Below are positions 1-53,255 of a stretch of 53,255 nucleotides of DNA, in pieces. How positions within the stretch are numbered: position 1 is the stretch's first letter; every line of letters begins with the position of its first letter. The position numbers and the translations under genes were made by a program. The stretch covers positions 1-53,255 of the forward strand of contig WFVH01000100.1 of NCBI GenBank assembly GCA_015491735.1, given 5' to 3'. The notes under the pieces were generated by a model. The model was not told the origin of the DNA. It did not search any database and saw only the letters and a program-made list of their open reading frames with translations. This DNA is from Gammaproteobacteria bacterium. GTDB lineage: Bacteria > Pseudomonadota > Gammaproteobacteria > Thiohalospirales > Thiohalospiraceae.

Positions 1-150
1 ACTATTCAGCATAGTATGAAACAAGCCGGTAACTGTTCAGATTGCCCCTGAAATTCGTCAGTTCAAGGCGAAAAATGGGAGTTTACGCGTGTAAATGACC
101 ATTTTTCAACGCAGAAATGGCGGATTTCAGGGGTGAGCTGAATAGTTACC
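1..150 (-). repeat. Foldback (MITE-like) element, copy 1, cut by the window edge
   Basis: This is the reverse complement of the element at 13257-13409 with only a few mismatches. The core runs from GGTAACTGTTCAG (28-40) to CTGAATAGTTACC (138-150), which are inverted repeats of each other with one mismatch. Inside the core, CCCCTGAAATTCG near 45-57 is again inverted near 121-132, and AAAAATGG / CCATTTTT and TTTACGCG / GTAAA pairs continue the symmetry, so the whole core can fold on itself. A side tail (1-27) leads to a further copy of the end sequence that starts just outside the window. No open reading frame of its own. The element stops 32 bases before the serC start codon. Confidence 0.85.
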
Positions 151-182
151 TTTTTGATACTGTCTTTCAGGAGAACCAATCA

Positions 183-1253
183 ATGTCTCGTGTATATAAT
201 TTCAGTGCCGGGCCGGCCATGCTGCCGGAGCAGGTTCTGCAGCAGGCCAGGGAGGAGCTGCTCGACTGGCGTGGTAGCGGCATGTCCGTAATGGAGATGA
301 GTCACCGTGGCAAGGAGTTTATGTCGATTGCCGCCCAGGCCGAGATGGATCTCCGTGCCATCCTGGCGATCCCGGACAACTACAGGGTGTTGTTTCTGCA
401 AGGTGGCGCCAGCAGCCAGTTCGCCATGGTGCCGCTGAATCTGTTGGGTGAAAAAAAGGGTGCGGACTATATCAATACCGGTTCCTGGTCAAAAAAGGCG
501 ATTGCCGAAGGCAAGCGTTACTGTGAGGTAAGTATTGCCGGGAGCGCGGAATACAGAGTGCCATCACAGAGCGATCTGCAGTTAAACCCTGATGCTGCTT
601 ATCTCCACTATACGCCCAATGAAACCATTGCCGGTGTGGAGTTTTCCTATATTCCCGATGCCGGCAGCGTGCCGCTGGTGGCGGATATGTCCTCCACCAT
701 TCTGTCACGGCCGCTGGATGTGAGCCGCTTTGGTGTGATCTACGCCGGGGCGCAGAAGAACATCGGCCCCGCCGGTTTGACAGTGGTCATCCTGCGCGAG
801 GATCTGATTGGTGAACCGTTGCCAGCCACCCCCAGCATGTTCAGCTACCAGATTCATGCCGATAACGACTCAATGTACAATACCCCGCCCACCTACGGCT
901 GGTATCTGGCCGGGCTGGTGTTCGACTGGATCAAGCGCAACGGCGGGCTGGAGGCGATGGCCCGCGTCAACCAGCGCAAGGCGCAGAAGCTCTACACCGC
1001 CATCGATGCCTCCAGCTTTTACAGCAACCCTGTCGATCCAGCCTGTCGTTCCTGGATGAATGTACCCTTTACCCTGGCTGATGCCTCACTGGACGCTACC
1101 TTCCTTGCTGAGGCAAAAGAGCAGGGGCTGGTTACTCTGAAAGGGCACCGCTCAGTGGGCGGCATGCGCGCCAGTATCTACAATGCGATGCCGGAAGAGG
1201 GGGTCGATGCCCTGGTAGCCTTCATGGCAGATTTCGAGAAGCGCTACGGATAG
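183..1253 (+). CDS. serC: Phosphoserine aminotransferase
   Basis: PLP-dependent class V aminotransferase that converts 3-phosphohydroxypyruvate to phosphoserine and also acts in pyridoxal phosphate synthesis. The protein (356 aa, family about 360) starts [15 protein letters not shown], the family's N-terminal signature. It carries [14 protein letters not shown] for cofactor phosphate binding and the Schiff-base lysine K192 in [11 protein letters not shown]. The frame is open further upstream, to an ATG at 117, but those 22 codons lie in the repeat element. The ATG at 183 has an AGGAG ribosome site 8 bases upstream and matches the family start, so I use it. It heads the serC/serA/aromatic gene block, and the repeat element forms its upstream region. 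Confidence 0.97.
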
Positions 1254-1272
1254 ATACTGAAGTAGCCGCGGC

Positions 1273-1584
1273 ATGATTGCAGAGACTCCCAAGCCACCTT
1301 ACTACGCAGTTATCTTTACCTCGCTTCGCAGGGAAGGGGACGACGACGGTTATGCCGAAACGGCTGGCCGTATGCTGGAACTTGCCACCCTGCAGCCCGG
1401 TTTTCTCGGTTTTGAGTCCGCCCGCGCAGGGATCGGACTCTCTGTCTCTTACTGGCGTTCGCTTGAAGCCATCGCTGCCTGGAAAAACAATGCAGAACAT
1501 AGACAGGCACAGCACAATGCGCAGCAATGGTATGAGGCGTACCGGATCCGGATTTGCAGGGTAGAGAAAGAGTACGGATTCTGA
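1273..1584 (+). CDS. Antibiotic-biosynthesis-monooxygenase (ABM) domain protein
   Basis: A 103-residue single-domain protein of the dimeric alpha/beta-barrel ABM type. The pattern is a first strand YYAVIFTSLRR, a helix ending MLELATLQPGFLGFESAR, and a strand-helix pair SVSYWRSLEAIAAWK followed by HRQAQHNAQQWY. Members include heme-degrading and quinol-oxidising monooxygenases, but most are uncharacterised, and no catalytic residue can be assigned here. It lies 19 bases after serC and 28 bases before the SerA-like gene, on the same strand, so it is probably cotranscribed with serine biosynthesis. Its role there is unknown. The ATG at 1273 lacks a strong ribosome site, but no other start keeps the first strand. 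Confidence 0.75.
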   Translation: MIAETPKPPYYAVIFTSLRREGDDDGYAETAGRMLELATLQPGFLGFESARAGIGLSVSYWRSLEAIAAWKNNAEHRQAQHNAQQWYEAYRIRICRVEKEYGF

Positions 1585-1612
1585 ACAGATATCAGGTTTT
1601 TCTGGAGAAAAG

Positions 1613-2782
1613 ATGTATAAGGTTTTGACTTTAAATAATATTTCTGTTGCTGGCCTGGAGCGGTTGCCGCGTGAACGCTATGAGGTAGCATCTGAGATCA
1701 TGCACCCGGACGCCATTCTGCTGCGCTCGTTCAATATGCATGAGATGGAGATCCCGTTGACGCTCAAGGCGGTGGGACGGGCCGGTACCGGGGTAAACAA
1801 CATCCCGGTGGATGAGATGAGTCTGCTCGGTATTCCCGTATTCAATGCGCCGGGAGCCAATGCCAATGCAGTGAAAGAACTGGTAATCGCCGGCATGCTG
1901 CTTGGTTGTCGCAATATCTGTCAGGCGTGGGACTATGTGCGTCACCTGGAAGCCGACAACGGAGAGCTGCACCGTCAGGTGGAGGAGGGCAAGAAGCGTT
2001 TTGCCGGTTTCGAACTACCGGGCCGGACGCTGGGTGTGATCGGTCTCGGTTCCATCGGCCGGGAGGTGGCTAATGCGGCGCTGGAACTGGGCATGAAGGT
2101 GATCGGTTTCGATCCGGGGATTACGGTGCAGGGAGCCTGGCGGCTCTCCTCCGATGTAGAGCAGGCGGAAAATATCGATGCGCTGCTGGCCAGATCGGAT
2201 TTTATTACCTTCCACGTGCCGCTGATGGATACCACCCGCCATCTGATCAACGCCGAGCGGTTGCAAGGCATGAAGGATGGCGTGGTGATCCTGAACTTTG
2301 CCCGTGATGGCATTGTGGATGAACAGGCAGTGATGGAGGCTGTCGATGCCGGCAAGGTATATGCCTACGTCTGTGATTTCCCCAGTCAGCTCAACAAGAA
2401 CCATCAGCGGGTTATTGCATTGCCGCATCTTGGCGCCTCCACGGGAGAGGCGGAGGAAAACTGCGCGATCATGGTTGCCGAGCAGGTGCGTGACTACCTG
2501 GAAAATGGTAATGTGCGTAACTCGGTGAATTTTCCGCAGATGCGGATGCCACGGACGGAAGGAAGCTTTCGCTTGGCAGTTGTAAATTCCAATGTTCCCA
2601 ATATGTTGGGGCAGATATCTACTGAACTGGCTGATGCGGGGATGAATATTCTGGATATGTTGAACAAGTCCCGGGATGAACTGGCCTATACGCTGGTGGA
2701 TGTGGATCAGCCGGTTCCTGATGCGGTTATAAGAGGTATTGGGGCTATAGCAGGGGTGTTGGCAGTACGGGCTCTCGATTGA
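1613..2782 (+). CDS. serA: D-3-phosphoglycerate dehydrogenase (ACT-domain type)
   Basis: NAD-dependent 2-hydroxyacid dehydrogenase of 389 aa that most likely oxidises 3-phosphoglycerate, the step before SerC. The substrate domain holds GRAGTGVNNIPVDEM (residues 55-69). The Rossmann motif GLGSIGREVA is at 144-153, followed by acidic D167 in IGFDPG. The catalytic arginine is in NFARDGIVDE (about R231) and the catalytic histidine in PHLGAST (H272). Residues 319-389 form an ACT domain, which in this family binds serine for feedback inhibition. GGAGAA upstream of the ATG gives a good ribosome site. The start, spacing and direction place it in one operon with serC and the ABM gene. Confidence 0.92.
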   Translation: MYKVLTLNNISVAGLERLPRERYEVASEIMHPDAILLRSFNMHEMEIPLTLKAVGRAGTGVNNIPVDEMSLLGIPVFNAPGANANAVKELVIAGMLLGCRNICQAWDYVRHLEADNGELHRQVEEGKKRFAGFELPGRTLGVIGLGSIGREVANAALELGMKVIGFDPGITVQGAWRLSSDVEQAENIDALLARSDFITFHVPLMDTTRHLINAERLQGMKDGVVILNFARDGIVDEQAVMEAVDAGKVYAYVCDFPSQLNKNHQRVIALPHLGASTGEAEENCAIMVAEQVRDYLENGNVRNSVNFPQMRMPRTEGSFRLAVVNSNVPNMLGQISTELADAGMNILDMLNKSRDELAYTLVDVDQPVPDAVIRGIGAIAGVLAVRALD

Positions 2783-2838
2783 ACAAGACGGCTGATTTTT
2801 CCCGTTTGGCAGGTAGATGACCTGGTAATTCTGGCACG

Positions 2839-3924
2839 ATGAACGAACAGCAGCAGCTCGACAAAATCCGCGATCGGATCGATGAACTGGATCACGAGAT
2901 ACAGCGCCTGATCAGTGAACGGGCGGCCTGCGCCCAGCAGGTTGGCCATATCAAGCAGGCGCAAGGTCCCGCGGCGCGCTTCTATCGTCCCGAGCGGGAG
3001 GCTCGCATCCTGCGTGAGGTGCTGGCGCGCAACGAAGGGCCGCTGGGCGGTGAGGAGATGGCGCGCCTGTTTCGCGAGATCATGTCCGCCTGTCTGGCGC
3101 TGGAGCACCCCATGCAGATCGCCTTCCTCGGACCGGAGGGCACCTTTACCCAGGCGGCGGTATACAAGCATTTCGGCCACTCGGTGACCACTCTGCCGCT
3201 GAGCGCCATCGACGAGGTGTTCCGCGAAGTGGAGTCGGGGAGCGCCCACTACGGGGTGGTGCCGGTGGAGAACTCCACCGAAGGGGTGGTCAATCATACG
3301 CTGGATATGCTGCTCGGCTCGCCACTCAAAATCTGCGGTGAAGTGGAGCTGCGTATCCACGATCATCTGATGGGCAAGGTGGCGTCGCTGGAAGAAGTAA
3401 AGATGATCTACTCCCACAGCCAGTCGCTGGCGCAGTGCCGGGAGTGGCTGGACAGCAATCTTCCGGGTGTCCCCCGTCAGAGCGTGAACAGCAACGCCGA
3501 AGCTGCGCGGCGCGCCGGCAGTGAGGCGGGTGCAGTGGCGGTGGCCGGAGAGGTGGCGGCTGAGCTTTATGAGCTGAATATTCTGGTGCGCAATATCGAG
3601 GATCATCCCAACAACACCACCCGCTTCCTGATCATCGGTGTAGACGATGCGCCCCCCAGCGGGGTGGACAAAACCTCGTTACTGGTCTCTACCCGTAACA
3701 GGCCGGGCGCCCTGTTTCAGCTGCTCAATCCGCTGGCCCGCAACGGTATCTCCATGACCCGCATCGAGTCCCGCCCGTCGCGGCAGGGGATGTGGGAGTA
3801 TGTTTTTTTCTTCGACCTCGACGGGCACAGGGAGGAGGAGAAGGTTGCAGGCGCGCTGCAGGATCTGGAGCGGGAGGCCTCGCTGTTCAAGGTGCTTGGC
3901 TCCTATCCCAAGGCGGTGATCTGA
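2839..3924 (+). CDS. pheA: Bifunctional chorismate mutase / prephenate dehydratase
   Basis: P-protein of 361 aa that converts chorismate to prephenate and then to phenylpyruvate for phenylalanine synthesis. Residues 1-90 are an AroQ-type chorismate mutase helix bundle (LDKIRDRIDELDHEIQRLI with later HIKQ). Residues 93-265 are the dehydratase, starting IAFLGPEGTFTQAA and including the NTTRF motif needed for dehydration. From about 273 a C-terminal ACT domain (NRPGALFQLLNPLA, ESRPSR) should bind phenylalanine for feedback control. The ribosome site is weak, and the nearest upstream gene ends 56 bases away. Its stop codon shares one base with the hisC start. Confidence 0.96.
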   Translation: MNEQQQLDKIRDRIDELDHEIQRLISERAACAQQVGHIKQAQGPAARFYRPEREARILREVLARNEGPLGGEEMARLFREIMSACLALEHPMQIAFLGPEGTFTQAAVYKHFGHSVTTLPLSAIDEVFREVESGSAHYGVVPVENSTEGVVNHTLDMLLGSPLKICGEVELRIHDHLMGKVASLEEVKMIYSHSQSLAQCREWLDSNLPGVPRQSVNSNAEAARRAGSEAGAVAVAGEVAAELYELNILVRNIEDHPNNTTRFLIIGVDDAPPSGVDKTSLLVSTRNRPGALFQLLNPLARNGISMTRIESRPSRQGMWEYVFFFDLDGHREEEKVAGALQDLEREASLFKVLGSYPKAVI

Positions 3925-5039
3925 TGACCGATTTTCTCTCTTTGGCCACCGCCGGCGTGCGGGGTCTGCAGCCCTATCAACCGGGCAAACCCATTGATGA
4001 GCTGGAGCGGGAGTACGGGGTAAGCGGTGCTCTCAAACTCGCTTCCAACGAAAACCCGTTGGGACCGAGTCCTCTGGCGCTGGAGGCGGCGCGGAGCGCA
4101 TTGCCGGGGGTATGGCTCTACCCCGATGGCAACGGTTTTCGCCTCAAGGAGAAGATCGCGGCGCGTTGCGGCGTTGCCGCTGAAGGGATCACGTTGGGAA
4201 ACGGCTCCAGCGATCTGCTCGATTTTGCGGTTCGGGTGTTCGTTGCATCTGGCCGTGAGGTGCTGTTCTCCGAACACTCCTTTGCCATCTATCCCATTCT
4301 CACCCAAGCGGCGGGGGGACAGGGGATCGCCACTCCGGCGCGGGAGTGGGGCTGCGATCTTGCTGCGTTGCGGGCCGCGGTGACAAGCAATACCGCACTT
4401 ATCTTTATCGCCAATCCGAACAATCCCACCGGTACCTGGCTGGATGGTGACTCCCTCGAGCAGTTTGTCCGTACCCTTCCTGACCATGTAATGGTGGTGA
4501 TTGATGAGGCCTATTTTGAATATGCCAGTAGTCCGGCGGTTGGCGCAAATGGTTATCCCGATACCGTGGAGTGGGTGGCGCGCTACCCCAACCTGATTGT
4601 CACCCGTACCTTCTCCAAGTGTTACGGCCTGGCGGGTTTGCGGGTGGGGTACTCCATCTCTCATCCCCGGGTGGCGGAGCTGATGAATCGTGTTCGTCCC
4701 CCGTTCAATGTCAACAGCGTGGCGCTGGTCGCGGCGGAGGCGGCGCTGGATGATGATGCCCACAGGCTGCGCAGCGTAGCAATGAATGCAGCCGGTTTGC
4801 AGCAGTTGATGGCCGGTTTTCAGCGGTTGGGGCTGGCGTACATCCCATCGGCAGGAAATTTTATCTGCGTGGACATCGGCTGCGAGGCAGCTCCGGTCTA
4901 CGAGGCGTTGCTGCGACAGGGGGTTATCGTGCGGCCGGTGGCAAACTACGGTATGCCACATCATCTGCGTATAACTGTCGGGACATCGGAAAATAATGAT
5001 ATAATAATAAATTTACTGAAAAAGGTGCTCGATCGGTGA
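3924..5039 (+). CDS. hisC: Histidinol-phosphate aminotransferase, probably HisC2-type
   Basis: PLP-dependent class I/II aminotransferase of 371 aa. It transfers an amino group to imidazole-acetol phosphate and, in this aromatic setting, may also make Phe or Tyr from the keto acids. Visible motifs are SNENPLGPSPLA near 41-52, ANPNNPTG at 163-170, the DEAY motif around 194-197 and the Schiff-base lysine K232 in TRTFSKCYGLAGLR. The frame extends upstream into pheA, but the ATG at 3924 begins MTDFLSLATAGVRGLQPYQPG, the family start, and overlaps the pheA stop as TGATG, suggesting coupled translation. No other his gene is near. That supports an aromatic aminotransferase role, though substrate choice cannot be read from sequence. 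Confidence 0.93.
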   Translation: MTDFLSLATAGVRGLQPYQPGKPIDELEREYGVSGALKLASNENPLGPSPLALEAARSALPGVWLYPDGNGFRLKEKIAARCGVAAEGITLGNGSSDLLDFAVRVFVASGREVLFSEHSFAIYPILTQAAGGQGIATPAREWGCDLAALRAAVTSNTALIFIANPNNPTGTWLDGDSLEQFVRTLPDHVMVVIDEAYFEYASSPAVGANGYPDTVEWVARYPNLIVTRTFSKCYGLAGLRVGYSISHPRVAELMNRVRPPFNVNSVALVAAEAALDDDAHRLRSVAMNAAGLQQLMAGFQRLGLAYIPSAGNFICVDIGCEAAPVYEALLRQGVIVRPVANYGMPHHLRITVGTSENNDIIINLLKKVLDR

Positions 5040-5896
5040 GCGTCGACAGGCTGGTGATCCTTGGTGTGGGCCTGATCGGTGGCTCCCTGGCGCTGGCGCT
5101 AAAGAAGTGCGCGGCGGTTGCGCAGGTGGTGGGTTGGAGCCGGCGGGAGCAAACGGTGCTGAAGGCGCTGGAGCTGGGGGTGATCGACCAGGCCGAGACC
5201 GATATTGCCAGGGCGTTGCGGGGTGCCGACATTGTGGTGATTGCCGTCCCGGTGGGCGCCATGGAGAGGCTTTTCCGGCAGATTGCTCCCCATCTGCGGC
5301 AGCAGACCGTAGTCACGGATGTCGGCAGCACCAAGGGCAGTGTAGTGGAGGCGGCGCGCCGCGCGTTTGGCAAACTGCCGCCGGGTTTCGTTCCCGGCCA
5401 TCCCATCGCCGGTATTGAGCGCAGCGGGGTGGAGGCGGCGTTTGCCGAACTCTATGAAGGGCGGCGGGTAATCCTGACTCCGGTAGCGGAGTCCGATTGC
5501 GCGGCCGTGGCCCGGGTTCGCAATCTGTGGGAGCTGTGTGGGGCAGAGGTGGTGGAGATGGATGTACTCCATCATGACGAGGTGCTGGCCGCCACCAGCC
5601 ATCTGCCCCATCTACTGGCCTATGCTTTGGTGGACTGTTTGGCGCGCATGGACGAGAGCGAAGAGATCTTTCAGTTTGCTGCCGGCGGTTTTCGGGATTT
5701 CACCCGGATTGCCTCCAGCGATCCGCAGATGTGGCATGATATCTGTCTGGCCAACCAGGATGCGTTGTTGGCCATGCTGGAGCGTTTTAGCGGTGACCTG
5801 GCGCAGTTGACCAGCGCCATTCGCCGGGGAGATGGCGAATACCTGAAGCGGACCTTTCTTCAGGCCAAGCAGACGCGGGACAGATTTTGCGGGTAG
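5036..5896 (+). CDS. tyrA: Prephenate (arogenate) dehydrogenase
   Basis: NAD(P)-dependent TyrA-family enzyme of 286 aa that oxidatively decarboxylates prephenate or arogenate on the tyrosine branch. It has an N-terminal Rossmann motif VILGVGLIGGSLALALK, then DVGSTKGSVV, GHPIAGIERSGVEAAF, and TSHLPHLLAYAL with the conserved histidine that polarises the substrate. There is no fused chorismate mutase or EPSP synthase domain, unlike some TyrA and TyrA-AroA proteins. The GTG start at 5036 overlaps the hisC stop by four bases (GTGA), a typical coupled start. Whether it prefers prephenate or arogenate, and NAD or NADP, is not clear from the sequence. Confidence 0.95.
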   Translation: MSVDRLVILGVGLIGGSLALALKKCAAVAQVVGWSRREQTVLKALELGVIDQAETDIARALRGADIVVIAVPVGAMERLFRQIAPHLRQQTVVTDVGSTKGSVVEAARRAFGKLPPGFVPGHPIAGIERSGVEAAFAELYEGRRVILTPVAESDCAAVARVRNLWELCGAEVVEMDVLHHDEVLAATSHLPHLLAYALVDCLARMDESEEIFQFAAGGFRDFTRIASSDPQMWHDICLANQDALLAMLERFSGDLAQLTSAIRRGDGEYLKRTFLQAKQTRDRFCG

Positions 5897-5935
5897 CGAA
5901 TCAGTCGTGATTATCAAAGAGTAGAAAAGAGATCC

Positions 5936-7249
5936 ATGAGCAATATCGTAATGACAGCCGCCGCGGGGGGTAATCTGCGAGGAGAGATTCAGATTCCTGG
6001 CGACAAGTCCATTTCGCACCGGGCGGTTATGCTGGGTTCGCTGGCCGAGGGTATTACGGAAATCCGCGGATTCCTTCAAGGAGAGGATCCGGTGGCGACG
6101 CTCCAGGCCTTTCGCGCCATGGGAGTGCGGATCGATGGTCCGGAAGAGGGATGCCTGGTGGTCCATGGGGTTGGCCTGCACGGATTGAAACAACCGCCGC
6201 AGCCGTTGTATCTCGGAAACTCGGGAACCTCCATGCGGCTTCTGTCCGGGCTTTTGGCCGCGCAGCCCTTTGATACCGTCCTGACAGGAGATGATTCACT
6301 CTCCGGCCGGCCGATGCGGCGTATCACTGAACCCCTGTCAGCAATGGGGGCGCGGATCGGCACGAGTGAGGCAGGAACCCCCCCATTGAGCATCGAGGGG
6401 GGGCGGCGGTTGGAGGGCATCGACTACCCGATGCCGGTGGCCAGCGCCCAGGTTAAATCCTGCCTGTTGCTGGCGGGGCTGTATGCCGAGGGCCGCACCT
6501 GCGTGGTTGAACCGGATCCAAGCCGGGATCATACGGAAAGAATGTTGCAGGGTTTCGGTTATGTTGTGGAGCGTGACAACAACACGGTCTGTCTCCAGGG
6601 GGGGGGTACCCTGAAGGCGGCGCCTGTCGAGGTGCCCGGTGATATATCTTCTGCCGCCTTTTTCATGGTTGGTGCGGCCATTTCCGAAGCATCGGATGTG
6701 CTGTTGCAAAACGTGGGCGTCAACCCTACCCGTACCGGCATCATCACTATCCTGCGCCAGATGGGGGCGGATATCGCCCTGGAGAACGAGCGTGAGGCGG
6801 GAGCGGAGCCGGTTGCCGATATCCGGGTTCGCGGCAGCCGCTTGCAGGGGATTGCGATTCCGGAGCACCTGGTTCCATTGGCCATTGACGAGTTTCCTGC
6901 CCTGTTTGTCGCGGCTGCCTGCGCGGAGGGAGAGACCGTGTTGACCGGCGCCCGCGAACTGCGCGTCAAGGAGAGCGATCGCATTCAGGTGATGGCCGAT
7001 GGTCTGACCAAGCTCGGGATTGAAGCGCTTCCTACCGAAGATGGCATCGTGATTCAGGGTGGCCAGATGACTGGCGGCGCGGTTGACAGCCGTGGCGATC
7101 ATCGCATTGCGATGGCATTTGCCATGGCGGGGTTGCGCTCGTCCTCGCCTGTGCTGGTTCATGACTGCGCCAATGTGAAGACATCGTTCCCGGATTTTAT
7201 TGAAAGCGCCTGGCGTTTGGGTATGACCATCAAGGAGACGGCATGGTGA
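5936..7249 (+). CDS. aroA: 3-phosphoshikimate 1-carboxyvinyltransferase (EPSP synthase)
   Basis: Sixth step of the shikimate pathway: joins shikimate 3-phosphate and PEP to give EPSP. The 437-residue protein has [18 protein letters not shown] near the N terminus (PEP/S3P-binding lysine and arginine), [15 protein letters not shown], the central [11 protein letters not shown] with the catalytic aspartate, and [11 protein letters not shown]. Length and motifs are complete. The ATG follows GAGATCC. It lies 39 bases after tyrA, and its last seven bases overlap cmk, so transcription almost certainly continues into cmk. Confidence 0.97.
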
Positions 7250-7929
7250 GCATCGTACCGGTTATAGCTATCGACGGCCCCAGCGGTGCCGGCAAAGGGA
7301 CGGTAAGTCAACTGGTGGCCAGCCGGCTGGGATGGCATCTCCTCGATAGTGGCGCACTCTACCGTTTGGTCGTGCAAGCGGCGAAAAACCACGCTATCGC
7401 CCTGGATAATATCGAGGCGCTGGAAACACTGGCTGCTCATCTGGATGTTCAGTTCAACGTGGTGGATGAATGCACACCGGTTCAGGTTCTTCTCGAAGGA
7501 GAAGATGTTACCACCACCATTCGCAGTGAGGAGACCGGAAACGAGGCTTCACGCATCGCTGCGCAGCCCGGTGTGCGGGCGGCATTGCTCGAGCGGCAGC
7601 GCGCGTTTCGCGCCCCCCCGGGTCTGGTCGCCGACGGACGGGACATGGGTACCGTGGTTTTTCCCGACGCTGCCGTCAAGATCTTTCTGACAGCCAGTGC
7701 CGGAGAGCGCGCCCGAAGGCGCTATAAGCAGTTGAAGGAGAAATGCCCAAATGTTATATTTAGCGATCTTCTCGACGAGATCGCTGAGCGGGACAAGCGC
7801 GATACCGAGCGCAGCGTTGCGCCACTGAGGCCGGCCGGAGATGCCGTCACCATTGATACGACTGAGTTGTCGGTTGAACAGGTGGTTCAAGAGGTGATGT
7901 CTGTTTGCAATCAGCGGCTGGGAGGTTAA
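7243..7929 (+). CDS. cmk: Cytidylate kinase
   Basis: Phosphorylates CMP and dCMP with ATP. The 228-aa protein opens with the P-loop [18 protein letters not shown]. It has the CMP-binding LDSGALYR, then [13 protein letters not shown], the [15 protein letters not shown] motif and the LID segment [13 protein letters not shown]-like with [19 protein letters not shown]. These are all in the usual order and spacing. The start overlaps aroA by seven bases. The aroA-cmk-rpsA order is widely conserved in Gammaproteobacteria. Confidence 0.97.
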
Positions 7930-8021
7930 CCGTCCGGGCTTTTTCCGTGAAAGCGGGGAATCCGGGTATTTATCAATCAACCCGTGCAGCTTCCGTTTCG
8001 GGCCGTGCGGCAAAAACATTG

Positions 8022-8040
8022 GCCGGCAGATAGAGCCGGC
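8022..8040 (+). promoter_or_regulatory. Hairpin in the rpsA leader just before the start codon
   Basis: GCCGGC (8022-8027), loop AGATAGA, GCCGGC (8035-8040) forms a 6-bp GC stem. It ends 15 bases before the rpsA ATG, and the following AGGGAAAAG is the only ribosome-site-like sequence. In E. coli the rpsA leader folds into hairpins used for S1 autoregulation. That this stem plays the same role is inference from position only. Confidence 0.4.
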
Positions 8041-8055
8041 AGGGAAAAGATAGCG

Positions 8056-9723
8056 ATGAGCGAAAGCTTTGCAGAATTGTTTGAACAGAGTCTACAAAAC
8101 ACCCAGATGCGTCCCGGTTCCATTGTCAAGGGGACAGTGGTTGAAGTGGGTCCCTCCTTCGTGGTGGTTAATGCCGGTCTTAAATCCGAGGGGGTCATTC
8201 CCATCGAGCAGTTCTATAACGATGCGGGCGAACCAGCGGTACAGGTCGGAGATCAGATTGATGTGGCGCTCGATGCCGTAGAGGACGGCTCTGGCGAAAC
8301 CCGCTTGTCGCGTGAGAAGGCCAAACTTGCCGAAGCCTGGGGCACGCTGGAGCGGGCGGTCGAAAATGATGAGATCGTCACCGGCCGCATTGTCGACAAG
8401 GTCAAGGGCGGGTTTATTGTCGACGTGGGTGAAATTCGCGCCTTTCTGCCGGGTTCTCTGGTCGATGTTCGTCCGGTGCGTGATACCGCCTATCTGGAAG
8501 GCAAGGATCTGGAGTTCAAGGTCATCAAGCTGGATCGCAAACGGAATAATGTCGTTGTTTCCCGTCGGGCGGTGGTGGAGTCCGAGTATAGCGAAGAGCG
8601 TGACGCCCTGCTGGAGAGCCTGGAAGAGGGGATGACGGTCAAGGGTATCGTCAAGAACCTGACCGACTATGGGGCGTTTGTGGATCTTGGCGGTATCGAC
8701 GGCCTGTTGCATATTACCGATATGGCGTGGAAACGGGTCAAACATCCTACCGAAGTGGTTAATGTTGGTGACGAGATCGAGGTCAAGATTCTCAAGTTCG
8801 ACAAGGAACGCCAGCGGGTCTCTCTTGGCCTGAAACAGCTTGGGGAAGATCCCTGGGTGGCCATATCCCGCCGCTATCCCGTCGGCACCCGGCTGTTTGG
8901 CAAGGTGACCAATATGGCTGATTATGGCGCTTTCGTGGAGATCGAAGATGGCGTTGAAGGTTTGGTTCATGTCTCCGAGATGGACTGGACGAACAAGAAC
9001 ATCCATCCCTCCAAGGTATTGCAGCTGGGTGACGAAGTTGAGGTCATGGTGCTGGACATCGATGAAGAGCGCCGCCGCATTTCGCTGGGGATGAAACAGT
9101 GCCGGCCCAACCCATGGGAGTCGTTTGCAGCGACACATAACAAAGGTGACAAGATCTCCGGCGCAATCAAGTCGATTACCGATTTCGGAATCTTCATTGG
9201 CCTTGAGGGTGGCATCGATGGTTTGGTGCATTTGTCGGACATCTCCTGGAGTGACAGTTCGGAAGAGGTGGTGCGGCAGTTCAAGAAAGGTGACGAGGTC
9301 GAAGCTGTCGTGCTGGCCGTGGATCCGGAACGTGAACGCATCTCTTTGGGAATCAAGCAACTGGATCAGGACCCGGTATCCAGCTACATCGGCGAGCATC
9401 CGAAGGGAACCGTCGTCAGCGGCAAGGTGACAGAGGTGGATGCCAAGGGCGCCGTTATCGACTTGGGTGGTGGCGTCGAAGGTTATTTGCGGGCGTCCGA
9501 ACTGTCCCGGGATCGGGTGGAAGATGCGCGCAGTGTGCTTGGTGCTGGCGATGAAGTGGAAGTCCGGATTATCGGGTTCGATCGCAAGAGCCGCAGTATC
9601 AGCCTCTCCATCAAAGCCAAGGAGGCGGCCGAAGAGGCCGAAGCTATCCGGGACTACAGCCGTTCTGCCGGAGAGGCTACCACCAGCCTGGGCGATCTCC
9701 TGAAGGAGCAGATGGAAAAATAG
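8056..9723 (+). CDS. rpsA: 30S ribosomal protein S1
   Basis: mRNA-binding ribosomal protein of 555 aa, close to E. coli S1 (557). Six S1 (OB-fold) repeats can be followed at roughly 20-90, 105-170, 190-260, 277-347, 364-434 and 451-520. Later repeats show the typical [29 protein letters not shown] and [13 protein letters not shown] patterns. The frame is open upstream to 7984, but [14 protein letters not shown] at 8056 is the conserved start. It follows cmk after a 126-base leader containing a stem and is followed by ihfB, as in related genomes. A 611-codon open frame on the opposite strand is a shadow of this gene. Confidence 0.97.
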
Positions 9724-9819
9724 CAGGAGTTGGTGCGGTGACCGGCGGGCTGATTGCGTAACTGCTCTGGCGCTTGGGCAGGCATTCTGAATTGTTTTCA
9801 TTGCCAAAGGGGTGATGTG

Positions 9820-10113
9820 ATGACGAAATCGGAGCTTATAGAACGACTGGCGGAGCGGATGCGGGTTCAGTTGCCAGAAAAGGATGTTGAGCTGGCGGTA
9901 AAGGCTATTCTCGACTGCATGGCCCACTCTTTGGCCAATGGAGAGCGTATAGAGGTGCGCGGTTTCGGCAGTTTTTCACTGCATTACCGGCCTCCGCGGG
10001 TAGGCCGGAATCCAAAAACGGGGGAGGCTGTCTCCTTGTCCGGTAAATATGTTCCTCACTTTAAAGCGGGTAAGGAGTTACGCGAACGGGTGAATGCGGG
10101 CATGAAAGGGTAG
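9820..10113 (+). CDS. ihfB: Integration host factor subunit beta
   Basis: A 97-aa HU/IHF-family DNA-bending protein. It has the N-terminal helices [14 protein letters not shown], the core [22 protein letters not shown] with the intercalating proline in RNPKTG, and the C-terminal [12 protein letters not shown]. It pairs with IhfA (not in this window) to bend DNA at specific sites. The frame is open to 9754, but the ATG at 9820 follows AAAGGGGTG and matches the family length. The position after rpsA is conserved. A stem-loop at 10182-10203 may end this transcript. Confidence 0.96.
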
Positions 10114-10181
10114 CCTGCTGCGGCCTGGCTGTCTGCCGCCTTGCATCCTGTTTTCACGGATTTGCCGGATTGATCATTGCG

Positions 10182-10207
10182 AAGGGCGCCTGTGCTGCGC
10201 CCTTTAT
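10182..10207 (+). terminator. Probable rho-independent terminator after ihfB
   Basis: AAGGGCGC (10182-10189), a 7-base loop and GCGCCCTT (10197-10204) give an 8-bp stem, followed by a short TTTAT. The T-tract is weak, so termination may be partial. It lies about 70 bases past ihfB and before hemH on the same strand. Confidence 0.6.
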
Positions 10208-10344
10208 CTATTCCGTTGCCTGACAGGGTACCAGGTGAAAGTAAATGAACAGAACCCGGCCCGGGCATCGTTGATTAGCGGGTTCCTCATTGGGTCCATG
10301 CCACTGTTTCAGTCAGCTCCGATGGGCGTATTGAGCAAAAGTTT

Positions 10345-11460
10345 GTGAGTAGATATCAAACCGAATCCGGCTTTGTTCATGGCGCCGAGGAGCGGATCGG
10401 CGTGTTGTTGACCAATCTGGGAACGCCGGATGCGCCAACCCCTGCCGCGTTGAGACGTTACCTGGCGGAGTTTTTGTGGGATCCGCGTATCGTGGAACTG
10501 CCGCGTCCGCTGTGGTGGCTGATTCTGCATGGTATCGTGTTGAGGACCCGCCCCAGGCGCTCTGCCCGGGCTTACGAGGCGGTCTGGAGCGAGCGCGGTT
10601 CGCCACTGCTTGAAACCACACTCGAGCAGGGAGCAAGAGTGCAACAGTTGTTGTCGGAACGTCTGCCGGGGCCGGTCAAGGTTGTTACAGCCATGCGTTA
10701 TGGACAGCCCTCGATTCGGGATGGGGTGGATGAACTTCGGGGGGCTGGTTGTCGGCGTGTTTTGGTATTGCCACTCTATCCGCAGTATTCGTCAACAACC
10801 ACAGCCTCGACTTTCGATGCTGTATCTGCCTGTTTCACCCGGTTGCGCTGGATTCCCGAGTTGCGTTTTATCACGGGTTATCACGCGGACGCGGCCTATA
10901 TTCGTGCCCTGGCGAACAGCGTCTCCGAGCATTGGGAGCGGCGTGGAAGCCGACCGGAAAAACTGCTTTTTTCATTTCATGGCATTCCTCACAAAGGGTG
11001 GCTGGAAGGTGATCCCTATCCTTGCCAATGTCATGCGACGGCGCGTTTGGTGGCGCAATATCTCGGGCTGGATGATGGCAGTTGGCAGGTGGCGTTCCAG
11101 TCCCGTTTCGGTGCGGCGAAGTGGGTCACCCCTTATACAGATAAAACACTCAAGAGCTGGGCGCGCGCAGGGGTGAAGTCGGTCGACGTGCTTTGCCCCG
11201 GTTTTTCCAGCGATTGCCTGGAAACACTGGAGGAGATAGGACAGGAGAACCGGGATAACTTTATTGAGGCTGGTGGTCAGGTGTTTGAATATATTCCTGC
11301 GCTTAATTCAAGAACGGATCATATCGATGCCTTGGCCAGTCTTGTTGAGCGACATGTTCAAGGGTGGCTCGAGGCTGAAGCGGACTGGGATCCGGAAAAG
11401 AGAAGGGCGTGGGCACGGAACTGCCAGCAGTTGGCGAAGGCGCAGGGGGCAGAGCGCTGA
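10345..11460 (+). CDS. hemH: Ferrochelatase
   Basis: Inserts ferrous iron into protoporphyrin IX, the last step of heme synthesis, usually at the membrane face. The 371-residue protein shows LLTNLGTPDAPT near the start, PLYPQYSSTTTAS in the middle, the metal-site histidine in FSFHGIPHKG, and VDVLCPGFSSDCLETLEEI with the conserved glutamate. The only in-frame start keeping the N terminus is GTG at 10345. It lacks a clear Shine-Dalgarno sequence, so translation may be modest. It converges with the CotH-like gene, leaving a 13-base gap. Confidence 0.95.
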   Translation: MSRYQTESGFVHGAEERIGVLLTNLGTPDAPTPAALRRYLAEFLWDPRIVELPRPLWWLILHGIVLRTRPRRSARAYEAVWSERGSPLLETTLEQGARVQQLLSERLPGPVKVVTAMRYGQPSIRDGVDELRGAGCRRVLVLPLYPQYSSTTTASTFDAVSACFTRLRWIPELRFITGYHADAAYIRALANSVSEHWERRGSRPEKLLFSFHGIPHKGWLEGDPYPCQCHATARLVAQYLGLDDGSWQVAFQSRFGAAKWVTPYTDKTLKSWARAGVKSVDVLCPGFSSDCLETLEEIGQENRDNFIEAGGQVFEYIPALNSRTDHIDALASLVERHVQGWLEAEADWDPEKRRAWARNCQQLAKAQGAER

Positions 11461-11473
11461 GCCGGATTCGGAC

Positions 11474-13153
11474 TCAGTTGCCGACCCGGAAATGGAGCAC
11501 GCCGTAGTAGTAACGGTTGTCTTTTTCATACAGATCAAATGATGTTTGCCAGTTCGTTTCCGGCTGTTTGCTGTCCCTCGCAATGATGCGCAGAAAATAG
11601 CTGCCCGGCGTCAGATTCAGCGGAAGATTCAGGTAGGTCTCCGTAACTCCCTGTTGATCGAGAACAATGGTGCTGGCTTCAAACTCGTGGCTTGAGGCGA
11701 TGGTGATATCGTAGCTTATTTCATCTCCTTGCAGGTCATATGACGCGTCCCATGACACGCTCAATATGCCATCCTCCAGTACCGGTTTATGTGACCAAAA
11801 CGGCATGGGGCGCTCAAGAAAATCGATGAAATCCCTGTGGTTGTGGATGAGCTCCTGAATCAAGCGGCCGTATTCATCTTGCCAGGCCGTCAGGCGGGCC
11901 TGCCTCCCCACCGCGGCAATTGGCAGATGCACGAAGTCGGGCGGGCGACTGATCAGCGGTTCGACCTGTGGCCTGTAACTGTCGAGCAGCGCCTGAATGG
12001 CCGTATCGTTCAGATAGCGTGAGCGAATTTCGGCGACCGCCTTGATGAGATCATCCAGGTTACCCGGTTGCTGCAGAAAACGGCGGTGGAGCGGGACACG
12101 CCACCAGTTACTGACTCCTCTTCGCCAGCGCGCGGAGTAGTAGTTGTTGAACTCTCCTCCACCCTGCCGGAGAACCTGTTGATCGAACCCCCAGGCGTCA
12201 TCGTAGTCCCATGGAATGAAATAGAATTTGTCACTGCCGGCCGGATTATAGAGGTAGAAGTTTTTCGAGACAGTGTCCCAGTTGCCCATCAAGATGGTCG
12301 CAGCAAGCCAGCTCAGATAGTTGTTGCGGTTGAAGTATTTGTTGAATACGGTAGCAAAATCATTGGACTCATCCTCGACCCCGGCAATCATCTGCAGCAG
12401 TTTCCGATGCTCGCTGCCCCGTTTGATCTCCAGTATCTGTTCGAATTTCTCCTCGTCGGCAGGTTGACCGTTGCCATCCAGTTTCAGCGCATCGACGTAG
12501 TAGAAATGAAACAGCTCCGCCTTGTACAGCCCCGAGTCCTTGTCCCAGTTGCGGTTGAGCAGATACTCCTTGCCGACATGCTCCACATGGGTAAACAATC
12601 CATAGTCCTGCCCGTCAATAGCCAATTGGACAAACTGGGTGCGTAATGCGGGCAGGTGGGGAATGGTGCTGAACAGATCGAAACTCAGTTTGTTACGTAC
12701 CCGGGTGATATCGAAGGGGTGTTTGTTCAATTGCAAGCGACGCTCGCCCCGCCATAATCTTTCCTTGCTGTCCAGTTTTATCCGGTACGATTTTTGCGCC
12801 GCCAGCCGTGACGTGTTGCCCCGTTGTCTCAAGGTGGCGTTGGAGAGGGAGCCATCGTTCCCGAAGTCATCGCTTTGAAAATGAACGTTGATTTCCGGTT
12901 TGAAATCATCATGGGGATTGGTATCGTTGTTTACGTCTTCAAGCGTGTAGCCGCCGGGATCGGTAACGGTTGTCAACTGTACTTTCAGTACCTGGTGGCT
13001 GCTGTTTTCATACCAGACGCCGGGATCCTGGATATCGCTGTCATCGGGAACAAAAATGCTGGCGGGCGGTTCGCTGGAGAAGGGATAACAGCCCGCAAGT
13101 AGCGGGACGATGGCGAATGCCGCGACGGCAAGGAAGGGGAATCGTGTTCTCAT
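11474..13153 (-). CDS. CotH-kinase family lipoprotein
   Basis: A 559-residue protein with a lipoprotein signal (hydrophobic stretch ending VPLLAGC, cysteine about 22), so it is likely anchored in the outer membrane or periplasm. The middle is a CotH-type atypical kinase fold: KSYRIKLDSKERLW, KHPFDITRVRNKLSFDLF, YGLFTHVEHVGKEYL, then MGNWDTVSKNFYLY and FIPWDYDDAWGFDQQ. The two aspartate motifs match the catalytic and metal sites known from Bacillus CotH, so kinase activity is plausible. About 100 C-terminal residues look like a fibronectin-like beta domain. No partner gene is adjacent, so the substrate is unknown. The gene stands alone between hemH and a foldback repeat. Confidence 0.85.
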   Translation of the reverse strand: MRTRFPFLAVAAFAIVPLLAGCYPFSSEPPASIFVPDDSDIQDPGVWYENSSHQVLKVQLTTVTDPGGYTLEDVNNDTNPHDDFKPEINVHFQSDDFGNDGSLSNATLRQRGNTSRLAAQKSYRIKLDSKERLWRGERRLQLNKHPFDITRVRNKLSFDLFSTIPHLPALRTQFVQLAIDGQDYGLFTHVEHVGKEYLLNRNWDKDSGLYKAELFHFYYVDALKLDGNGQPADEEKFEQILEIKRGSEHRKLLQMIAGVEDESNDFATVFNKYFNRNNYLSWLAATILMGNWDTVSKNFYLYNPAGSDKFYFIPWDYDDAWGFDQQVLRQGGGEFNNYYSARWRRGVSNWWRVPLHRRFLQQPGNLDDLIKAVAEIRSRYLNDTAIQALLDSYRPQVEPLISRPPDFVHLPIAAVGRQARLTAWQDEYGRLIQELIHNHRDFIDFLERPMPFWSHKPVLEDGILSVSWDASYDLQGDEISYDITIASSHEFEASTIVLDQQGVTETYLNLPLNLTPGSYFLRIIARDSKQPETNWQTSFDLYEKDNRYYYGVLHFRVGN

Positions 13154-13256
13154 TGCGGACTCTTCGATGGGGGGAATGGTGCACGATCATTCGTGCATAA
13201 CAGTATAGCATGCCGAATAGTGCGTACAGCAAGCACGGGGAAGAGCTGCGGGATTT

Positions 13257-13409
13257 GTAACTATTCAGCTCACCCCTGAAATTCGCCATTTCTGCGTTGA
13301 AAAATGGTCATTTACACGCGTAAACTCCCATTTTTCGCCTTGAACTGACGAATCTCAGAGGCAATCTGAACAGTTACCGGCTTGTTTCATACTATGCTGA
13401 ATAGTTACC
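13257..13409 (+). repeat. Foldback (MITE-like) element, copy 2, complete
   Basis: The core runs from GTAACTATTCAG (from 13257) to CTGAACAGTTACC (13366-13378). A 31-base tail ends in a second CTGAATAGTTACC (13397-13409). Nested internal inverted repeats (AAAAATGG / CCATTTTT and TTTACACG / GTAAA) make the core foldable. It is almost the exact inverse of copy 1. It lies between the upstream end of the CotH-like gene and the downstream end of smr. There is no coding capacity; a short minus-strand frame starting in it is an artefact. Confidence 0.9.
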
Positions 13410-13430
13410 GGGATTTTTCTTCTGGAAAAG

Positions 13431-13982
13431 CTACTTCCGTTTCAGCAAGACATAGAGTGCGCCGGTGCCGCCATCTTCCGGGCGGGCCGAACAGAATGCA
13501 AGAATTTCATCACGCTGCCGCAACCATGCGTTGACCCGGTTTTTCAACACCGGTTTCTGCTGTTTCGAGCCGAAACCCTTACCATGGATTATTCGCACGC
13601 AGTTGATGCGTCGAACCCGGCAGTGACGCAGAAACCCGGCCAGCGCCTGATGCGCTTGAGGGATGTTCATACCGTGCAGATCCAGTTTTGCGCCATCGCT
13701 GTATTGTCCGCGGCGAAGCTTGCGCAGCACACTGTGCTGAATACCCGGCCGGAGGAAGATCAGCTCATCGCCGGCTTCGACTTCAACATGTTCCAGCGGC
13801 ATGACGGCCATCTCCCGCAAAACCTCGACCTGGTCCCGTTCAGTTTGACGCGGGTGCGGGGGCGGACGCCGGGGTTCTGGAGCAACCCGGTTTTCGTCGA
13901 AGCCAAGCGGGTGAACATCTTTCATCGCTGCCCGGAAGAGTGCCGCGCCGGTATCATCTGGATGTTTTTTTTCTCTTGTCAC
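13431..13982 (-). CDS. Smr-domain protein (SmrA/YdaL-like)
   Basis: A 183-aa protein with a C-terminal Smr domain: KLDLHGMNIPQAHQALAGFL carries the LDLHG motif, VRIIHGKGFGS the HGKG motif, and VNAWLRQRDEILAFCSA follows. In the family Smr is a nicking or RNA/DNA endonuclease domain. The N-terminal part LFRAAMKDVHPL is typical of stand-alone SmrA proteins. I use the GTG at 13982, with AAAGG upstream and a length near E. coli SmrA; an ATG at 14087 would add 35 residues unlike the family. The gene is divergent from surE and ends 21 bases from the foldback element. Confidence 0.85.
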   Translation of the reverse strand: MTREKKHPDDTGAALFRAAMKDVHPLGFDENRVAPEPRRPPPHPRQTERDQVEVLREMAVMPLEHVEVEAGDELIFLRPGIQHSVLRKLRRGQYSDGAKLDLHGMNIPQAHQALAGFLRHCRVRRINCVRIIHGKGFGSKQQKPVLKNRVNAWLRQRDEILAFCSARPEDGGTGALYVLLKRK

Positions 13983-14217
13983 CGCAAAATGACCTTTATT
14001 GCTATCGATTGTCCTGGTATGACTGACCCGGCAACAATATATCCCGCATTCAGCCGTCGTTCGCCGGTCAGCAGCAAGGTGGCACATGACGGCCTTTCAC
14101 TTGAAAACAAACAGTTAGGAACCTCAAGCCGCCTTCAGTTCTGCGCCATCACATTTGCCAATGGAACGACTATTGGCTGCCAGCGATGCCTTGATCGGAA
14201 GGACGGGTCAAGTCCTG

Positions 14218-14245
14218 AATATAGCCGATATTGATGCCAGGTTAA
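14218..14245 (-). promoter_or_regulatory. Candidate sigma-70 promoter for smr
   Basis: On the minus strand TTAACC (14245-14240) and TATATT (14223-14218) are 16 bases apart, four and five of six matches to consensus. A transcript starting near 14211 would have a leader of about 230 nt before the GTG. Nothing else is recognisable in the 347-base gap between smr and surE. Confidence 0.35.
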
Positions 14246-14329
14246 TACCCTGACAGAGCACTAGAGATCAATTGTACAAGATATGCGAGAATACCCCGGA
14301 TTTTTGATAGCGGACAGCTAAGGTTAATA

Positions 14330-15079
14330 ATGAAAATCCTGGTTAGTAACGATGATGGATATCATGCCGAGGGAATAATCGCCCTTGCCGCGGCCTTGTC
14401 GGAACAGGCGCAGGTTACCGTGGTTGCGCCTGACCGGGATCGTAGCGGTGCGAGTAACTCATTGACACTGGACAATCCGTTGCGGGCGCACCGGGGAGAG
14501 AATGGTTTTTTCCGCGTCGAGGGAACACCGACCGATTGTGTGCATCTGGCAATTACCGGATTGCTGGATGAGGAGCACGACATGGTGGTGGCCGGTATCA
14601 ATGCCGGCGCCAATCTGGGTGATGACGTGCTCTATTCGGGTACCGTCGCCGCGGCTACCGAGGGCCGCTTCATGGGGTTGCCGGCGATGGCCCTGTCGCT
14701 GGCGGGGCCGGCGTTACGTTATTATGCTACAGCGTGCAGGGTAGCCCGCATTCTCGTTGGCCGGCTAAAAAATGAACCGCTGCCGGCAGATACCATCCTC
14801 AACGTCAATGTTCCGGACGTACCGTGGGAGGAGATTGCCGGTTTTGAGGTGACCCGCCTGGGCCACCGGCACAAGGCCGAACCGATGATTCGTGATGTAG
14901 ATCCCAGAGGAAGGGATATTTTCTGGGTAGGGCCGCCGGGTAGCGAGCAGGATGCTGGCCCCGGCACCGATTTCCACGCTGTTCGCCATAACCGGGTCTC
15001 CATTACACCGCTGCAGGTGGATTTGACCTGCTACACAGCGCTGGACAAGCTGGCCAGGTGGGTGGATAAACTGACATGA
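14330..15079 (+). CDS. surE: 5'/3'-nucleotidase SurE (survival protein)
   Basis: Metal-dependent nucleoside monophosphate and short polyphosphate phosphatase of 249 aa. The N terminus [16 protein letters not shown] has the paired aspartates that bind the divalent metal. [17 protein letters not shown] carries the serine and nearby residues of the active site, and [21 protein letters not shown] the conserved asparagine loop. AAGG lies ahead of the ATG. Its stop overlaps the pcm start (ATGA). The order surE-pcm-(membrane protein)-nlpD-rpoS is a classical gammaproteobacterial stationary-phase cluster. Confidence 0.97.
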
Positions 15080-15735
15080 ACAGCCACAGCCATTCAGGGA
15101 TCGGCATGACATCGCAGCGTACCCGTGACCGGTTGGCGCAGCGGCTGCAGGAGAAAGGGATTCAGGATCAGGTCGTGCTGTCCGTCATGCGCACGATTCC
15201 CCGCCATCTGTTTGTGGACGAGGCGTTGTCCAGCAGGGCCTATGAGGATACAGCACTGCCCATCGGTCATGGACAGACGATTTCGCAGCCTTACGTCGTG
15301 GCCTCCATGACCGAGGCGCTGCTGGCGGCGGGTCCTTGCCAGAAGGTGCTGGAGATAGGTACCGGCTGTGGATATCAGACAGCCGTGCTGGCCTGTCTGG
15401 TTGGGGAGGTATACAGCATCGAACGTGTCGCCCCGTTGCTGCGGCAGGCCCGTGTTCTGCTTCGCAAGCTGAATTTGTATAATCTCCATCTGAAAGTTGG
15501 TGACGGTATCGAGGGGTGGAAGTCATCGGCTCCCTATGACGGGATTTTGGTGGCGGCAGCGGCGGAAGAGATTCCGGAGGGGTTGCTCATGCAGCTTGGC
15601 GAGGGGGGGCGGATGATCATTCCCGTCACCACTGCCAACGGTGTCCAGGAGTTGATTCGTGTAACCCGCCGCGGAAGCGAGTATCATTGCGAGACACTGG
15701 GTATTGTCAAATTTGTGCCGCTGGTTCGGGATTGA
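15076..15735 (+). CDS. pcm: Protein-L-isoaspartate O-methyltransferase
   Basis: Methylates L-isoaspartyl residues in aged proteins with S-adenosylmethionine, starting their repair. The 219-aa protein holds the family motif [19 protein letters not shown] and the SAM-binding [26 protein letters not shown] and [19 protein letters not shown] follow, all in the expected order. The N terminus (about 14 residues, histidine- and serine-rich) is slightly longer than in E. coli; ATG at 15106 ([14 protein letters not shown]) is a possible alternative start. The first ATG overlaps surE by four bases, which favours it. Confidence 0.96.
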
Positions 15736-16046
15736 GTCAAAACGTTGGTGCTCCGTCAAGGTGGCGATTCAGGATGCCGTTTGGCCTGCGGTTGGTATTT
15801 CGCTACTGTATCGTACTGCCGGGCGGGCAGCCGCCATTATCTGCGCACGGCGTCTTGCCGCGAAAAACAGCGCGGGAGCGCTGTATTCCGGATTGTTACC
15901 TTGGTGGAGCACGGGGATAACAGTGGAATCCGATAGCCATCTATTGCCGGGTAAGTAGTCATGTGTTCTTCTTGTGTCCCTGATTCAACAGGTTGTCTCG
16001 CCGCCCTGCAGATTATGTGTGCGGTTCGCCGGGAGGTGTGCGCGCG
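15736..16046 (+). other. 311-base gap between pcm and the VTT-domain gene
   Basis: I see no convincing gene here; the short open frames have no ribosome site and no recognisable protein. A 7-bp stem, ACAGCGC (15867-15873), loop GGGA, GCGCTGT (15878-15884), is preceded by five A residues. Read on the minus strand it looks like a weak terminator, although no minus-strand gene is nearby. Confidence 0.4.
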
Positions 16047-16622
16047 GTGAAACTGTTTTCTTCTCTTTACGGGCGGGCAATGCAATGGGCCAGGCATCCA
16101 CGTGCGCCCTGGTTTCTGGGCGGATTGAGCTTTGCCGAATCCTCCTTTTTCCCGATCCCCCCCGATGTAATGCTGGCTCCCATGGCGTTGGCCAGGCCGG
16201 AGCGGGCCATGGGATACGCGCTCCTGACGACGTTGACATCGGTGGCGGGTGGCATACTGGGCTATTTGCTGGGTGTCTTCTTCTTTGAGCTGATTGAACC
16301 ACTGCTTCATGACGCCGGTTATTGGGGGAAGTTCGAGCAGGCGCGCCACTGGTTCGACGAATACGGCTTCTGGGCCATTCTGATTGCCGGTTTCTCTCCC
16401 GTACCTTACAAAGTGTTTACTGTGGCGGCGGGTGCAATGGCGATGATGTTTTTCCCTTTTGTGGCGGCCTCCGTCCTTGGCCGCGGATTACGTTTCTTCC
16501 TGGTGGCAGGGTTGATGAAATGGGGCGGAGAGCCGATGGAGAAGAGATTGCACACCTATATTGACTATCTGGGCTGGCTGACCGTTATCGCCGGTGTGGT
16601 TGGATATCTTGTGCTAAAGTAG
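16047..16622 (+). CDS. YqaA/DedA-type (VTT domain) inner-membrane protein
   Basis: A membrane protein of 191 aa. FFPIPPDVMLAPMALARP gives the proline-bearing re-entrant motif of this family, and GFSPVPYKVFTVAAGAMAM the second, separated by hydrophobic helices. Family members are small transporters or lipid scramblase-like proteins, and YqaA itself is uncharacterised. An ATG at 15993 is open in frame, but GTG at 16047 has a strong GGGAGGT ribosome site and gives the usual N terminus VKLFSSLYGRAM. It is seven bases ahead of nlpD, inside the surE-pcm-nlpD-rpoS cluster, a position often held by this gene in related genomes. Confidence 0.88.
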   Translation: MKLFSSLYGRAMQWARHPRAPWFLGGLSFAESSFFPIPPDVMLAPMALARPERAMGYALLTTLTSVAGGILGYLLGVFFFELIEPLLHDAGYWGKFEQARHWFDEYGFWAILIAGFSPVPYKVFTVAAGAMAMMFFPFVAASVLGRGLRFFLVAGLMKWGGEPMEKRLHTYIDYLGWLTVIAGVVGYLVLK

Positions 16623-16629
16623 GCGGGCG

Positions 16630-17448
16630 ATGAAGAGCAGCCAGCCAACATTTCTGCTGATACTGTTTTTTCTGTCGGTGATGGGGGGGTGTACCGGTAA
16701 ACCGGTTCTGGTTGGCGACCGCGGTTCCAGTCTGGCATGGCATCCGCGGTTTCATACCGCGCAGCATGGTGATACACTCTACTCCATCGCCTGGAAATAT
16801 GGTCAGGATTTCCGGCGGGTGGCGGAGTGGAACAGGATCCCCCCGCCCTATGTCATCCGGCCCGGGCAGCGTATTCGTATCGCGCCACCGCCGGAATTTG
16901 GCAGAACAGGCCGTGCTGCAGAACAACCTTCCCCTTCCGATGACTCACTCTCCACCACTTCCACTCCCCGGGCAAGGGCGTATCCTCTCCCGGGTTCGAC
17001 TGCGCCCCGGACGGAGAGAGACGCCCTGCCTGCTCCAGATATCGCGTCAGCGGAACCAGCGCCGGGTGAGGGGGATGATATCGTCTGGCAATGGCCAACG
17101 TCGGGAGAGCTGTTTGTGGCTCGTAGCGGTGCCGGAAAACAGCGCCGCGGTATCAATATCAAGGGGCGAAGAGGTCAGCCAATCCATGCAGCGGCTTCTG
17201 GTAAAGTAGTGTACAGTGGCAACGGGTTGATTGGTTATGGCAAGCTTATTATTTTGAAACACAGTAATCAGTACCTTAGCGCCTACGCCCACAACTGGGA
17301 GTTGCTGGTAAGCGAAGGAGAGCAGGTGGCCAGGGGGGCGCAGATTGCCAGAATGGGTAGCAGCGGCGTCGATCAGGTGATGTTGCACTTTGAGATTCGG
17401 CACAATGGCAAACCTGTCGATCCACTGCACTATCTTCCGAAACGTTAG
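16630..17448 (+). CDS. nlpD: Murein hydrolase activator lipoprotein NlpD
   Basis: A 272-aa lipoprotein (hydrophobic leader ending SVMGGC) with a LysM peptidoglycan-binding domain (HGDTLYSIAWKYGQDF to IRPGQRIRIA). A proline- and serine-rich linker follows, then a C-terminal LytM/M23 domain (GINIKGRRGQPIHAAASG, SAYAHNWELLV, LHFEIRHNGKPVDPLHYLP). The first metal-ligand segment of active M23 enzymes is changed (GINI instead of HxGxD), consistent with NlpD acting as an activator of the amidase AmiC rather than as an enzyme. It is shorter than E. coli NlpD (379 aa), mainly in the linker. It lies directly upstream of rpoS. Confidence 0.94.
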   Translation: MKSSQPTFLLILFFLSVMGGCTGKPVLVGDRGSSLAWHPRFHTAQHGDTLYSIAWKYGQDFRRVAEWNRIPPPYVIRPGQRIRIAPPPEFGRTGRAAEQPSPSDDSLSTTSTPRARAYPLPGSTAPRTERDALPAPDIASAEPAPGEGDDIVWQWPTSGELFVARSGAGKQRRGINIKGRRGQPIHAAASGKVVYSGNGLIGYGKLIILKHSNQYLSAYAHNWELLVSEGEQVARGAQIARMGSSGVDQVMLHFEIRHNGKPVDPLHYLPKR

Positions 17449-17460
17449 GAATACAACCTT

Positions 17461-18417
17461 ATGAAGGAGCATACAGATCCCCCGTCACAGTGGGAGGATA
17501 CGGCCATAAACGATGATGAGGCCATGGCAACCGTGCCTCCGGCTGACGCGGAGCAGGTGATTCCGCCGGCCACCATCCCGGACAAGCAGCTTGACGCTAC
17601 CCGCCTCTATTTGAGTGAAATAGGCTTTTCTCCTCTGCTGAGTGCAGAGGAGGAGGTTCGCTATGCGCGTCTCGCACTCGCGGGGGATGCGCGGGCGCGC
17701 AATCACATGATCGAGAGTAATCTGCGCCTGGTTGTCAAGATTGCGCGGCGCTATCTCAACCGCGGGCTGCCGCTCCTGGATCTGATCGAGGAGGGAAACC
17801 TGGGTTTGATTCGTGCCGTGGAAAAGTTCGATCCGGAGCGGGGATTTCGTTTCTCCACCTATGCAACCTGGTGGATCCGTCAGACCATCGAACGGGCGAT
17901 CATGAATCAGACACGAACCATCCGGCTGCCCATTCATGTCGTCAAGGAGCTGAACGTCTACCTGCGTGCTGCACGCCATCTGGCGCAAACAGAGGGGGGA
18001 GAGCCAACGCCTGATGATATTGCCCGGTTTCTCGATAAACCCGCAGAAGATGTTATGCGTTTGATGGGGTTCAGGGAGCGCATCGCCTCTGTCGATGAGC
18101 CATTGGGGCGCGATACGGAAAAGTCCATGCTGGAGTCCATTCCTGACGAGGGGAATACGGACCCGGCGGAGATCTTGCAGGATGATGATATGCAGAGCCA
18201 TCTGGAGATATGGCTGTCTCAGCTTAACGAGAAGCAGCGGGAGGTTGTTGTCCGCCGCTTCGGTTTGGAGGGCAGGGGAGTTTCAACACTGGAAGAGGTC
18301 GGGAAAGAGATTGGCGTGACCCGGGAACGGGTTCGTCAGATACAGATGGAGGCGTTGCGGCGCCTGCGGCAAATACTGGAGAATGACGGTTTTTCAGTAG
18401 AAACCCTGTTCGAATAG
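17461..18417 (+). CDS. rpoS: RNA polymerase sigma factor RpoS
   Basis: Stationary-phase and general stress sigma factor of 318 aa. [20 protein letters not shown] is sigma region 1.2, and [12 protein letters not shown] with [19 protein letters not shown] gives regions 2.1-2.4. [15 protein letters not shown] begins region 3, and [20 protein letters not shown] is the region 4.2 helix-turn-helix. The nlpD-rpoS order and 12-base gap are conserved. In E. coli the main rpoS promoter lies in nlpD; I have not identified one here. It ends 195 bases from the converging roadblock gene. Confidence 0.97.
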
Positions 18418-18612
18418 CGGTGTTGGCCGGGCATGCTCAACCAGACTCCAATCGTGGATCGGGAACGATGGCAAGTCCGGTTGGGGCAGGCGAGGTTGGG
18501 CCGGTGGATCCGGCCCCGCTTCGCTTCGGCACGCCGGTGGGGTGCCGGGTTGTTTCTGGCCGGTACAGCTGTTCAGTCTCTTTTTTTTGGCGCAGCAACT
18601 GTCGGCAAGGCG

Positions 18613-18975
18613 CTATATCAGTTTGGCGATACTCTCCGCCGCGCGCTTGACATCGAGAAAAATCAGCCCCAGTTTTGCCTGTGGTTTTGCCAGCACGGTG
18701 ATAACGGCATCCGGTCCGGCGTAGGTCATCAGAATGTAACCTTTGTCACCTTTGATAAGGGTCTGTTCCAGTGTTCCACGGGCCAGCTCCTGGGAAGTAC
18801 GATCGCCAAGAGAGAGCATCGCGGCGCTCATTGCCCCCATACGGTCTTCATCGAGTTCTGTGGGTAGCACGCTGGACATCATCAAACCATCGGTGGATAT
18901 GACTGCAGATGCCTCGATGTCAGCCGAGGTTCCATTGAGTTCTTTCAGAATCGAACTAAGCATTTCTTCGCGCAT
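18613..18975 (-). CDS. Roadblock/LC7 domain protein
   Basis: A 120-residue protein made only of a roadblock/LC7 fold. It has a first helix MREEMLSSILKELNGTS, a strand ADIEASAVISTDGLMMSSVLP, then the helix DEDRMGAMSAAMLSLGDRTSQEL, and strands GYILMTYAGPDAVITVLAKP with a final helix VKRAAESIAKLI. In bacteria such proteins dimerise and regulate Ras-like GTPases (MglB for MglA, CvnB in Streptomyces conservons). It is the last gene of the minus-strand cluster, but a foldback element and about 370 bases separate it from the second roadblock-like gene. A candidate promoter lies in that gap. GGAGTAAAG before the ATG is a good ribosome site. Confidence 0.88.
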   Translation of the reverse strand: MREEMLSSILKELNGTSADIEASAVISTDGLMMSSVLPTELDEDRMGAMSAAMLSLGDRTSQELARGTLEQTLIKGDKGYILMTYAGPDAVITVLAKPQAKLGLIFLDVKRAAESIAKLI

Positions 18976-19014
18976 GGGCTTTACTCCTGGTGGAATGGTA
19001 GTAATATCTAATCA

Positions 19015-19137
19015 GTAACTACTCGGTTTGTCCCTGAAATCCGCCATCTCCGCGTTGAAAAATGATCATTTAACTGACGGATGTCAGAAGTAATCCGGGT
19101 GATTACTTCCAGCGATTACAACCCGCTGAGTAGTTAC
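19015..19137 (+). repeat. Foldback (MITE-like) element, copy 4, internally deleted
   Basis: The ends are GTAACTACTCGG and CTGAGTAGTTAC, inverted repeats with one mismatch. The left half matches copies 1-3 (CCCTGAAATCCGCCAT, GCGTTGAAAAATG). About 30 central bases present in the other copies are missing, and the right tail (GATTACAACCCGCTGAGTAG) resembles that of copy 3 rather than copies 1 and 2. It sits inside the GTPase/roadblock cluster, 40 bases upstream of the roadblock start codon. Confidence 0.8.
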
Positions 19138-19282
19138 AGGTTTTTTTCTGATCCGTTAGACAGCGAACCCCGCACTGCGATAGGGCCGAACAGGAGCGCT
19201 GCTCTGTATACAACCGGGCAGTTGCCGGAAACGCTGACGAAGCACCCGTATGTTAATCGGCTCTTGCCTGTTTTGTTTTAGC

Positions 19283-19313
19283 ATTATATCGTTTTTGAGT
19301 TTGCCGGGGTTAA
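19283..19313 (-). promoter_or_regulatory. Candidate promoter for the distal roadblock gene
   Basis: On the minus strand a perfect TATAAT (19288-19283) lies 19 bases after TTAACC (19313-19308). The long spacer makes it only a fair match. A transcript from here would pass through the foldback element before reaching the roadblock start at 18975. Confidence 0.3.
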
Positions 19314-19343
19314 TAGTTACTGTCGATTGTCCTGGCAAGCAGT

Positions 19344-19985
19344 TTACGCAGCTGCATATCGAATGCTGAGGGCCCAAATCAGTTGCAGAAAAGCGGGCTG
19401 GTTAAGGCGGGGCATGCCGCCTGCTACCAGAACGAAGCGCTGGTCTCCAACATACATCGGCCAGAATCCGACTTCACTGTTACCTGCTGCGTCGACCACC
19501 GCCCAAGCGTTGGAGCGCAGTCCCAGGTTATTCTTCAACAGGCCGGCATGGCGCTCATGAAGCGTAGCGAGATCGGCGCTCAAGGCGGACAGCTCTTCAG
19601 CTGTCTCGTGGGCAAACCCCCTGGCGCACAGGTAGAAGCCCTGTTCGTCAGCGAGCAGTATTTTGTTGTTATCCGACAACGGCGCCAACAGATCCGGGAG
19701 TGTGTCTTCCAGCCGCCCCGCGGGTGGCTCAATGGGGGTATCGGAACCCTCTACCCATCCGAGCGACTGGATGTGACCGACAAGCTCCATGACCTGGTCG
19801 TCGTTCTCTATTCCGGACCAGCTTTTAAGTCCATCTAAGCTCAGCAACGGGCTGACCAGTTGCTGGAGCAAACTGCGCAACAGCCGGCGTGCCGCCTCGT
19901 CTTCGGGGCGGGATACCGCATAGTATGCGCCTGCTGGACTGGGCAATACGTAGAGGTCTTTTTCTATCTGGTATTGGCTGTTCAT
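19344..19985 (-). CDS. Roadblock-like protein of the GTPase cluster
   Basis: A 213-residue protein I do not recognise by name. Residues 1-95 form a mostly helical N-terminal part (RRLLRSLLQQLVSPLLSLDG, MELVGHIQSLGWV). From about 105 the pattern ILLADEQGFYLCARGFA, a helix rich in A and L, AWAVVDAAGNSEVGFWPMYV, RFVLVAGGMPRLN and a last helix resembles a roadblock/LC7 domain. Its start overlaps the end of the GTPase gene by four bases, strong evidence for coupled translation. By analogy with MglB and CvnB it may be a GTPase-activating or docking partner; this is inferred from context and a weak fold match. Confidence 0.75.
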   Translation of the reverse strand: MNSQYQIEKDLYVLPSPAGAYYAVSRPEDEAARRLLRSLLQQLVSPLLSLDGLKSWSGIENDDQVMELVGHIQSLGWVEGSDTPIEPPAGRLEDTLPDLLAPLSDNNKILLADEQGFYLCARGFAHETAEELSALSADLATLHERHAGLLKNNLGLRSNAWAVVDAAGNSEVGFWPMYVGDQRFVLVAGGMPRLNQPAFLQLIWALSIRYAAA

Positions 19986-20527
19986 AGGGAGATTTTCAGA
20001 TCGGGGGTGAGTGAAAACAGCAATGCTTCGATAAGAATGATCACATCGCGGCGCTGCCGGGCATCTATTTCGAAAATGGGCACATTGAGTCCGGTAGGTT
20101 TCAGCTCCTCATGATACTGCTCAATCCTGGGGGTGGCACAGCGGTCGGTCTGGGTTATCCCGATTGCCAGTTGAGTCGAGTCGATGAATTTTTTGAATGA
20201 ACTCAAGAAAAAGTGCATATCCTGAAAGGGATCGGAACGGGTATTGTCCAGCAGCAGGATGAGACCAATCCCGCCTTCGGTGAGGATGTCCCACATGAAG
20301 TTGAAACGCTCTTGCCCGGGCGTTCCGTAAAGATGAAGAAATTCACCACCTTCCAGTTGCATGGAGCCGTAATCCATGGCAACCGTTGTGGTTTCCTTTA
20401 TGTTCTGGGTCATATCGGTTGCGAAAGCGTCCGTGGTGACCGGGGGAGTATCGCTGATGGAGCGAATGGCGGTGGTTTTCCCGGCTCCGACGGGACCGGC
20501 GAATATGAGTTTATAGTGATTTTCCAT
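19982..20527 (-). CDS. Small Ras-like GTPase (MglA/CvnD-like)
   Basis: A 181-aa GTPase. The P-loop GPVGAGKTT is at residues 11-19, and the switch I region holds ETTTVAMDYGSM. Switch II is LYGTPGQERFNFMWDIL (about 66-82), where the usual DxxG aspartate is replaced by glycine, as in MglA-type and conservon (CvnD) GTPases. The base-recognition motif is TQTD (125-128), a variant of NKxD, and DAR (155-157) takes the place of SAK. The short form without other domains and the GTPGQ..FMWD signature fit the conservon GTPases best. The roadblock-like gene overlaps its end, and the receiver-like gene lies 22 bases upstream. Likely a membrane- or pole-associated switch; the process controlled is unknown. 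Confidence 0.88.
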   Translation of the reverse strand: MENHYKLIFAGPVGAGKTTAIRSISDTPPVTTDAFATDMTQNIKETTTVAMDYGSMQLEGGEFLHLYGTPGQERFNFMWDILTEGGIGLILLLDNTRSDPFQDMHFFLSSFKKFIDSTQLAIGITQTDRCATPRIEQYHEELKPTGLNVPIFEIDARQRRDVIILIEALLFSLTPDLKISL

Positions 20528-20549
20528 ATCTTGGCGTCAGTTGCTCTTG

Positions 20550-21824
20550 TTATCGGCTTCGTCTGTGCAGGCGGGCCAGTATTTTCCGGAACAGCCCTCT
20601 GCGTTCTTGCTCCGGTTGAGATGATACCGGAGCAGCCCTTTTTTCCCCACTGTTTTTTGTTTGCTGTTTCACCAGGCCAAGAGCGTTGGCCACACTGTAG
20701 AAAGAGAACACATATTTTGGCGCAATATCCAGCATTGTTGCAGTTTCCATCAATGAGATGGGCTGGTTGGCCCACAGCGCCGCAATACGGAGGCCGTTTT
20801 GAACCGGCATCAGCCGGCTCAGGTTCGGCCAGTGCACCAGGTAGACCGGAGCGCGCAGGTCGGTTCCAACCGGAATACGGCCACGGGCGGTTCGCATGGC
20901 CAGTTTCCAGAGAAAAAACTCGATGGATTGCAAGGATCCCCCCTTTTCAGGCATTGACCGTTCCTGTTTGATGACCTGAATGCTGACATCTTTTGTGCGG
21001 ATCGGCATTACCGCAAGTGCGTAGAGATGGGCATGACTTTGTTCCACCCATATTTCACGGGTCTCGGGTATGATGACAATCGGGCGCCACGGTCCTTTCA
21101 GGGAGACTTTTCTGTTTTCCCGAAGTGCGAGCCGGTAGGCCTTTTGAATATAGCCCTGCAAATATTTTTCCGGGTCATAGAGAAATGAGCTCTTCTCTTT
21201 CTGTTGCAGCGCTTCGGACGGGTTTGGCGCTGTTTCCACGGGCCGCCTGTCGGTCCGGGAGGCGGGGAAAAGGGAGATGATCTCCCCGGACGGCGACGGC
21301 TCCGGGGGGGGCGCATGTTGCTTTCCGCTCTCTTCCGTCAATGTGACTTTTGTACCGAGGGTTGCAACGGTTGCCACTGCGCTGTTCAGCCCCGATGGCT
21401 GTAGAACGCTCTTCCGGCTTTCCCACTGGGCCGTTGTTTCTTCCTGGCGGAGGGCCGCCGGTGGGGGAGTGACTGTCTGCTCCGGTCGTTGGAACGATTC
21501 GCTTATCCGGTTGAGGGCGGAGATCAGTGCTTCAGGCTGGATAGGCTTTTTCAGAAAGAGGTTGCCATCCTGCCCGGGTTCCAGCAGCGAGGCTTGAATG
21601 ACCGGCCGATCGGGGTATCTGCTCTCATGCTCTTGCCGAAGCTGCTCCGCATGAACCGCGTCCATATCGATGATGGTGATGTCTGCTGCTTCTTCGCTGG
21701 TCAGGAGATATTCGTTGTGACACATCTGCTGAAAAAACAGTTGCAGCATGTTGCGGGCGCGCTGTTCCATGCCGACAACAGTAATTCGTAGCGGCTTGAT
21801 ACCCTGTTTCGTTCTGGTTTGCAT
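20550..21824 (-). CDS. Receiver-like / winged-helix-like protein of the GTPase cluster
   Basis: A 424-residue protein without a clear family. Residues 12-110 resemble a response-regulator receiver: strand ITVVG, TIIDMDA with a possible phospho-acceptor aspartate (53 or 55), and LKKPIQPEALISAL with the usual Lys-Pro. The acidic pair near the N terminus is absent, so phosphorylation is doubtful. A proline/serine-rich linker follows to about 215. Residues 226-343 are a mixed alpha/beta region (REIWVEQSHAHLYALAV, FFLWKLAMRTARGRIPV). Residues 344-385 (GLRIAALWANQPISLMETAT and on) look like a winged helix, reminiscent of CvnC/DUF742. The tail is strongly basic. AGGAG upstream supports the ATG. Confidence 0.75.
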   Translation of the reverse strand: MQTRTKQGIKPLRITVVGMEQRARNMLQLFFQQMCHNEYLLTSEEAADITIIDMDAVHAEQLRQEHESRYPDRPVIQASLLEPGQDGNLFLKKPIQPEALISALNRISESFQRPEQTVTPPPAALRQEETTAQWESRKSVLQPSGLNSAVATVATLGTKVTLTEESGKQHAPPPEPSPSGEIISLFPASRTDRRPVETAPNPSEALQQKEKSSFLYDPEKYLQGYIQKAYRLALRENRKVSLKGPWRPIVIIPETREIWVEQSHAHLYALAVMPIRTKDVSIQVIKQERSMPEKGGSLQSIEFFLWKLAMRTARGRIPVGTDLRAPVYLVHWPNLSRLMPVQNGLRIAALWANQPISLMETATMLDIAPKYVFSFYSVANALGLVKQQTKNSGEKRAAPVSSQPEQERRGLFRKILARLHRRSR

Positions 21825-21903
21825 GCCTCTATATTCTCCTCAATACACCGGGATCAGGCGTTGCCCGCCGTGTTGCTGCTTTCCGCTTGCCCTGGACATT
21901 GCC

Positions 21904-22641
21904 TCAAGCCGTTTGCGCCGTGAACTGTTTGGCAAGCTGCTCCCAGCCAGCGGGAACCGGTTGTCCCAGTTTGTCGAGCTTGGCGCGCATGGCGGTGAAA
22001 CTCTGCAAATCGTTTGACGCGCGGTAGATGGCCAGCAGCGTATCATGCAGTTCGGTTCTGGCGGGATCGTCCAGCACCGCCTGCTCCAGAATCTCTTTGG
22101 CTCTGTCTATCTGGCAGTATTCGATATGCTCCAGGGCCTCTTTCAGCGGATCACGCCTGGCGGGTGCAGTACCGGCGGTGCGCACGACCAACTGGCGGGT
22201 GCCACTTAACCCTTTGCTCAAAACAGAGCAACTGGTGGGAGGCATCGGGTCGGTGGCCGAGACACCTTTTTCCAGATGGGTTGCCAGCGCCTGGAACCGC
22301 TCTTCGGACAGCAACGGGTGGGCTCTTCGCAACATCCGGCGCCGAACCGGCACGCCCTTGTCACCCAGCGCGATGAACAGATCCAGCAGGGCGCCGTAGA
22401 CACCCTCTTTGTCCCGCTGGGCAAGGTGAACATTGACTCGCTGAATTTGCGCTATCAGGTTCGTCGGTGTCCGCGCTACGGCGCGGGCAAGATAGCGCTC
22501 TGCCTTGTTTCCCAGTTTGTGGGTGTCGACTTGTAGAGACCGGTGCTCCGAAAGGTGAAAAGCAGGCTCGAGCAGTTCGCGGGATGGTTTCTGTTCGGCT
22601 TGTTGCGCCGGTGTGGAGTCGGGGAGGCCTTTTTTCTTCAT
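21904..22641 (-). CDS. FimV-like TPR protein at the head of the GTPase cluster
   Basis: A soluble, mostly helical protein of 245 aa without signal peptide or membrane segment. Residues 40-130 contain repeats of helices (LARAVARTPTNLIAQIQRVN, VYGALLDLFIALGDKGVPVRRRML). The last 75 residues have TPR-like pairs (ALEHIEYCQIDRAKEILEQA, ELHDTLLAIYRASNDLQSF) ending LGQPVPAGWEQLAKQF, which recalls the cytoplasmic C-terminal TPR of FimV. I start at ATG 22641; a TTG at 22701 would add 20 residues. Both have poor ribosome sites. FimV organises cell poles and type IV pili in Pseudomonas, so the likeness suggests a polar scaffold here, as inference. Confidence 0.7.
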   Translation of the reverse strand: MKKKGLPDSTPAQQAEQKPSRELLEPAFHLSEHRSLQVDTHKLGNKAERYLARAVARTPTNLIAQIQRVNVHLAQRDKEGVYGALLDLFIALGDKGVPVRRRMLRRAHPLLSEERFQALATHLEKGVSATDPMPPTSCSVLSKGLSGTRQLVVRTAGTAPARRDPLKEALEHIEYCQIDRAKEILEQAVLDDPARTELHDTLLAIYRASNDLQSFTAMRAKLDKLGQPVPAGWEQLAKQFTAQTA

Positions 22642-22818
22642 GGCTGAATGTCCGTCGAAAATTATTGTATTTTCCTGCAGTTGATCTGTTTCTGTTTGCA
22701 ACTGGTTGCAACGATACGTGCTCCATTTCTTTGTGTTATGGCGGGAAAACCGGGTTGTATCGCTGTCCTGTCATATTATCGGCTCCTTGTCCTGTATCAT
22801 GACAAATATTTTAAGGAT

Positions 22819-22848
22819 ATTGTAGCAGCCCGTTTCAGCGTGCTGAAA
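22819..22848 (-). promoter_or_regulatory. Candidate promoter with palindromic operator for the GTPase cluster
   Basis: In the 329-base gap upstream of the TPR gene, the minus strand holds TACAAT (22824-22819). The perfect palindrome TTTCAGC-AC-GCTGAAA (22848-22833) overlaps the -35 position, where TTCAGC is 17 bases away. A second perfect palindrome, GTTAATATTAAC, lies at 22871-22882. Overlap of a palindrome with the -35 box suggests a regulator site. The rest of the gap shows nothing recognisable. Confidence 0.4.
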
Positions 22849-22970
22849 TCGTGATCTTCGGCCAGCGCGCGTTAATATTAACATGCTCTTATGTTTGGGG
22901 TGTGTCTGCCGCTCCATTGCAGGGCGGGTGGCTTCGGGCTGCGGAAACGGAACCAATCCTCATGATCGGG

Positions 22971-24125
22971 TTATCTTGCCTGAGCCTGGGGGCCGGCAAA
23001 CCGGGTTGGGCGCTCCCCTGCGACCACCCTCTTTTTCAACAGGGTGTTGTTTCGAAGCAGCATGATTTCGACGGTTTCTCCAGGTTGGATGCTGGCTATG
23101 CGATCCCGCATTGTGCGAATGTCGTTGACGGGGTGGTCGGCAATTCTGATAATGAAGTCGCCAGCCCTGATACCGGCCGCTGAGGCGGGGCTGTTACGAA
23201 ACACGCCGGTGACGATGGCTCCCTTCAGCTGCTTGGTGCCGAACGCCTTGGCAAGCGCCGGGGTGATTGCCTGGATCTCCACACCAAGCCATCCCCGGAT
23301 AACATAGCCATGTGCAAGAATCTGGCTCATTATCTCTGTCGCCAGGCTGACCGGAATAGCAAAGCCGATCCCTTGCGAGCCACCGGAGCGGGAAAAAATG
23401 GCGGTATTGATTCCTACCAGTTGACCGTATGCATTGACCAGTGCTCCGCCGGAATTACCTGGATTGATGGCGGCGTCGGTCTGGATGAAGTTTTCGAACG
23501 TGCTGAGTCCCAGCCGGCTGCGCCCGGTAGCACTGACGATCCCCATGGTTACGGTTTGACCAACACCAAACGGGTTGCCGATGGCGAGAACCACATCCCC
23601 AATGCGGAGATCCCGGGTCTGGCCAAGCGTGATACTGGGGAGATTTTTCAACGTGATTTTTAATACGGCCAGATCGGTTTCGGGGTCGGTGCCGACAATC
23701 GAGGCGGATACGCCTCGGCCATCCCGCAGGGCGACCTGGATGGCGTCGGCCTCTTTGATTACATGATTGTTGGTGAGAATATAGCCGGCTTGATCGATAA
23801 TGACGCCAGAGCCGAGACTGGTCTCCAGACGCTGGCGGGGAATCTGCAGTTGCTTGCCGAACAGCTGCCGGAACAGGGGATCGTTCAGATAGGGGTGCGG
23901 CTGCTGCGTAACCCTTTTCTGGCTGTAGATGTTGACTACCGCGGGAGCCGCGACTGCCACAGCCTCGCTGTAGCTCACCGGGCCGGATAATAGCTGTCCC
24001 GGGGGGTTGCCGCCATCTGGTTCCGGGGTAACCGTTTGAGAACGGAACAGTGTGACAGCGGCGCCCGCAACGATTCCGACGAACACAGCCTGAGCGATAA
24101 AATATAGCAATTTCCGGGTATTCAT
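22971..24125 (-). CDS. degS: Periplasmic serine protease of the DegS/AlgW type
   Basis: A 384-aa S1C protease tethered to the inner membrane by one N-terminal segment (LLYFIAQAVFVGIVAGAAV). The catalytic triad is H121 in TNNHVI, D151 in ETDLAVLKI and S225 in GNSGGALV. A single PDZ domain spans about 280-365 (IRGWLGVEIQAITPALAKAF, NSPASAAGIRAGDFIIRI). One PDZ and a membrane anchor set DegS/AlgW apart from the two-PDZ DegP/MucD. In the family it senses unfolded outer-membrane porins and cleaves the anti-sigma factor RseA/MucA, releasing sigma-E. It is divergent from the NIF3 gene with 43 bases between start codons. Confidence 0.93.
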   Translation of the reverse strand: MNTRKLLYFIAQAVFVGIVAGAAVTLFRSQTVTPEPDGGNPPGQLLSGPVSYSEAVAVAAPAVVNIYSQKRVTQQPHPYLNDPLFRQLFGKQLQIPRQRLETSLGSGVIIDQAGYILTNNHVIKEADAIQVALRDGRGVSASIVGTDPETDLAVLKITLKNLPSITLGQTRDLRIGDVVLAIGNPFGVGQTVTMGIVSATGRSRLGLSTFENFIQTDAAINPGNSGGALVNAYGQLVGINTAIFSRSGGSQGIGFAIPVSLATEIMSQILAHGYVIRGWLGVEIQAITPALAKAFGTKQLKGAIVTGVFRNSPASAAGIRAGDFIIRIADHPVNDIRTMRDRIASIQPGETVEIMLLRNNTLLKKRVVAGERPTRFAGPQAQAR

Positions 24126-24168
24126 GCCGTATACTTTACTGCAAACAGTCTACAGAGAGAAAAAACGG

Positions 24169-24921
24169 ATGGTGCAGCGGCAGGAACTGGTCGACTATGT
24201 TGACGATTTGCTTGATGCGGACAGCTTTCAGGATAGCTGTCCCAATGGCCTGCAGGTCGAGGGGCGGCTGCAAATCAACCGGTTGGTCACAGGAGTAACC
24301 GCCAGTTTGGCGTTACTTGAGGAGGCGCTGGCGTTTGATGCAGATGCCATTCTCGTTCACCACGGTTACTTTTGGAAAGGGGAGCACCCCTCCGTCGTGG
24401 GGATGAAGCAGCGCCGTTTGAGACGATTGCTGGCCGCGGATGCCAATCTGTTGGCCTGGCACCTGCCGCTGGATGCGCATCCAGTCTATGGTAATAACGC
24501 CCGGTTGGCTGCGGTTCTGGGGTTTCAGTCCGAAGACAGATTTGGTGGCGCGCCTCCGTTGGGGATGGTGGGAAGGCTGCGCAGGCCCATGAGTGGCTCC
24601 GCCCTTGCCAGACACCTGGCCAGCAAGCTGCGCAGGGTTCCCTTTCATGTTCCGGCCGGGCCGGAAACCATCATCACGATTGCATGGTGCAGCGGAGCTG
24701 CGCAGTCCTGGATCGAGCAGGCCGTGGCTCTGGGGGTGGACGCCTACCTTACCGGAGAAGTATCCGAGCCGACTGTGCATATCGCCAGAGAGTGCAATAT
24801 CCATTTTTTTGCGGCCGGCCATCATGCCACCGAGCGGTATGGCGTAAAAGCGCTTGGCGATCATCTGGCGCAGCGGTTTGCGCTGGAGCATCGCTTTGTC
24901 GATATTGACAATCCGGTATGA
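24169..24921 (+). CDS. NIF3-family (GTP cyclohydrolase I type 2-like) metal-binding protein
   Basis: A 250-aa NIF3/YbgI protein, which forms ring-shaped hexamers with a dinuclear metal site; its biological role is not established. Metal-site motifs are ILVHHGYFWKGEHP, LPLDAHPVYGNNARL and the C-terminal GHHATERYGVKAL with a glutamate. The frame is open from 24124, but MVQRQELVDYVDDLL at 24169 matches the family start and length (E. coli YbgI is 247). It faces away from degS. rpmE follows 87 bases later. Confidence 0.93.
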   Translation: MVQRQELVDYVDDLLDADSFQDSCPNGLQVEGRLQINRLVTGVTASLALLEEALAFDADAILVHHGYFWKGEHPSVVGMKQRRLRRLLAADANLLAWHLPLDAHPVYGNNARLAAVLGFQSEDRFGGAPPLGMVGRLRRPMSGSALARHLASKLRRVPFHVPAGPETIITIAWCSGAAQSWIEQAVALGVDAYLTGEVSEPTVHIARECNIHFFAAGHHATERYGVKALGDHLAQRFALEHRFVDIDNPV

Positions 24922-25008
24922 GCGCCGTATCATTCCGCTTTTGCGTGTGGCGCCCGCCAACGACAGGCTGGGTGGCGATGTGTGTTTGTTCTGACAGAGG
25001 GTGTTGCC

Positions 25009-25212
25009 ATGAAGCCGGATATTCATCCTGCCTATGAAAAGATTCGCGTAACCTGCAGTTGTGGTGAGTCGTTTGAAACCAGGTCCACTGCCGGGCGCGA
25101 TCTGCATATCGATGTCTGTTCCAGTTGCCATCCTTTCTTTACCGGAAAGCAGAAGATTGTCGATACCGCCGGACGGGTCGACAAATTCCGCCAGAAGTAT
25201 GGCATGAAATGA
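25009..25212 (+). CDS. rpmE: 50S ribosomal protein L31
   Basis: A 67-aa ribosomal protein of the zinc-binding (C+) type. [19 protein letters not shown] carries the first CxC, and [14 protein letters not shown] the CxxC that completes the zinc site. The C-terminal part [11 protein letters not shown] is standard. The frame is open from 24982, but ATG 25009 gives the conserved N terminus and follows GAGGG. A clear terminator lies about 100 bases downstream. The zinc form implies growth with adequate zinc; a zinc-free paralogue is not seen here. Confidence 0.97.
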
Positions 25213-25310
25213 ACAGGGGCTTTACTGTCAACCCGGCAATCCGTAAGCCATCAAGGTACAGGGGTTTCGGGTTTGCCTGATATCCGGCAGGTTGCAAGAG
25301 GCACGAAGGA

Positions 25311-25337
25311 AGGGCGCTTGCAGGGGCGCTCTTTTTT
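25311..25337 (+). terminator. Rho-independent terminator after rpmE
   Basis: AGGGCGC (25311-25317) pairs with GCGCTCT (25326-25332), a 7-bp stem with one G-U pair, followed by a run of six T from 25332. It separates the rpmE transcript from rpoZ-spoT. Confidence 0.8.
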
Positions 25338-25362
25338 GTCAGGCTGGATAACGACCAAGAGG

Positions 25363-25391
25363 TAGAACGGAATCTGCCGCTCCAGTACAAT
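25363..25391 (+). promoter_or_regulatory. Candidate promoter for rpoZ-spoT
   Basis: TACAAT (25386-25391) is a five-of-six -10 match, 17 bases after TAGAAC (25363-25368), a poor -35. It lies between the rpmE terminator and rpoZ, where a promoter is expected. Confidence 0.35.
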
Positions 25392-25431
25392 AATCCGCTG
25401 TTTGATTGAAAAAACCAGGAGACTCCTGACC

Positions 25432-25677
25432 ATGGCGCGTATTACCGTAGAAGACTGCCTTGAACATGTCGATAACCGCTTTCAACTCGTGCTGGTAGCA
25501 GCCAAGCGGGCGCGGCAGATTGCGCTGGGCCAGGAACCCAAAGTGCCTTGGGAGAATGACAAGCCCACCGTAGTAGCGTTACGGGAGATTGCGGCAGGTC
25601 TGACTACCGGCGAGGTGCTCGATGAAAAAACTGTGGAGCAGCCTGATACCGAAAAACAGCCGGTCCCGGCCGGGTAA
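25432..25677 (+). CDS. rpoZ: RNA polymerase omega subunit
   Basis: An 81-aa subunit that helps RNA polymerase assembly and, in E. coli, forms one ppGpp binding site with beta-prime. [20 protein letters not shown], the [14 protein letters not shown] segment and [14 protein letters not shown] are diagnostic. The frame is open from 25402, but ATG 25432 follows AGGAG. The tail after VEQPDTEKQ is short and charged. Its 3' end overlaps the long form of spoT by 56 bases. The rpoZ-spoT pairing is conserved in Gammaproteobacteria and is functionally sensible. Confidence 0.95.
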
Positions 25678-27844
25678 TCGGGCGACGCTCTTCCTGCTCG
25701 AGCTTGCCGGGCAAAAAAAAGAGGGTCCGGCATCCGATGTTCTTGTATTGCTCAGGCTGCTGCAGGGCTATCTGGCGGCCGATCAGATAGAAGATGTCTA
25801 CCGGGCCTATGAGTTCGCGGCCGCAGCGCACGCCGGGCAACAGCGACTCTCCGGTGAAGCCTATATACACCATCCCCTGGCGGTCGCCACAATACTGGCG
25901 GAGATGCATCTGGATCACCAAAGTATCGTTGCCGCCATTCTCCACGATGTTATCGAAGACACTCCGACAGCAAAACAGCAGCTTGCCGACGAATTCGGCG
26001 AGGAGGTGGCCGAGCTGGTGGATGGCGTCAGCAAGCTGACCCAGGTACAGTTTGAAAGCAAGGCCGAAGCCCAGGCCGAAAATTTCCGCAAAATGATGCT
26101 CGCCATGGTGCGGGATATCCGGGTGATTCTGATTAAACTGGCCGATCGCCTTCACAACATGCGTACCCTGGGCGCATTGCGTCCTGGCAAACGGCGGCGC
26201 ATCGCCCGCGAGACGCTGGAGATCTATGCCCCCATTGCCAACCGGCTTGGAATGAACACCATGCGGGTCGAGTTGCAGAACCACGGCTTTGCCGCCATGT
26301 ACCCCAGGCGTTATCAGATTCTGTCCCGCGCGATGCGCGGTGCCCGGGGCAATCGCAAGGAGATTGTACAGAAGATCGAGTCCACCATAGCCGAGCGGAT
26401 ACGCCAGGAGGGGGTTGAGGGTGAGGTGATGGGGCGCGAAAAGCATCTTTACAGCATCTACCAGAAAATGCAGCAGAAACGGCTGCCATTCCGGGAGGTA
26501 TTCGATGTCTATGCCTTTCGGATCATCGTTGATACTGCTGATGCCTGCTACCGGATGCTGGGTATCGTGCACAGCCTCTATAAACCGGTGCCGGGACGTT
26601 TCAAGGATTATATCGCCATCCCGAAAGCCAACGGATACCAATCGCTGCATACGGTGTTGTTCAGTCCGTATGGCGTGCCTATCGAAATACAGATTCGTAC
26701 CGCGGATATGCACAAGGTTGCTGAAGCGGGAGTGGCTTCCCACTGGCTGTATAAAAGCGGCAGTGACAGCTCCATTGCACAACATCATGCCCGCGAGTGG
26801 CTCCGCGAACTGCTGGAACTGCAGCAAAATGCCGGTAACTCCATGGAGTTTCTGGAACATGTAAAGGTCGATCTGTTTCCAGACGAGGTCTATGTGTTTT
26901 CCCCCAAGGGGGAGATTCTGGTGCTGCCCCGCGGGGCGACGGCGGTGGACTACGCCTATGCCGTTCACACGGATGTTGGCAACAGCTGCGTGGCCGCCAG
27001 GATCGACTATCGTTTGAGGCCGCTCAATACCCGTCTGCTCAACGGGCAGACGGTCGAGATTATCACTGCCCCCGGAGCCTTGCCCAATCCAGCCTGGCTG
27101 GATTATGTCGTTACCGGCAAGGCCCGCTCAACCATCCGCGCTTATCTGAAAGGTCTTCACCATGACGAAGCGGTCTCTCTTGGCAAGCGGTTGCTGGAAA
27201 AAAGCCTGATGCACTACTCGCTTACCTGCAACGGACTGCCTGCGGACTGCCTGACGCAGCTACTGAAGGAGCTGGCGCTTGCTGGCCTGAATGATCTGCT
27301 GGCGGAAATAGGGCTGGGGAAACGCATGGCGCCGATCGTTGCCCGATCACTGGCGGAAAAGGTGGCTGGAACAGAGGTAGTGGCGCCGGTATCCAGCCCG
27401 GTTTCCCTGGCTATCAAGGGTACTGAAGGGATGGTGGTGAGCTACGCCAAATGCTGCCACCCGATTCCAGGGGACGCCATACTGGGCTTTATCAGCGCCG
27501 GGCGCGGAATTGTAATTCATACCGATAACTGCAACAATCTCAACGAATTCAGAGGCGATCCCGACAAGTGGATCAATGTTCAGTGGGAGGATGGTATCGA
27601 GGGGGATTTCCCGGTTGAGCTGCGCATGGATGTGGCCAATCAGCGGGGCGTTTTGGCCACCGTGGCCGCTGCCATCTCGGCGCTGGATGCCAACATCGAA
27701 AATGTGGACATGGAGGAGCGCGATGGGCGGCACAGCGCCCTGTTGTTTACCATTGCCGTGCGCGATCGGCACCATCTGGCGACGATTATGCGCCGTATCC
27801 GCCGTATCGATAGCGTAATGCGCATCGTGCGCAAACAGAGTTGA
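25622..27844 (+). CDS. spoT: Bifunctional (p)ppGpp synthetase/hydrolase SpoT
   Basis: Stringent-response enzyme of up to 740 aa. The HD hydrolase domain comes first, with [19 protein letters not shown] (metal histidine about 84) and LHDVIEDTP (HD at 108-109), so ppGpp hydrolysis should be intact. The synthetase domain covers roughly 240-360 ([35 protein letters not shown]). A TGS domain lies near 420-480 ([17 protein letters not shown]), then a helical/zinc-finger-like region with [10 protein letters not shown], and a C-terminal ACT domain ([16 protein letters not shown]). The ATG at 25622 overlaps rpoZ; E. coli SpoT starts close to the HD domain, so the first 40 residues may not be translated. 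Confidence 0.94.
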
Positions 27845-27857
27845 TGAGGAGTGCTGG

Positions 27858-28241
27858 ATGAAACGGGAAACTATTTTTACCGAAAAGGCGCCCGCCGCCA
27901 TTGGTACCTACTCGCAAGCGATAAAAGTCGGGAAGACGGTCTATCTGTCCGGCCAGATACCGCTGGTTCCCGGCAGCATGGAGCTGGTGGAAGGGGATAT
28001 GGCTGCGCAAATCACCCAGGTGTTCGATAACCTTGGTGCGGTAGCGGAGGCGGCGGGTGGCGGGCTGGCTGATATTGCCAAGCTGAATATCTATCTCACG
28101 GATCTGTCCTCTTTTCCCTTGGTCAATGAACTGATGTCCCGTTATTTCACCCAACCCTATCCTGCACGCGCCGCTGTTGGAGTGGCTGCGCTGCCAAAAG
28201 GGGCTGCGGTGGAGATGGATGCTGTGATGGAGCTGGTCTGA
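27858..28241 (+). CDS. ridA: RidA-family 2-iminobutanoate/2-iminopropanoate deaminase
   Basis: A 127-aa trimeric YjgF/RidA protein that hydrolyses reactive enamines and imines released by PLP enzymes such as threonine dehydratase. It has [33 protein letters not shown] and [20 protein letters not shown], where the arginine binds substrate carboxylate and the glutamate positions water. It lies 13 bases after spoT and 15 before recG, the usual gammaproteobacterial arrangement. Confidence 0.95.
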
Positions 28242-28256
28242 ACTCCCTGCCGGGCG

Positions 28257-30356
28257 ATGGTTGCCAGAGACAGCACCACTCCCCAGGCAGGCTCTATCCC
28301 GGTTACGGTACTGAAGGGGGTCGGAAAAAAAATGGCGGAGCGGCTGGATCGCCTCGGCGTTTCAACCGTCCGGGATCTGCTGTTTTATCTGCCGGTGCGG
28401 TATCAGAACCGCGCCCGCCTGGTTGCGTTGGGGGCGTTGCGGCCGGGGATGATGGTGTCGGTGCAGGGCGAGGTTCTGCATACCGAAGTGAAATTTGGCC
28501 GCCGGCGCATGCTGCTGTCGACCATTAGCGATGGCACCGGTCAGCTGGTTTTGCGTTTTTTCCATTTTGGCGCGGCTCAAAAGAGCGCCCTGGCCAGGGG
28601 CGTCCAGGTGCGTTGTTTTGGCGAGGTGCGTGCGGGGGCGAATTTTCTGGAGATGATTCATCCCGAATATCATCTCCTGCAACCCGGAGAGGTACTGGCC
28701 GAAGAGCAACACTTGACACCCCTCTACCGGGTCGGCGAGGGGGTGCACCAGTTGACCTTGCGCTCGCTCATGGCGCAGGCGCTTGGTTATCTGCGGGATG
28801 GGGTGCTGAACGATCTGCTCCCCGGCACGATCCGGCGGCGATTTGGCCTGCCGCCGCTAACCGAGGCCCTGGCCTCTGTTCATCGTCCTCCGGCAGACAC
28901 CCCGCTTGATCTGCTCGACGGATTCAGGCATCCGGCCCAGCGGAGGCTGGTGTTCGAGGAGCTGCTGGCGCACCATTTGAGTCTGCGCAAGCTGCGTACG
29001 GCATTGCGGCAACACCCGGCGCCGCTGCTGAAAAGTGATGGCCGGTTGGCCGGGCAGTTTCTTGAGCAGTTACCCTTTCCCATTACCGCTGCCCAACGGC
29101 GGGTATGGAAGGAGATTCGCCAGGATCTGCAGTCTCCTTCTCCCATGCAGCGGCTGGTTCAGGGAGATGTCGGTTCCGGCAAGACCATCGTTGCCGTTCT
29201 CGCTGCACTGCAAGCGGTGGAAGCCGGATTCCAGGCAGCCGTGATGGCGCCAACCGAGCTGCTGGCCGGGCAACATGTTACCAATTTTCGCCGCTGGCTG
29301 GCACCGATGGGAGTCGAGGTGGCCTGGCTGTCGGGGCAGCTCAAGGCCGCGGAAAAAAAAGCCATGCAACATGCGCTGTCCAGTGGCCAGGCGCATCTGG
29401 TGGTGGGTACCCATGCCCTGTTCCAGGAGCAGGTGATATTCAGTCAGCTGGGGCTGGTGATAGTTGACGAGCAGCATCGTTTTGGTGTCCACCAGCGTCT
29501 TGCCCTGCGGGAGAAAGGCCGCAGCCAGGGTGGATATCCGCATCAATTGATCATGACCGCGACGCCAATCCCCCGCACCCTTGCCATGACAGCCTACGCT
29601 GATCTGGATGTATCGGTGATCGATGAACTTCCGCCTGGCCGTGCCCCGGTGTCCACTGTCGCATTGCCGGACAGCCGCCGGGATGAGGTGATTGAGCGTG
29701 TCGGTGCCGCGTGCCGGGCGGGGCGTCAGGCTTACTGGGTCTGTACACTTATCGAAGAGTCCGAGGTATTGGCGGCGCAGGCGGCCGGGGAGAGTGCTGC
29801 GCTGTTGAGTGAAAAGCTGCCCGACCTCGCCATTGGGTTGGTGCACGGGCGGATGAAACCCCAGGAAAGGGCTCCGGTGATGGATGCCTTCAAAAGGGGG
29901 GAGATCGATCTGCTGGTGGCGACGACGGTTATCGAAGTGGGCGTCGACGTGCCCAATGCCAGCCTGATGATTATCGAAAATCCCGAGCGGCTGGGGCTGG
30001 CCCAACTCCATCAATTGAGAGGCCGGGTAGGGCGGGGCAGCCGCGAGAGCAGCTGTGTGCTGATGTACCATGGTGCTCTGAGTGAAGCCGCGCATCAGCG
30101 GTTGGCCGTGTTGCGCGAAAGCGGGGATGGATTCCTGATTGCACAGAAAGATCTGCAGTTACGCGGGCCGGGGGATGTGCTCGGTACCCGGCAGACAGGT
30201 CTGCTCCAGTTCCGCATCGCCGATCTGCAGCGGGATCAGGATCTGCTCCCCGACATAGCGAAGGCAGCTTCGCTACTCCTGGAGCAGTATCCCCGGCAGG
30301 TAATGCCCCTGGTGGAGCGCTGGATAGGAGAGCGTAGCCAGTACGGTGGTGTTTGA
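28257..30356 (+). CDS. recG: ATP-dependent DNA helicase RecG
   Basis: Branch-migration helicase of 699 aa that remodels stalled forks and recombination intermediates. It opens with a wedge/OB domain (VTVLKGVGKKMAERLDRLGV, RDLLFYLPVRYQNR, SVQGEVLHTEVKFGRRRMLL). Two helicase domains follow: Walker A GDVGSGKTIVAVLAAL, Walker B region VIVDEQHRFGV (the DEQH typical of RecG), motif III MTATPIPRTLAM and motif VI QLRGRVGRGSRESSCVLMY. The length matches E. coli RecG (693). Probably cotranscribed with spoT and ridA. Confidence 0.97.
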   Translation: MVARDSTTPQAGSIPVTVLKGVGKKMAERLDRLGVSTVRDLLFYLPVRYQNRARLVALGALRPGMMVSVQGEVLHTEVKFGRRRMLLSTISDGTGQLVLRFFHFGAAQKSALARGVQVRCFGEVRAGANFLEMIHPEYHLLQPGEVLAEEQHLTPLYRVGEGVHQLTLRSLMAQALGYLRDGVLNDLLPGTIRRRFGLPPLTEALASVHRPPADTPLDLLDGFRHPAQRRLVFEELLAHHLSLRKLRTALRQHPAPLLKSDGRLAGQFLEQLPFPITAAQRRVWKEIRQDLQSPSPMQRLVQGDVGSGKTIVAVLAALQAVEAGFQAAVMAPTELLAGQHVTNFRRWLAPMGVEVAWLSGQLKAAEKKAMQHALSSGQAHLVVGTHALFQEQVIFSQLGLVIVDEQHRFGVHQRLALREKGRSQGGYPHQLIMTATPIPRTLAMTAYADLDVSVIDELPPGRAPVSTVALPDSRRDEVIERVGAACRAGRQAYWVCTLIEESEVLAAQAAGESAALLSEKLPDLAIGLVHGRMKPQERAPVMDAFKRGEIDLLVATTVIEVGVDVPNASLMIIENPERLGLAQLHQLRGRVGRGSRESSCVLMYHGALSEAAHQRLAVLRESGDGFLIAQKDLQLRGPGDVLGTRQTGLLQFRIADLQRDQDLLPDIAKAASLLLEQYPRQVMPLVERWIGERSQYGGV

Positions 30357-30401
30357 GCTATGCTTGGCTTTTTTCCGGCCTGACTGAACAGATCACACGC
30401 T

Positions 30402-30983
30402 ATGTTGCTTACACATACTGTAAAATGGTGCCCCTTGCACCAGGTGCGCGCGGAGGATGTGCCGGGGGAGATACGCCGCTGGTTGCTCGCACCAGGCTCG
30501 TTGACCCGCTTGCTGCAGCTGGCCAGCGGAGGGAATTTTCAGGTATGTCTGCTGAACCAGGGCTGGAGAGCGCCGCTGCCTGATGAGGCGCGGCTGCTGA
30601 GTATCAGGGAGAAGCGTTTTGCCGTGGTTCGTCAGGTGCAGTTGCTGTGCAACGGGATACCCTGGGTCTATGCCCGTACCGTTATTCCCCGTGCCACGCT
30701 GGTTGGGCGGCAGCGGCGCTTTATCCGTTTGGGTGACCGGCCGCTGGGTGCCGTTCTGTTTGCTGATCCCTCGATGCAGCGCGATGAGGTGCAGATAGCC
30801 CGCCTGGAGCCGGAAATGAAACTTCATCAGTTGGCATCGGCAGATCTGGTGGAGATGCCGCCGGAAACGATATGGGGCCGCCGTTCGATCTTCCGGCTGT
30901 CGGGCCGCCCGCTGCTGGTCAGCGAGTTTTTTCTGCCAGCCATCGGCAAATGTCCGGAGAAGAGACCAACAGATGTCTACTAG
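30402..30983 (+). CDS. ubiC: Chorismate pyruvate-lyase
   Basis: Removes pyruvate from chorismate to give 4-hydroxybenzoate, the first committed step of ubiquinone synthesis. The 193-aa protein shows [46 protein letters not shown], then [10 protein letters not shown] and a C-terminal [21 protein letters not shown], with the arginines and a C-terminal glutamate that hold the product. It uses the chorismate made through AroA in the first block. Its 3' end overlaps ubiA by 11 bases, so the two products are probably made together. Confidence 0.92.
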
Positions 30984-31857
30984 ACCCACCCTGAAGGAGC
31001 GCTTGCGCCAGTATGCCTTGTTGATGCGGCTGGATCGTCCTATCGGAATCCTGCTTCTGCTGTGGCCCACGATGTGGGCACTGATGATTGCGGCGGAGGG
31101 CAAACCGGATTTGCGGGTGCTGGTGGTTTTCACCCTGGGCGTCATTGTGATGCGCTCCGCTGGCTGTGTTGTCAACGACTATGCCGATCGCAACATCGAC
31201 CCTCATGTACGGCGTACACGCCATCGTCCGCTGGCTGCCGGCCGGGTGACTCCGGGGGAAGCGATCGGACTCTTTGTGTTTTTGTGCCTCGTCGCCTTTG
31301 GACTGGTACTGTTGCTCAACTGGCAGACCATTCTTCTGTCGTTTGCCGCCGTGGCCCTTGCGGCGCTCTATCCATTTGCCAAGCGCTATACCTATCTGCC
31401 CCAGGTTTTGCTGGGTATCACTTTCAGTATGGCGATACCCATGGCCTTCGCCGCCCAGACCGGGGAGGTGAGCCGCATTGCCTGGCTGCTGTTCATTGCC
31501 AACGTACTGTGGACCGTCGCCTATGATACCATGTATGCCATGGTCGACCGGGAGGACGATCTGAAGATTGGAGTGAAATCCACCGCTATACTGTTTGGTG
31601 ATGTGGACGTTATCATCATTGGTGTCATCCAGTCGATGGTCTTCCTTGCCCTGTTTCTTGCCGGGGCGCTTGTTCCCATGGGAGCGTTCTACTATATGGG
31701 GGTAACGGTGGCGATCGGGTTGGCGCTGTACCAGCAGGAGTTGATCAAGGATCGGTTGCCGGAGCGCTGTTTTCAGGCTTTTTTGAACAACAACTGGTTT
31801 GGACTGGTCATTCTTGCCGGAATCGTCCTGGATTTCTGGTCGCGTTCCGCGCCGTGA
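30973..31857 (+). CDS. ubiA: 4-hydroxybenzoate octaprenyltransferase
   Basis: Integral membrane prenyltransferase of 294 aa that attaches the polyprenyl chain to 4-hydroxybenzoate. The first aspartate-rich motif is [20 protein letters not shown] (NDxxD), and the second [12 protein letters not shown]; both bind the magnesium-diphosphate. Eight or nine hydrophobic helices are visible, from [15 protein letters not shown] onward. It overlaps ubiC. A truncated and then a full foldback element follow about 60 bases downstream. Confidence 0.95.
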
Positions 31858-31913
31858 GAAGGATTGAAACAGGGTGTCCGTCGTCCTGTTTCCGCCGCGG
31901 TTGATTGATAAAG

Positions 31914-31973
31914 GGTAACTACCCGGCTGGCTGCTGAAATCCGTCATTTCGCGTTGAAAAATGTTCATTTACA
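31914..31973 (+). repeat. Truncated foldback element abutting copy 3
   Basis: It starts GGTAACTACCCGGCTGGC, continues CTGAAATCCGTCATTTCGCG and TTGAAAAATGTTCATTTACA, matching the left 60 bases of the full elements, and is cut exactly where copy 3 begins with its own GGTAACT. This looks like a second copy inserted into, or recombined with, an older one. Confidence 0.75.
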
Positions 31974-32130
31974 GGTAACTATTCAGCTCACCCCTGAAAT
32001 CCGCCATTTCTGCGTTGAAAAATGGTCATTTACACGCGTAAACTCCCATTTTTCGCCTTGAACTGACGAATTTCAGGAGCAATCTGCGCAGTTATCTCTA
32101 ACTATTACAACTCGCCGAGTAGTTATAACC
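31974..32130 (+). repeat. Foldback (MITE-like) element, copy 3
   Basis: Its left end GGTAACTATTCAG and the whole left and central part are almost identical to copies 1 and 2. The core right end is diverged (CTGCGCAGTTATC near 32084-32096). The tail (CTAACTATTACAACTCGCCG) differs from copies 1 and 2 and ends AGTAGTTATAACC. It stops 11 bases before the start codon of the outer-membrane protein, so that gene's ribosome site AAGGA lies directly at the element's edge. Confidence 0.85.
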
Positions 32131-32141
32131 AAGGAACCAAA

Positions 32142-32873
32142 ATGAAAAAATTACTGATTGCTGTTGCCTTTTCCCTGTTGCCCTTTGCCGCTGTTGCCGA
32201 TTTCATCGGTTTTGCGGTTGGGGCGGCTTACTGGAATCCGAAGCCCGGGGGGGATGTCTCTTACAGGGATTTTGGGAAAAACGATTTCAGGAATGATCTG
32301 AATCTTGACGACTCCGGGGAAAACATACTTTGGGCGGCCATCGAGCATCCGCTCCCCGTGTTGCCGAATGTCAAACTGGTCAAGACATCGCTGGATCTGG
32401 AGGGTGACAACGGAACCTTGCGCGCGGATTTTGGTGAAGTGAGCGCCGGGGTTCCGGGGATCGATAGCCAGTTGACACTGGATCAGATCGACGTGATTCT
32501 GTATTACGAGATTCTGGACAACTGGATCAATCTGGATCTGGGAGTCGATATCCGGGTTTTCGACGGTAGCACCAGGATAAGCGGGTATGATCTCAGTACC
32601 AGGGAGGAGGTGAGCACCACCGTACCGTTACTGTACGGCAATGCCCGGTTTGATCTGCCATTTACCGGTTTTTTCGCCGGAATGGAAGCCTCGTTGATCT
32701 CTGCCGACAACAACAGCGTCACCGATGTGACCGCCAGCGCCGGATATGAAAGCGATATTGGACTGGGCGCCATGATCGGCGTGCGCCGCCAATCCATAAC
32801 TGTCGAAGATGCCGATGTAACGCTTGATTTTAGTGTAAGTGGGCCGTTTGCAGCCGTGTATTTCGACTTTTAA
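32142..32873 (+). CDS. Outer-membrane beta-barrel protein (TIGR04219-like)
   Basis: A 243-aa protein with a Sec signal peptide (MKKLLIAVAFSLLPFAAVA, cleavage before DFIG). Alternating hydrophobic strands follow and end in aromatic FAAVYFDF, with a terminal phenylalanine as in many outer-membrane barrels. GAAYWNPKPGGDVSYRDF, LDDSGENILWAAIEHPLPVLPNV and LDQIDVILYYEILDNWINLDLG fit the uncharacterised TIGR04219 outer-membrane family. The ligand or role is unknown. Its promoter must lie in or beyond foldback copy 3, because the element ends 11 bases before the ATG. Confidence 0.82.
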   Translation: MKKLLIAVAFSLLPFAAVADFIGFAVGAAYWNPKPGGDVSYRDFGKNDFRNDLNLDDSGENILWAAIEHPLPVLPNVKLVKTSLDLEGDNGTLRADFGEVSAGVPGIDSQLTLDQIDVILYYEILDNWINLDLGVDIRVFDGSTRISGYDLSTREEVSTTVPLLYGNARFDLPFTGFFAGMEASLISADNNSVTDVTASAGYESDIGLGAMIGVRRQSITVEDADVTLDFSVSGPFAAVYFDF

Positions 32874-32918
32874 GTGTCCCATCGGACGCGGAAAGCGGCC
32901 GCCATGCCCGGTTTTTAC

Positions 32919-32956
32919 ACTCAACAACCACCAGCTAAAGCTGGTGGTTGTTGAGT
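32919..32956. repeat. Perfect 18-bp hairpin with a two-base loop
   Basis: ACTCAACAACCACCAGCT (32919-32936), loop AA, then the exact reverse complement (32939-32956). No T-run follows on either strand, so it is not a standard terminator. The 16 bases at 32956-32971 (TACCTTGAAAGAGTAC) match the terminal repeat of the palindromic element at 51286-51446. The hairpin form is like those at the ends of IS200/IS605-type elements, so it may be the scar of such an insertion; no transposase is present. Confidence 0.7.
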
Positions 32957-32983
32957 ACCTTGAAAGAGTACCAGGTTATTACC

Positions 32984-33010
32984 AAAAAAAAAGCGGACCC
33001 GAAAGCCCGC
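32984..33010 (-). terminator. Rho-independent terminator of the nar operon
   Basis: On the minus strand GCGGGC (33010-33005), loop TTTCGG, GTCCGC (32998-32993) is followed by nine T (32992-32984). It lies 40 bases beyond the narI stop, in the right orientation to end narKGHJI. Confidence 0.87.
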
Positions 33011-33050
33011 CGGAAAGGAACAACTTGTTGTCTGATTATTGCGGTATGTA

Positions 33051-33740
33051 TCAACGTGCTGCGATACGCTTCGTCCGGACAATCTGGTAGGCGCGGCGGA
33101 GATAGGTCAGCGGGACGCTCCAGATATGAACGAGGCGGGTAAACGGAAAGATCAGGAATACCGTCATACCCAGCAGCATGTGAAGTTTGAATATGGGGTT
33201 CACATCGGCAAGCAGAGCGGGATCCGCCTGCAGTGTGGCGACACTTTGCACATAGCTGGTCAATGCAATCATGGTCGATGCATCGCCATGAGATACGTGG
33301 CTCATGGAGACCAAAGTGCTCAGCAGACCCACGATGAGGGTTGCCAGCAGCCAGCCGATGACCAGCAGATCCCTTTTACGCCCTGCCGCCACGATGCGTG
33401 GATCTTTCAGACGCCGCTTGATCAGCATGGTTCCACCAACCAGACATATGCCACCAAAGATGATCCCGGCTACAATGGCTATTTTCTGGTGGGCAAGATC
33501 CGATATGCCCAGCGCCAGGAATACGCTGTGCGGGGTCAGCATGCCAAAGAAGTGGCCAAAAAATATGGCGATGATTCCGATATGGAACAGGTTGCTTGCC
33601 AGGCGCATTTTGTCATTGTTCAGAAACTGGCTGGAGTCGGCTTTCCAGGTATACTGTTCGCGATCGAACCGGAGCCAGCTGCCCACCAGAAAAATGGTTC
33701 CCGCAATGTAGGGATAGATGCCAAACAAAAAGTCATTCAT
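33051..33740 (-). CDS. narI: Respiratory nitrate reductase gamma subunit (cytochrome b)
   Basis: Membrane anchor of NarGHI that oxidises quinol at the periplasmic side and passes electrons through two b-type hemes to NarH. The 229-aa protein has five hydrophobic segments (YPYIAGTIFLVGSWLRF, LFHIGIIAIFFGHFFGM, IAIVAGIIFGGICLVGGTML, LVIGWLLATLIVGLLSTLV, FKLHMLLGMTVFLIFPFTRL). Heme-ligand histidines appear in NLFHIGIIAIFFGHF near the N terminus and FKLH / RLVHIWS near the C terminus. It lies 11 bases after narJ and is the last gene before the terminator. Confidence 0.95.
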   Translation of the reverse strand: MNDFLFGIYPYIAGTIFLVGSWLRFDREQYTWKADSSQFLNNDKMRLASNLFHIGIIAIFFGHFFGMLTPHSVFLALGISDLAHQKIAIVAGIIFGGICLVGGTMLIKRRLKDPRIVAAGRKRDLLVIGWLLATLIVGLLSTLVSMSHVSHGDASTMIALTSYVQSVATLQADPALLADVNPIFKLHMLLGMTVFLIFPFTRLVHIWSVPLTYLRRAYQIVRTKRIAAR

Positions 33741-33751
33741 GATCTCTCTCC

Positions 33752-34267
33752 TCAGGCTGCCTGGGCCAGATGGCCCCGGCTTTCGATGATTCGAATCAGG
33801 CGGCTGTAGGGGCTGCCGGCTTTCTCCAGGTTTTCTGCCAGGACAGTGAGCACCTTCTTCGCATCTCCCAGAAAAATCCGCGCCTGCATCTCATCCAGAG
33901 TGGATACATACTCGAGGATGAGCGGCAGATAGTCCGGCAGTTCGCCATCTTCCACTGCCAGTCCGGCGGCTTTGTAGTGCTCACCGAGATCCACCAGGGC
34001 GGGACCTCGTCCCCGATCGTCCCCAAAAAGGTGGTGGGTCAGATGAAGATCATGCTCCGGTGTCATGTCGAACGTTTGTACATAAGTTTCCTGCAGGCCG
34101 GTAATGTTGTGCATCCGCATCCAGGCAATAATGTCCTTGATGGTTTTTCGCTCCTGCTCGGTAATGCTCGAATCGCTGTTCAACAGCTCTTCCATCTCCG
34201 GCAGGTGCTCAAAAAGCGCTGCATCAGGATAATCGAGCAGGTGTGCGATCAATCGGTATAGCTGCAT
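33752..34267 (-). CDS. narJ: Nitrate reductase molybdenum cofactor assembly chaperone
   Basis: Cytoplasmic chaperone (171 aa) that binds the NarG N terminus and helps insert the molybdenum cofactor; it is not part of the mature enzyme. LYRLIAHLLDYPDAALFEHL, YVQTFDMTPEHDLHLTHHLFGDDRGRG-type sequence and LPDYLPLILEYVSTLDE are characteristic of the NarJ/TorD family. The frame is open to 34351, but ATG 34267 has GGAG upstream and begins MQLYRLIAHLL as expected. The gap to narH is 61 bases, larger than elsewhere in this operon. Confidence 0.94.
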   Translation of the reverse strand: MQLYRLIAHLLDYPDAALFEHLPEMEELLNSDSSITEQERKTIKDIIAWMRMHNITGLQETYVQTFDMTPEHDLHLTHHLFGDDRGRGPALVDLGEHYKAAGLAVEDGELPDYLPLILEYVSTLDEMQARIFLGDAKKVLTVLAENLEKAGSPYSRLIRIIESRGHLAQAA

Positions 34268-34328
34268 TGTCGTATCTCCAAAAAAATAGATAGTCTGTTC
34301 TGGACTTGAATGGGGTTGCCGGCGCTGA

Positions 34329-36260
34329 TTACTTCTGCGGCCGACCACCATTCAATTCGTCCTGCCATTTTTGCAGGGTATCCCAATCCCCTTTGGCCGC
34401 AAGGGCAGCCTGCTCGGGCCAGGTAGTCGGATCCACCCGGTTATAGTGAGAGCCGGCGGCAACGAGTATCTCCTTGATTCTATCCGGGGTCATCGCGGCC
34501 AGATCCTCGAAGGTGGAGACGCCGTTGTCGTTCAATATCTCGGATATCTTCGGGCCGATCCCCTCGATTTTCTTCAGATCGTCAGCTGCATCGGGGATTG
34601 CGGCAGGCTCCTGGGCAACCCCTTCAACGGCTGCTGGCGTTTCAGCCGGCGCCGGTTCGGCAAGCGCCGTATTGCCGGCAACCATGGTGGAGGCCCTTGC
34701 AACCGGAGCGGATGTTTTTTTCGGCCTCGGCATGTACTGCATCGGAGTGACGGAGCTGGTTCGTTTGACGGGGAACAGTGAAAAACCCGCACTGCCTCCG
34801 TGCGAGCTGGTGTTGCCGAGAGCAAAACCATTTTGCCCCTGGAATGCGTAGGGATCCTCCTGCTTCATCTCTTCGTGAGCCGTTGGTATGACAAACCGAT
34901 CTTCGTAGTTGGCGATGCCAAGCAAACGATACATCTCATCGGATTGCGCTTCAGTAAGGCCAACGGTCTCCAGCACCGCTGTATTTGGCCTTCCATCCAC
35001 CGCCTTGGAGCGCTGATTGCTGCGCATCGCCATCATGCGGTTGAGCGCGCTGATAATCGGCGCTTCCTCGCCGGCGGTGAGCAGATTGGCGAGATAGCGC
35101 GCCGGGAAGCGCAGCGCTTCCGCTTTGGGTATGACGCCATCCGCCTCGGTAGGCAGGTTGCCCTGATCGATCTGGCTCTGTACCGGCGACAGGGGAGGGA
35201 CGTACCACATCATCGGCAAGGTTCTGAACTCGGGGTGGATTGGAAATGCAATTTTCCACTCCATCGCCATTTTCCACACCGGCGAGTTTTGTGCGGCGGT
35301 AACCCATGCGTCGGGAATACCATCCTCACGGGCCTGCCGGATGACCTCGGGATTATCCGGATCCAGGAAAATTTCCATCTGGGATGTGTAGAGATCTTTC
35401 TCCCGGCTGGTTTCCGCTGCGCCAAGAATGCGATCCGCATCATAGAGCATCACGCCGACATAGCGGATTCGGCCCACACACGACTCTGCACAGGCCATCG
35501 GCATGCCGGACTCCACCCGCGGATAGCAGAGGATGCATTTTTCCGACTTTCCGGATTCCCAGTTATAGTAAATCTTCTTGTAGGGGCACGCGCTGACACA
35601 CATACGCCAGCCGCGGCAGCGGTCCTGATCGATCAGTACTATCCCGTCCTCTTCCCGTTTGTACATGGCGCCGGAGGGGCAGGAGGCGACGCAGGCCGGG
35701 TTCAGGCAGTGGTTGCACAAGCGGGGCAGATACATGTGGAACGTTTTTTCAAACTCCGAATACATCTGCTTTTGAATGCCATCGAAGTTCTTGTCCTTGG
35801 CCCGTTTTTCGAATTCACCCGCCAAATCATCTTCCCAGTTGGGACCCCAATGGATTTTCTCCATATGTTCACCGGTGATCTGGGATACCGGACGGGCAGT
35901 CGGGGCAGCCTCGGAAAGTGGTTTGTTCTGCAGCTTCTGATAGTCGTAGTCGAACGGCTCGTAATAATCATCAATCTCCGGCATGTCCGGATTGTTGAAG
36001 ATGTTGAGCAGTTTGCTCAGGCGGCCACCGGATTTCAGCTCCAGCCTGCCGCCTCTTTTCTCCCATCCCCCTCTCCATCTGTCCTGGTTTTCCCACTCCT
36101 TGGGAAACCCGACACCGGGCTTGCTTTCAACATTGTTGAACCAGGCGTACTCGACCCCCTTCCGGTTGGTCCAGAGGTTTTTACAGGTCACTGAACAGGT
36201 GTGGCAACCGATGCACTTGTCCAGGTTTAATACCATCGCAATTTGTGCGCGAATCTTCAT
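34329..36260 (-). CDS. narH: Respiratory nitrate reductase beta subunit with C-terminal helix-hairpin-helix extension
   Basis: Iron-sulfur subunit linking NarI hemes to NarG. The core (about 1-499) has four cysteine groups: CIGCHTCSVTC, CNHCLNPACVASCP, CRGWRMCVSACP (the tryptophan marks the 3Fe-4S site) and CILCYPRVESG with CAESCVGRIRY. Normal NarH is about 500-515 aa and ends near the FSLFPVKR position. This one runs on to 643. It has an alanine/proline-rich linker (about 500-559) and then DDLKKIEGIGPKISEILNDN (from 560), a helix-hairpin-helix domain like the one often attached to NuoE or ribosomal L21-type proteins, ending with a Trp-rich helix (DPTTWPEQAALAAKGDWDTL). The frame is continuous, so it looks like a true fusion. 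Its function is unknown. Confidence 0.95.
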   Translation of the reverse strand: MKIRAQIAMVLNLDKCIGCHTCSVTCKNLWTNRKGVEYAWFNNVESKPGVGFPKEWENQDRWRGGWEKRGGRLELKSGGRLSKLLNIFNNPDMPEIDDYYEPFDYDYQKLQNKPLSEAAPTARPVSQITGEHMEKIHWGPNWEDDLAGEFEKRAKDKNFDGIQKQMYSEFEKTFHMYLPRLCNHCLNPACVASCPSGAMYKREEDGIVLIDQDRCRGWRMCVSACPYKKIYYNWESGKSEKCILCYPRVESGMPMACAESCVGRIRYVGVMLYDADRILGAAETSREKDLYTSQMEIFLDPDNPEVIRQAREDGIPDAWVTAAQNSPVWKMAMEWKIAFPIHPEFRTLPMMWYVPPLSPVQSQIDQGNLPTEADGVIPKAEALRFPARYLANLLTAGEEAPIISALNRMMAMRSNQRSKAVDGRPNTAVLETVGLTEAQSDEMYRLLGIANYEDRFVIPTAHEEMKQEDPYAFQGQNGFALGNTSSHGGSAGFSLFPVKRTSSVTPMQYMPRPKKTSAPVARASTMVAGNTALAEPAPAETPAAVEGVAQEPAAIPDAADDLKKIEGIGPKISEILNDNGVSTFEDLAAMTPDRIKEILVAAGSHYNRVDPTTWPEQAALAAKGDWDTLQKWQDELNGGRPQK

Positions 36261-36273
36261 GCTGTTCTTCTCC

Positions 36274-39200
36274 TCAGTTCTTGATCCCGGCTGGATTGAG
36301 TTGTTCTTCGCGCTCAGGCGTCAACGGACGTTCCAGCCAATCGATATCTTTGTCTTCGATCTTGTGAACGATAACGTGCTCATCACGCTGGCATCCCACC
36401 GTGCCGTAATAGTTGAAGGCATATGAGAGCTGCGCATAGCCTCCGATCATGTTGGTCGGCTTGATGATGACCTTGGTGACACTGTTGAGGATGCCGCCCC
36501 GTTTGCCGGTCGTATTGGAGCCGGGAACATTGACGTTTTTCTCCTGGGCGTGATACATCAGCGCCATGCCTCTTGGAACACGTTGGCTGACAACGACGCG
36601 CGCCACCGTTGCGCCATTGGAGTTGACCGCCTCTACCCAGTCGTTATCTTTGAGTCCGATGGATTTTGCGTCTTCCTCGGCCACCCAGAAATAGGGGCCG
36701 CCACGGAACAGGGTCAGCATTCGCAGATTGTCCTGATAGGTGGAGTGGATTCCCCACTTGGAGTGTGGCGTTATCCAGTTCAGCGTCAGCGTCTTTTTCC
36801 CTTTCAGCTTTTGCGCAAGCCCTTCTGGCAGATTGGTATGTGCCTTCAAGTCCTGCGGTGGGCGGAAGCAGCAGAGTCCCTCGCCGAAGTCCAGCATCCA
36901 TTCATGATCCAGGTAGAAATGCGCCCGCCCCGTGAGCGTGCGGAAGGGGATGTGCTCGTGGATATTGGTATAACCGGCATTGTAGCTGACCTTTTCAGAC
37001 TCGATCCCGGACCAGGTTGGCGCGGTAATGATTTTCCTTGGCTGCGCCACGATATCAAGGTAGGTGATCTTCTCTTCATGACGTCCTTCGTAGAGATGAC
37101 TATGGTCGATCCCGGTTTTCTTCGAAAGGGCGCTCCATGATTTGTGCGCCACCTCTCCGCAGGTTTCGGGAGCCATCCGCAACACGGCATCACATACGGC
37201 GGTGTCCTTTTCGAGAGAGGGTCTTCCCTTGGATACCCCTTCCTCCTTGATGACACCGTTCAGCTCGGCAAGCTGTTCGATCTCGAGATCGGTATTCCAG
37301 TCGAGTCCCTTGATGTTGTTGCCCAGCTTGTTCATCAACGGGCCAAGCGAGGAGTATTTTTTGTATGTGTTGGGGTAGTCACGCTCAACGACTTTCAGTA
37401 GCGGCATGGTTTTCCCCGGCACCGGCTCGCACTCGCCTCTTTTCCAGTCCTTGACCTTGCCAAGAGGCTGTGCCAGCGCCATTGGGCTGTCGTGCTGCAT
37501 CGGCAGAGATACCACATCCTTGCGGGTTCCCAGATGGGTCTCCGCCAGTTCCGAGAAGCGCTTGGCAATTGTACGGAAAATCTGCCAGTCGGATTTGGAT
37601 TCCCAGGCCGGATCCACCGCCTTGGCCAGGGGATGGATGAAGGGGTGCATGTCCGTGGTGTTGAGGTCAGCTTTCTCGTACCAGGTTGCGGTGGGCAGAA
37701 TGATATCTGAATAGGCTCCGGTAGAGTTGAGGCGGAAGTTGATGTCGACCATCAGATCCAGTTTGCCGACCGGTGATTTCTCACGCCAATTGATCTCTTT
37801 GGAGCTTTTGCCCTCGGTCCCTTCCTGCAGAACGCCATTTTGGGCGCCAACCAGATGTTTCAGGAAATATTCATGACCTTTGGCGGAACACCCCAGCAAG
37901 TTGGCGCGCCATACGAACAGATTGCGTGGATGGTTTTCCGGTGCGTCGATGTCTTCGCAAGCGAAAGCCAGTTCGCCACTTTTGAGTTTGTCGACCATAT
38001 AGCTGGCCACGCCGGCTTCATCCGCTGCCCCGGCCTCTTCAGCCTCCGTAACGATCTCGATGGGGTTTTTGTTGAAATGGGGAGCAGAAGGCAGCCAGCC
38101 CAGGCGCTGTGAAACGACATTGTAGTCACACAGTTGGTAACCCTTGTATTTGGCCCTGGCCGTTGAGGCCAGAATGGAGTCCGCTTCGACCTTCTCGTAG
38201 CGCCACTGGTCGGTATGGAAATACCAGTAGGTTGTGCTGTTCATGTGGCGTGGCGGACGGTGCCAGTCGAGCGCGAAGGCGATCGGCGCCCAGCCGGCTT
38301 GTGGCCGCAGTTTTTCCTGGCCAACATAGTGTGCCCAGCCGCCACCGGACTGGCCGACGCACCCGCAGATATGCAGCATGTTCATAATGCTGCGGTAACC
38401 CATGTCGTTGTGGTACCAGTGGTTGATGGCGGCGCCCATGATGACCATGGATCGCCCTTTCGTTTTCGAGGCATTTTCAGCGAACTCCCGGCCGGTGCGT
38501 TCGAGATCGGCCGCCTTGACCCCGGTGATCTTTTCGCCCCAGGCGGGTGTGTAGGGGATGGTTGCATCATCGTAGCCGGTGGCGAGATTGTCCCCAAGAC
38601 CCCGGTCGATCCCGTACTGCGCAATCAGCATATCGAACACGGAGGTTACCAGAACATCCTTGCCATCGATGACCAGTCTGCGGACCGGGATGTTGCGGAC
38701 CAGGGTATCGTCTTCGCCGGGAGTGAAGTGCGGAAACGCTACGGTGACGACATGGTCCCTGTTGTCGATACAGGAGAGCTCAGCCTCGATTTCGGATTGA
38801 TCCAGTGAGTTTCTGGGCAGCAGATTCCACTTTCCTTCCTCGCCCCAGCGGAAACCTGCGGAGCCGTTAGGACAGACGAAAGCGCCGGATTTCGAGTCGT
38901 AGACAATGGTTTTCCACTCGGGGTTGTTTTCTTCGCCGAGGTTGCCGTCGAAGTCCGATGCGCGCAGGAAGCGATCAGAGATGTAGCGGTCACCATCTTT
39001 CCGCAGAATCACCTGCATGGGGAGGTCGGTATAGGTGCGCGCGTATTCGGTGAAGTAGGGGTCCTGTTTTTCGATATGAAACTCTTTCAAGGCAACGTGG
39101 GCCATGCTCATGAACGCTGCGGAATCGGTACCTTGACGAACCGGCATCCAGAGATCCGCAAATTTCACATATTCGGCATAATCGGGCGCCAGCGAGACCA

Positions 39201-40032
39201 CTTTGGTACCGTTGTAGCGCGCCTCCACCGCAAAATGGGCATCCGGTGTCCGGGTCATGGGCAGGTTGGCGCCGCAGATGATCAGGTACTTGGAGTTGTA
39301 CCAGTCCGCGGACTCCGGTACGTCTGTCTGTTCACCCCAGACCTGCGGTGAAGCGGCGGGAAGATCACAATACCAGTCATAGAACGAGCCGCATGCACCG
39401 CCGATCAGTGACAGGTAGCGAGAACCCGCCGCATAACTGATCATGGACATGGCCGGGATGGGTGAGAAGCCATAGATACGATCCGGCCCCCACTTCTTGA
39501 TGGTGTATATGTTTGCCGCAGCGATGACCTCGGTTATCTCTTCCCAGTCACTGCGGACGAATCCACCCAGACCCCGAACTGCGGTGTAGCGCTTGCGTTT
39601 TTCCGGATCGGACTGAATAGCCTCCCAGGCTTCGACGGGATCCTTGCCTGCCGCACGTTCCGTACGGTACAGGTCCAGCAACCGGCCGCGCACAAGCGGA
39701 TACTTTATACGGTGAGGACTGTAGAGATACCAGGAAAAACTGGCTCCACGCTGGCAGCCCCGCGGCTCGTGGTTGGGCAGATCCTCACGGGTGCGGGGGT
39801 AATCGGTTTGCTGCATCTCGTAGGCGACCAGGCCGTTTTTCACAAAAATTTTCCATGAGCAGCCGCCGGTGCAGTTAACACCGTGGGTAGAGCGCACCAC
39901 ATTGTCGTAGCGCCAGCGTCCGCGATAGGCGTCTTCCCACTCGCGATCGTCATCGGTGGTAATTCCGTGTCCGTCGGAAAAGGTCTCATGGACTTTCTTA
40001 AAATATTTCAATCGGTCGAGAAAGTGACTCAT
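36274..40032 (-). CDS. narG: Respiratory nitrate reductase alpha subunit
   Basis: Molybdopterin catalytic subunit (1252 aa) that reduces nitrate to nitrite on the cytoplasmic side of the inner membrane. The FS0 iron-sulfur ligands are H50, C54, C58 (STHGVNCTGGCSW) and C93 (RGCQRGASF), positions one off those of E. coli NarG. The molybdenum-ligand aspartate is in TRTPDAHFAVEARYNGTK. No twin-arginine export signal is visible, consistent with the cytoplasmic Nar rather than the periplasmic type. AGGAG precedes the ATG. narH follows after 13 bases. The opposite strand holds only shadow frames. Confidence 0.97.
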   Translation of the reverse strand: MSHFLDRLKYFKKVHETFSDGHGITTDDDREWEDAYRGRWRYDNVVRSTHGVNCTGGCSWKIFVKNGLVAYEMQQTDYPRTREDLPNHEPRGCQRGASFSWYLYSPHRIKYPLVRGRLLDLYRTERAAGKDPVEAWEAIQSDPEKRKRYTAVRGLGGFVRSDWEEITEVIAAANIYTIKKWGPDRIYGFSPIPAMSMISYAAGSRYLSLIGGACGSFYDWYCDLPAASPQVWGEQTDVPESADWYNSKYLIICGANLPMTRTPDAHFAVEARYNGTKVVSLAPDYAEYVKFADLWMPVRQGTDSAAFMSMAHVALKEFHIEKQDPYFTEYARTYTDLPMQVILRKDGDRYISDRFLRASDFDGNLGEENNPEWKTIVYDSKSGAFVCPNGSAGFRWGEEGKWNLLPRNSLDQSEIEAELSCIDNRDHVVTVAFPHFTPGEDDTLVRNIPVRRLVIDGKDVLVTSVFDMLIAQYGIDRGLGDNLATGYDDATIPYTPAWGEKITGVKAADLERTGREFAENASKTKGRSMVIMGAAINHWYHNDMGYRSIMNMLHICGCVGQSGGGWAHYVGQEKLRPQAGWAPIAFALDWHRPPRHMNSTTYWYFHTDQWRYEKVEADSILASTARAKYKGYQLCDYNVVSQRLGWLPSAPHFNKNPIEIVTEAEEAGAADEAGVASYMVDKLKSGELAFACEDIDAPENHPRNLFVWRANLLGCSAKGHEYFLKHLVGAQNGVLQEGTEGKSSKEINWREKSPVGKLDLMVDINFRLNSTGAYSDIILPTATWYEKADLNTTDMHPFIHPLAKAVDPAWESKSDWQIFRTIAKRFSELAETHLGTRKDVVSLPMQHDSPMALAQPLGKVKDWKRGECEPVPGKTMPLLKVVERDYPNTYKKYSSLGPLMNKLGNNIKGLDWNTDLEIEQLAELNGVIKEEGVSKGRPSLEKDTAVCDAVLRMAPETCGEVAHKSWSALSKKTGIDHSHLYEGRHEEKITYLDIVAQPRKIITAPTWSGIESEKVSYNAGYTNIHEHIPFRTLTGRAHFYLDHEWMLDFGEGLCCFRPPQDLKAHTNLPEGLAQKLKGKKTLTLNWITPHSKWGIHSTYQDNLRMLTLFRGGPYFWVAEEDAKSIGLKDNDWVEAVNSNGATVARVVVSQRVPRGMALMYHAQEKNVNVPGSNTTGKRGGILNSVTKVIIKPTNMIGGYAQLSYAFNYYGTVGCQRDEHVIVHKIEDKDIDWLERPLTPEREEQLNPAGIKN

Positions 40033-40090
40033 TTTGTTGATTCTCCTGATTAACCGAACTGTTTCTGTCGAGTTGGCAAATTGAGAGGAG

Positions 40091-40147
40091 AGACAGCAGC
40101 AACGGAGCCGGCTGTCTTTCCCGTTGTATCAACCCCCTCAGGGGTTG
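40091..40147 (-). promoter_or_regulatory. Two stem-loops between narK and narG
   Basis: On the minus strand CAACCCC-TGAG-GGGGTTG (40147-40130) overlaps the narK stop. AGACAGC (40117-40111), a 13-base loop and GCTGTCT (40097-40091) follow. Neither has a T-run, so they probably act as mRNA-processing or partial attenuation elements that set narK versus narG levels. This is inference. Confidence 0.35.
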
Positions 40148-41742
40148 TCGTATTCCCGCTTCGGCCCAAGGTAGTACCACCAGTTCAGGCAGAGGCAAAG
40201 CAAATAGAAGACGGCAAAACCGTAGAGCGCGTTTTCGGGCGTTGCCGCCTTGATCTCTTCACCGAACACCTTGGGTATAATGAATGCACCATAAGCGGCC
40301 ACGGCCGAAGTCCAGCCCAGGACGGGGCCTGCCTGCTCCTTGTTGAACACCATGGCGATGGTGCGAAAGGTCGAGCCATTACCGATGCCTGTGGCGGCAA
40401 ACAGAACCAGGAACAGCACGAAGAAAGGTACAAAATACTCCTCCGGCGTTTCAGATTGATAGGCCGCCTTCAGGAAGTAGGCCACGCCAAGTGCACAGGC
40501 AATCATTATGATGGCTACATACTGGGTCACCCTGGCCCCGCCTATCTTGTCGGAGAGCCAGCCTCCCAGCGGACGGATGAGTGCACCGATGAAGGGTCCC
40601 ATCCAGGCATACATGAGTGCTGAAGGACCATTGGGGTTGACGGTGGTGTGGGTCATTACGCCATCCACCACGATATGCTGGAAGCCGAACACCACCTTGA
40701 TGGCCAGCGCAAAACCGGCAGAGTAGCCGATGAAACTGCCGAAGGTCATGGTGTAGATGATACTCATGATCCAGGTGTGTTTGTGGCTGAAAATGGCATA
40801 GCTGCGTTTCAGGATGGGGTTGATTTCGCCGGGGATCATTTTCAAAAGAATGACCGTTGCCGCAATGATGGCCGCGATTACCGGCCACTTGGCCCAGCTT
40901 GGCGCTCCGAACCCCAGTGGCGCAGGCAGGATGAAATAGAGTCCTACAGCAGCGGTGAAAAAACCCACCAGCAGCATTCCGGTGATTTTACCCGCACTGT
41001 TGAGAAAACCGCCGATATGAGGAGACACCTGTTCGGTGCGGATGTTGTTCATGCCAAAATAGCCGATGATCACCAGCGGGATGAGAAATACCAGCCAGAT
41101 GAAACCGGCATTGTGAATCCAGGTTTCGGAGCCGGCGGGAATCTTCCCGATCAAGGTACCGGAGGTGTTTTCAAGAATCATCGGGAGACCGCCGAAAATA
41201 CCTGCCGTCATCACCAGGGGAATCAGAATCTGCATCGTGGTGACACCGGCGTTACCCAGTCCGGCATTCAGGCCCAGGGCAAGCCCCTGCATTCTTTTGG
41301 GAAAGAAGAAGCTGATGTTGGACATGGATGAGGCGAAATTGCCGCCACCGATGCCGGAGAGGAACGCCAGCATCTGGAAGACCCATAACGGCGTATCCTT
41401 GCTCTGCAGCGCCAGACCGGTACCCAATGCGGGAATGATGAGCAGCGCCGTGCAGAATACGACCGTGTTTCGCCCACCGGCGATCCGGATGAAAAAGCTG
41501 TTGGGTATTCGCAGCGTGGCGCCGGTCAGCCCCGCGATGGCAGCCAGCGTGAACAGCTCCGGCTTGGTAAACGGAAAGCCGAGATTGATCATCTGGACGG
41601 TGATGATTCCCCAATACAACCACACCGCAAAGGCACAGAGAAGGCTGGGGATGGAGATCCACAGATTGCGGTAGGCTATCTTTTTTCCCTCTTTTTCCCA
41701 AAATTCGGTGTCTTCAGGATCCCACTTGTGTAAATCTGACAT
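40138..41742 (-). CDS. narK: Nitrate/nitrite transporter NarK
   Basis: Major-facilitator transporter of the nitrate/nitrite porter family, 534 aa with about 12 hydrophobic helices. The two NNP signatures are GLNAGLGNAGVTTMQILIPL and ATGIGNGSTFRTIAMVF. Conserved arginines of the substrate site sit in TLRIPNSFFIRIAGGR and near NGSTFRTI. The frame is open to 41994, but ATG 41742 with AGAGGAAAC upstream starts MSDLHKWDPEDTEFWEKEGK, the family N terminus. It is the first gene of narKGHJI; a NarL-like site lies about 130 bases upstream. It probably imports nitrate and exports nitrite. Confidence 0.95.
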   Translation of the reverse strand: MSDLHKWDPEDTEFWEKEGKKIAYRNLWISIPSLLCAFAVWLYWGIITVQMINLGFPFTKPELFTLAAIAGLTGATLRIPNSFFIRIAGGRNTVVFCTALLIIPALGTGLALQSKDTPLWVFQMLAFLSGIGGGNFASSMSNISFFFPKRMQGLALGLNAGLGNAGVTTMQILIPLVMTAGIFGGLPMILENTSGTLIGKIPAGSETWIHNAGFIWLVFLIPLVIIGYFGMNNIRTEQVSPHIGGFLNSAGKITGMLLVGFFTAAVGLYFILPAPLGFGAPSWAKWPVIAAIIAATVILLKMIPGEINPILKRSYAIFSHKHTWIMSIIYTMTFGSFIGYSAGFALAIKVVFGFQHIVVDGVMTHTTVNPNGPSALMYAWMGPFIGALIRPLGGWLSDKIGGARVTQYVAIIMIACALGVAYFLKAAYQSETPEEYFVPFFVLFLVLFAATGIGNGSTFRTIAMVFNKEQAGPVLGWTSAVAAYGAFIIPKVFGEEIKAATPENALYGFAVFYLLCLCLNWWYYLGPKREYDNP

Positions 41743-41873
41743 GGCCTGTTTCCTCTTATTCACCTGATGATTAAAAAAACCGAACATTCCGGCTTGATTG
41801 CTCTTGTTTCGTGTAAGGAACCATGAACAGGTTTTGAATACAATGGGGTGGAGAGACGCCTCACTGGTGAGCC

Positions 41874-41889
41874 TACCCCCAAGGGGGTA
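41874..41889 (-). promoter_or_regulatory. NarL/NarP-like 7-2-7 site upstream of narK
   Basis: TACCCCC (41874-41880), AA, GGGGGTA (41883-41889) is a perfect 7-2-7 inverted repeat, the arrangement recognised by NarL and NarP in E. coli (heptamers close to TACYYMT). It is 132 bases upstream of the narK start, and a weak TATTCA -10 candidate lies between. Only half-sites for FNR are visible in the region. The remaining part of the 368-base gap to 42110 shows no gene. Confidence 0.6.
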
Positions 41890-42110
41890 GAAACGGTAAT
41901 CCGGGTAACTTATTGATAAACCGTATGTTGTTGGCGTTGAACTGGCGGTTTCCGCCCGGAATTCATGTCCACTGGTTTTTTGTGGGTACCCCAATCAATT
42001 TGTTCAGTCCGGCTGCCGGAGCACGGAAACGTTTTTTCTGGTGTGAAGCGCCGGAACGCGATATATTCGATGGCAGTCGACTGTGAAACACGGCGGGACA
42101 AAGAAACAGT

Positions 42111-42365
42111 ATGAATATATTTGGTACAGTAGCCGGGTTCTTCAGGAAATGTTTTCCGGTAAATGTCGGCCGATCCGAACGGCGCATACGGTTGATAGTC
42201 GGTCTGGGGCTGGCAGGACTCTCTTTTTCGGATGCCGTTACCCCCTCCCAGGAGTTCTGGCTCGTTGCCATCGGATGGTTGGGGATTCTCTCCGGATTGA
42301 TTGGCCACTGTCCGGTCTATGGGCTGTTTGGGAAGGACGCCTCCCGAGATGAGAGTAGCTATTGA
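42111..42365 (+). CDS. DUF2892 (YgaP-like) small membrane protein
   Basis: An 84-aa protein with the DUF2892 pattern: NVGRSERRIRLIVGLGLAGL as a conserved Gly-x-x-(D/E)RxxR start, a first hydrophobic segment, and a second, FWLVAIGWLGILSGLIG, ending HCPVYGLFG. The family includes the membrane part of YgaP and many free-standing proteins of unknown role, often next to sulfur or redox genes. It is divergent from narK, so it could share the regulatory region with the nitrate operon; this is inference. There is only a poor ribosome site before the ATG. Confidence 0.8.
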   Translation: MNIFGTVAGFFRKCFPVNVGRSERRIRLIVGLGLAGLSFSDAVTPSQEFWLVAIGWLGILSGLIGHCPVYGLFGKDASRDESSY

Positions 42366-42435
42366 CGCCGCCGGGTCCGGTTTGGCTTTGCCAGCCCCAC
42401 GTTTCTTTTTTCGGAAAGAGAGCGCCGAGTAAACA

Positions 42436-42459
42436 CGGCAGAATGCGGATTATCTGCCG
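42436..42459 (-). terminator. Possible terminator after the HerA-like gene
   Basis: CGGCAGA (42459-42453 on the minus strand), a 10-base loop and TCTGCCG (42442-42436) form a 7-bp stem. Only TGTTT follows, so termination would be weak. It lies in the gap between the converging DUF2892 and HerA-like genes. Confidence 0.3.
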
Positions 42460-42462
42460 GGG

Positions 42463-43899
42463 CTAACGTCCACGCCCGGCCAGCGAGCCGAGGATGCCTC
42501 TGATTATCTGCCGCCCCAGCTGGCTTCCAATGGCCCGGGCTGCGCTTTTCATGAAGGACTCCAGTACTGTCTGACGGTTTCGTGAACCACGTTTTGGCTT
42601 CTGTGCCTGGTCGGCGGCGGCCTGTTCGGCACGGGCCTTCAAGATCTCGTAGGCGGACTCGCGGTCGACCTCCTGTTCGTAGACGCCGTTGACCAGGGAG
42701 CGGCTGATGAGCGTTTGCCGCTGGCGAGGGGTGATCGGTCCGATCTGGCTGTGTGGCGGGCGGATCAGTGTGCGCTGCACCACGCCGGGGCGGCCTTTGT
42801 CATCCAGCGTGGATACCAGGGCTTCGCCGACGCCCAGATCGGTAATTGCTTTAACAGTATCCAGATCCGGATTGGCGCGAAAACTCCGGGCGGCGGTGCG
42901 CACCGCTTTCTGTTCCCGGGGTGTATAGGCGCGCAGGGCGTGCTGAATGCGGTTACCGAGCTGAGCCAGAACCGTGTCCGGGATATCCAGCGGGTTCTGG
43001 GTGACAAAATAGACGCCAACACCCTTGGAGCGAATCAGCCGCACCACCTGCTCGATCTTGTCCAGCAGTGCAGCCGGCGCATCGTCGAAGATCAGGTGAG
43101 CCTCATCGAAAAACAGCACCAGTACCGGTTTCTCCGGATCACCAACCTCCGGCAGCTGTTCAAACAGCTCTGCCAGCAGCCATAACAGGAAGGTCGCATA
43201 GACCTGCGGATTGTTGATGAGCTGATCCGCTGCCAGAATGTTCAGTATGCCCCGGCCATCGGAGCCGGTCTGCATCAGGTCCTGCAGGTCAAGGGCAGGT
43301 TCGCCGAACAGCCGGTTGCCGCCCTGATCTTCCAGTGTAATGAGGCGGCGTTGAATGGCGCCCACGCTGGCGGCAGAGACGTTGCCGTACAGGGTGCGGA
43401 ACTCACGGGCATTCTCGGCGACATACTGGAGGATGGCGCGCAGATCCTTGATATCCAGCAGCAGCCAGCCATTCTCGTCCGCTACGCGGAAGATCAGCGC
43501 CAGTACGCCCTGCTGGGTATCGTTCAGGTTCAGCAGGCGGGCCAGCAGCAGGGGACCCATCTCGGACAGGGTGGTGCGCACCGGGTGGCCCTGTTTGGCG
43601 AAAACATCCCAGAAGGTGACGGGCGAGGCGTTGAAGGAGAACTCCTCCAGCCCGATATGGGCAATACGTTCGGTTATCTTGGGATGAGCCTTACCCGGTT
43701 GACTGATACCGGATAGATCGCCTTTGACATCGGCCATGAACACCGGAACACCGATCTGGCTGAAGCTTTCGGCCAGCACCTGGAGTGTGACGGTCTTGCC
43801 GGTGCCGGTAGCGCCTGCGATAAAGCCGTGGCGATTTGCCATCCGGGGTAACAGATAAACGGCTTGTCGGGCTTTACCGATTAGCAGTGGTTCCATCAT
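42463..43899 (-). CDS. HerA-like ATPase (DUF853, YjgR family)
   Basis: A 478-aa P-loop ATPase of the FtsK-HerA superfamily. Walker A is [19 protein letters not shown], and Walker B is [21 protein letters not shown] sensor-like [20 protein letters not shown] follows, with [19 protein letters not shown] downstream. The basic C-terminal tail ([20 protein letters not shown]) is usual. HerA-type proteins act with nucleases such as NurA or in toxin-defence systems, but no partner is adjacent, and YjgR itself is uncharacterised. GGAGGT upstream supports the start; the second ATG at 43896 is equally possible. Confidence 0.9.
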
Positions 43900-44117
43900 T
43901 CCCTACCTCCAGGTTGGCAAAAACATGACATAACTCAATATCCATGCATCTATAGTGCTGGTGACCGGTTGCGGAAAAGGAGATGATACACCAATCTTGG
44001 TATACCATGTGCGCACGAGCTGCATGACGCTGGATTCCGCCCCGCTGGAAACATCATCGATGCTCCAGGAGAACCGGGAGGCAGGAATTCTCTGAAAGAC
44101 AATGTGGGGGTCATGAT

Positions 44118-44528
44118 ATGGTTGACAGAAAGATTGAATCGATAGAAGGCATAGGTTCCAACGGCATCGAGGCGCTTTCCAGGGCTGGCATCACCAGTAC
44201 GGGGAAGTTGCTGAATATCTGCCATACAAAAGAGGCCCGGATGGATCTGGCCGAACGTACCGGCTTGAGCGAATCCGTCATTCTGAACTGGGTGAACATG
44301 TCTGATCTTTTTCGCATCAACGGTATTACCGGCCATATGGCGGAGCTGTTGCTGGCGGCCGATATCGATACGATACAGGAACTGGCCGAAGAAGATGCAG
44401 AGAGCCTCTGCCGCAAGATGCATGAAGTGAACGGTGAAAGGGGCCTCAACCTGCAGATACCCGCTGTGACGGCAGTGGCCGTCTGGATTGCCCAGGCAAA
44501 AGAGCTGCCAGCGATTATTACCCATTAA
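44118..44528 (+). CDS. DUF4332 helix-hairpin-helix protein
   Basis: A 136-aa soluble protein of the DUF4332 type, built of two helix-hairpin-helix units. IESIEGIGSNGIEALSRAGI is the first, and LFRINGITGHMAELLLAADI the second, which continues into TIQELAEEDAESLCRKMHEV. Members are thought to bind DNA or act as adaptors, but no function is established. GGGGG lies ahead of the ATG. It is alone between the HerA-like gene and ispD. The first unit (IEGIG) resembles the IEGIGPK segment fused to NarH about 8 kb away. Confidence 0.83.
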   Translation: MVDRKIESIEGIGSNGIEALSRAGITSTGKLLNICHTKEARMDLAERTGLSESVILNWVNMSDLFRINGITGHMAELLLAADIDTIQELAEEDAESLCRKMHEVNGERGLNLQIPAVTAVAVWIAQAKELPAIITH

Positions 44529-44590
44529 TCTTCCGTTCGCCTATAATGGGGCTGGCCGCGGTTGGCCCCATTATTCTGATTGAAACTCGC

Positions 44591-45310
44591 ATGAAAAAGA
44601 GCACCCGATGCTGGGCGGTGGTTCCCGCGGCCGGCACCGGCTCCCGCATGGGAGCAGATATCCCCAAACAGTACCTGCCCCTGGCGGGTGGCACCATTAT
44701 CGAACAGACGTTGCGGCGCCTGGCCTCATCCGGCTCGATTGCCGGTATCGTGGTGGCGGTGGGAGCCGGCGACGAGCGGTGGAAAAATGCCCGGCCTGAT
44801 ATCGATAGACCGCTGATTACCGTGACGGGGGGAGCGGAACGTTACCGTTCGGTACTGAACGCCGTTGAAAAGTTGCTGGCAATGGGGTGTGGCGGTAATG
44901 AGTGGGTGCTGGTGCATGACGCCGTGCGCCCCTGCATACGCACGGCAGATATCGAAAAACTGGTTGTGACGCTGTGGGATTCGCGCGAGGGGGGCGTGTT
45001 GGCGGCGCCGGTCAACGATACGATAAAGAGAGGCGACGAAACGGGAAACATCATTGCCACGGTAGAGCGGAACCGGCTATGGCGCGCCTTGACGCCGCAG
45101 ATGTTCCGCCTGCGCCCGCTTCATGACGCGCTCGCCGGCGCACTCGCCGCCCGGAAGCGGGTGACCGATGAAGCGTCTGCCATGGAGTTGTCCGGTTATC
45201 GGCCGCGGCTGGTGGAAGGACATGCCGACAATATCAAGATAACCCGGCCCACCGATCTGGCGATGGCGGAATTTCTTCTTCGGCAACAGGACGAGCGCCC
45301 ATGCGCATAG
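44591..45310 (+). CDS. ispD: 2-C-methyl-D-erythritol 4-phosphate cytidylyltransferase
   Basis: MEP-pathway enzyme of 239 aa that couples CTP to MEP. The nucleotide-binding start [20 protein letters not shown] is complete. [29 protein letters not shown] and [11 protein letters not shown] are present, and [12 protein letters not shown] with [16 protein letters not shown] closes the family pattern. The frame is open from 44546, but ATG 44591 gives the standard N terminus. Its last ten bases overlap ispF, as in many Gammaproteobacteria. ispD-ispF-truD-(surE-pcm) is a common cluster; here surE-pcm have moved to 14 kb. Confidence 0.95.
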
Positions 45311-45780
45311 GGCATGGTTACGACGTGCACAGATTCGGTCCCGGGGATCATCTGGTCATCGGAGGCGTGAGGATTCCCCATGATTGCGGCATGGTCGCCC
45401 ACTCTGACGGTGATGTGTTGATTCACGCGGTGTGCGATGCGCTGCTGGGAGCTGCCGGGCTGGGTGACATTGGCCGCCATTTTCCCGACAGCAGCGAGGC
45501 GTTCAAGGATATCGACAGCCGTATCCTGCTGCACCGGGTGCTGGGGCAGTTGCGAGAGCTGGGTTTGGCGGTCACCAGTCTTGACATTACGTTGATAGCG
45601 CAATCCCCCAAAATGGCTCCCTATATCGAAGCCATGCGGCGTTGTCTGGCACAGGATCTTGCCCTTGATGCCGGGCGGATAAATATCAAGGCCACCACGA
45701 CCGAAGGGCTGGGTTTTCCCGGGCGCAGGGAAGGGATCGCCTGTCATGCTGTCACGCTGCTGCTGGAAGATGGAGAGTAG
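45301..45780 (+). CDS. ispF: 2-C-methyl-D-erythritol 2,4-cyclodiphosphate synthase
   Basis: Cyclises CDP-ME 2-phosphate to MEcPP in isoprenoid synthesis. The 159-aa trimer-forming protein shows [10 protein letters not shown] with the zinc-binding Asp8 and His10, [20 protein letters not shown] with the third ligand histidine, and [15 protein letters not shown]. Near the C terminus [20 protein letters not shown] is characteristic. The start overlaps ispD by ten bases, and the end overlaps truD by eleven. Confidence 0.97.
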
Positions 45781-46801
45781 CCATCTGCCTTGCGCATGGG
45801 GAAACCCGGTCGGCGCGGCCGTCGTCCGCGCCAGCCCCGAAGACTTCCAGGTCGATGAGGTGCTGGGTTTTCCGCCTGAGGGCGAAGGCCAGCATCTGCT
45901 GCTCAAGATCAGAAAACGCAACACCAATACCCAGTGGCTGGCGCGGCAGTTGGCGCGTTTTGCGCGGGTTCCCGCCAGAAGCGTCGGCTTTGCCGGCCTC
46001 AAGGATCGTTGTGCATCGACTACCCAGTGGTTCAGCATCGACCTGGCCGGGAAGCGAGAGCCGGTCTGGTCCACCTTCAATTCGGAACAGGTTCAGATTC
46101 TCGAAACAGCCCGTCATTCGCGAAAGCTAAGGCGGGGCAGCCTGCAGGGCAATCGTTTCACGTTGCTCTTGCGGCAGCTGGATGGTGATCACCGGGAACT
46201 GGAGAGCCGCCTGCAGCAAATTGCTGCTGATGGCGTTCCAAACTACTTCGGTGAACAGCGTTTTGGCCGCGATAACGCCAACCTGAAACAGGCAGAAGCC
46301 CTGTTTGGCGGGAAAATACGGGTCAGCAATCGTCATAAAAAAGGGCTGTATCTGTCCGCTGCCCGTTCACTGCTGTTCAACCAGGTGCTGGCTCGGCGGG
46401 TCATGAATGCCACCTGGAGGCGTGTTCTGCCGGGAGAGGTTGTCATGCTGGCGGGCAGCCGCAGTTTTTTTACCGTCGATGCCTTGTCGGAGCAGATTGA
46501 GCAGCGCCTTGCCGCAGGGGATATTCAGCCCACAGCGCCGTTGTGGGGCAGGGGTTTGCCGCTGGCAAGGGATCAGGCGCTGATCCTGGAAACCGCGGCT
46601 CTGCAGGGTTTTCAATCATGGTGCAACGGCTTGGAAGCCGCAGGCTTGAAACAGGAGCGCCGCCCCACGCAACTGCGGCCTGTGGCGCTGGATTGGGAGT
46701 GGCTGGGAGAGGAGACGCTTCGATTGTCTTTTTTCCTGTCTGCCGGGGGTTACGCTACAGCGGTGCTGCGTGAACTGGTCTCTTTCACAACCCCGCGGTA
46801 G
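45770..46801 (+). CDS. truD: tRNA pseudouridine(13) synthase TruD
   Basis: Modifies U13 of tRNA-Glu and some others. The 343-residue protein has the family's N-terminal [21 protein letters not shown]-type segment, and [17 protein letters not shown] carries the catalytic aspartate. [13 protein letters not shown] and [16 protein letters not shown] are diagnostic of TruD. ATG 45770 gives the usual start ([13 protein letters not shown]), so I prefer it to ATG 45746, which would add eight residues. It overlaps ispF. The C terminus ends close to pepN with a 31-base gap. Confidence 0.92.
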
Positions 46802-46832
46802 CGTTATTGTTAACCCGGATTGAAGGAAAAAA

Positions 46833-49466
46833 ATGCAAGATCATAGCGTGATGAGCAAACGGAGAAACGTCACCTTTCTCAAGGATTACAGACCGCCAGA
46901 CTACCAGGTATCAACCATTGAACTTCACTTCGAACTGGGTGAAGAGGAGGTTTTGGTACGTTCCCGCATGGCGCTGAATGCTGATTATGAAGGTGCCGGG
47001 GAGATACGTCCGCTGCGGCTGGATGGCAGGGGTTTGGAACTCGTTTCGGTAACACTTGAAGGAGAGCGGCTGACCGGGGGGCAGTACCTGCTCGATGAGG
47101 AGTCGCTGATCCTGCCGGAACCGCCGCGCCGTTTTATACTGGAGATCGAGACGGTATTGAAACCCCGGTCGAACAGCTCTCTGGAGGGTCTGTACCAATC
47201 GGGGGGCAATTTCTGCACCCAGTGTGAGGCAGAGGGGTTCCGCAAGATCACCTACTATCCGGATCGTCCCGATGTAATGGCGCTGTTCAGCACCACCATC
47301 ATCGCGGATCGCGAGCGCTATCCGGTACTGCTCTCCAATGGCAACCGGGTGGATGGCGGTGAGCTGAGCGACGGCCGGCACTGGGTCAAGTGGGAGGATC
47401 CTTTTCCAAAGCCCAGCTACCTGTTTGCGCTGGTTGCCGGCGATCTGGCCCATGTCAGTGACCGTTTTACAACCTGCTCTGGCCGTGCCGTGAAATTGAA
47501 ACTCTATGTAGAGCGGCACAACCTGCACAAGTGCGCTCACGCCATTCGCTCGTTGAAACGGGCAATGGCCTGGGACGAACGGGTATACGGGCGCGAGTAC
47601 GATCTGGACTGTTATATGATCGTTGCGGTGGATGATTTCAACATGGGAGCGATGGAGAACAAGGGACTCAATATCTTCAACTCCAAATTCGTACTCGCCA
47701 GCCCGGAAACGGCTACCGACACCGACTTTCAGTATATCGAAGGGGTGGTGGCCCATGAATATTTTCACAACTGGTCAGGAAACCGGGTCACTTGCCGCGA
47801 CTGGTTTCAGCTCAGCCTCAAGGAGGGGTTTACCGTGTTCCGCGATCAGGAGTTCAGTGCCGATATGGGTTCCCGCGCAGTGCAGCGCATCGGTGATGTC
47901 AACCGTCTGCGCAACACCCAGTTTCCCGAGGATCATGGTCCGCTGGCCCACCCGGTGCGCCCGGACTCCTATGTGGAGATCAATAATTTCTATACCGCCA
48001 CCGTGTATGAAAAGGGCGCGGAAGTGGTGCGCATGATACATACACTGGTGGGGGCAGAAGGGTTTCGCGCCGGCACCGATCTCTACTTCCAGCGCCACGA
48101 TGGTCAGGCGGTGACGACGGATGATTTCGTCTCCTCCATGGAGGAGGCCAACCGTATCGATCTGGGACAGTTCCGCCGTTGGTACAGTCAGGCAGGTACG
48201 CCCCGCATCGAGGTCAGTGATACCTACGATGCCGCCAGCTGCCGTTATACTCTGCGACTGGTTCAGAGCTGTCCGGCCACCCCCGGTCAGGCGCGCAAGC
48301 TGCCGTTTCATATTCCCGTGGAGGTGGCGCTACTCGACGATAAGGGAGAAGAGCTGGCTGGCGGTCAGGTGCTGGAGCTGCGCGAACCGGAACAGCTGTT
48401 CCACTTCGAGGGGATCGGGCAGCGTCCAATTCCTTCACTGCTGCGTGGTTTTTCTGCTCCGGTGATCCTGCACTACGCCTACAGCCAGGATCAGCTGGCC
48501 TTTCTGATGACGCACGATACCGATCCGTTCAATCGCTGGGAGGCCGGTCAGCAGCTCGCTACCGGGATCATCTTGCCGCTGGCCGATGGCCGGTGCGATG
48601 GCAGGCAGTTTGCGCTCGATGACATATTGGTCGGCGCCTTTCGCAAGATACTGACCGGAAATACCGAAGATCCTGCTTTTACCGCCCTGTTGCTTACACT
48701 GCCCAGCGAGAGCTGGCTTGCAGAACAGTGTGAAACAGTGGATCCGGTCGCTATTCACGATGCGCGTACTATTGTGCGCCGCGTCCTGGCGTCCAGGCTG
48801 GAAGCTGTCTGGCTGGCGGGCTATGAGGCCAATAATGCCCATGGTGAATACCGGGTCGATGCCATCTCCATCGGCCGCCGCAGTCTGAAAAATCTCTGTC
48901 TCTCCTATCTGATGGAGTTGCCGGAGGAGAGCATCCGGCAGGGTTGTTTTGAACAGTTTACCACAGCCGGCAACATGACCGATACCATGGCAGCGCTCCA
49001 GGCCCTGGCCAACTGCGAATGCCCGGAGCGGGAACCGGCGCTGGATGCGTTTTATCAGCGTTGGCGGGATGATGCGCTGGTGGTGGACAAGTGGTTCTCC
49101 CTTCAGGCCACGTCCCGCCTGCCCGGTACACTGGCGCGGGTAAAGAAGCTGCTTGAACACCCCGCCTTCGACATGCGCAACCCCAACCGGGTGCGGGCGC
49201 TGATTGGTGCTTTCAGCCAGGGAAATCCGGCCCGTTTTCACCAGCCGGGCGGCGCCGGTTACCGTTTTCTGGCGGAACAGGTGTTGGAACTCGACAGAAT
49301 CAACCCCCAGGTGGCGGCCAGAGTACTCAACCCCCTGACTCGCTGGCAGCGCTATGATGAGCAGCGTCAGCGGTTGATGAAAATGGAACTGGAGCGCATA
49401 GCATCTGCCGAACCCCTCTCCCGGGATGTATACGAGATTGTATCCAGGTCGTTGAACCGGAGCTGA
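46833..49466 (+). CDS. pepN: Aminopeptidase N (M1 family)
   Basis: Cytoplasmic zinc aminopeptidase of 877 aa, close to E. coli PepN (870). The substrate-binding GAMENKGLNIFNSKFVLA motif precedes the zinc site HEYFHNWSGNRVTCRDWF, whose second glutamate lies in LSLKEGFTVFRDQEF. The N-terminal beta domain, thermolysin-like domain, beta domain (from about 440) and a long helical C-terminal domain follow in order. GAAGGA sits six bases before the ATG. It is a stand-alone gene with a general role in peptide turnover. Confidence 0.97.
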   Translation: MQDHSVMSKRRNVTFLKDYRPPDYQVSTIELHFELGEEEVLVRSRMALNADYEGAGEIRPLRLDGRGLELVSVTLEGERLTGGQYLLDEESLILPEPPRRFILEIETVLKPRSNSSLEGLYQSGGNFCTQCEAEGFRKITYYPDRPDVMALFSTTIIADRERYPVLLSNGNRVDGGELSDGRHWVKWEDPFPKPSYLFALVAGDLAHVSDRFTTCSGRAVKLKLYVERHNLHKCAHAIRSLKRAMAWDERVYGREYDLDCYMIVAVDDFNMGAMENKGLNIFNSKFVLASPETATDTDFQYIEGVVAHEYFHNWSGNRVTCRDWFQLSLKEGFTVFRDQEFSADMGSRAVQRIGDVNRLRNTQFPEDHGPLAHPVRPDSYVEINNFYTATVYEKGAEVVRMIHTLVGAEGFRAGTDLYFQRHDGQAVTTDDFVSSMEEANRIDLGQFRRWYSQAGTPRIEVSDTYDAASCRYTLRLVQSCPATPGQARKLPFHIPVEVALLDDKGEELAGGQVLELREPEQLFHFEGIGQRPIPSLLRGFSAPVILHYAYSQDQLAFLMTHDTDPFNRWEAGQQLATGIILPLADGRCDGRQFALDDILVGAFRKILTGNTEDPAFTALLLTLPSESWLAEQCETVDPVAIHDARTIVRRVLASRLEAVWLAGYEANNAHGEYRVDAISIGRRSLKNLCLSYLMELPEESIRQGCFEQFTTAGNMTDTMAALQALANCECPEREPALDAFYQRWRDDALVVDKWFSLQATSRLPGTLARVKKLLEHPAFDMRNPNRVRALIGAFSQGNPARFHQPGGAGYRFLAEQVLELDRINPQVAARVLNPLTRWQRYDEQRQRLMKMELERIASAEPLSRDVYEIVSRSLNRS

Positions 49467-49549
49467 TTGTGAAACTGCCCATTGTTATTAACCCGGCGGG
49501 ATCCCGCCGCCTGAGAACAGATACTTGAAAATCTTCGCCACTTCGCTGC

Positions 49550-49578
49550 TAAAGTTTGCCGTTCAGGTTCCGCTATAA
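49550..49578 (+). promoter_or_regulatory. Candidate sigma-28 (FliA) promoter for the chemoreceptor
   Basis: TAAAGTTT (49550-49557) is a perfect match to the sigma-28 -35 consensus. After 11-12 bases it is followed by TCCGCTATAA, a partial match to GCCGATAA. It lies 51 bases before the chemoreceptor start, as expected for a flagellar class-3 gene. Confidence 0.5.
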
Positions 49579-49628
49579 CCATAGATACGTGACTTGCGCA
49601 ATACGCGAACAGGAGCGAGGTCATCCCT

Positions 49629-51287
49629 ATGGCAGGCAGATCTTCACGGTTTTTGGATATCACTATCCAGGGAAAATTTCAGCTATTGCTTGCTTCGGTG
49701 GCGGTGATATTTTTTGCTGTCGGTGTTCTGAGCTACAGGTATATCGCCCCCATCAACCCCATCTGGCACACCTATCAGGACGATGTAGTGCAAAGAAACA
49801 AGCTGTTGAATCAAATCCAGGCCGGTTTGGGTTATGGTGGCGCCATTCATAACTTCAAGAACTATGTGTTAAGAGGTGATGGCAGCTACTATCAACAGTT
49901 CATGAGCAAATTCGACGAAGTGGATCGATTCGTCGAACGGTATCGTCAGGTCGGGCACATTACCGCTGGCGAGGAAGCTGGCTTGGCGGCCATCACTGAA
50001 GTCGGCAGAAACTATCGTGCTGCTGCTGAGCAGGTAAAAAACATGTTGGCTGAAGGGCGCTCGCCAGCGGAGATCGATGCATCTGTAAAAATCGATGATA
50101 GTCCCGCTATCCAGGCCATGCAGAAGTTGTTTGAACACAAGGAGCGGCTGACTGGCGAGGCCGGCCAGCAGTTGGAGACAGCCACCAGCAGCCTGATGCT
50201 GATATCCCTGGGTGGGTTGCTGCTGACTTTTTTGCTGGTTTCGGTGATGGTTTTTCTCATCAGCCGGACGGTTCTGCGGCCCATCAACACACTGCGCGAG
50301 TTGATCTTGCGGGCGGAGCGGGAGAGTGATCTGACGGCATGTAACGACCATGATCCATCGCCTATCTGTATGGAGCTCAACTCCAAAGATGAAATTGGCC
50401 AGACAGCGTTGGCCTTCCGCCGGATGTTGAGCAAATTTCACAACACGGTAAAAAATATTGCCGATGCTGCGAGCCGGCTCTCTTCCGGCGTGCAGCAGAT
50501 GCAAGGTATTACCGGCGAAACAAGTGAAAGCATCAAGCGCCAGCAGCAAGAGACCGAACAGGCGGCAGCGGCGATGAACGAGATGACATCGACCATTCAG
50601 GAGGTGGGAAACAATGCTGGCGAGGCGGCAGAGGCGACCCACCAGGCCGACCAGGCCTCCAAGTCGGGGCAGCAGGTGGTCGGTAAGGCGCTGGAGGACA
50701 TCAATGTGCTGGCGGAGAATGTGGAGCAGGCCGCGAAGGTAATTCATAAACTGGAGGATGACACCAATAGCATTGGCGGGGTGCTGGATGTGATCAACAG
50801 CATTGCCGAGCAGACCAATCTGCTGGCCCTGAACGCTGCCATCGAGGCTGCACGCGCGGGGGATCAGGGGCGGGGGTTCGCCGTGGTGGCCGATGAGGTG
50901 CGTACACTGGCCCAGCGTACCCAGCAATCCACCCAGGAGATCCAGGCAATGATCGAACGGTTGCAGTCCGGCGCCAAAACCAGTGTCCAGGTGATGGAAA
51001 AGTCTCAGACCCAGGCCAAGAGCAGTGTCGAGCAGGCGGCGCAGGCGGGCAAGTCACTGAACGAGATCACCGATGCTGTTAGCCGTATTGCCGAGATGAA
51101 CCAACAGATCGCCACCGCCTCCGATCAGCAGATCAGGGTAGCTGACGAGATCAACCGCAATGTGGTCAGCATCAGCCAGGTTGCCGAACAGAATGCGAAC
51201 GGGTCCCAAGAGGCGGCTCAAGCAGCTGTCGAGCTGGAGCAGCTGGCGGGTGAGCTGGGGAGCATGGTTCGGCAGTTCAGAACCTAG
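49629..51287 (+). CDS. Methyl-accepting chemotaxis protein
   Basis: A 552-aa chemoreceptor. Transmembrane helices at about 17-39 ([21 protein letters not shown]) and 190-212 ([20 protein letters not shown]) enclose a mainly helical periplasmic domain of about 150 residues with no recognised ligand. A HAMP segment ([20 protein letters not shown]) follows, then a long cytoplasmic coiled coil. The signalling tip contains [20 protein letters not shown] and [15 protein letters not shown]. There is no C-terminal CheR-binding pentapeptide. A likely sigma-28 promoter lies upstream. Its stop codon touches the palindromic repeat at 51286. Confidence 0.95.
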
Positions 51288-51446
51288 TGCTCTTTCAAGG
51301 TAATAAGTCAGGATTCGGTGTTCCTGTGGTGTTTCGCGGCAAGGCGCAGTGCGCAGGCAAGGGTTGCCCCCTTGTCAAGCACTGCAACGCCGCCATGGAT
51401 GCTGACAGGCCAACTGAATCCTGATTTATTACCTTGAAAGAGTACT
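51286..51446 (+). repeat. 161-bp palindromic (MITE-like) element
   Basis: Terminal repeats of about 31 bases, at 51286-51316 and 51416-51446, are inverted copies with two mismatches (left core CTCTTTCAAGGTAATAAG, right core TTATTACCTTGAAAGAG). The interior continues the symmetry: CCTGT / ACAGG, GCAGTGC / GCACTGC and CAAGGG / CCCTTG, so it can form one long stem. It contains no gene and overlaps the last base of the chemoreceptor stop. Sixteen bases of its end recur at 32956-32971. Confidence 0.82.
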
Positions 51447-51524
51447 GGCATTGACAACTTCCCCGGGTGTGATTGCTCTCGCAGTTGTTGTGATTTCTGG
51501 TCACCTGTTAGAGATAAAGGCGCT

Positions 51525-52322
51525 ATGAGTACGGAAAACATTGCAATTTCGGATCTTCTGGTCATGTTGGTCGAGCCATCGTCTACCCAGCAGCGCATTG
51601 TACGCCAGCGCCTGTCAGAGCTCGGAATCAAGGACAGTATCGTGATTGAGAACGGTACGGATGCGCTTCGGGAGATGATTTCCCAGCAACCTGATTTGGT
51701 AATCAGTGCACTCTATCTTCCCGATATGACGGGTACGGAGCTGGTCTATGCCATGCGGGAAGAAGAGATGTTTCAAAACACGGCGTTCGTACTGGTATCC
51801 AGTGAAACCCGTATCCACTATCTTGAACCTATTCGCCAGGCGGGTGCACTGGCCATCTTGCCCAAACCCTTTACCAACGAAGAGCTGAGAGTGGCCATCA
51901 CGGCCACTCTGGATTTTCTGACCCCTGACCCCCTGCAACTGGCCAACTATGATCCGGAAAGCATCGAGGTGCTGATAGTGGATGACAGCACACTGTCGAG
52001 AAAGCATGTGCGCCGGATACTCTCGTCTCTGGGAATGGAGAGGTTCACCGAGGCAACGGATGGAACCGAGGCAATGGCGCTGCTGCAACAACGCTATTTC
52101 GATCTGGTGGTTACCGATTACAACATGCCCAATATGGATGGCCGGGAGCTGATTGACCAGATTCGCCGGAGCGATACCCAACCTTCAATTCCGGTGTTGA
52201 TGGTCACCTCCGAACGGAACAAGAACAACCTTGCGGCCATTCAGCAGGCGGGTGTCTCCGCCATATGTGACAAACCTTTCGAGCCGGGTACTATCAAGCG
52301 GTTAATCGAGCAGATACTGTAA
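51525..52322 (+). CDS. Double-receiver response regulator without output domain
   Basis: A 265-aa protein of two CheY-like domains. In the first (about 10-130) the acidic pair is lost (VEPSSTQQ). The phospho-acceptor position in DLVISALYLPDMTG is not aspartate, although the signature lysine (KPF) is kept, so it is probably not phosphorylated. The second (about 148-265) is complete: VLIVDDSTLSRKHV, DLVVTDYNMPNMDG with the acceptor Asp, VTSE and KPFEPG. It follows the chemoreceptor, suggesting chemotaxis-type signalling, but no kinase is present in the window. AAAGG precedes the ATG. Confidence 0.9.
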   Translation: MSTENIAISDLLVMLVEPSSTQQRIVRQRLSELGIKDSIVIENGTDALREMISQQPDLVISALYLPDMTGTELVYAMREEEMFQNTAFVLVSSETRIHYLEPIRQAGALAILPKPFTNEELRVAITATLDFLTPDPLQLANYDPESIEVLIVDDSTLSRKHVRRILSSLGMERFTEATDGTEAMALLQQRYFDLVVTDYNMPNMDGRELIDQIRRSDTQPSIPVLMVTSERNKNNLAAIQQAGVSAICDKPFEPGTIKRLIEQIL

Positions 52323-52357
52323 TCCGCTGATCTGACGGCAACATCTGTTTCATGCAT

Positions 52358-52442
52358 TGGTAGCGATGGTCGGAGTCGAACCGACACGCCCGAAGGCACA
52401 GCATTTTGAGTGCTGCGTGTCTACCAATTCCACCACATCGCC
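52358..52442 (-). tRNA. tRNA-Leu(CAA)
   Basis: An 85-nt gene. The acceptor stem GGCGATG pairs with CATCGCT (one G-U pair), with A as discriminator and an encoded CCA. TGGTGGAATTGGTAGACAC is the class II leucine D-arm. The anticodon stem CAGCA/TGCTG encloses CTCAAAA, giving anticodon CAA for UUG codons. The long variable arm (CCTTCGGG) and the T-arm TCGGTTCGACTCCGA are complete. Confidence 0.97.
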
Positions 52443-52459
52443 ATTCGATCAGGATGGCT

Positions 52460-52487
52460 ATTATAGGCCATCTTCGCAAGCGGGCAA
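52460..52487 (-). promoter_or_regulatory. Promoter of tRNA-Leu
   Basis: On the minus strand a perfect TATAAT (52465-52460) is 16 bases after TTGCCC (52487-52482), four of six at -35. Transcription would start near 52453, about ten bases before the tRNA. Confidence 0.7.
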
Positions 52488-52524
52488 AGCATCGTAGCAT
52501 GCAATTTGGTAATATGGGCGGCCT

Positions 52525-53255
52525 ATGCGCCGCAGTGACTTCCATTTTGATCTGCCAACCGAACTGATTGCCCAGTTTCCCGCTGCGCAGCGCAGCGCCA
52601 GCCGACTATTGTATCTGCATGGGCGTGGCGGTGAACGGCGGGATCTGCGCTTCACCGATCTGCCTCGTTTGCTGCGATCCGGAGACCTGTTGGTATTCAA
52701 TGATACCCGGGTCATCCCGGCGCGTTTGCTGGGCTTCAAGAAGGAGACAGGAGGCAGCGTGGAGGTGCTGATAGAGCGGGTGCTTGATTCACGGGATGCG
52801 CTTGCGCATCTGCGGGCCAGCAAGGCGCCGCGGGCCGGGACCCGCCTGATGCTGGAGCAGGGGGTCGAAGCGGAGGTTCTGGGGCGCCGGAGAGAGCTGT
52901 TTCTGCTCCGTTTCCACGACTCCCGGCCGGTTGTATCCCTGCTGGAGGCGGTTGGGCGTATGCCGTTGCCGCCCTACATCGAACGGGCAACGGCCCCGCA
53001 GCCGATGGATGATGAGCGCTACCAGACGGTCTATGCCCGCCACAAAGGGGCCGTGGCGGCGCCTACTGCGGGGCTGCATTTCGACGAAGCGATATTGAAA
53101 AAAATGAACGCTGCGGGGGTGAACACGGCCTACGTGACACTGCATGTCGGTTCAGGAACCTTTCAACCGGTGCGGGTGGATGATATTCGCCGGCACCGGA
53201 TGCATACCGAGTACGCACAGGTTTCCGAAGCGGTATGCGCGCAAGTGCGCGAGAC
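52525..53255 (+). CDS. queA: S-adenosylmethionine:tRNA ribosyltransferase-isomerase QueA (3' part beyond window)
   Basis: Adds the ribosyl part of SAM to preQ1 in tRNA, making epoxyqueuosine. 243 codons are visible, and the frame runs off the end of the window. The start MRRSDFHFDLPTELIAQFPA is the family N terminus. SGDLLVFNDTRVIPARLLG is followed by KGAVAAPTAGLHFDE and TLHVGSGTFQPVRVDDI, all diagnostic. It is divergent from tRNA-Leu, with 82 bases between. E. coli QueA is 356 aa, so about 110 residues are missing. tgt, yajC and secDF usually follow in relatives. Confidence 0.95.
   Translation, partial: MRRSDFHFDLPTELIAQFPAAQRSASRLLYLHGRGGERRDLRFTDLPRLLRSGDLLVFNDTRVIPARLLGFKKETGGSVEVLIERVLDSRDALAHLRASKAPRAGTRLMLEQGVEAEVLGRRRELFLLRFHDSRPVVSLLEAVGRMPLPPYIERATAPQPMDDERYQTVYARHKGAVAAPTAGLHFDEAILKKMNAAGVNTAYVTLHVGSGTFQPVRVDDIRRHRMHTEYAQVSEAVCAQVRE

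Follow-up and report, generated by a model that had tools for sequence, protein, structure and literature searches.

Five open reading frames on the minus strand of the window (the whole 53,255-nucleotide stretch of gammaproteobacterial DNA analysed here) encode, in order of transcription, a TPR-like protein, a receiver/winged-helix-like protein (RecWH), a small GTPase, the roadblock-type protein RB2 and a roadblock/LC7 protein (LC7) (Table 1). Their positions in the ORF list bear out both the shared strand and the four-base overlap of the GTPase and RB2 genes (19982-19985) noted in an earlier, sequence-only reading of this DNA. A neighbourhood survey, which that reading had proposed as a check on co-conservation, found the exact five-gene order in 58 of 80 related loci on named contigs and also in most genomes of the same genus, and because of this recurrence the arrangement is not due to chance. 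The TPR gene, placed upstream of RecWH in 58 of the 80 loci, is a co-conserved member of the module. Beyond the five genes, 10 loci have a bactofilin gene upstream, and PAS, protoglobin and CZB genes lie beside some modules; the periplasmic-binding-fold neighbour of methanotroph modules has no match in the genus of the window. Scans for promoters and terminators gave nothing clearly above chance.

Table 1. Features of the module, in window coordinates
Feature	Position	Strand	Basis
TPR-like protein, 245 aa, at the head of the module	21904..22641	-	ORF; weak TPR_19 match; upstream of RecWH in 58/80 loci
RecWH, 424 aa, with a receiver-fold domain, a disordered linker and an alpha/beta and helical C-terminal part, ending in a hydrophobic tail	20550..21824	-	AF2 model; adjoins GTPase in nearly all loci
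RecWH receiver-fold domain, residues 11-113	21486..21794	-	AF2 model; VIA Z 12.5
RecWH C-terminal tail RRGLFRKILARLHRR, MinD-anchor-like	20553..20606	-	pattern in homologues; predicted helix 407-421
Small GTPase of the MglA family (Group 3), 181 aa	19982..20527	-	Ras match, G-motifs, tree
RB2, 213 aa: winged-helix-like N-terminal part, C-terminal roadblock domain without DG pair	19344..19985	-	AF2 model, VIA
Gap between RB2 and LC7, 368 bases	18976..19343	.	contains dispersed-repeat copy at 19032-19062
Roadblock/LC7 (MglB-like) protein, 120 aa, Asp29-Gly30	18613..18975	-	Robl_LC7 match, PDB relatives

The GTPase and its two roadblock partners

The GTPase matches Ras in Pfam at 3e-6, and the GTPGQERFNFMWD, TQTD and DAR motifs picked out earlier are all found in its ORF. 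The G-motifs are invariant in the alignment of homologues; G1 reads GxxGxGK[TS], G2 has TT and no Group 1 arginine, G3 is GTPGQ, G4 is mostly without lysine and G5 is D-x-R, mostly DAR. This set fits the account of Groups 2 and 3 in PMC4316618, and the combination expected of Group 3 (GTPGQ, no arginine finger in G2, no Lys in G4, DAR in G5) is present. In the tree, many of whose inner branches are weak, the GTPase groups with proteobacterial sequences, as expected of Group 3, and stands apart from the Thermus/Deinococcus GTPases and from actinobacterial CvnD, both on long branches, the latter a separate and fully supported clade. A GTPase fragment from Neisseria, a named Group 3 genus, falls among the proteobacterial sequences, and one Neisseria record has all five genes in identical order. 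This GTPase profile is found in 55 of 276 sampled gammaproteobacterial genomes, about one fifth.

LC7 was correctly named at the outset: it matches Robl_LC7 at 4e-16, its relatives in the PDB include 7f8m (2e-28), cvnB5 (7e-17) and MglB (3e-4), and its Asp-Gly pair is kept in 48 of 48 homologues. The case of RB2, also called roadblock-like from the letters alone, is more distant. Its own match to Robl_LC7 (0.045) does not reach the Pfam cut-off, that profile picks up 11 of 61 homologues (best 1.7e-4), and a profile comparison with LC7 gave a probability of 7%, too weak for homology by sequence, and structure was therefore used. In the AF2 model (pLDDT 94), residues 89-211 form a roadblock domain, which VIA aligns with 3kye (Z 10.6, 107 residues, rmsd 3.1) and with MglB (Z 9.3). 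Where LC7 keeps Asp-Gly, RB2 has Gln115-Gly116.

Group 3 MglA systems of beta- and gamma-proteobacteria were described in 2014 by Wuichet and Sogaard-Andersen (PMC4316618), who gave the GTPase a receiver-like/linker/winged-helix partner and one or two MglB proteins. The window has LC7 and the roadblock domain of RB2 as coupled MglB homologues, and RecWH, encoded next to the GTPase, has a receiver fold, a disordered linker and, in the C-terminal part of its model, helices that would suit a winged helix. The module is almost certainly an already catalogued Group 3 MglA system of the type with two MglB proteins, like those of Neisseria and Snodgrassella in its GTPase motifs, its partner proteins and its beta/gamma-proteobacterial range. 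The family is known and functionally uncharted. What is new is the co-conservation of the TPR gene, the tail of RecWH, an RB2 without the Asp-Gly pair, a FimV/HubP neighbour in Thiotrichales and the background of type IV pilus genes, often without flagella, in which the GTPase occurs; the accessible part of PMC4316618 mentions neither the TPR gene nor the tail, nor the winged-helix-like part of RB2, nor PAS, periplasmic-binding-fold or FimV neighbours.

RecWH and the TPR protein

RecWH has no match in Pfam, and a comparison with the Thermus DUF4388 protein, whose gene lies just upstream of its GTPase, gave a probability of 6%. As a side observation, both proteins end in a GLLxRVLxxL-like tail. 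The receiver-like character proposed for RecWH is borne out by the AF2 model (Table 1), and Asp53/Asp55, Ser79 and Lys93 are conserved. Judged by sequence, the tail carries a hydrophobic pattern seen in 67 of 67 homologues as against 16 of 670 neighbouring proteins, and the end of the genome's own MinD, EKKGFLKRFFGA, is similar. This resemblance to the MinD membrane anchor suggests that RecWH may bind membranes. Two points weigh against it: 39 of the 67 tails pass a stricter lipid-binding score, and the C-terminal helix of the GTPase has a similar hydrophobic pattern.

PMC4316618 suggested, from a Phyre2 receiver and winged-helix layout, that such a partner is a response-regulator-like DNA-binding protein, which the GTPase and its roadblock proteins would gate. 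The receiver fold confirmed here agrees with a transcription regulator of this kind, as does the AsnC-type HTH profile matched by one of 67 RecWH homologues. However, the acidic pair for Mg binding and phosphorylation is missing at the end of strand 1, where most homologues have G-M-[DE] in the alignment, and the domain is not a canonical response-regulator receiver; the winged-helix-like part ends in a helix whose consensus (YVFxFxSAA) is hydrophobic/aromatic and not basic; and a membrane-like tail is ill-suited to a soluble DNA binder. We therefore regard a transcriptional role as unlikely, though it is the strongest of the alternatives to a pilus function.

The TPR protein had been taken for a FimV-like scaffold, an identity we reject. 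It starts at the ATG at 22641, from which its relatives align, and matches TPR_19 weakly (0.0014), as do 15 of 56 homologues at 0.01 or better. The profiles FimV_core and FimV_Cterm do not match this 245-residue protein, and the HMM search places the single FimV of the genome elsewhere (C23). The resemblance to FimV/HubP is that of distant TPRs (hhalign probability 56%), and the protein belongs to a separate TPR-like family. The real link with FimV/HubP is an extra gene that adjoins the module in Thiotrichales: in 8 loci a FimV/HubP gene comes after LC7 or after its PAS/binding-fold pair, and in one of them (L127) it overlaps LC7 by four bases. This adjacency is confined to a single order and may go back to one event.

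Type IV pili, flagella and the cell pole

No pilus gene lies inside the module. Among the sampled genomes, PilO is present in 52 of the 55 with the GTPase and in 161 of the 221 others (p 2.6e-4), the three exceptions being perhaps incomplete genomes; by family, it is found in 34 of 34 gammaproteobacterial families with the GTPase, with p between 0.002 and 6e-6, since the total number of families is bracketed at 145-168. As many as 213 of the 276 genomes have pili, so that co-occurrence is weak specific evidence. Together with the FimV/HubP neighbours in Thiotrichales and the bactofilin genes upstream of some modules, it makes likely the role at poles or pili that the sequence-only reading had raised. 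The FimV/HubP neighbours, and the PAS, protoglobin and CZB genes that adjoin some of the modules, could instead point to control of polar flagella or chemotaxis arrays via FimV/HubP, and FliG is slightly enriched in genomes with the GTPase (67% vs 52%, p 0.049). Yet FliG, found in 37 of the 55, is absent from the other 18, about one third, including G004 of the same genus, and all 18 have PilO. We judge this flagellar alternative improbable, a little more so than a transcriptional role.

In Myxococcus xanthus, the output of the MglA/MglB system is type IVa pili, which MglA, SgmX (a TPR protein) and FrzS (a pseudo-receiver protein) jointly stimulate (PMC11580455). The module shares with it an MglA-type GTPase, a roadblock protein of the kind that acts there as GAP and a TPR protein, and FrzS, like RecWH, has a receiver fold without critical phosphorylation residues. 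In contrast, the M. xanthus GTPase belongs to Group 1, with an intrinsic arginine finger and a RomR/RomX GEF; SgmX has 14 TPRs, and FrzS ends in a coiled coil where RecWH ends in a putative winged helix and a tail.

Judging from gene context, we give about even chances to a membrane-tethered switch of MglA and two roadblock proteins as the polar organiser of type IV pili. The GTPase would alternate between GTP and GDP forms. LC7, with its Asp-Gly pair, could act as a GAP-like roadblock, and RB2, without that pair and with an extra winged-helix-like part, would be a non-equivalent partner, so that the two could form an asymmetric regulator. The receiver-fold domain of RecWH may serve as an input surface, and its tail, if membrane-binding, would thereby keep the module at the inner membrane. 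As effector or adaptor, the TPR protein could couple the GTP form with its target, most probably the polar type IVa pilus machine, in concert with landmarks of the FimV/HubP type. A fuller version, a beta/gamma-proteobacterial MglA-type polarity switch dedicated to type IV pili and working at the membrane, with RecWH as MinD-like adaptor, both roadblocks as an asymmetric GAP/regulator, an SgmX-like TPR effector and a FimV/HubP landmark, is more tentative, and we would not expect all of it to hold.

Of the sequence-only reading, the conserved GTPase, the two roadblock proteins and the receiver/winged-helix-like partner stand; its idea of a proteobacterial conservon relative with the kinase replaced does not. 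A conservon, that is, a kinase-coupled, receptor-like G-protein complex with its kinase encoded elsewhere, is very improbable: the roadblock and GTPase pair, about 39% identity of the GTPase to CvnD, the DAR and GTPGQ motifs, the likeness of LC7 to cvnB5 and the kinase-roadblock-DUF742-GTPase units of actinobacterial plasmids speak for it, but Streptomyces conservons (CvnA-D) have a sensor kinase, of which there is none among the five genes, a DUF742 protein (CvnC), to which RecWH and RB2 show no significant similarity (no Pfam match; hhalign probabilities 2% and 0.2%), and a GTPase of another clade.

In the literature searched, the output of Group 3 MglA has so far only been guessed at; the gene partners described here make the question testable and bear on the placement of type IV pili in bacteria other than myxobacteria. 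In line with the pilus model, alleles of a Group 3 mglB in Snodgrassella improved competitiveness in non-native bee guts, an effect proposed to act via pilus motility (PMC11112851).

Identity and conservation of the module

As the sequence-only reading described, five genes on one strand (minus) encode a TPR-like protein (TPR), a receiver- and winged-helix-like protein (RecWH, 424 aa), a small GTPase, a 213-aa protein (RB2) and a roadblock protein (LC7, 120 aa). The RecWH and GTPase genes are separated by 22 bases, GTPase and RB2 share a four-base overlap, and a 368-base gap precedes LC7. In Pfam searches, LC7 matched Robl_LC7 (4e-16) and the GTPase matched Ras (3e-6) and ATP_bind_1; RB2 matched Robl_LC7 below threshold, the first protein gave a weak TPR match and RecWH gave none. 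Whole-genome searches found one GTPase of this type and one Pfam-detectable roadblock protein.

The module had been taken for a conservon relative, but in the GTPase tree the conservon GTPases (CvnD) group apart, in a long-branched clade of their own (100/100), and the GTPase of this module lies amid proteobacterial rows. Bootstrap for this tree had not settled, and many of its inner branches are weak. The 2014 study describing Group 3 MglA (PMC4316618) places these GTPases in beta/gamma-proteobacteria; their genes are accompanied by those for one or two MglB homologues and for an unknown protein whose two ends resemble a receiver and a winged helix. In Groups 2 and 3, according to that study, the G4 lysine is often missing and G5 is DAR; GTPGQ and the absence of the G2 arginine are common to Groups 2-5, whose MglBs carry a conserved Asp-Gly pair. 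The window GTPase has every one of the Group 2/3 traits (no G4 lysine, DAR G5, GTPGQ, no G2 arginine); the Asp-Gly pair is present in LC7 (48/48), and Asp precedes the Gly in only one of 61 RB2 homologues.

Same-genus genomes keep the five-gene order, with a DegQ-like protease gene adjoining and also rpoS wherever the contig extends to it (both names read from translations). Between the window and one of these genomes, LC7 is 98% identical, exceeding RpoS (83%), and RecWH and TPR are about 70% identical. A wider neighbourhood survey, proposed with the sequence-only reading, did reveal co-conservation: the exact order recurs in 58 of 80 named contigs retrieved by the GTPase profile (Methylococcales, Thiotrichales, Sedimenticola-like and other symbionts, Sphaerotilus, Zoogloea, Aquitalea and others). 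A Neisseria gonorrhoeae record has it as well, with broken RecWH, GTPase and RB2 reading frames and a short TPR gene. The five-gene module is real and conserved, and is another member of an already described family, to which we contribute a more complete inventory of parts and evidence from gene context.

At about 46 of the loci the module is accompanied, mostly 3' of LC7, by genes for a PAS protein and for a 248-aa phosphonate-binding-fold protein, the latter without an evident N-terminal signal peptide. In methanotrophs and other carriers these two likely extend the module with a sensory part. The pair does not adjoin the window module, and a search of the window's genus gave zero matches to the binding-fold protein. 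At four loci (L081, L083, L106, L118) modules are split or rearranged: either only RecWH and the GTPase are present, next to a CZB-domain gene, or genes in the order TPR>RB2>LC7 adjoin GTPase/RecWH. Two same-genus loci encode a second MglA-like GTPase followed by a linker and a C-terminal part resembling roadblock by eye, a possible GTPase-GAP fusion; none was found in the window's genome.

Predicted structures and the RecWH tail

The RB2 model (pLDDT 94) bears out its roadblock-like character, since its part from residue 89 to 211 aligns with roadblock structures (3kye: VIA Z 10.6, 3.1 A, 107 residues; MglB: Z 9.3); the modelled helices and strands ahead of residue 89 look like a winged helix. 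The receiver proposed in RecWH was likewise recovered with confidence (Z 12.5, 2.1 A, 99 residues), followed by a disordered linker (~123-203) and then by a C-terminal half modelled for the most part with confidence. It keeps Asp53, Asp55, Ser79, Lys93 and Pro94, with G-M-[DE] in place of the acidic pair of receivers.

All 67 RecWH homologues end in [LIF][LFI]xx[ILVMF][LIMFV]xx[LIV], found in 16 of 670 neighbouring proteins; a strict amphipathic/charge score was passed by 39 of 67 tails versus 21 of 641 neighbours. The tail resembles the C-terminal end of MinD from the same genome, EKKGFLKRFFGA, and in MinD this end is membrane-binding. On plasmids of Thermus and Deinococcus, proteins encoded just 5' of GTPases, among them one with a DUF4388 annotation, show similar tails, and this sequence likeness may reflect a common way of docking. 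A Thermus plasmid operon runs DUF4388-GTPase-roadblock-protoglobin, and protoglobin genes also adjoin some Group 3 modules.

Cell poles and type IV pili

Of 276 gammaproteobacterial genomes, 55 are GTPase-positive; PilO occurs in 52 of these and in 161 of the remaining 221, a test that ignores relatedness. At family level, where the effect of relatedness is lessened, PilO is present in all 34 GTPase-positive families. FliG occurs in only 37 of the 55. Directly 3' of LC7, or of the PAS/binding-fold pair, eight Thiotrichales loci carry one or two genes of the FimV/HubP polar-landmark family, assigned by FimV_Cterm matches above cut-off; the Leucothrix loci (L127, L109) have two copies each. Ten Thiotrichales loci have a bactofilin gene upstream of the module, in most cases in the opposite orientation. 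Next to bactofilin lies a gene for a coiled-coil-like protein whose N-terminal end is hydrophobic.

M. xanthus MglA works on type IVa pili via SgmX, a TPR protein, and FrzS, a pseudo-receiver protein (PMC11580455); the module in the window has parts of these kinds. In Snodgrassella, a Group 3 mglB allele altered gut competition, and changed pilus motility was proposed (PMC11112851). Together, co-occurrence, gene neighbours and the M. xanthus analogy favour a function tied to cell poles and type IV pili, in keeping with the role first proposed for the module; as to mechanism, we infer from gene context and analogy that it would act in type IV pilus control from the membrane and pole. This gene-context evidence counts against an earlier suggestion that the module has a role in transcription.

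Coordinates of features in the window and in loci of other contigs
Feature	Locus	Position (strand)
Dispersed repeat TTTTTCAACGCRGARATGGCGGATTTCAGGG	window	102-132, 13274-13304, 19032-19062, 31992-32022
FimV/HubP-family genes (FimV_Cterm) 3' of module or PAS/binding-fold pair	L127	9574-12782
Same	L109, L126, L114, L115, L123, L097, L124	
Bactofilin example	L102	4904-5275 (-)
PAS/binding-fold pair straight after LC7	L054	10532-11770 (+)
Second MglA-like GTPase	L046	8005-9183 (-)
Second MglA-like GTPase	L047	2367-3671 (+)
N. gonorrhoeae five-gene order	L132	4445-7548 (+)
Thermus plasmid operon	L138	1857-3986 (+)

The dispersed repeat numbers 241 copies in the 2.43-Mb genome (<=3 mismatches; reversed control, 0), many of them at contig ends.
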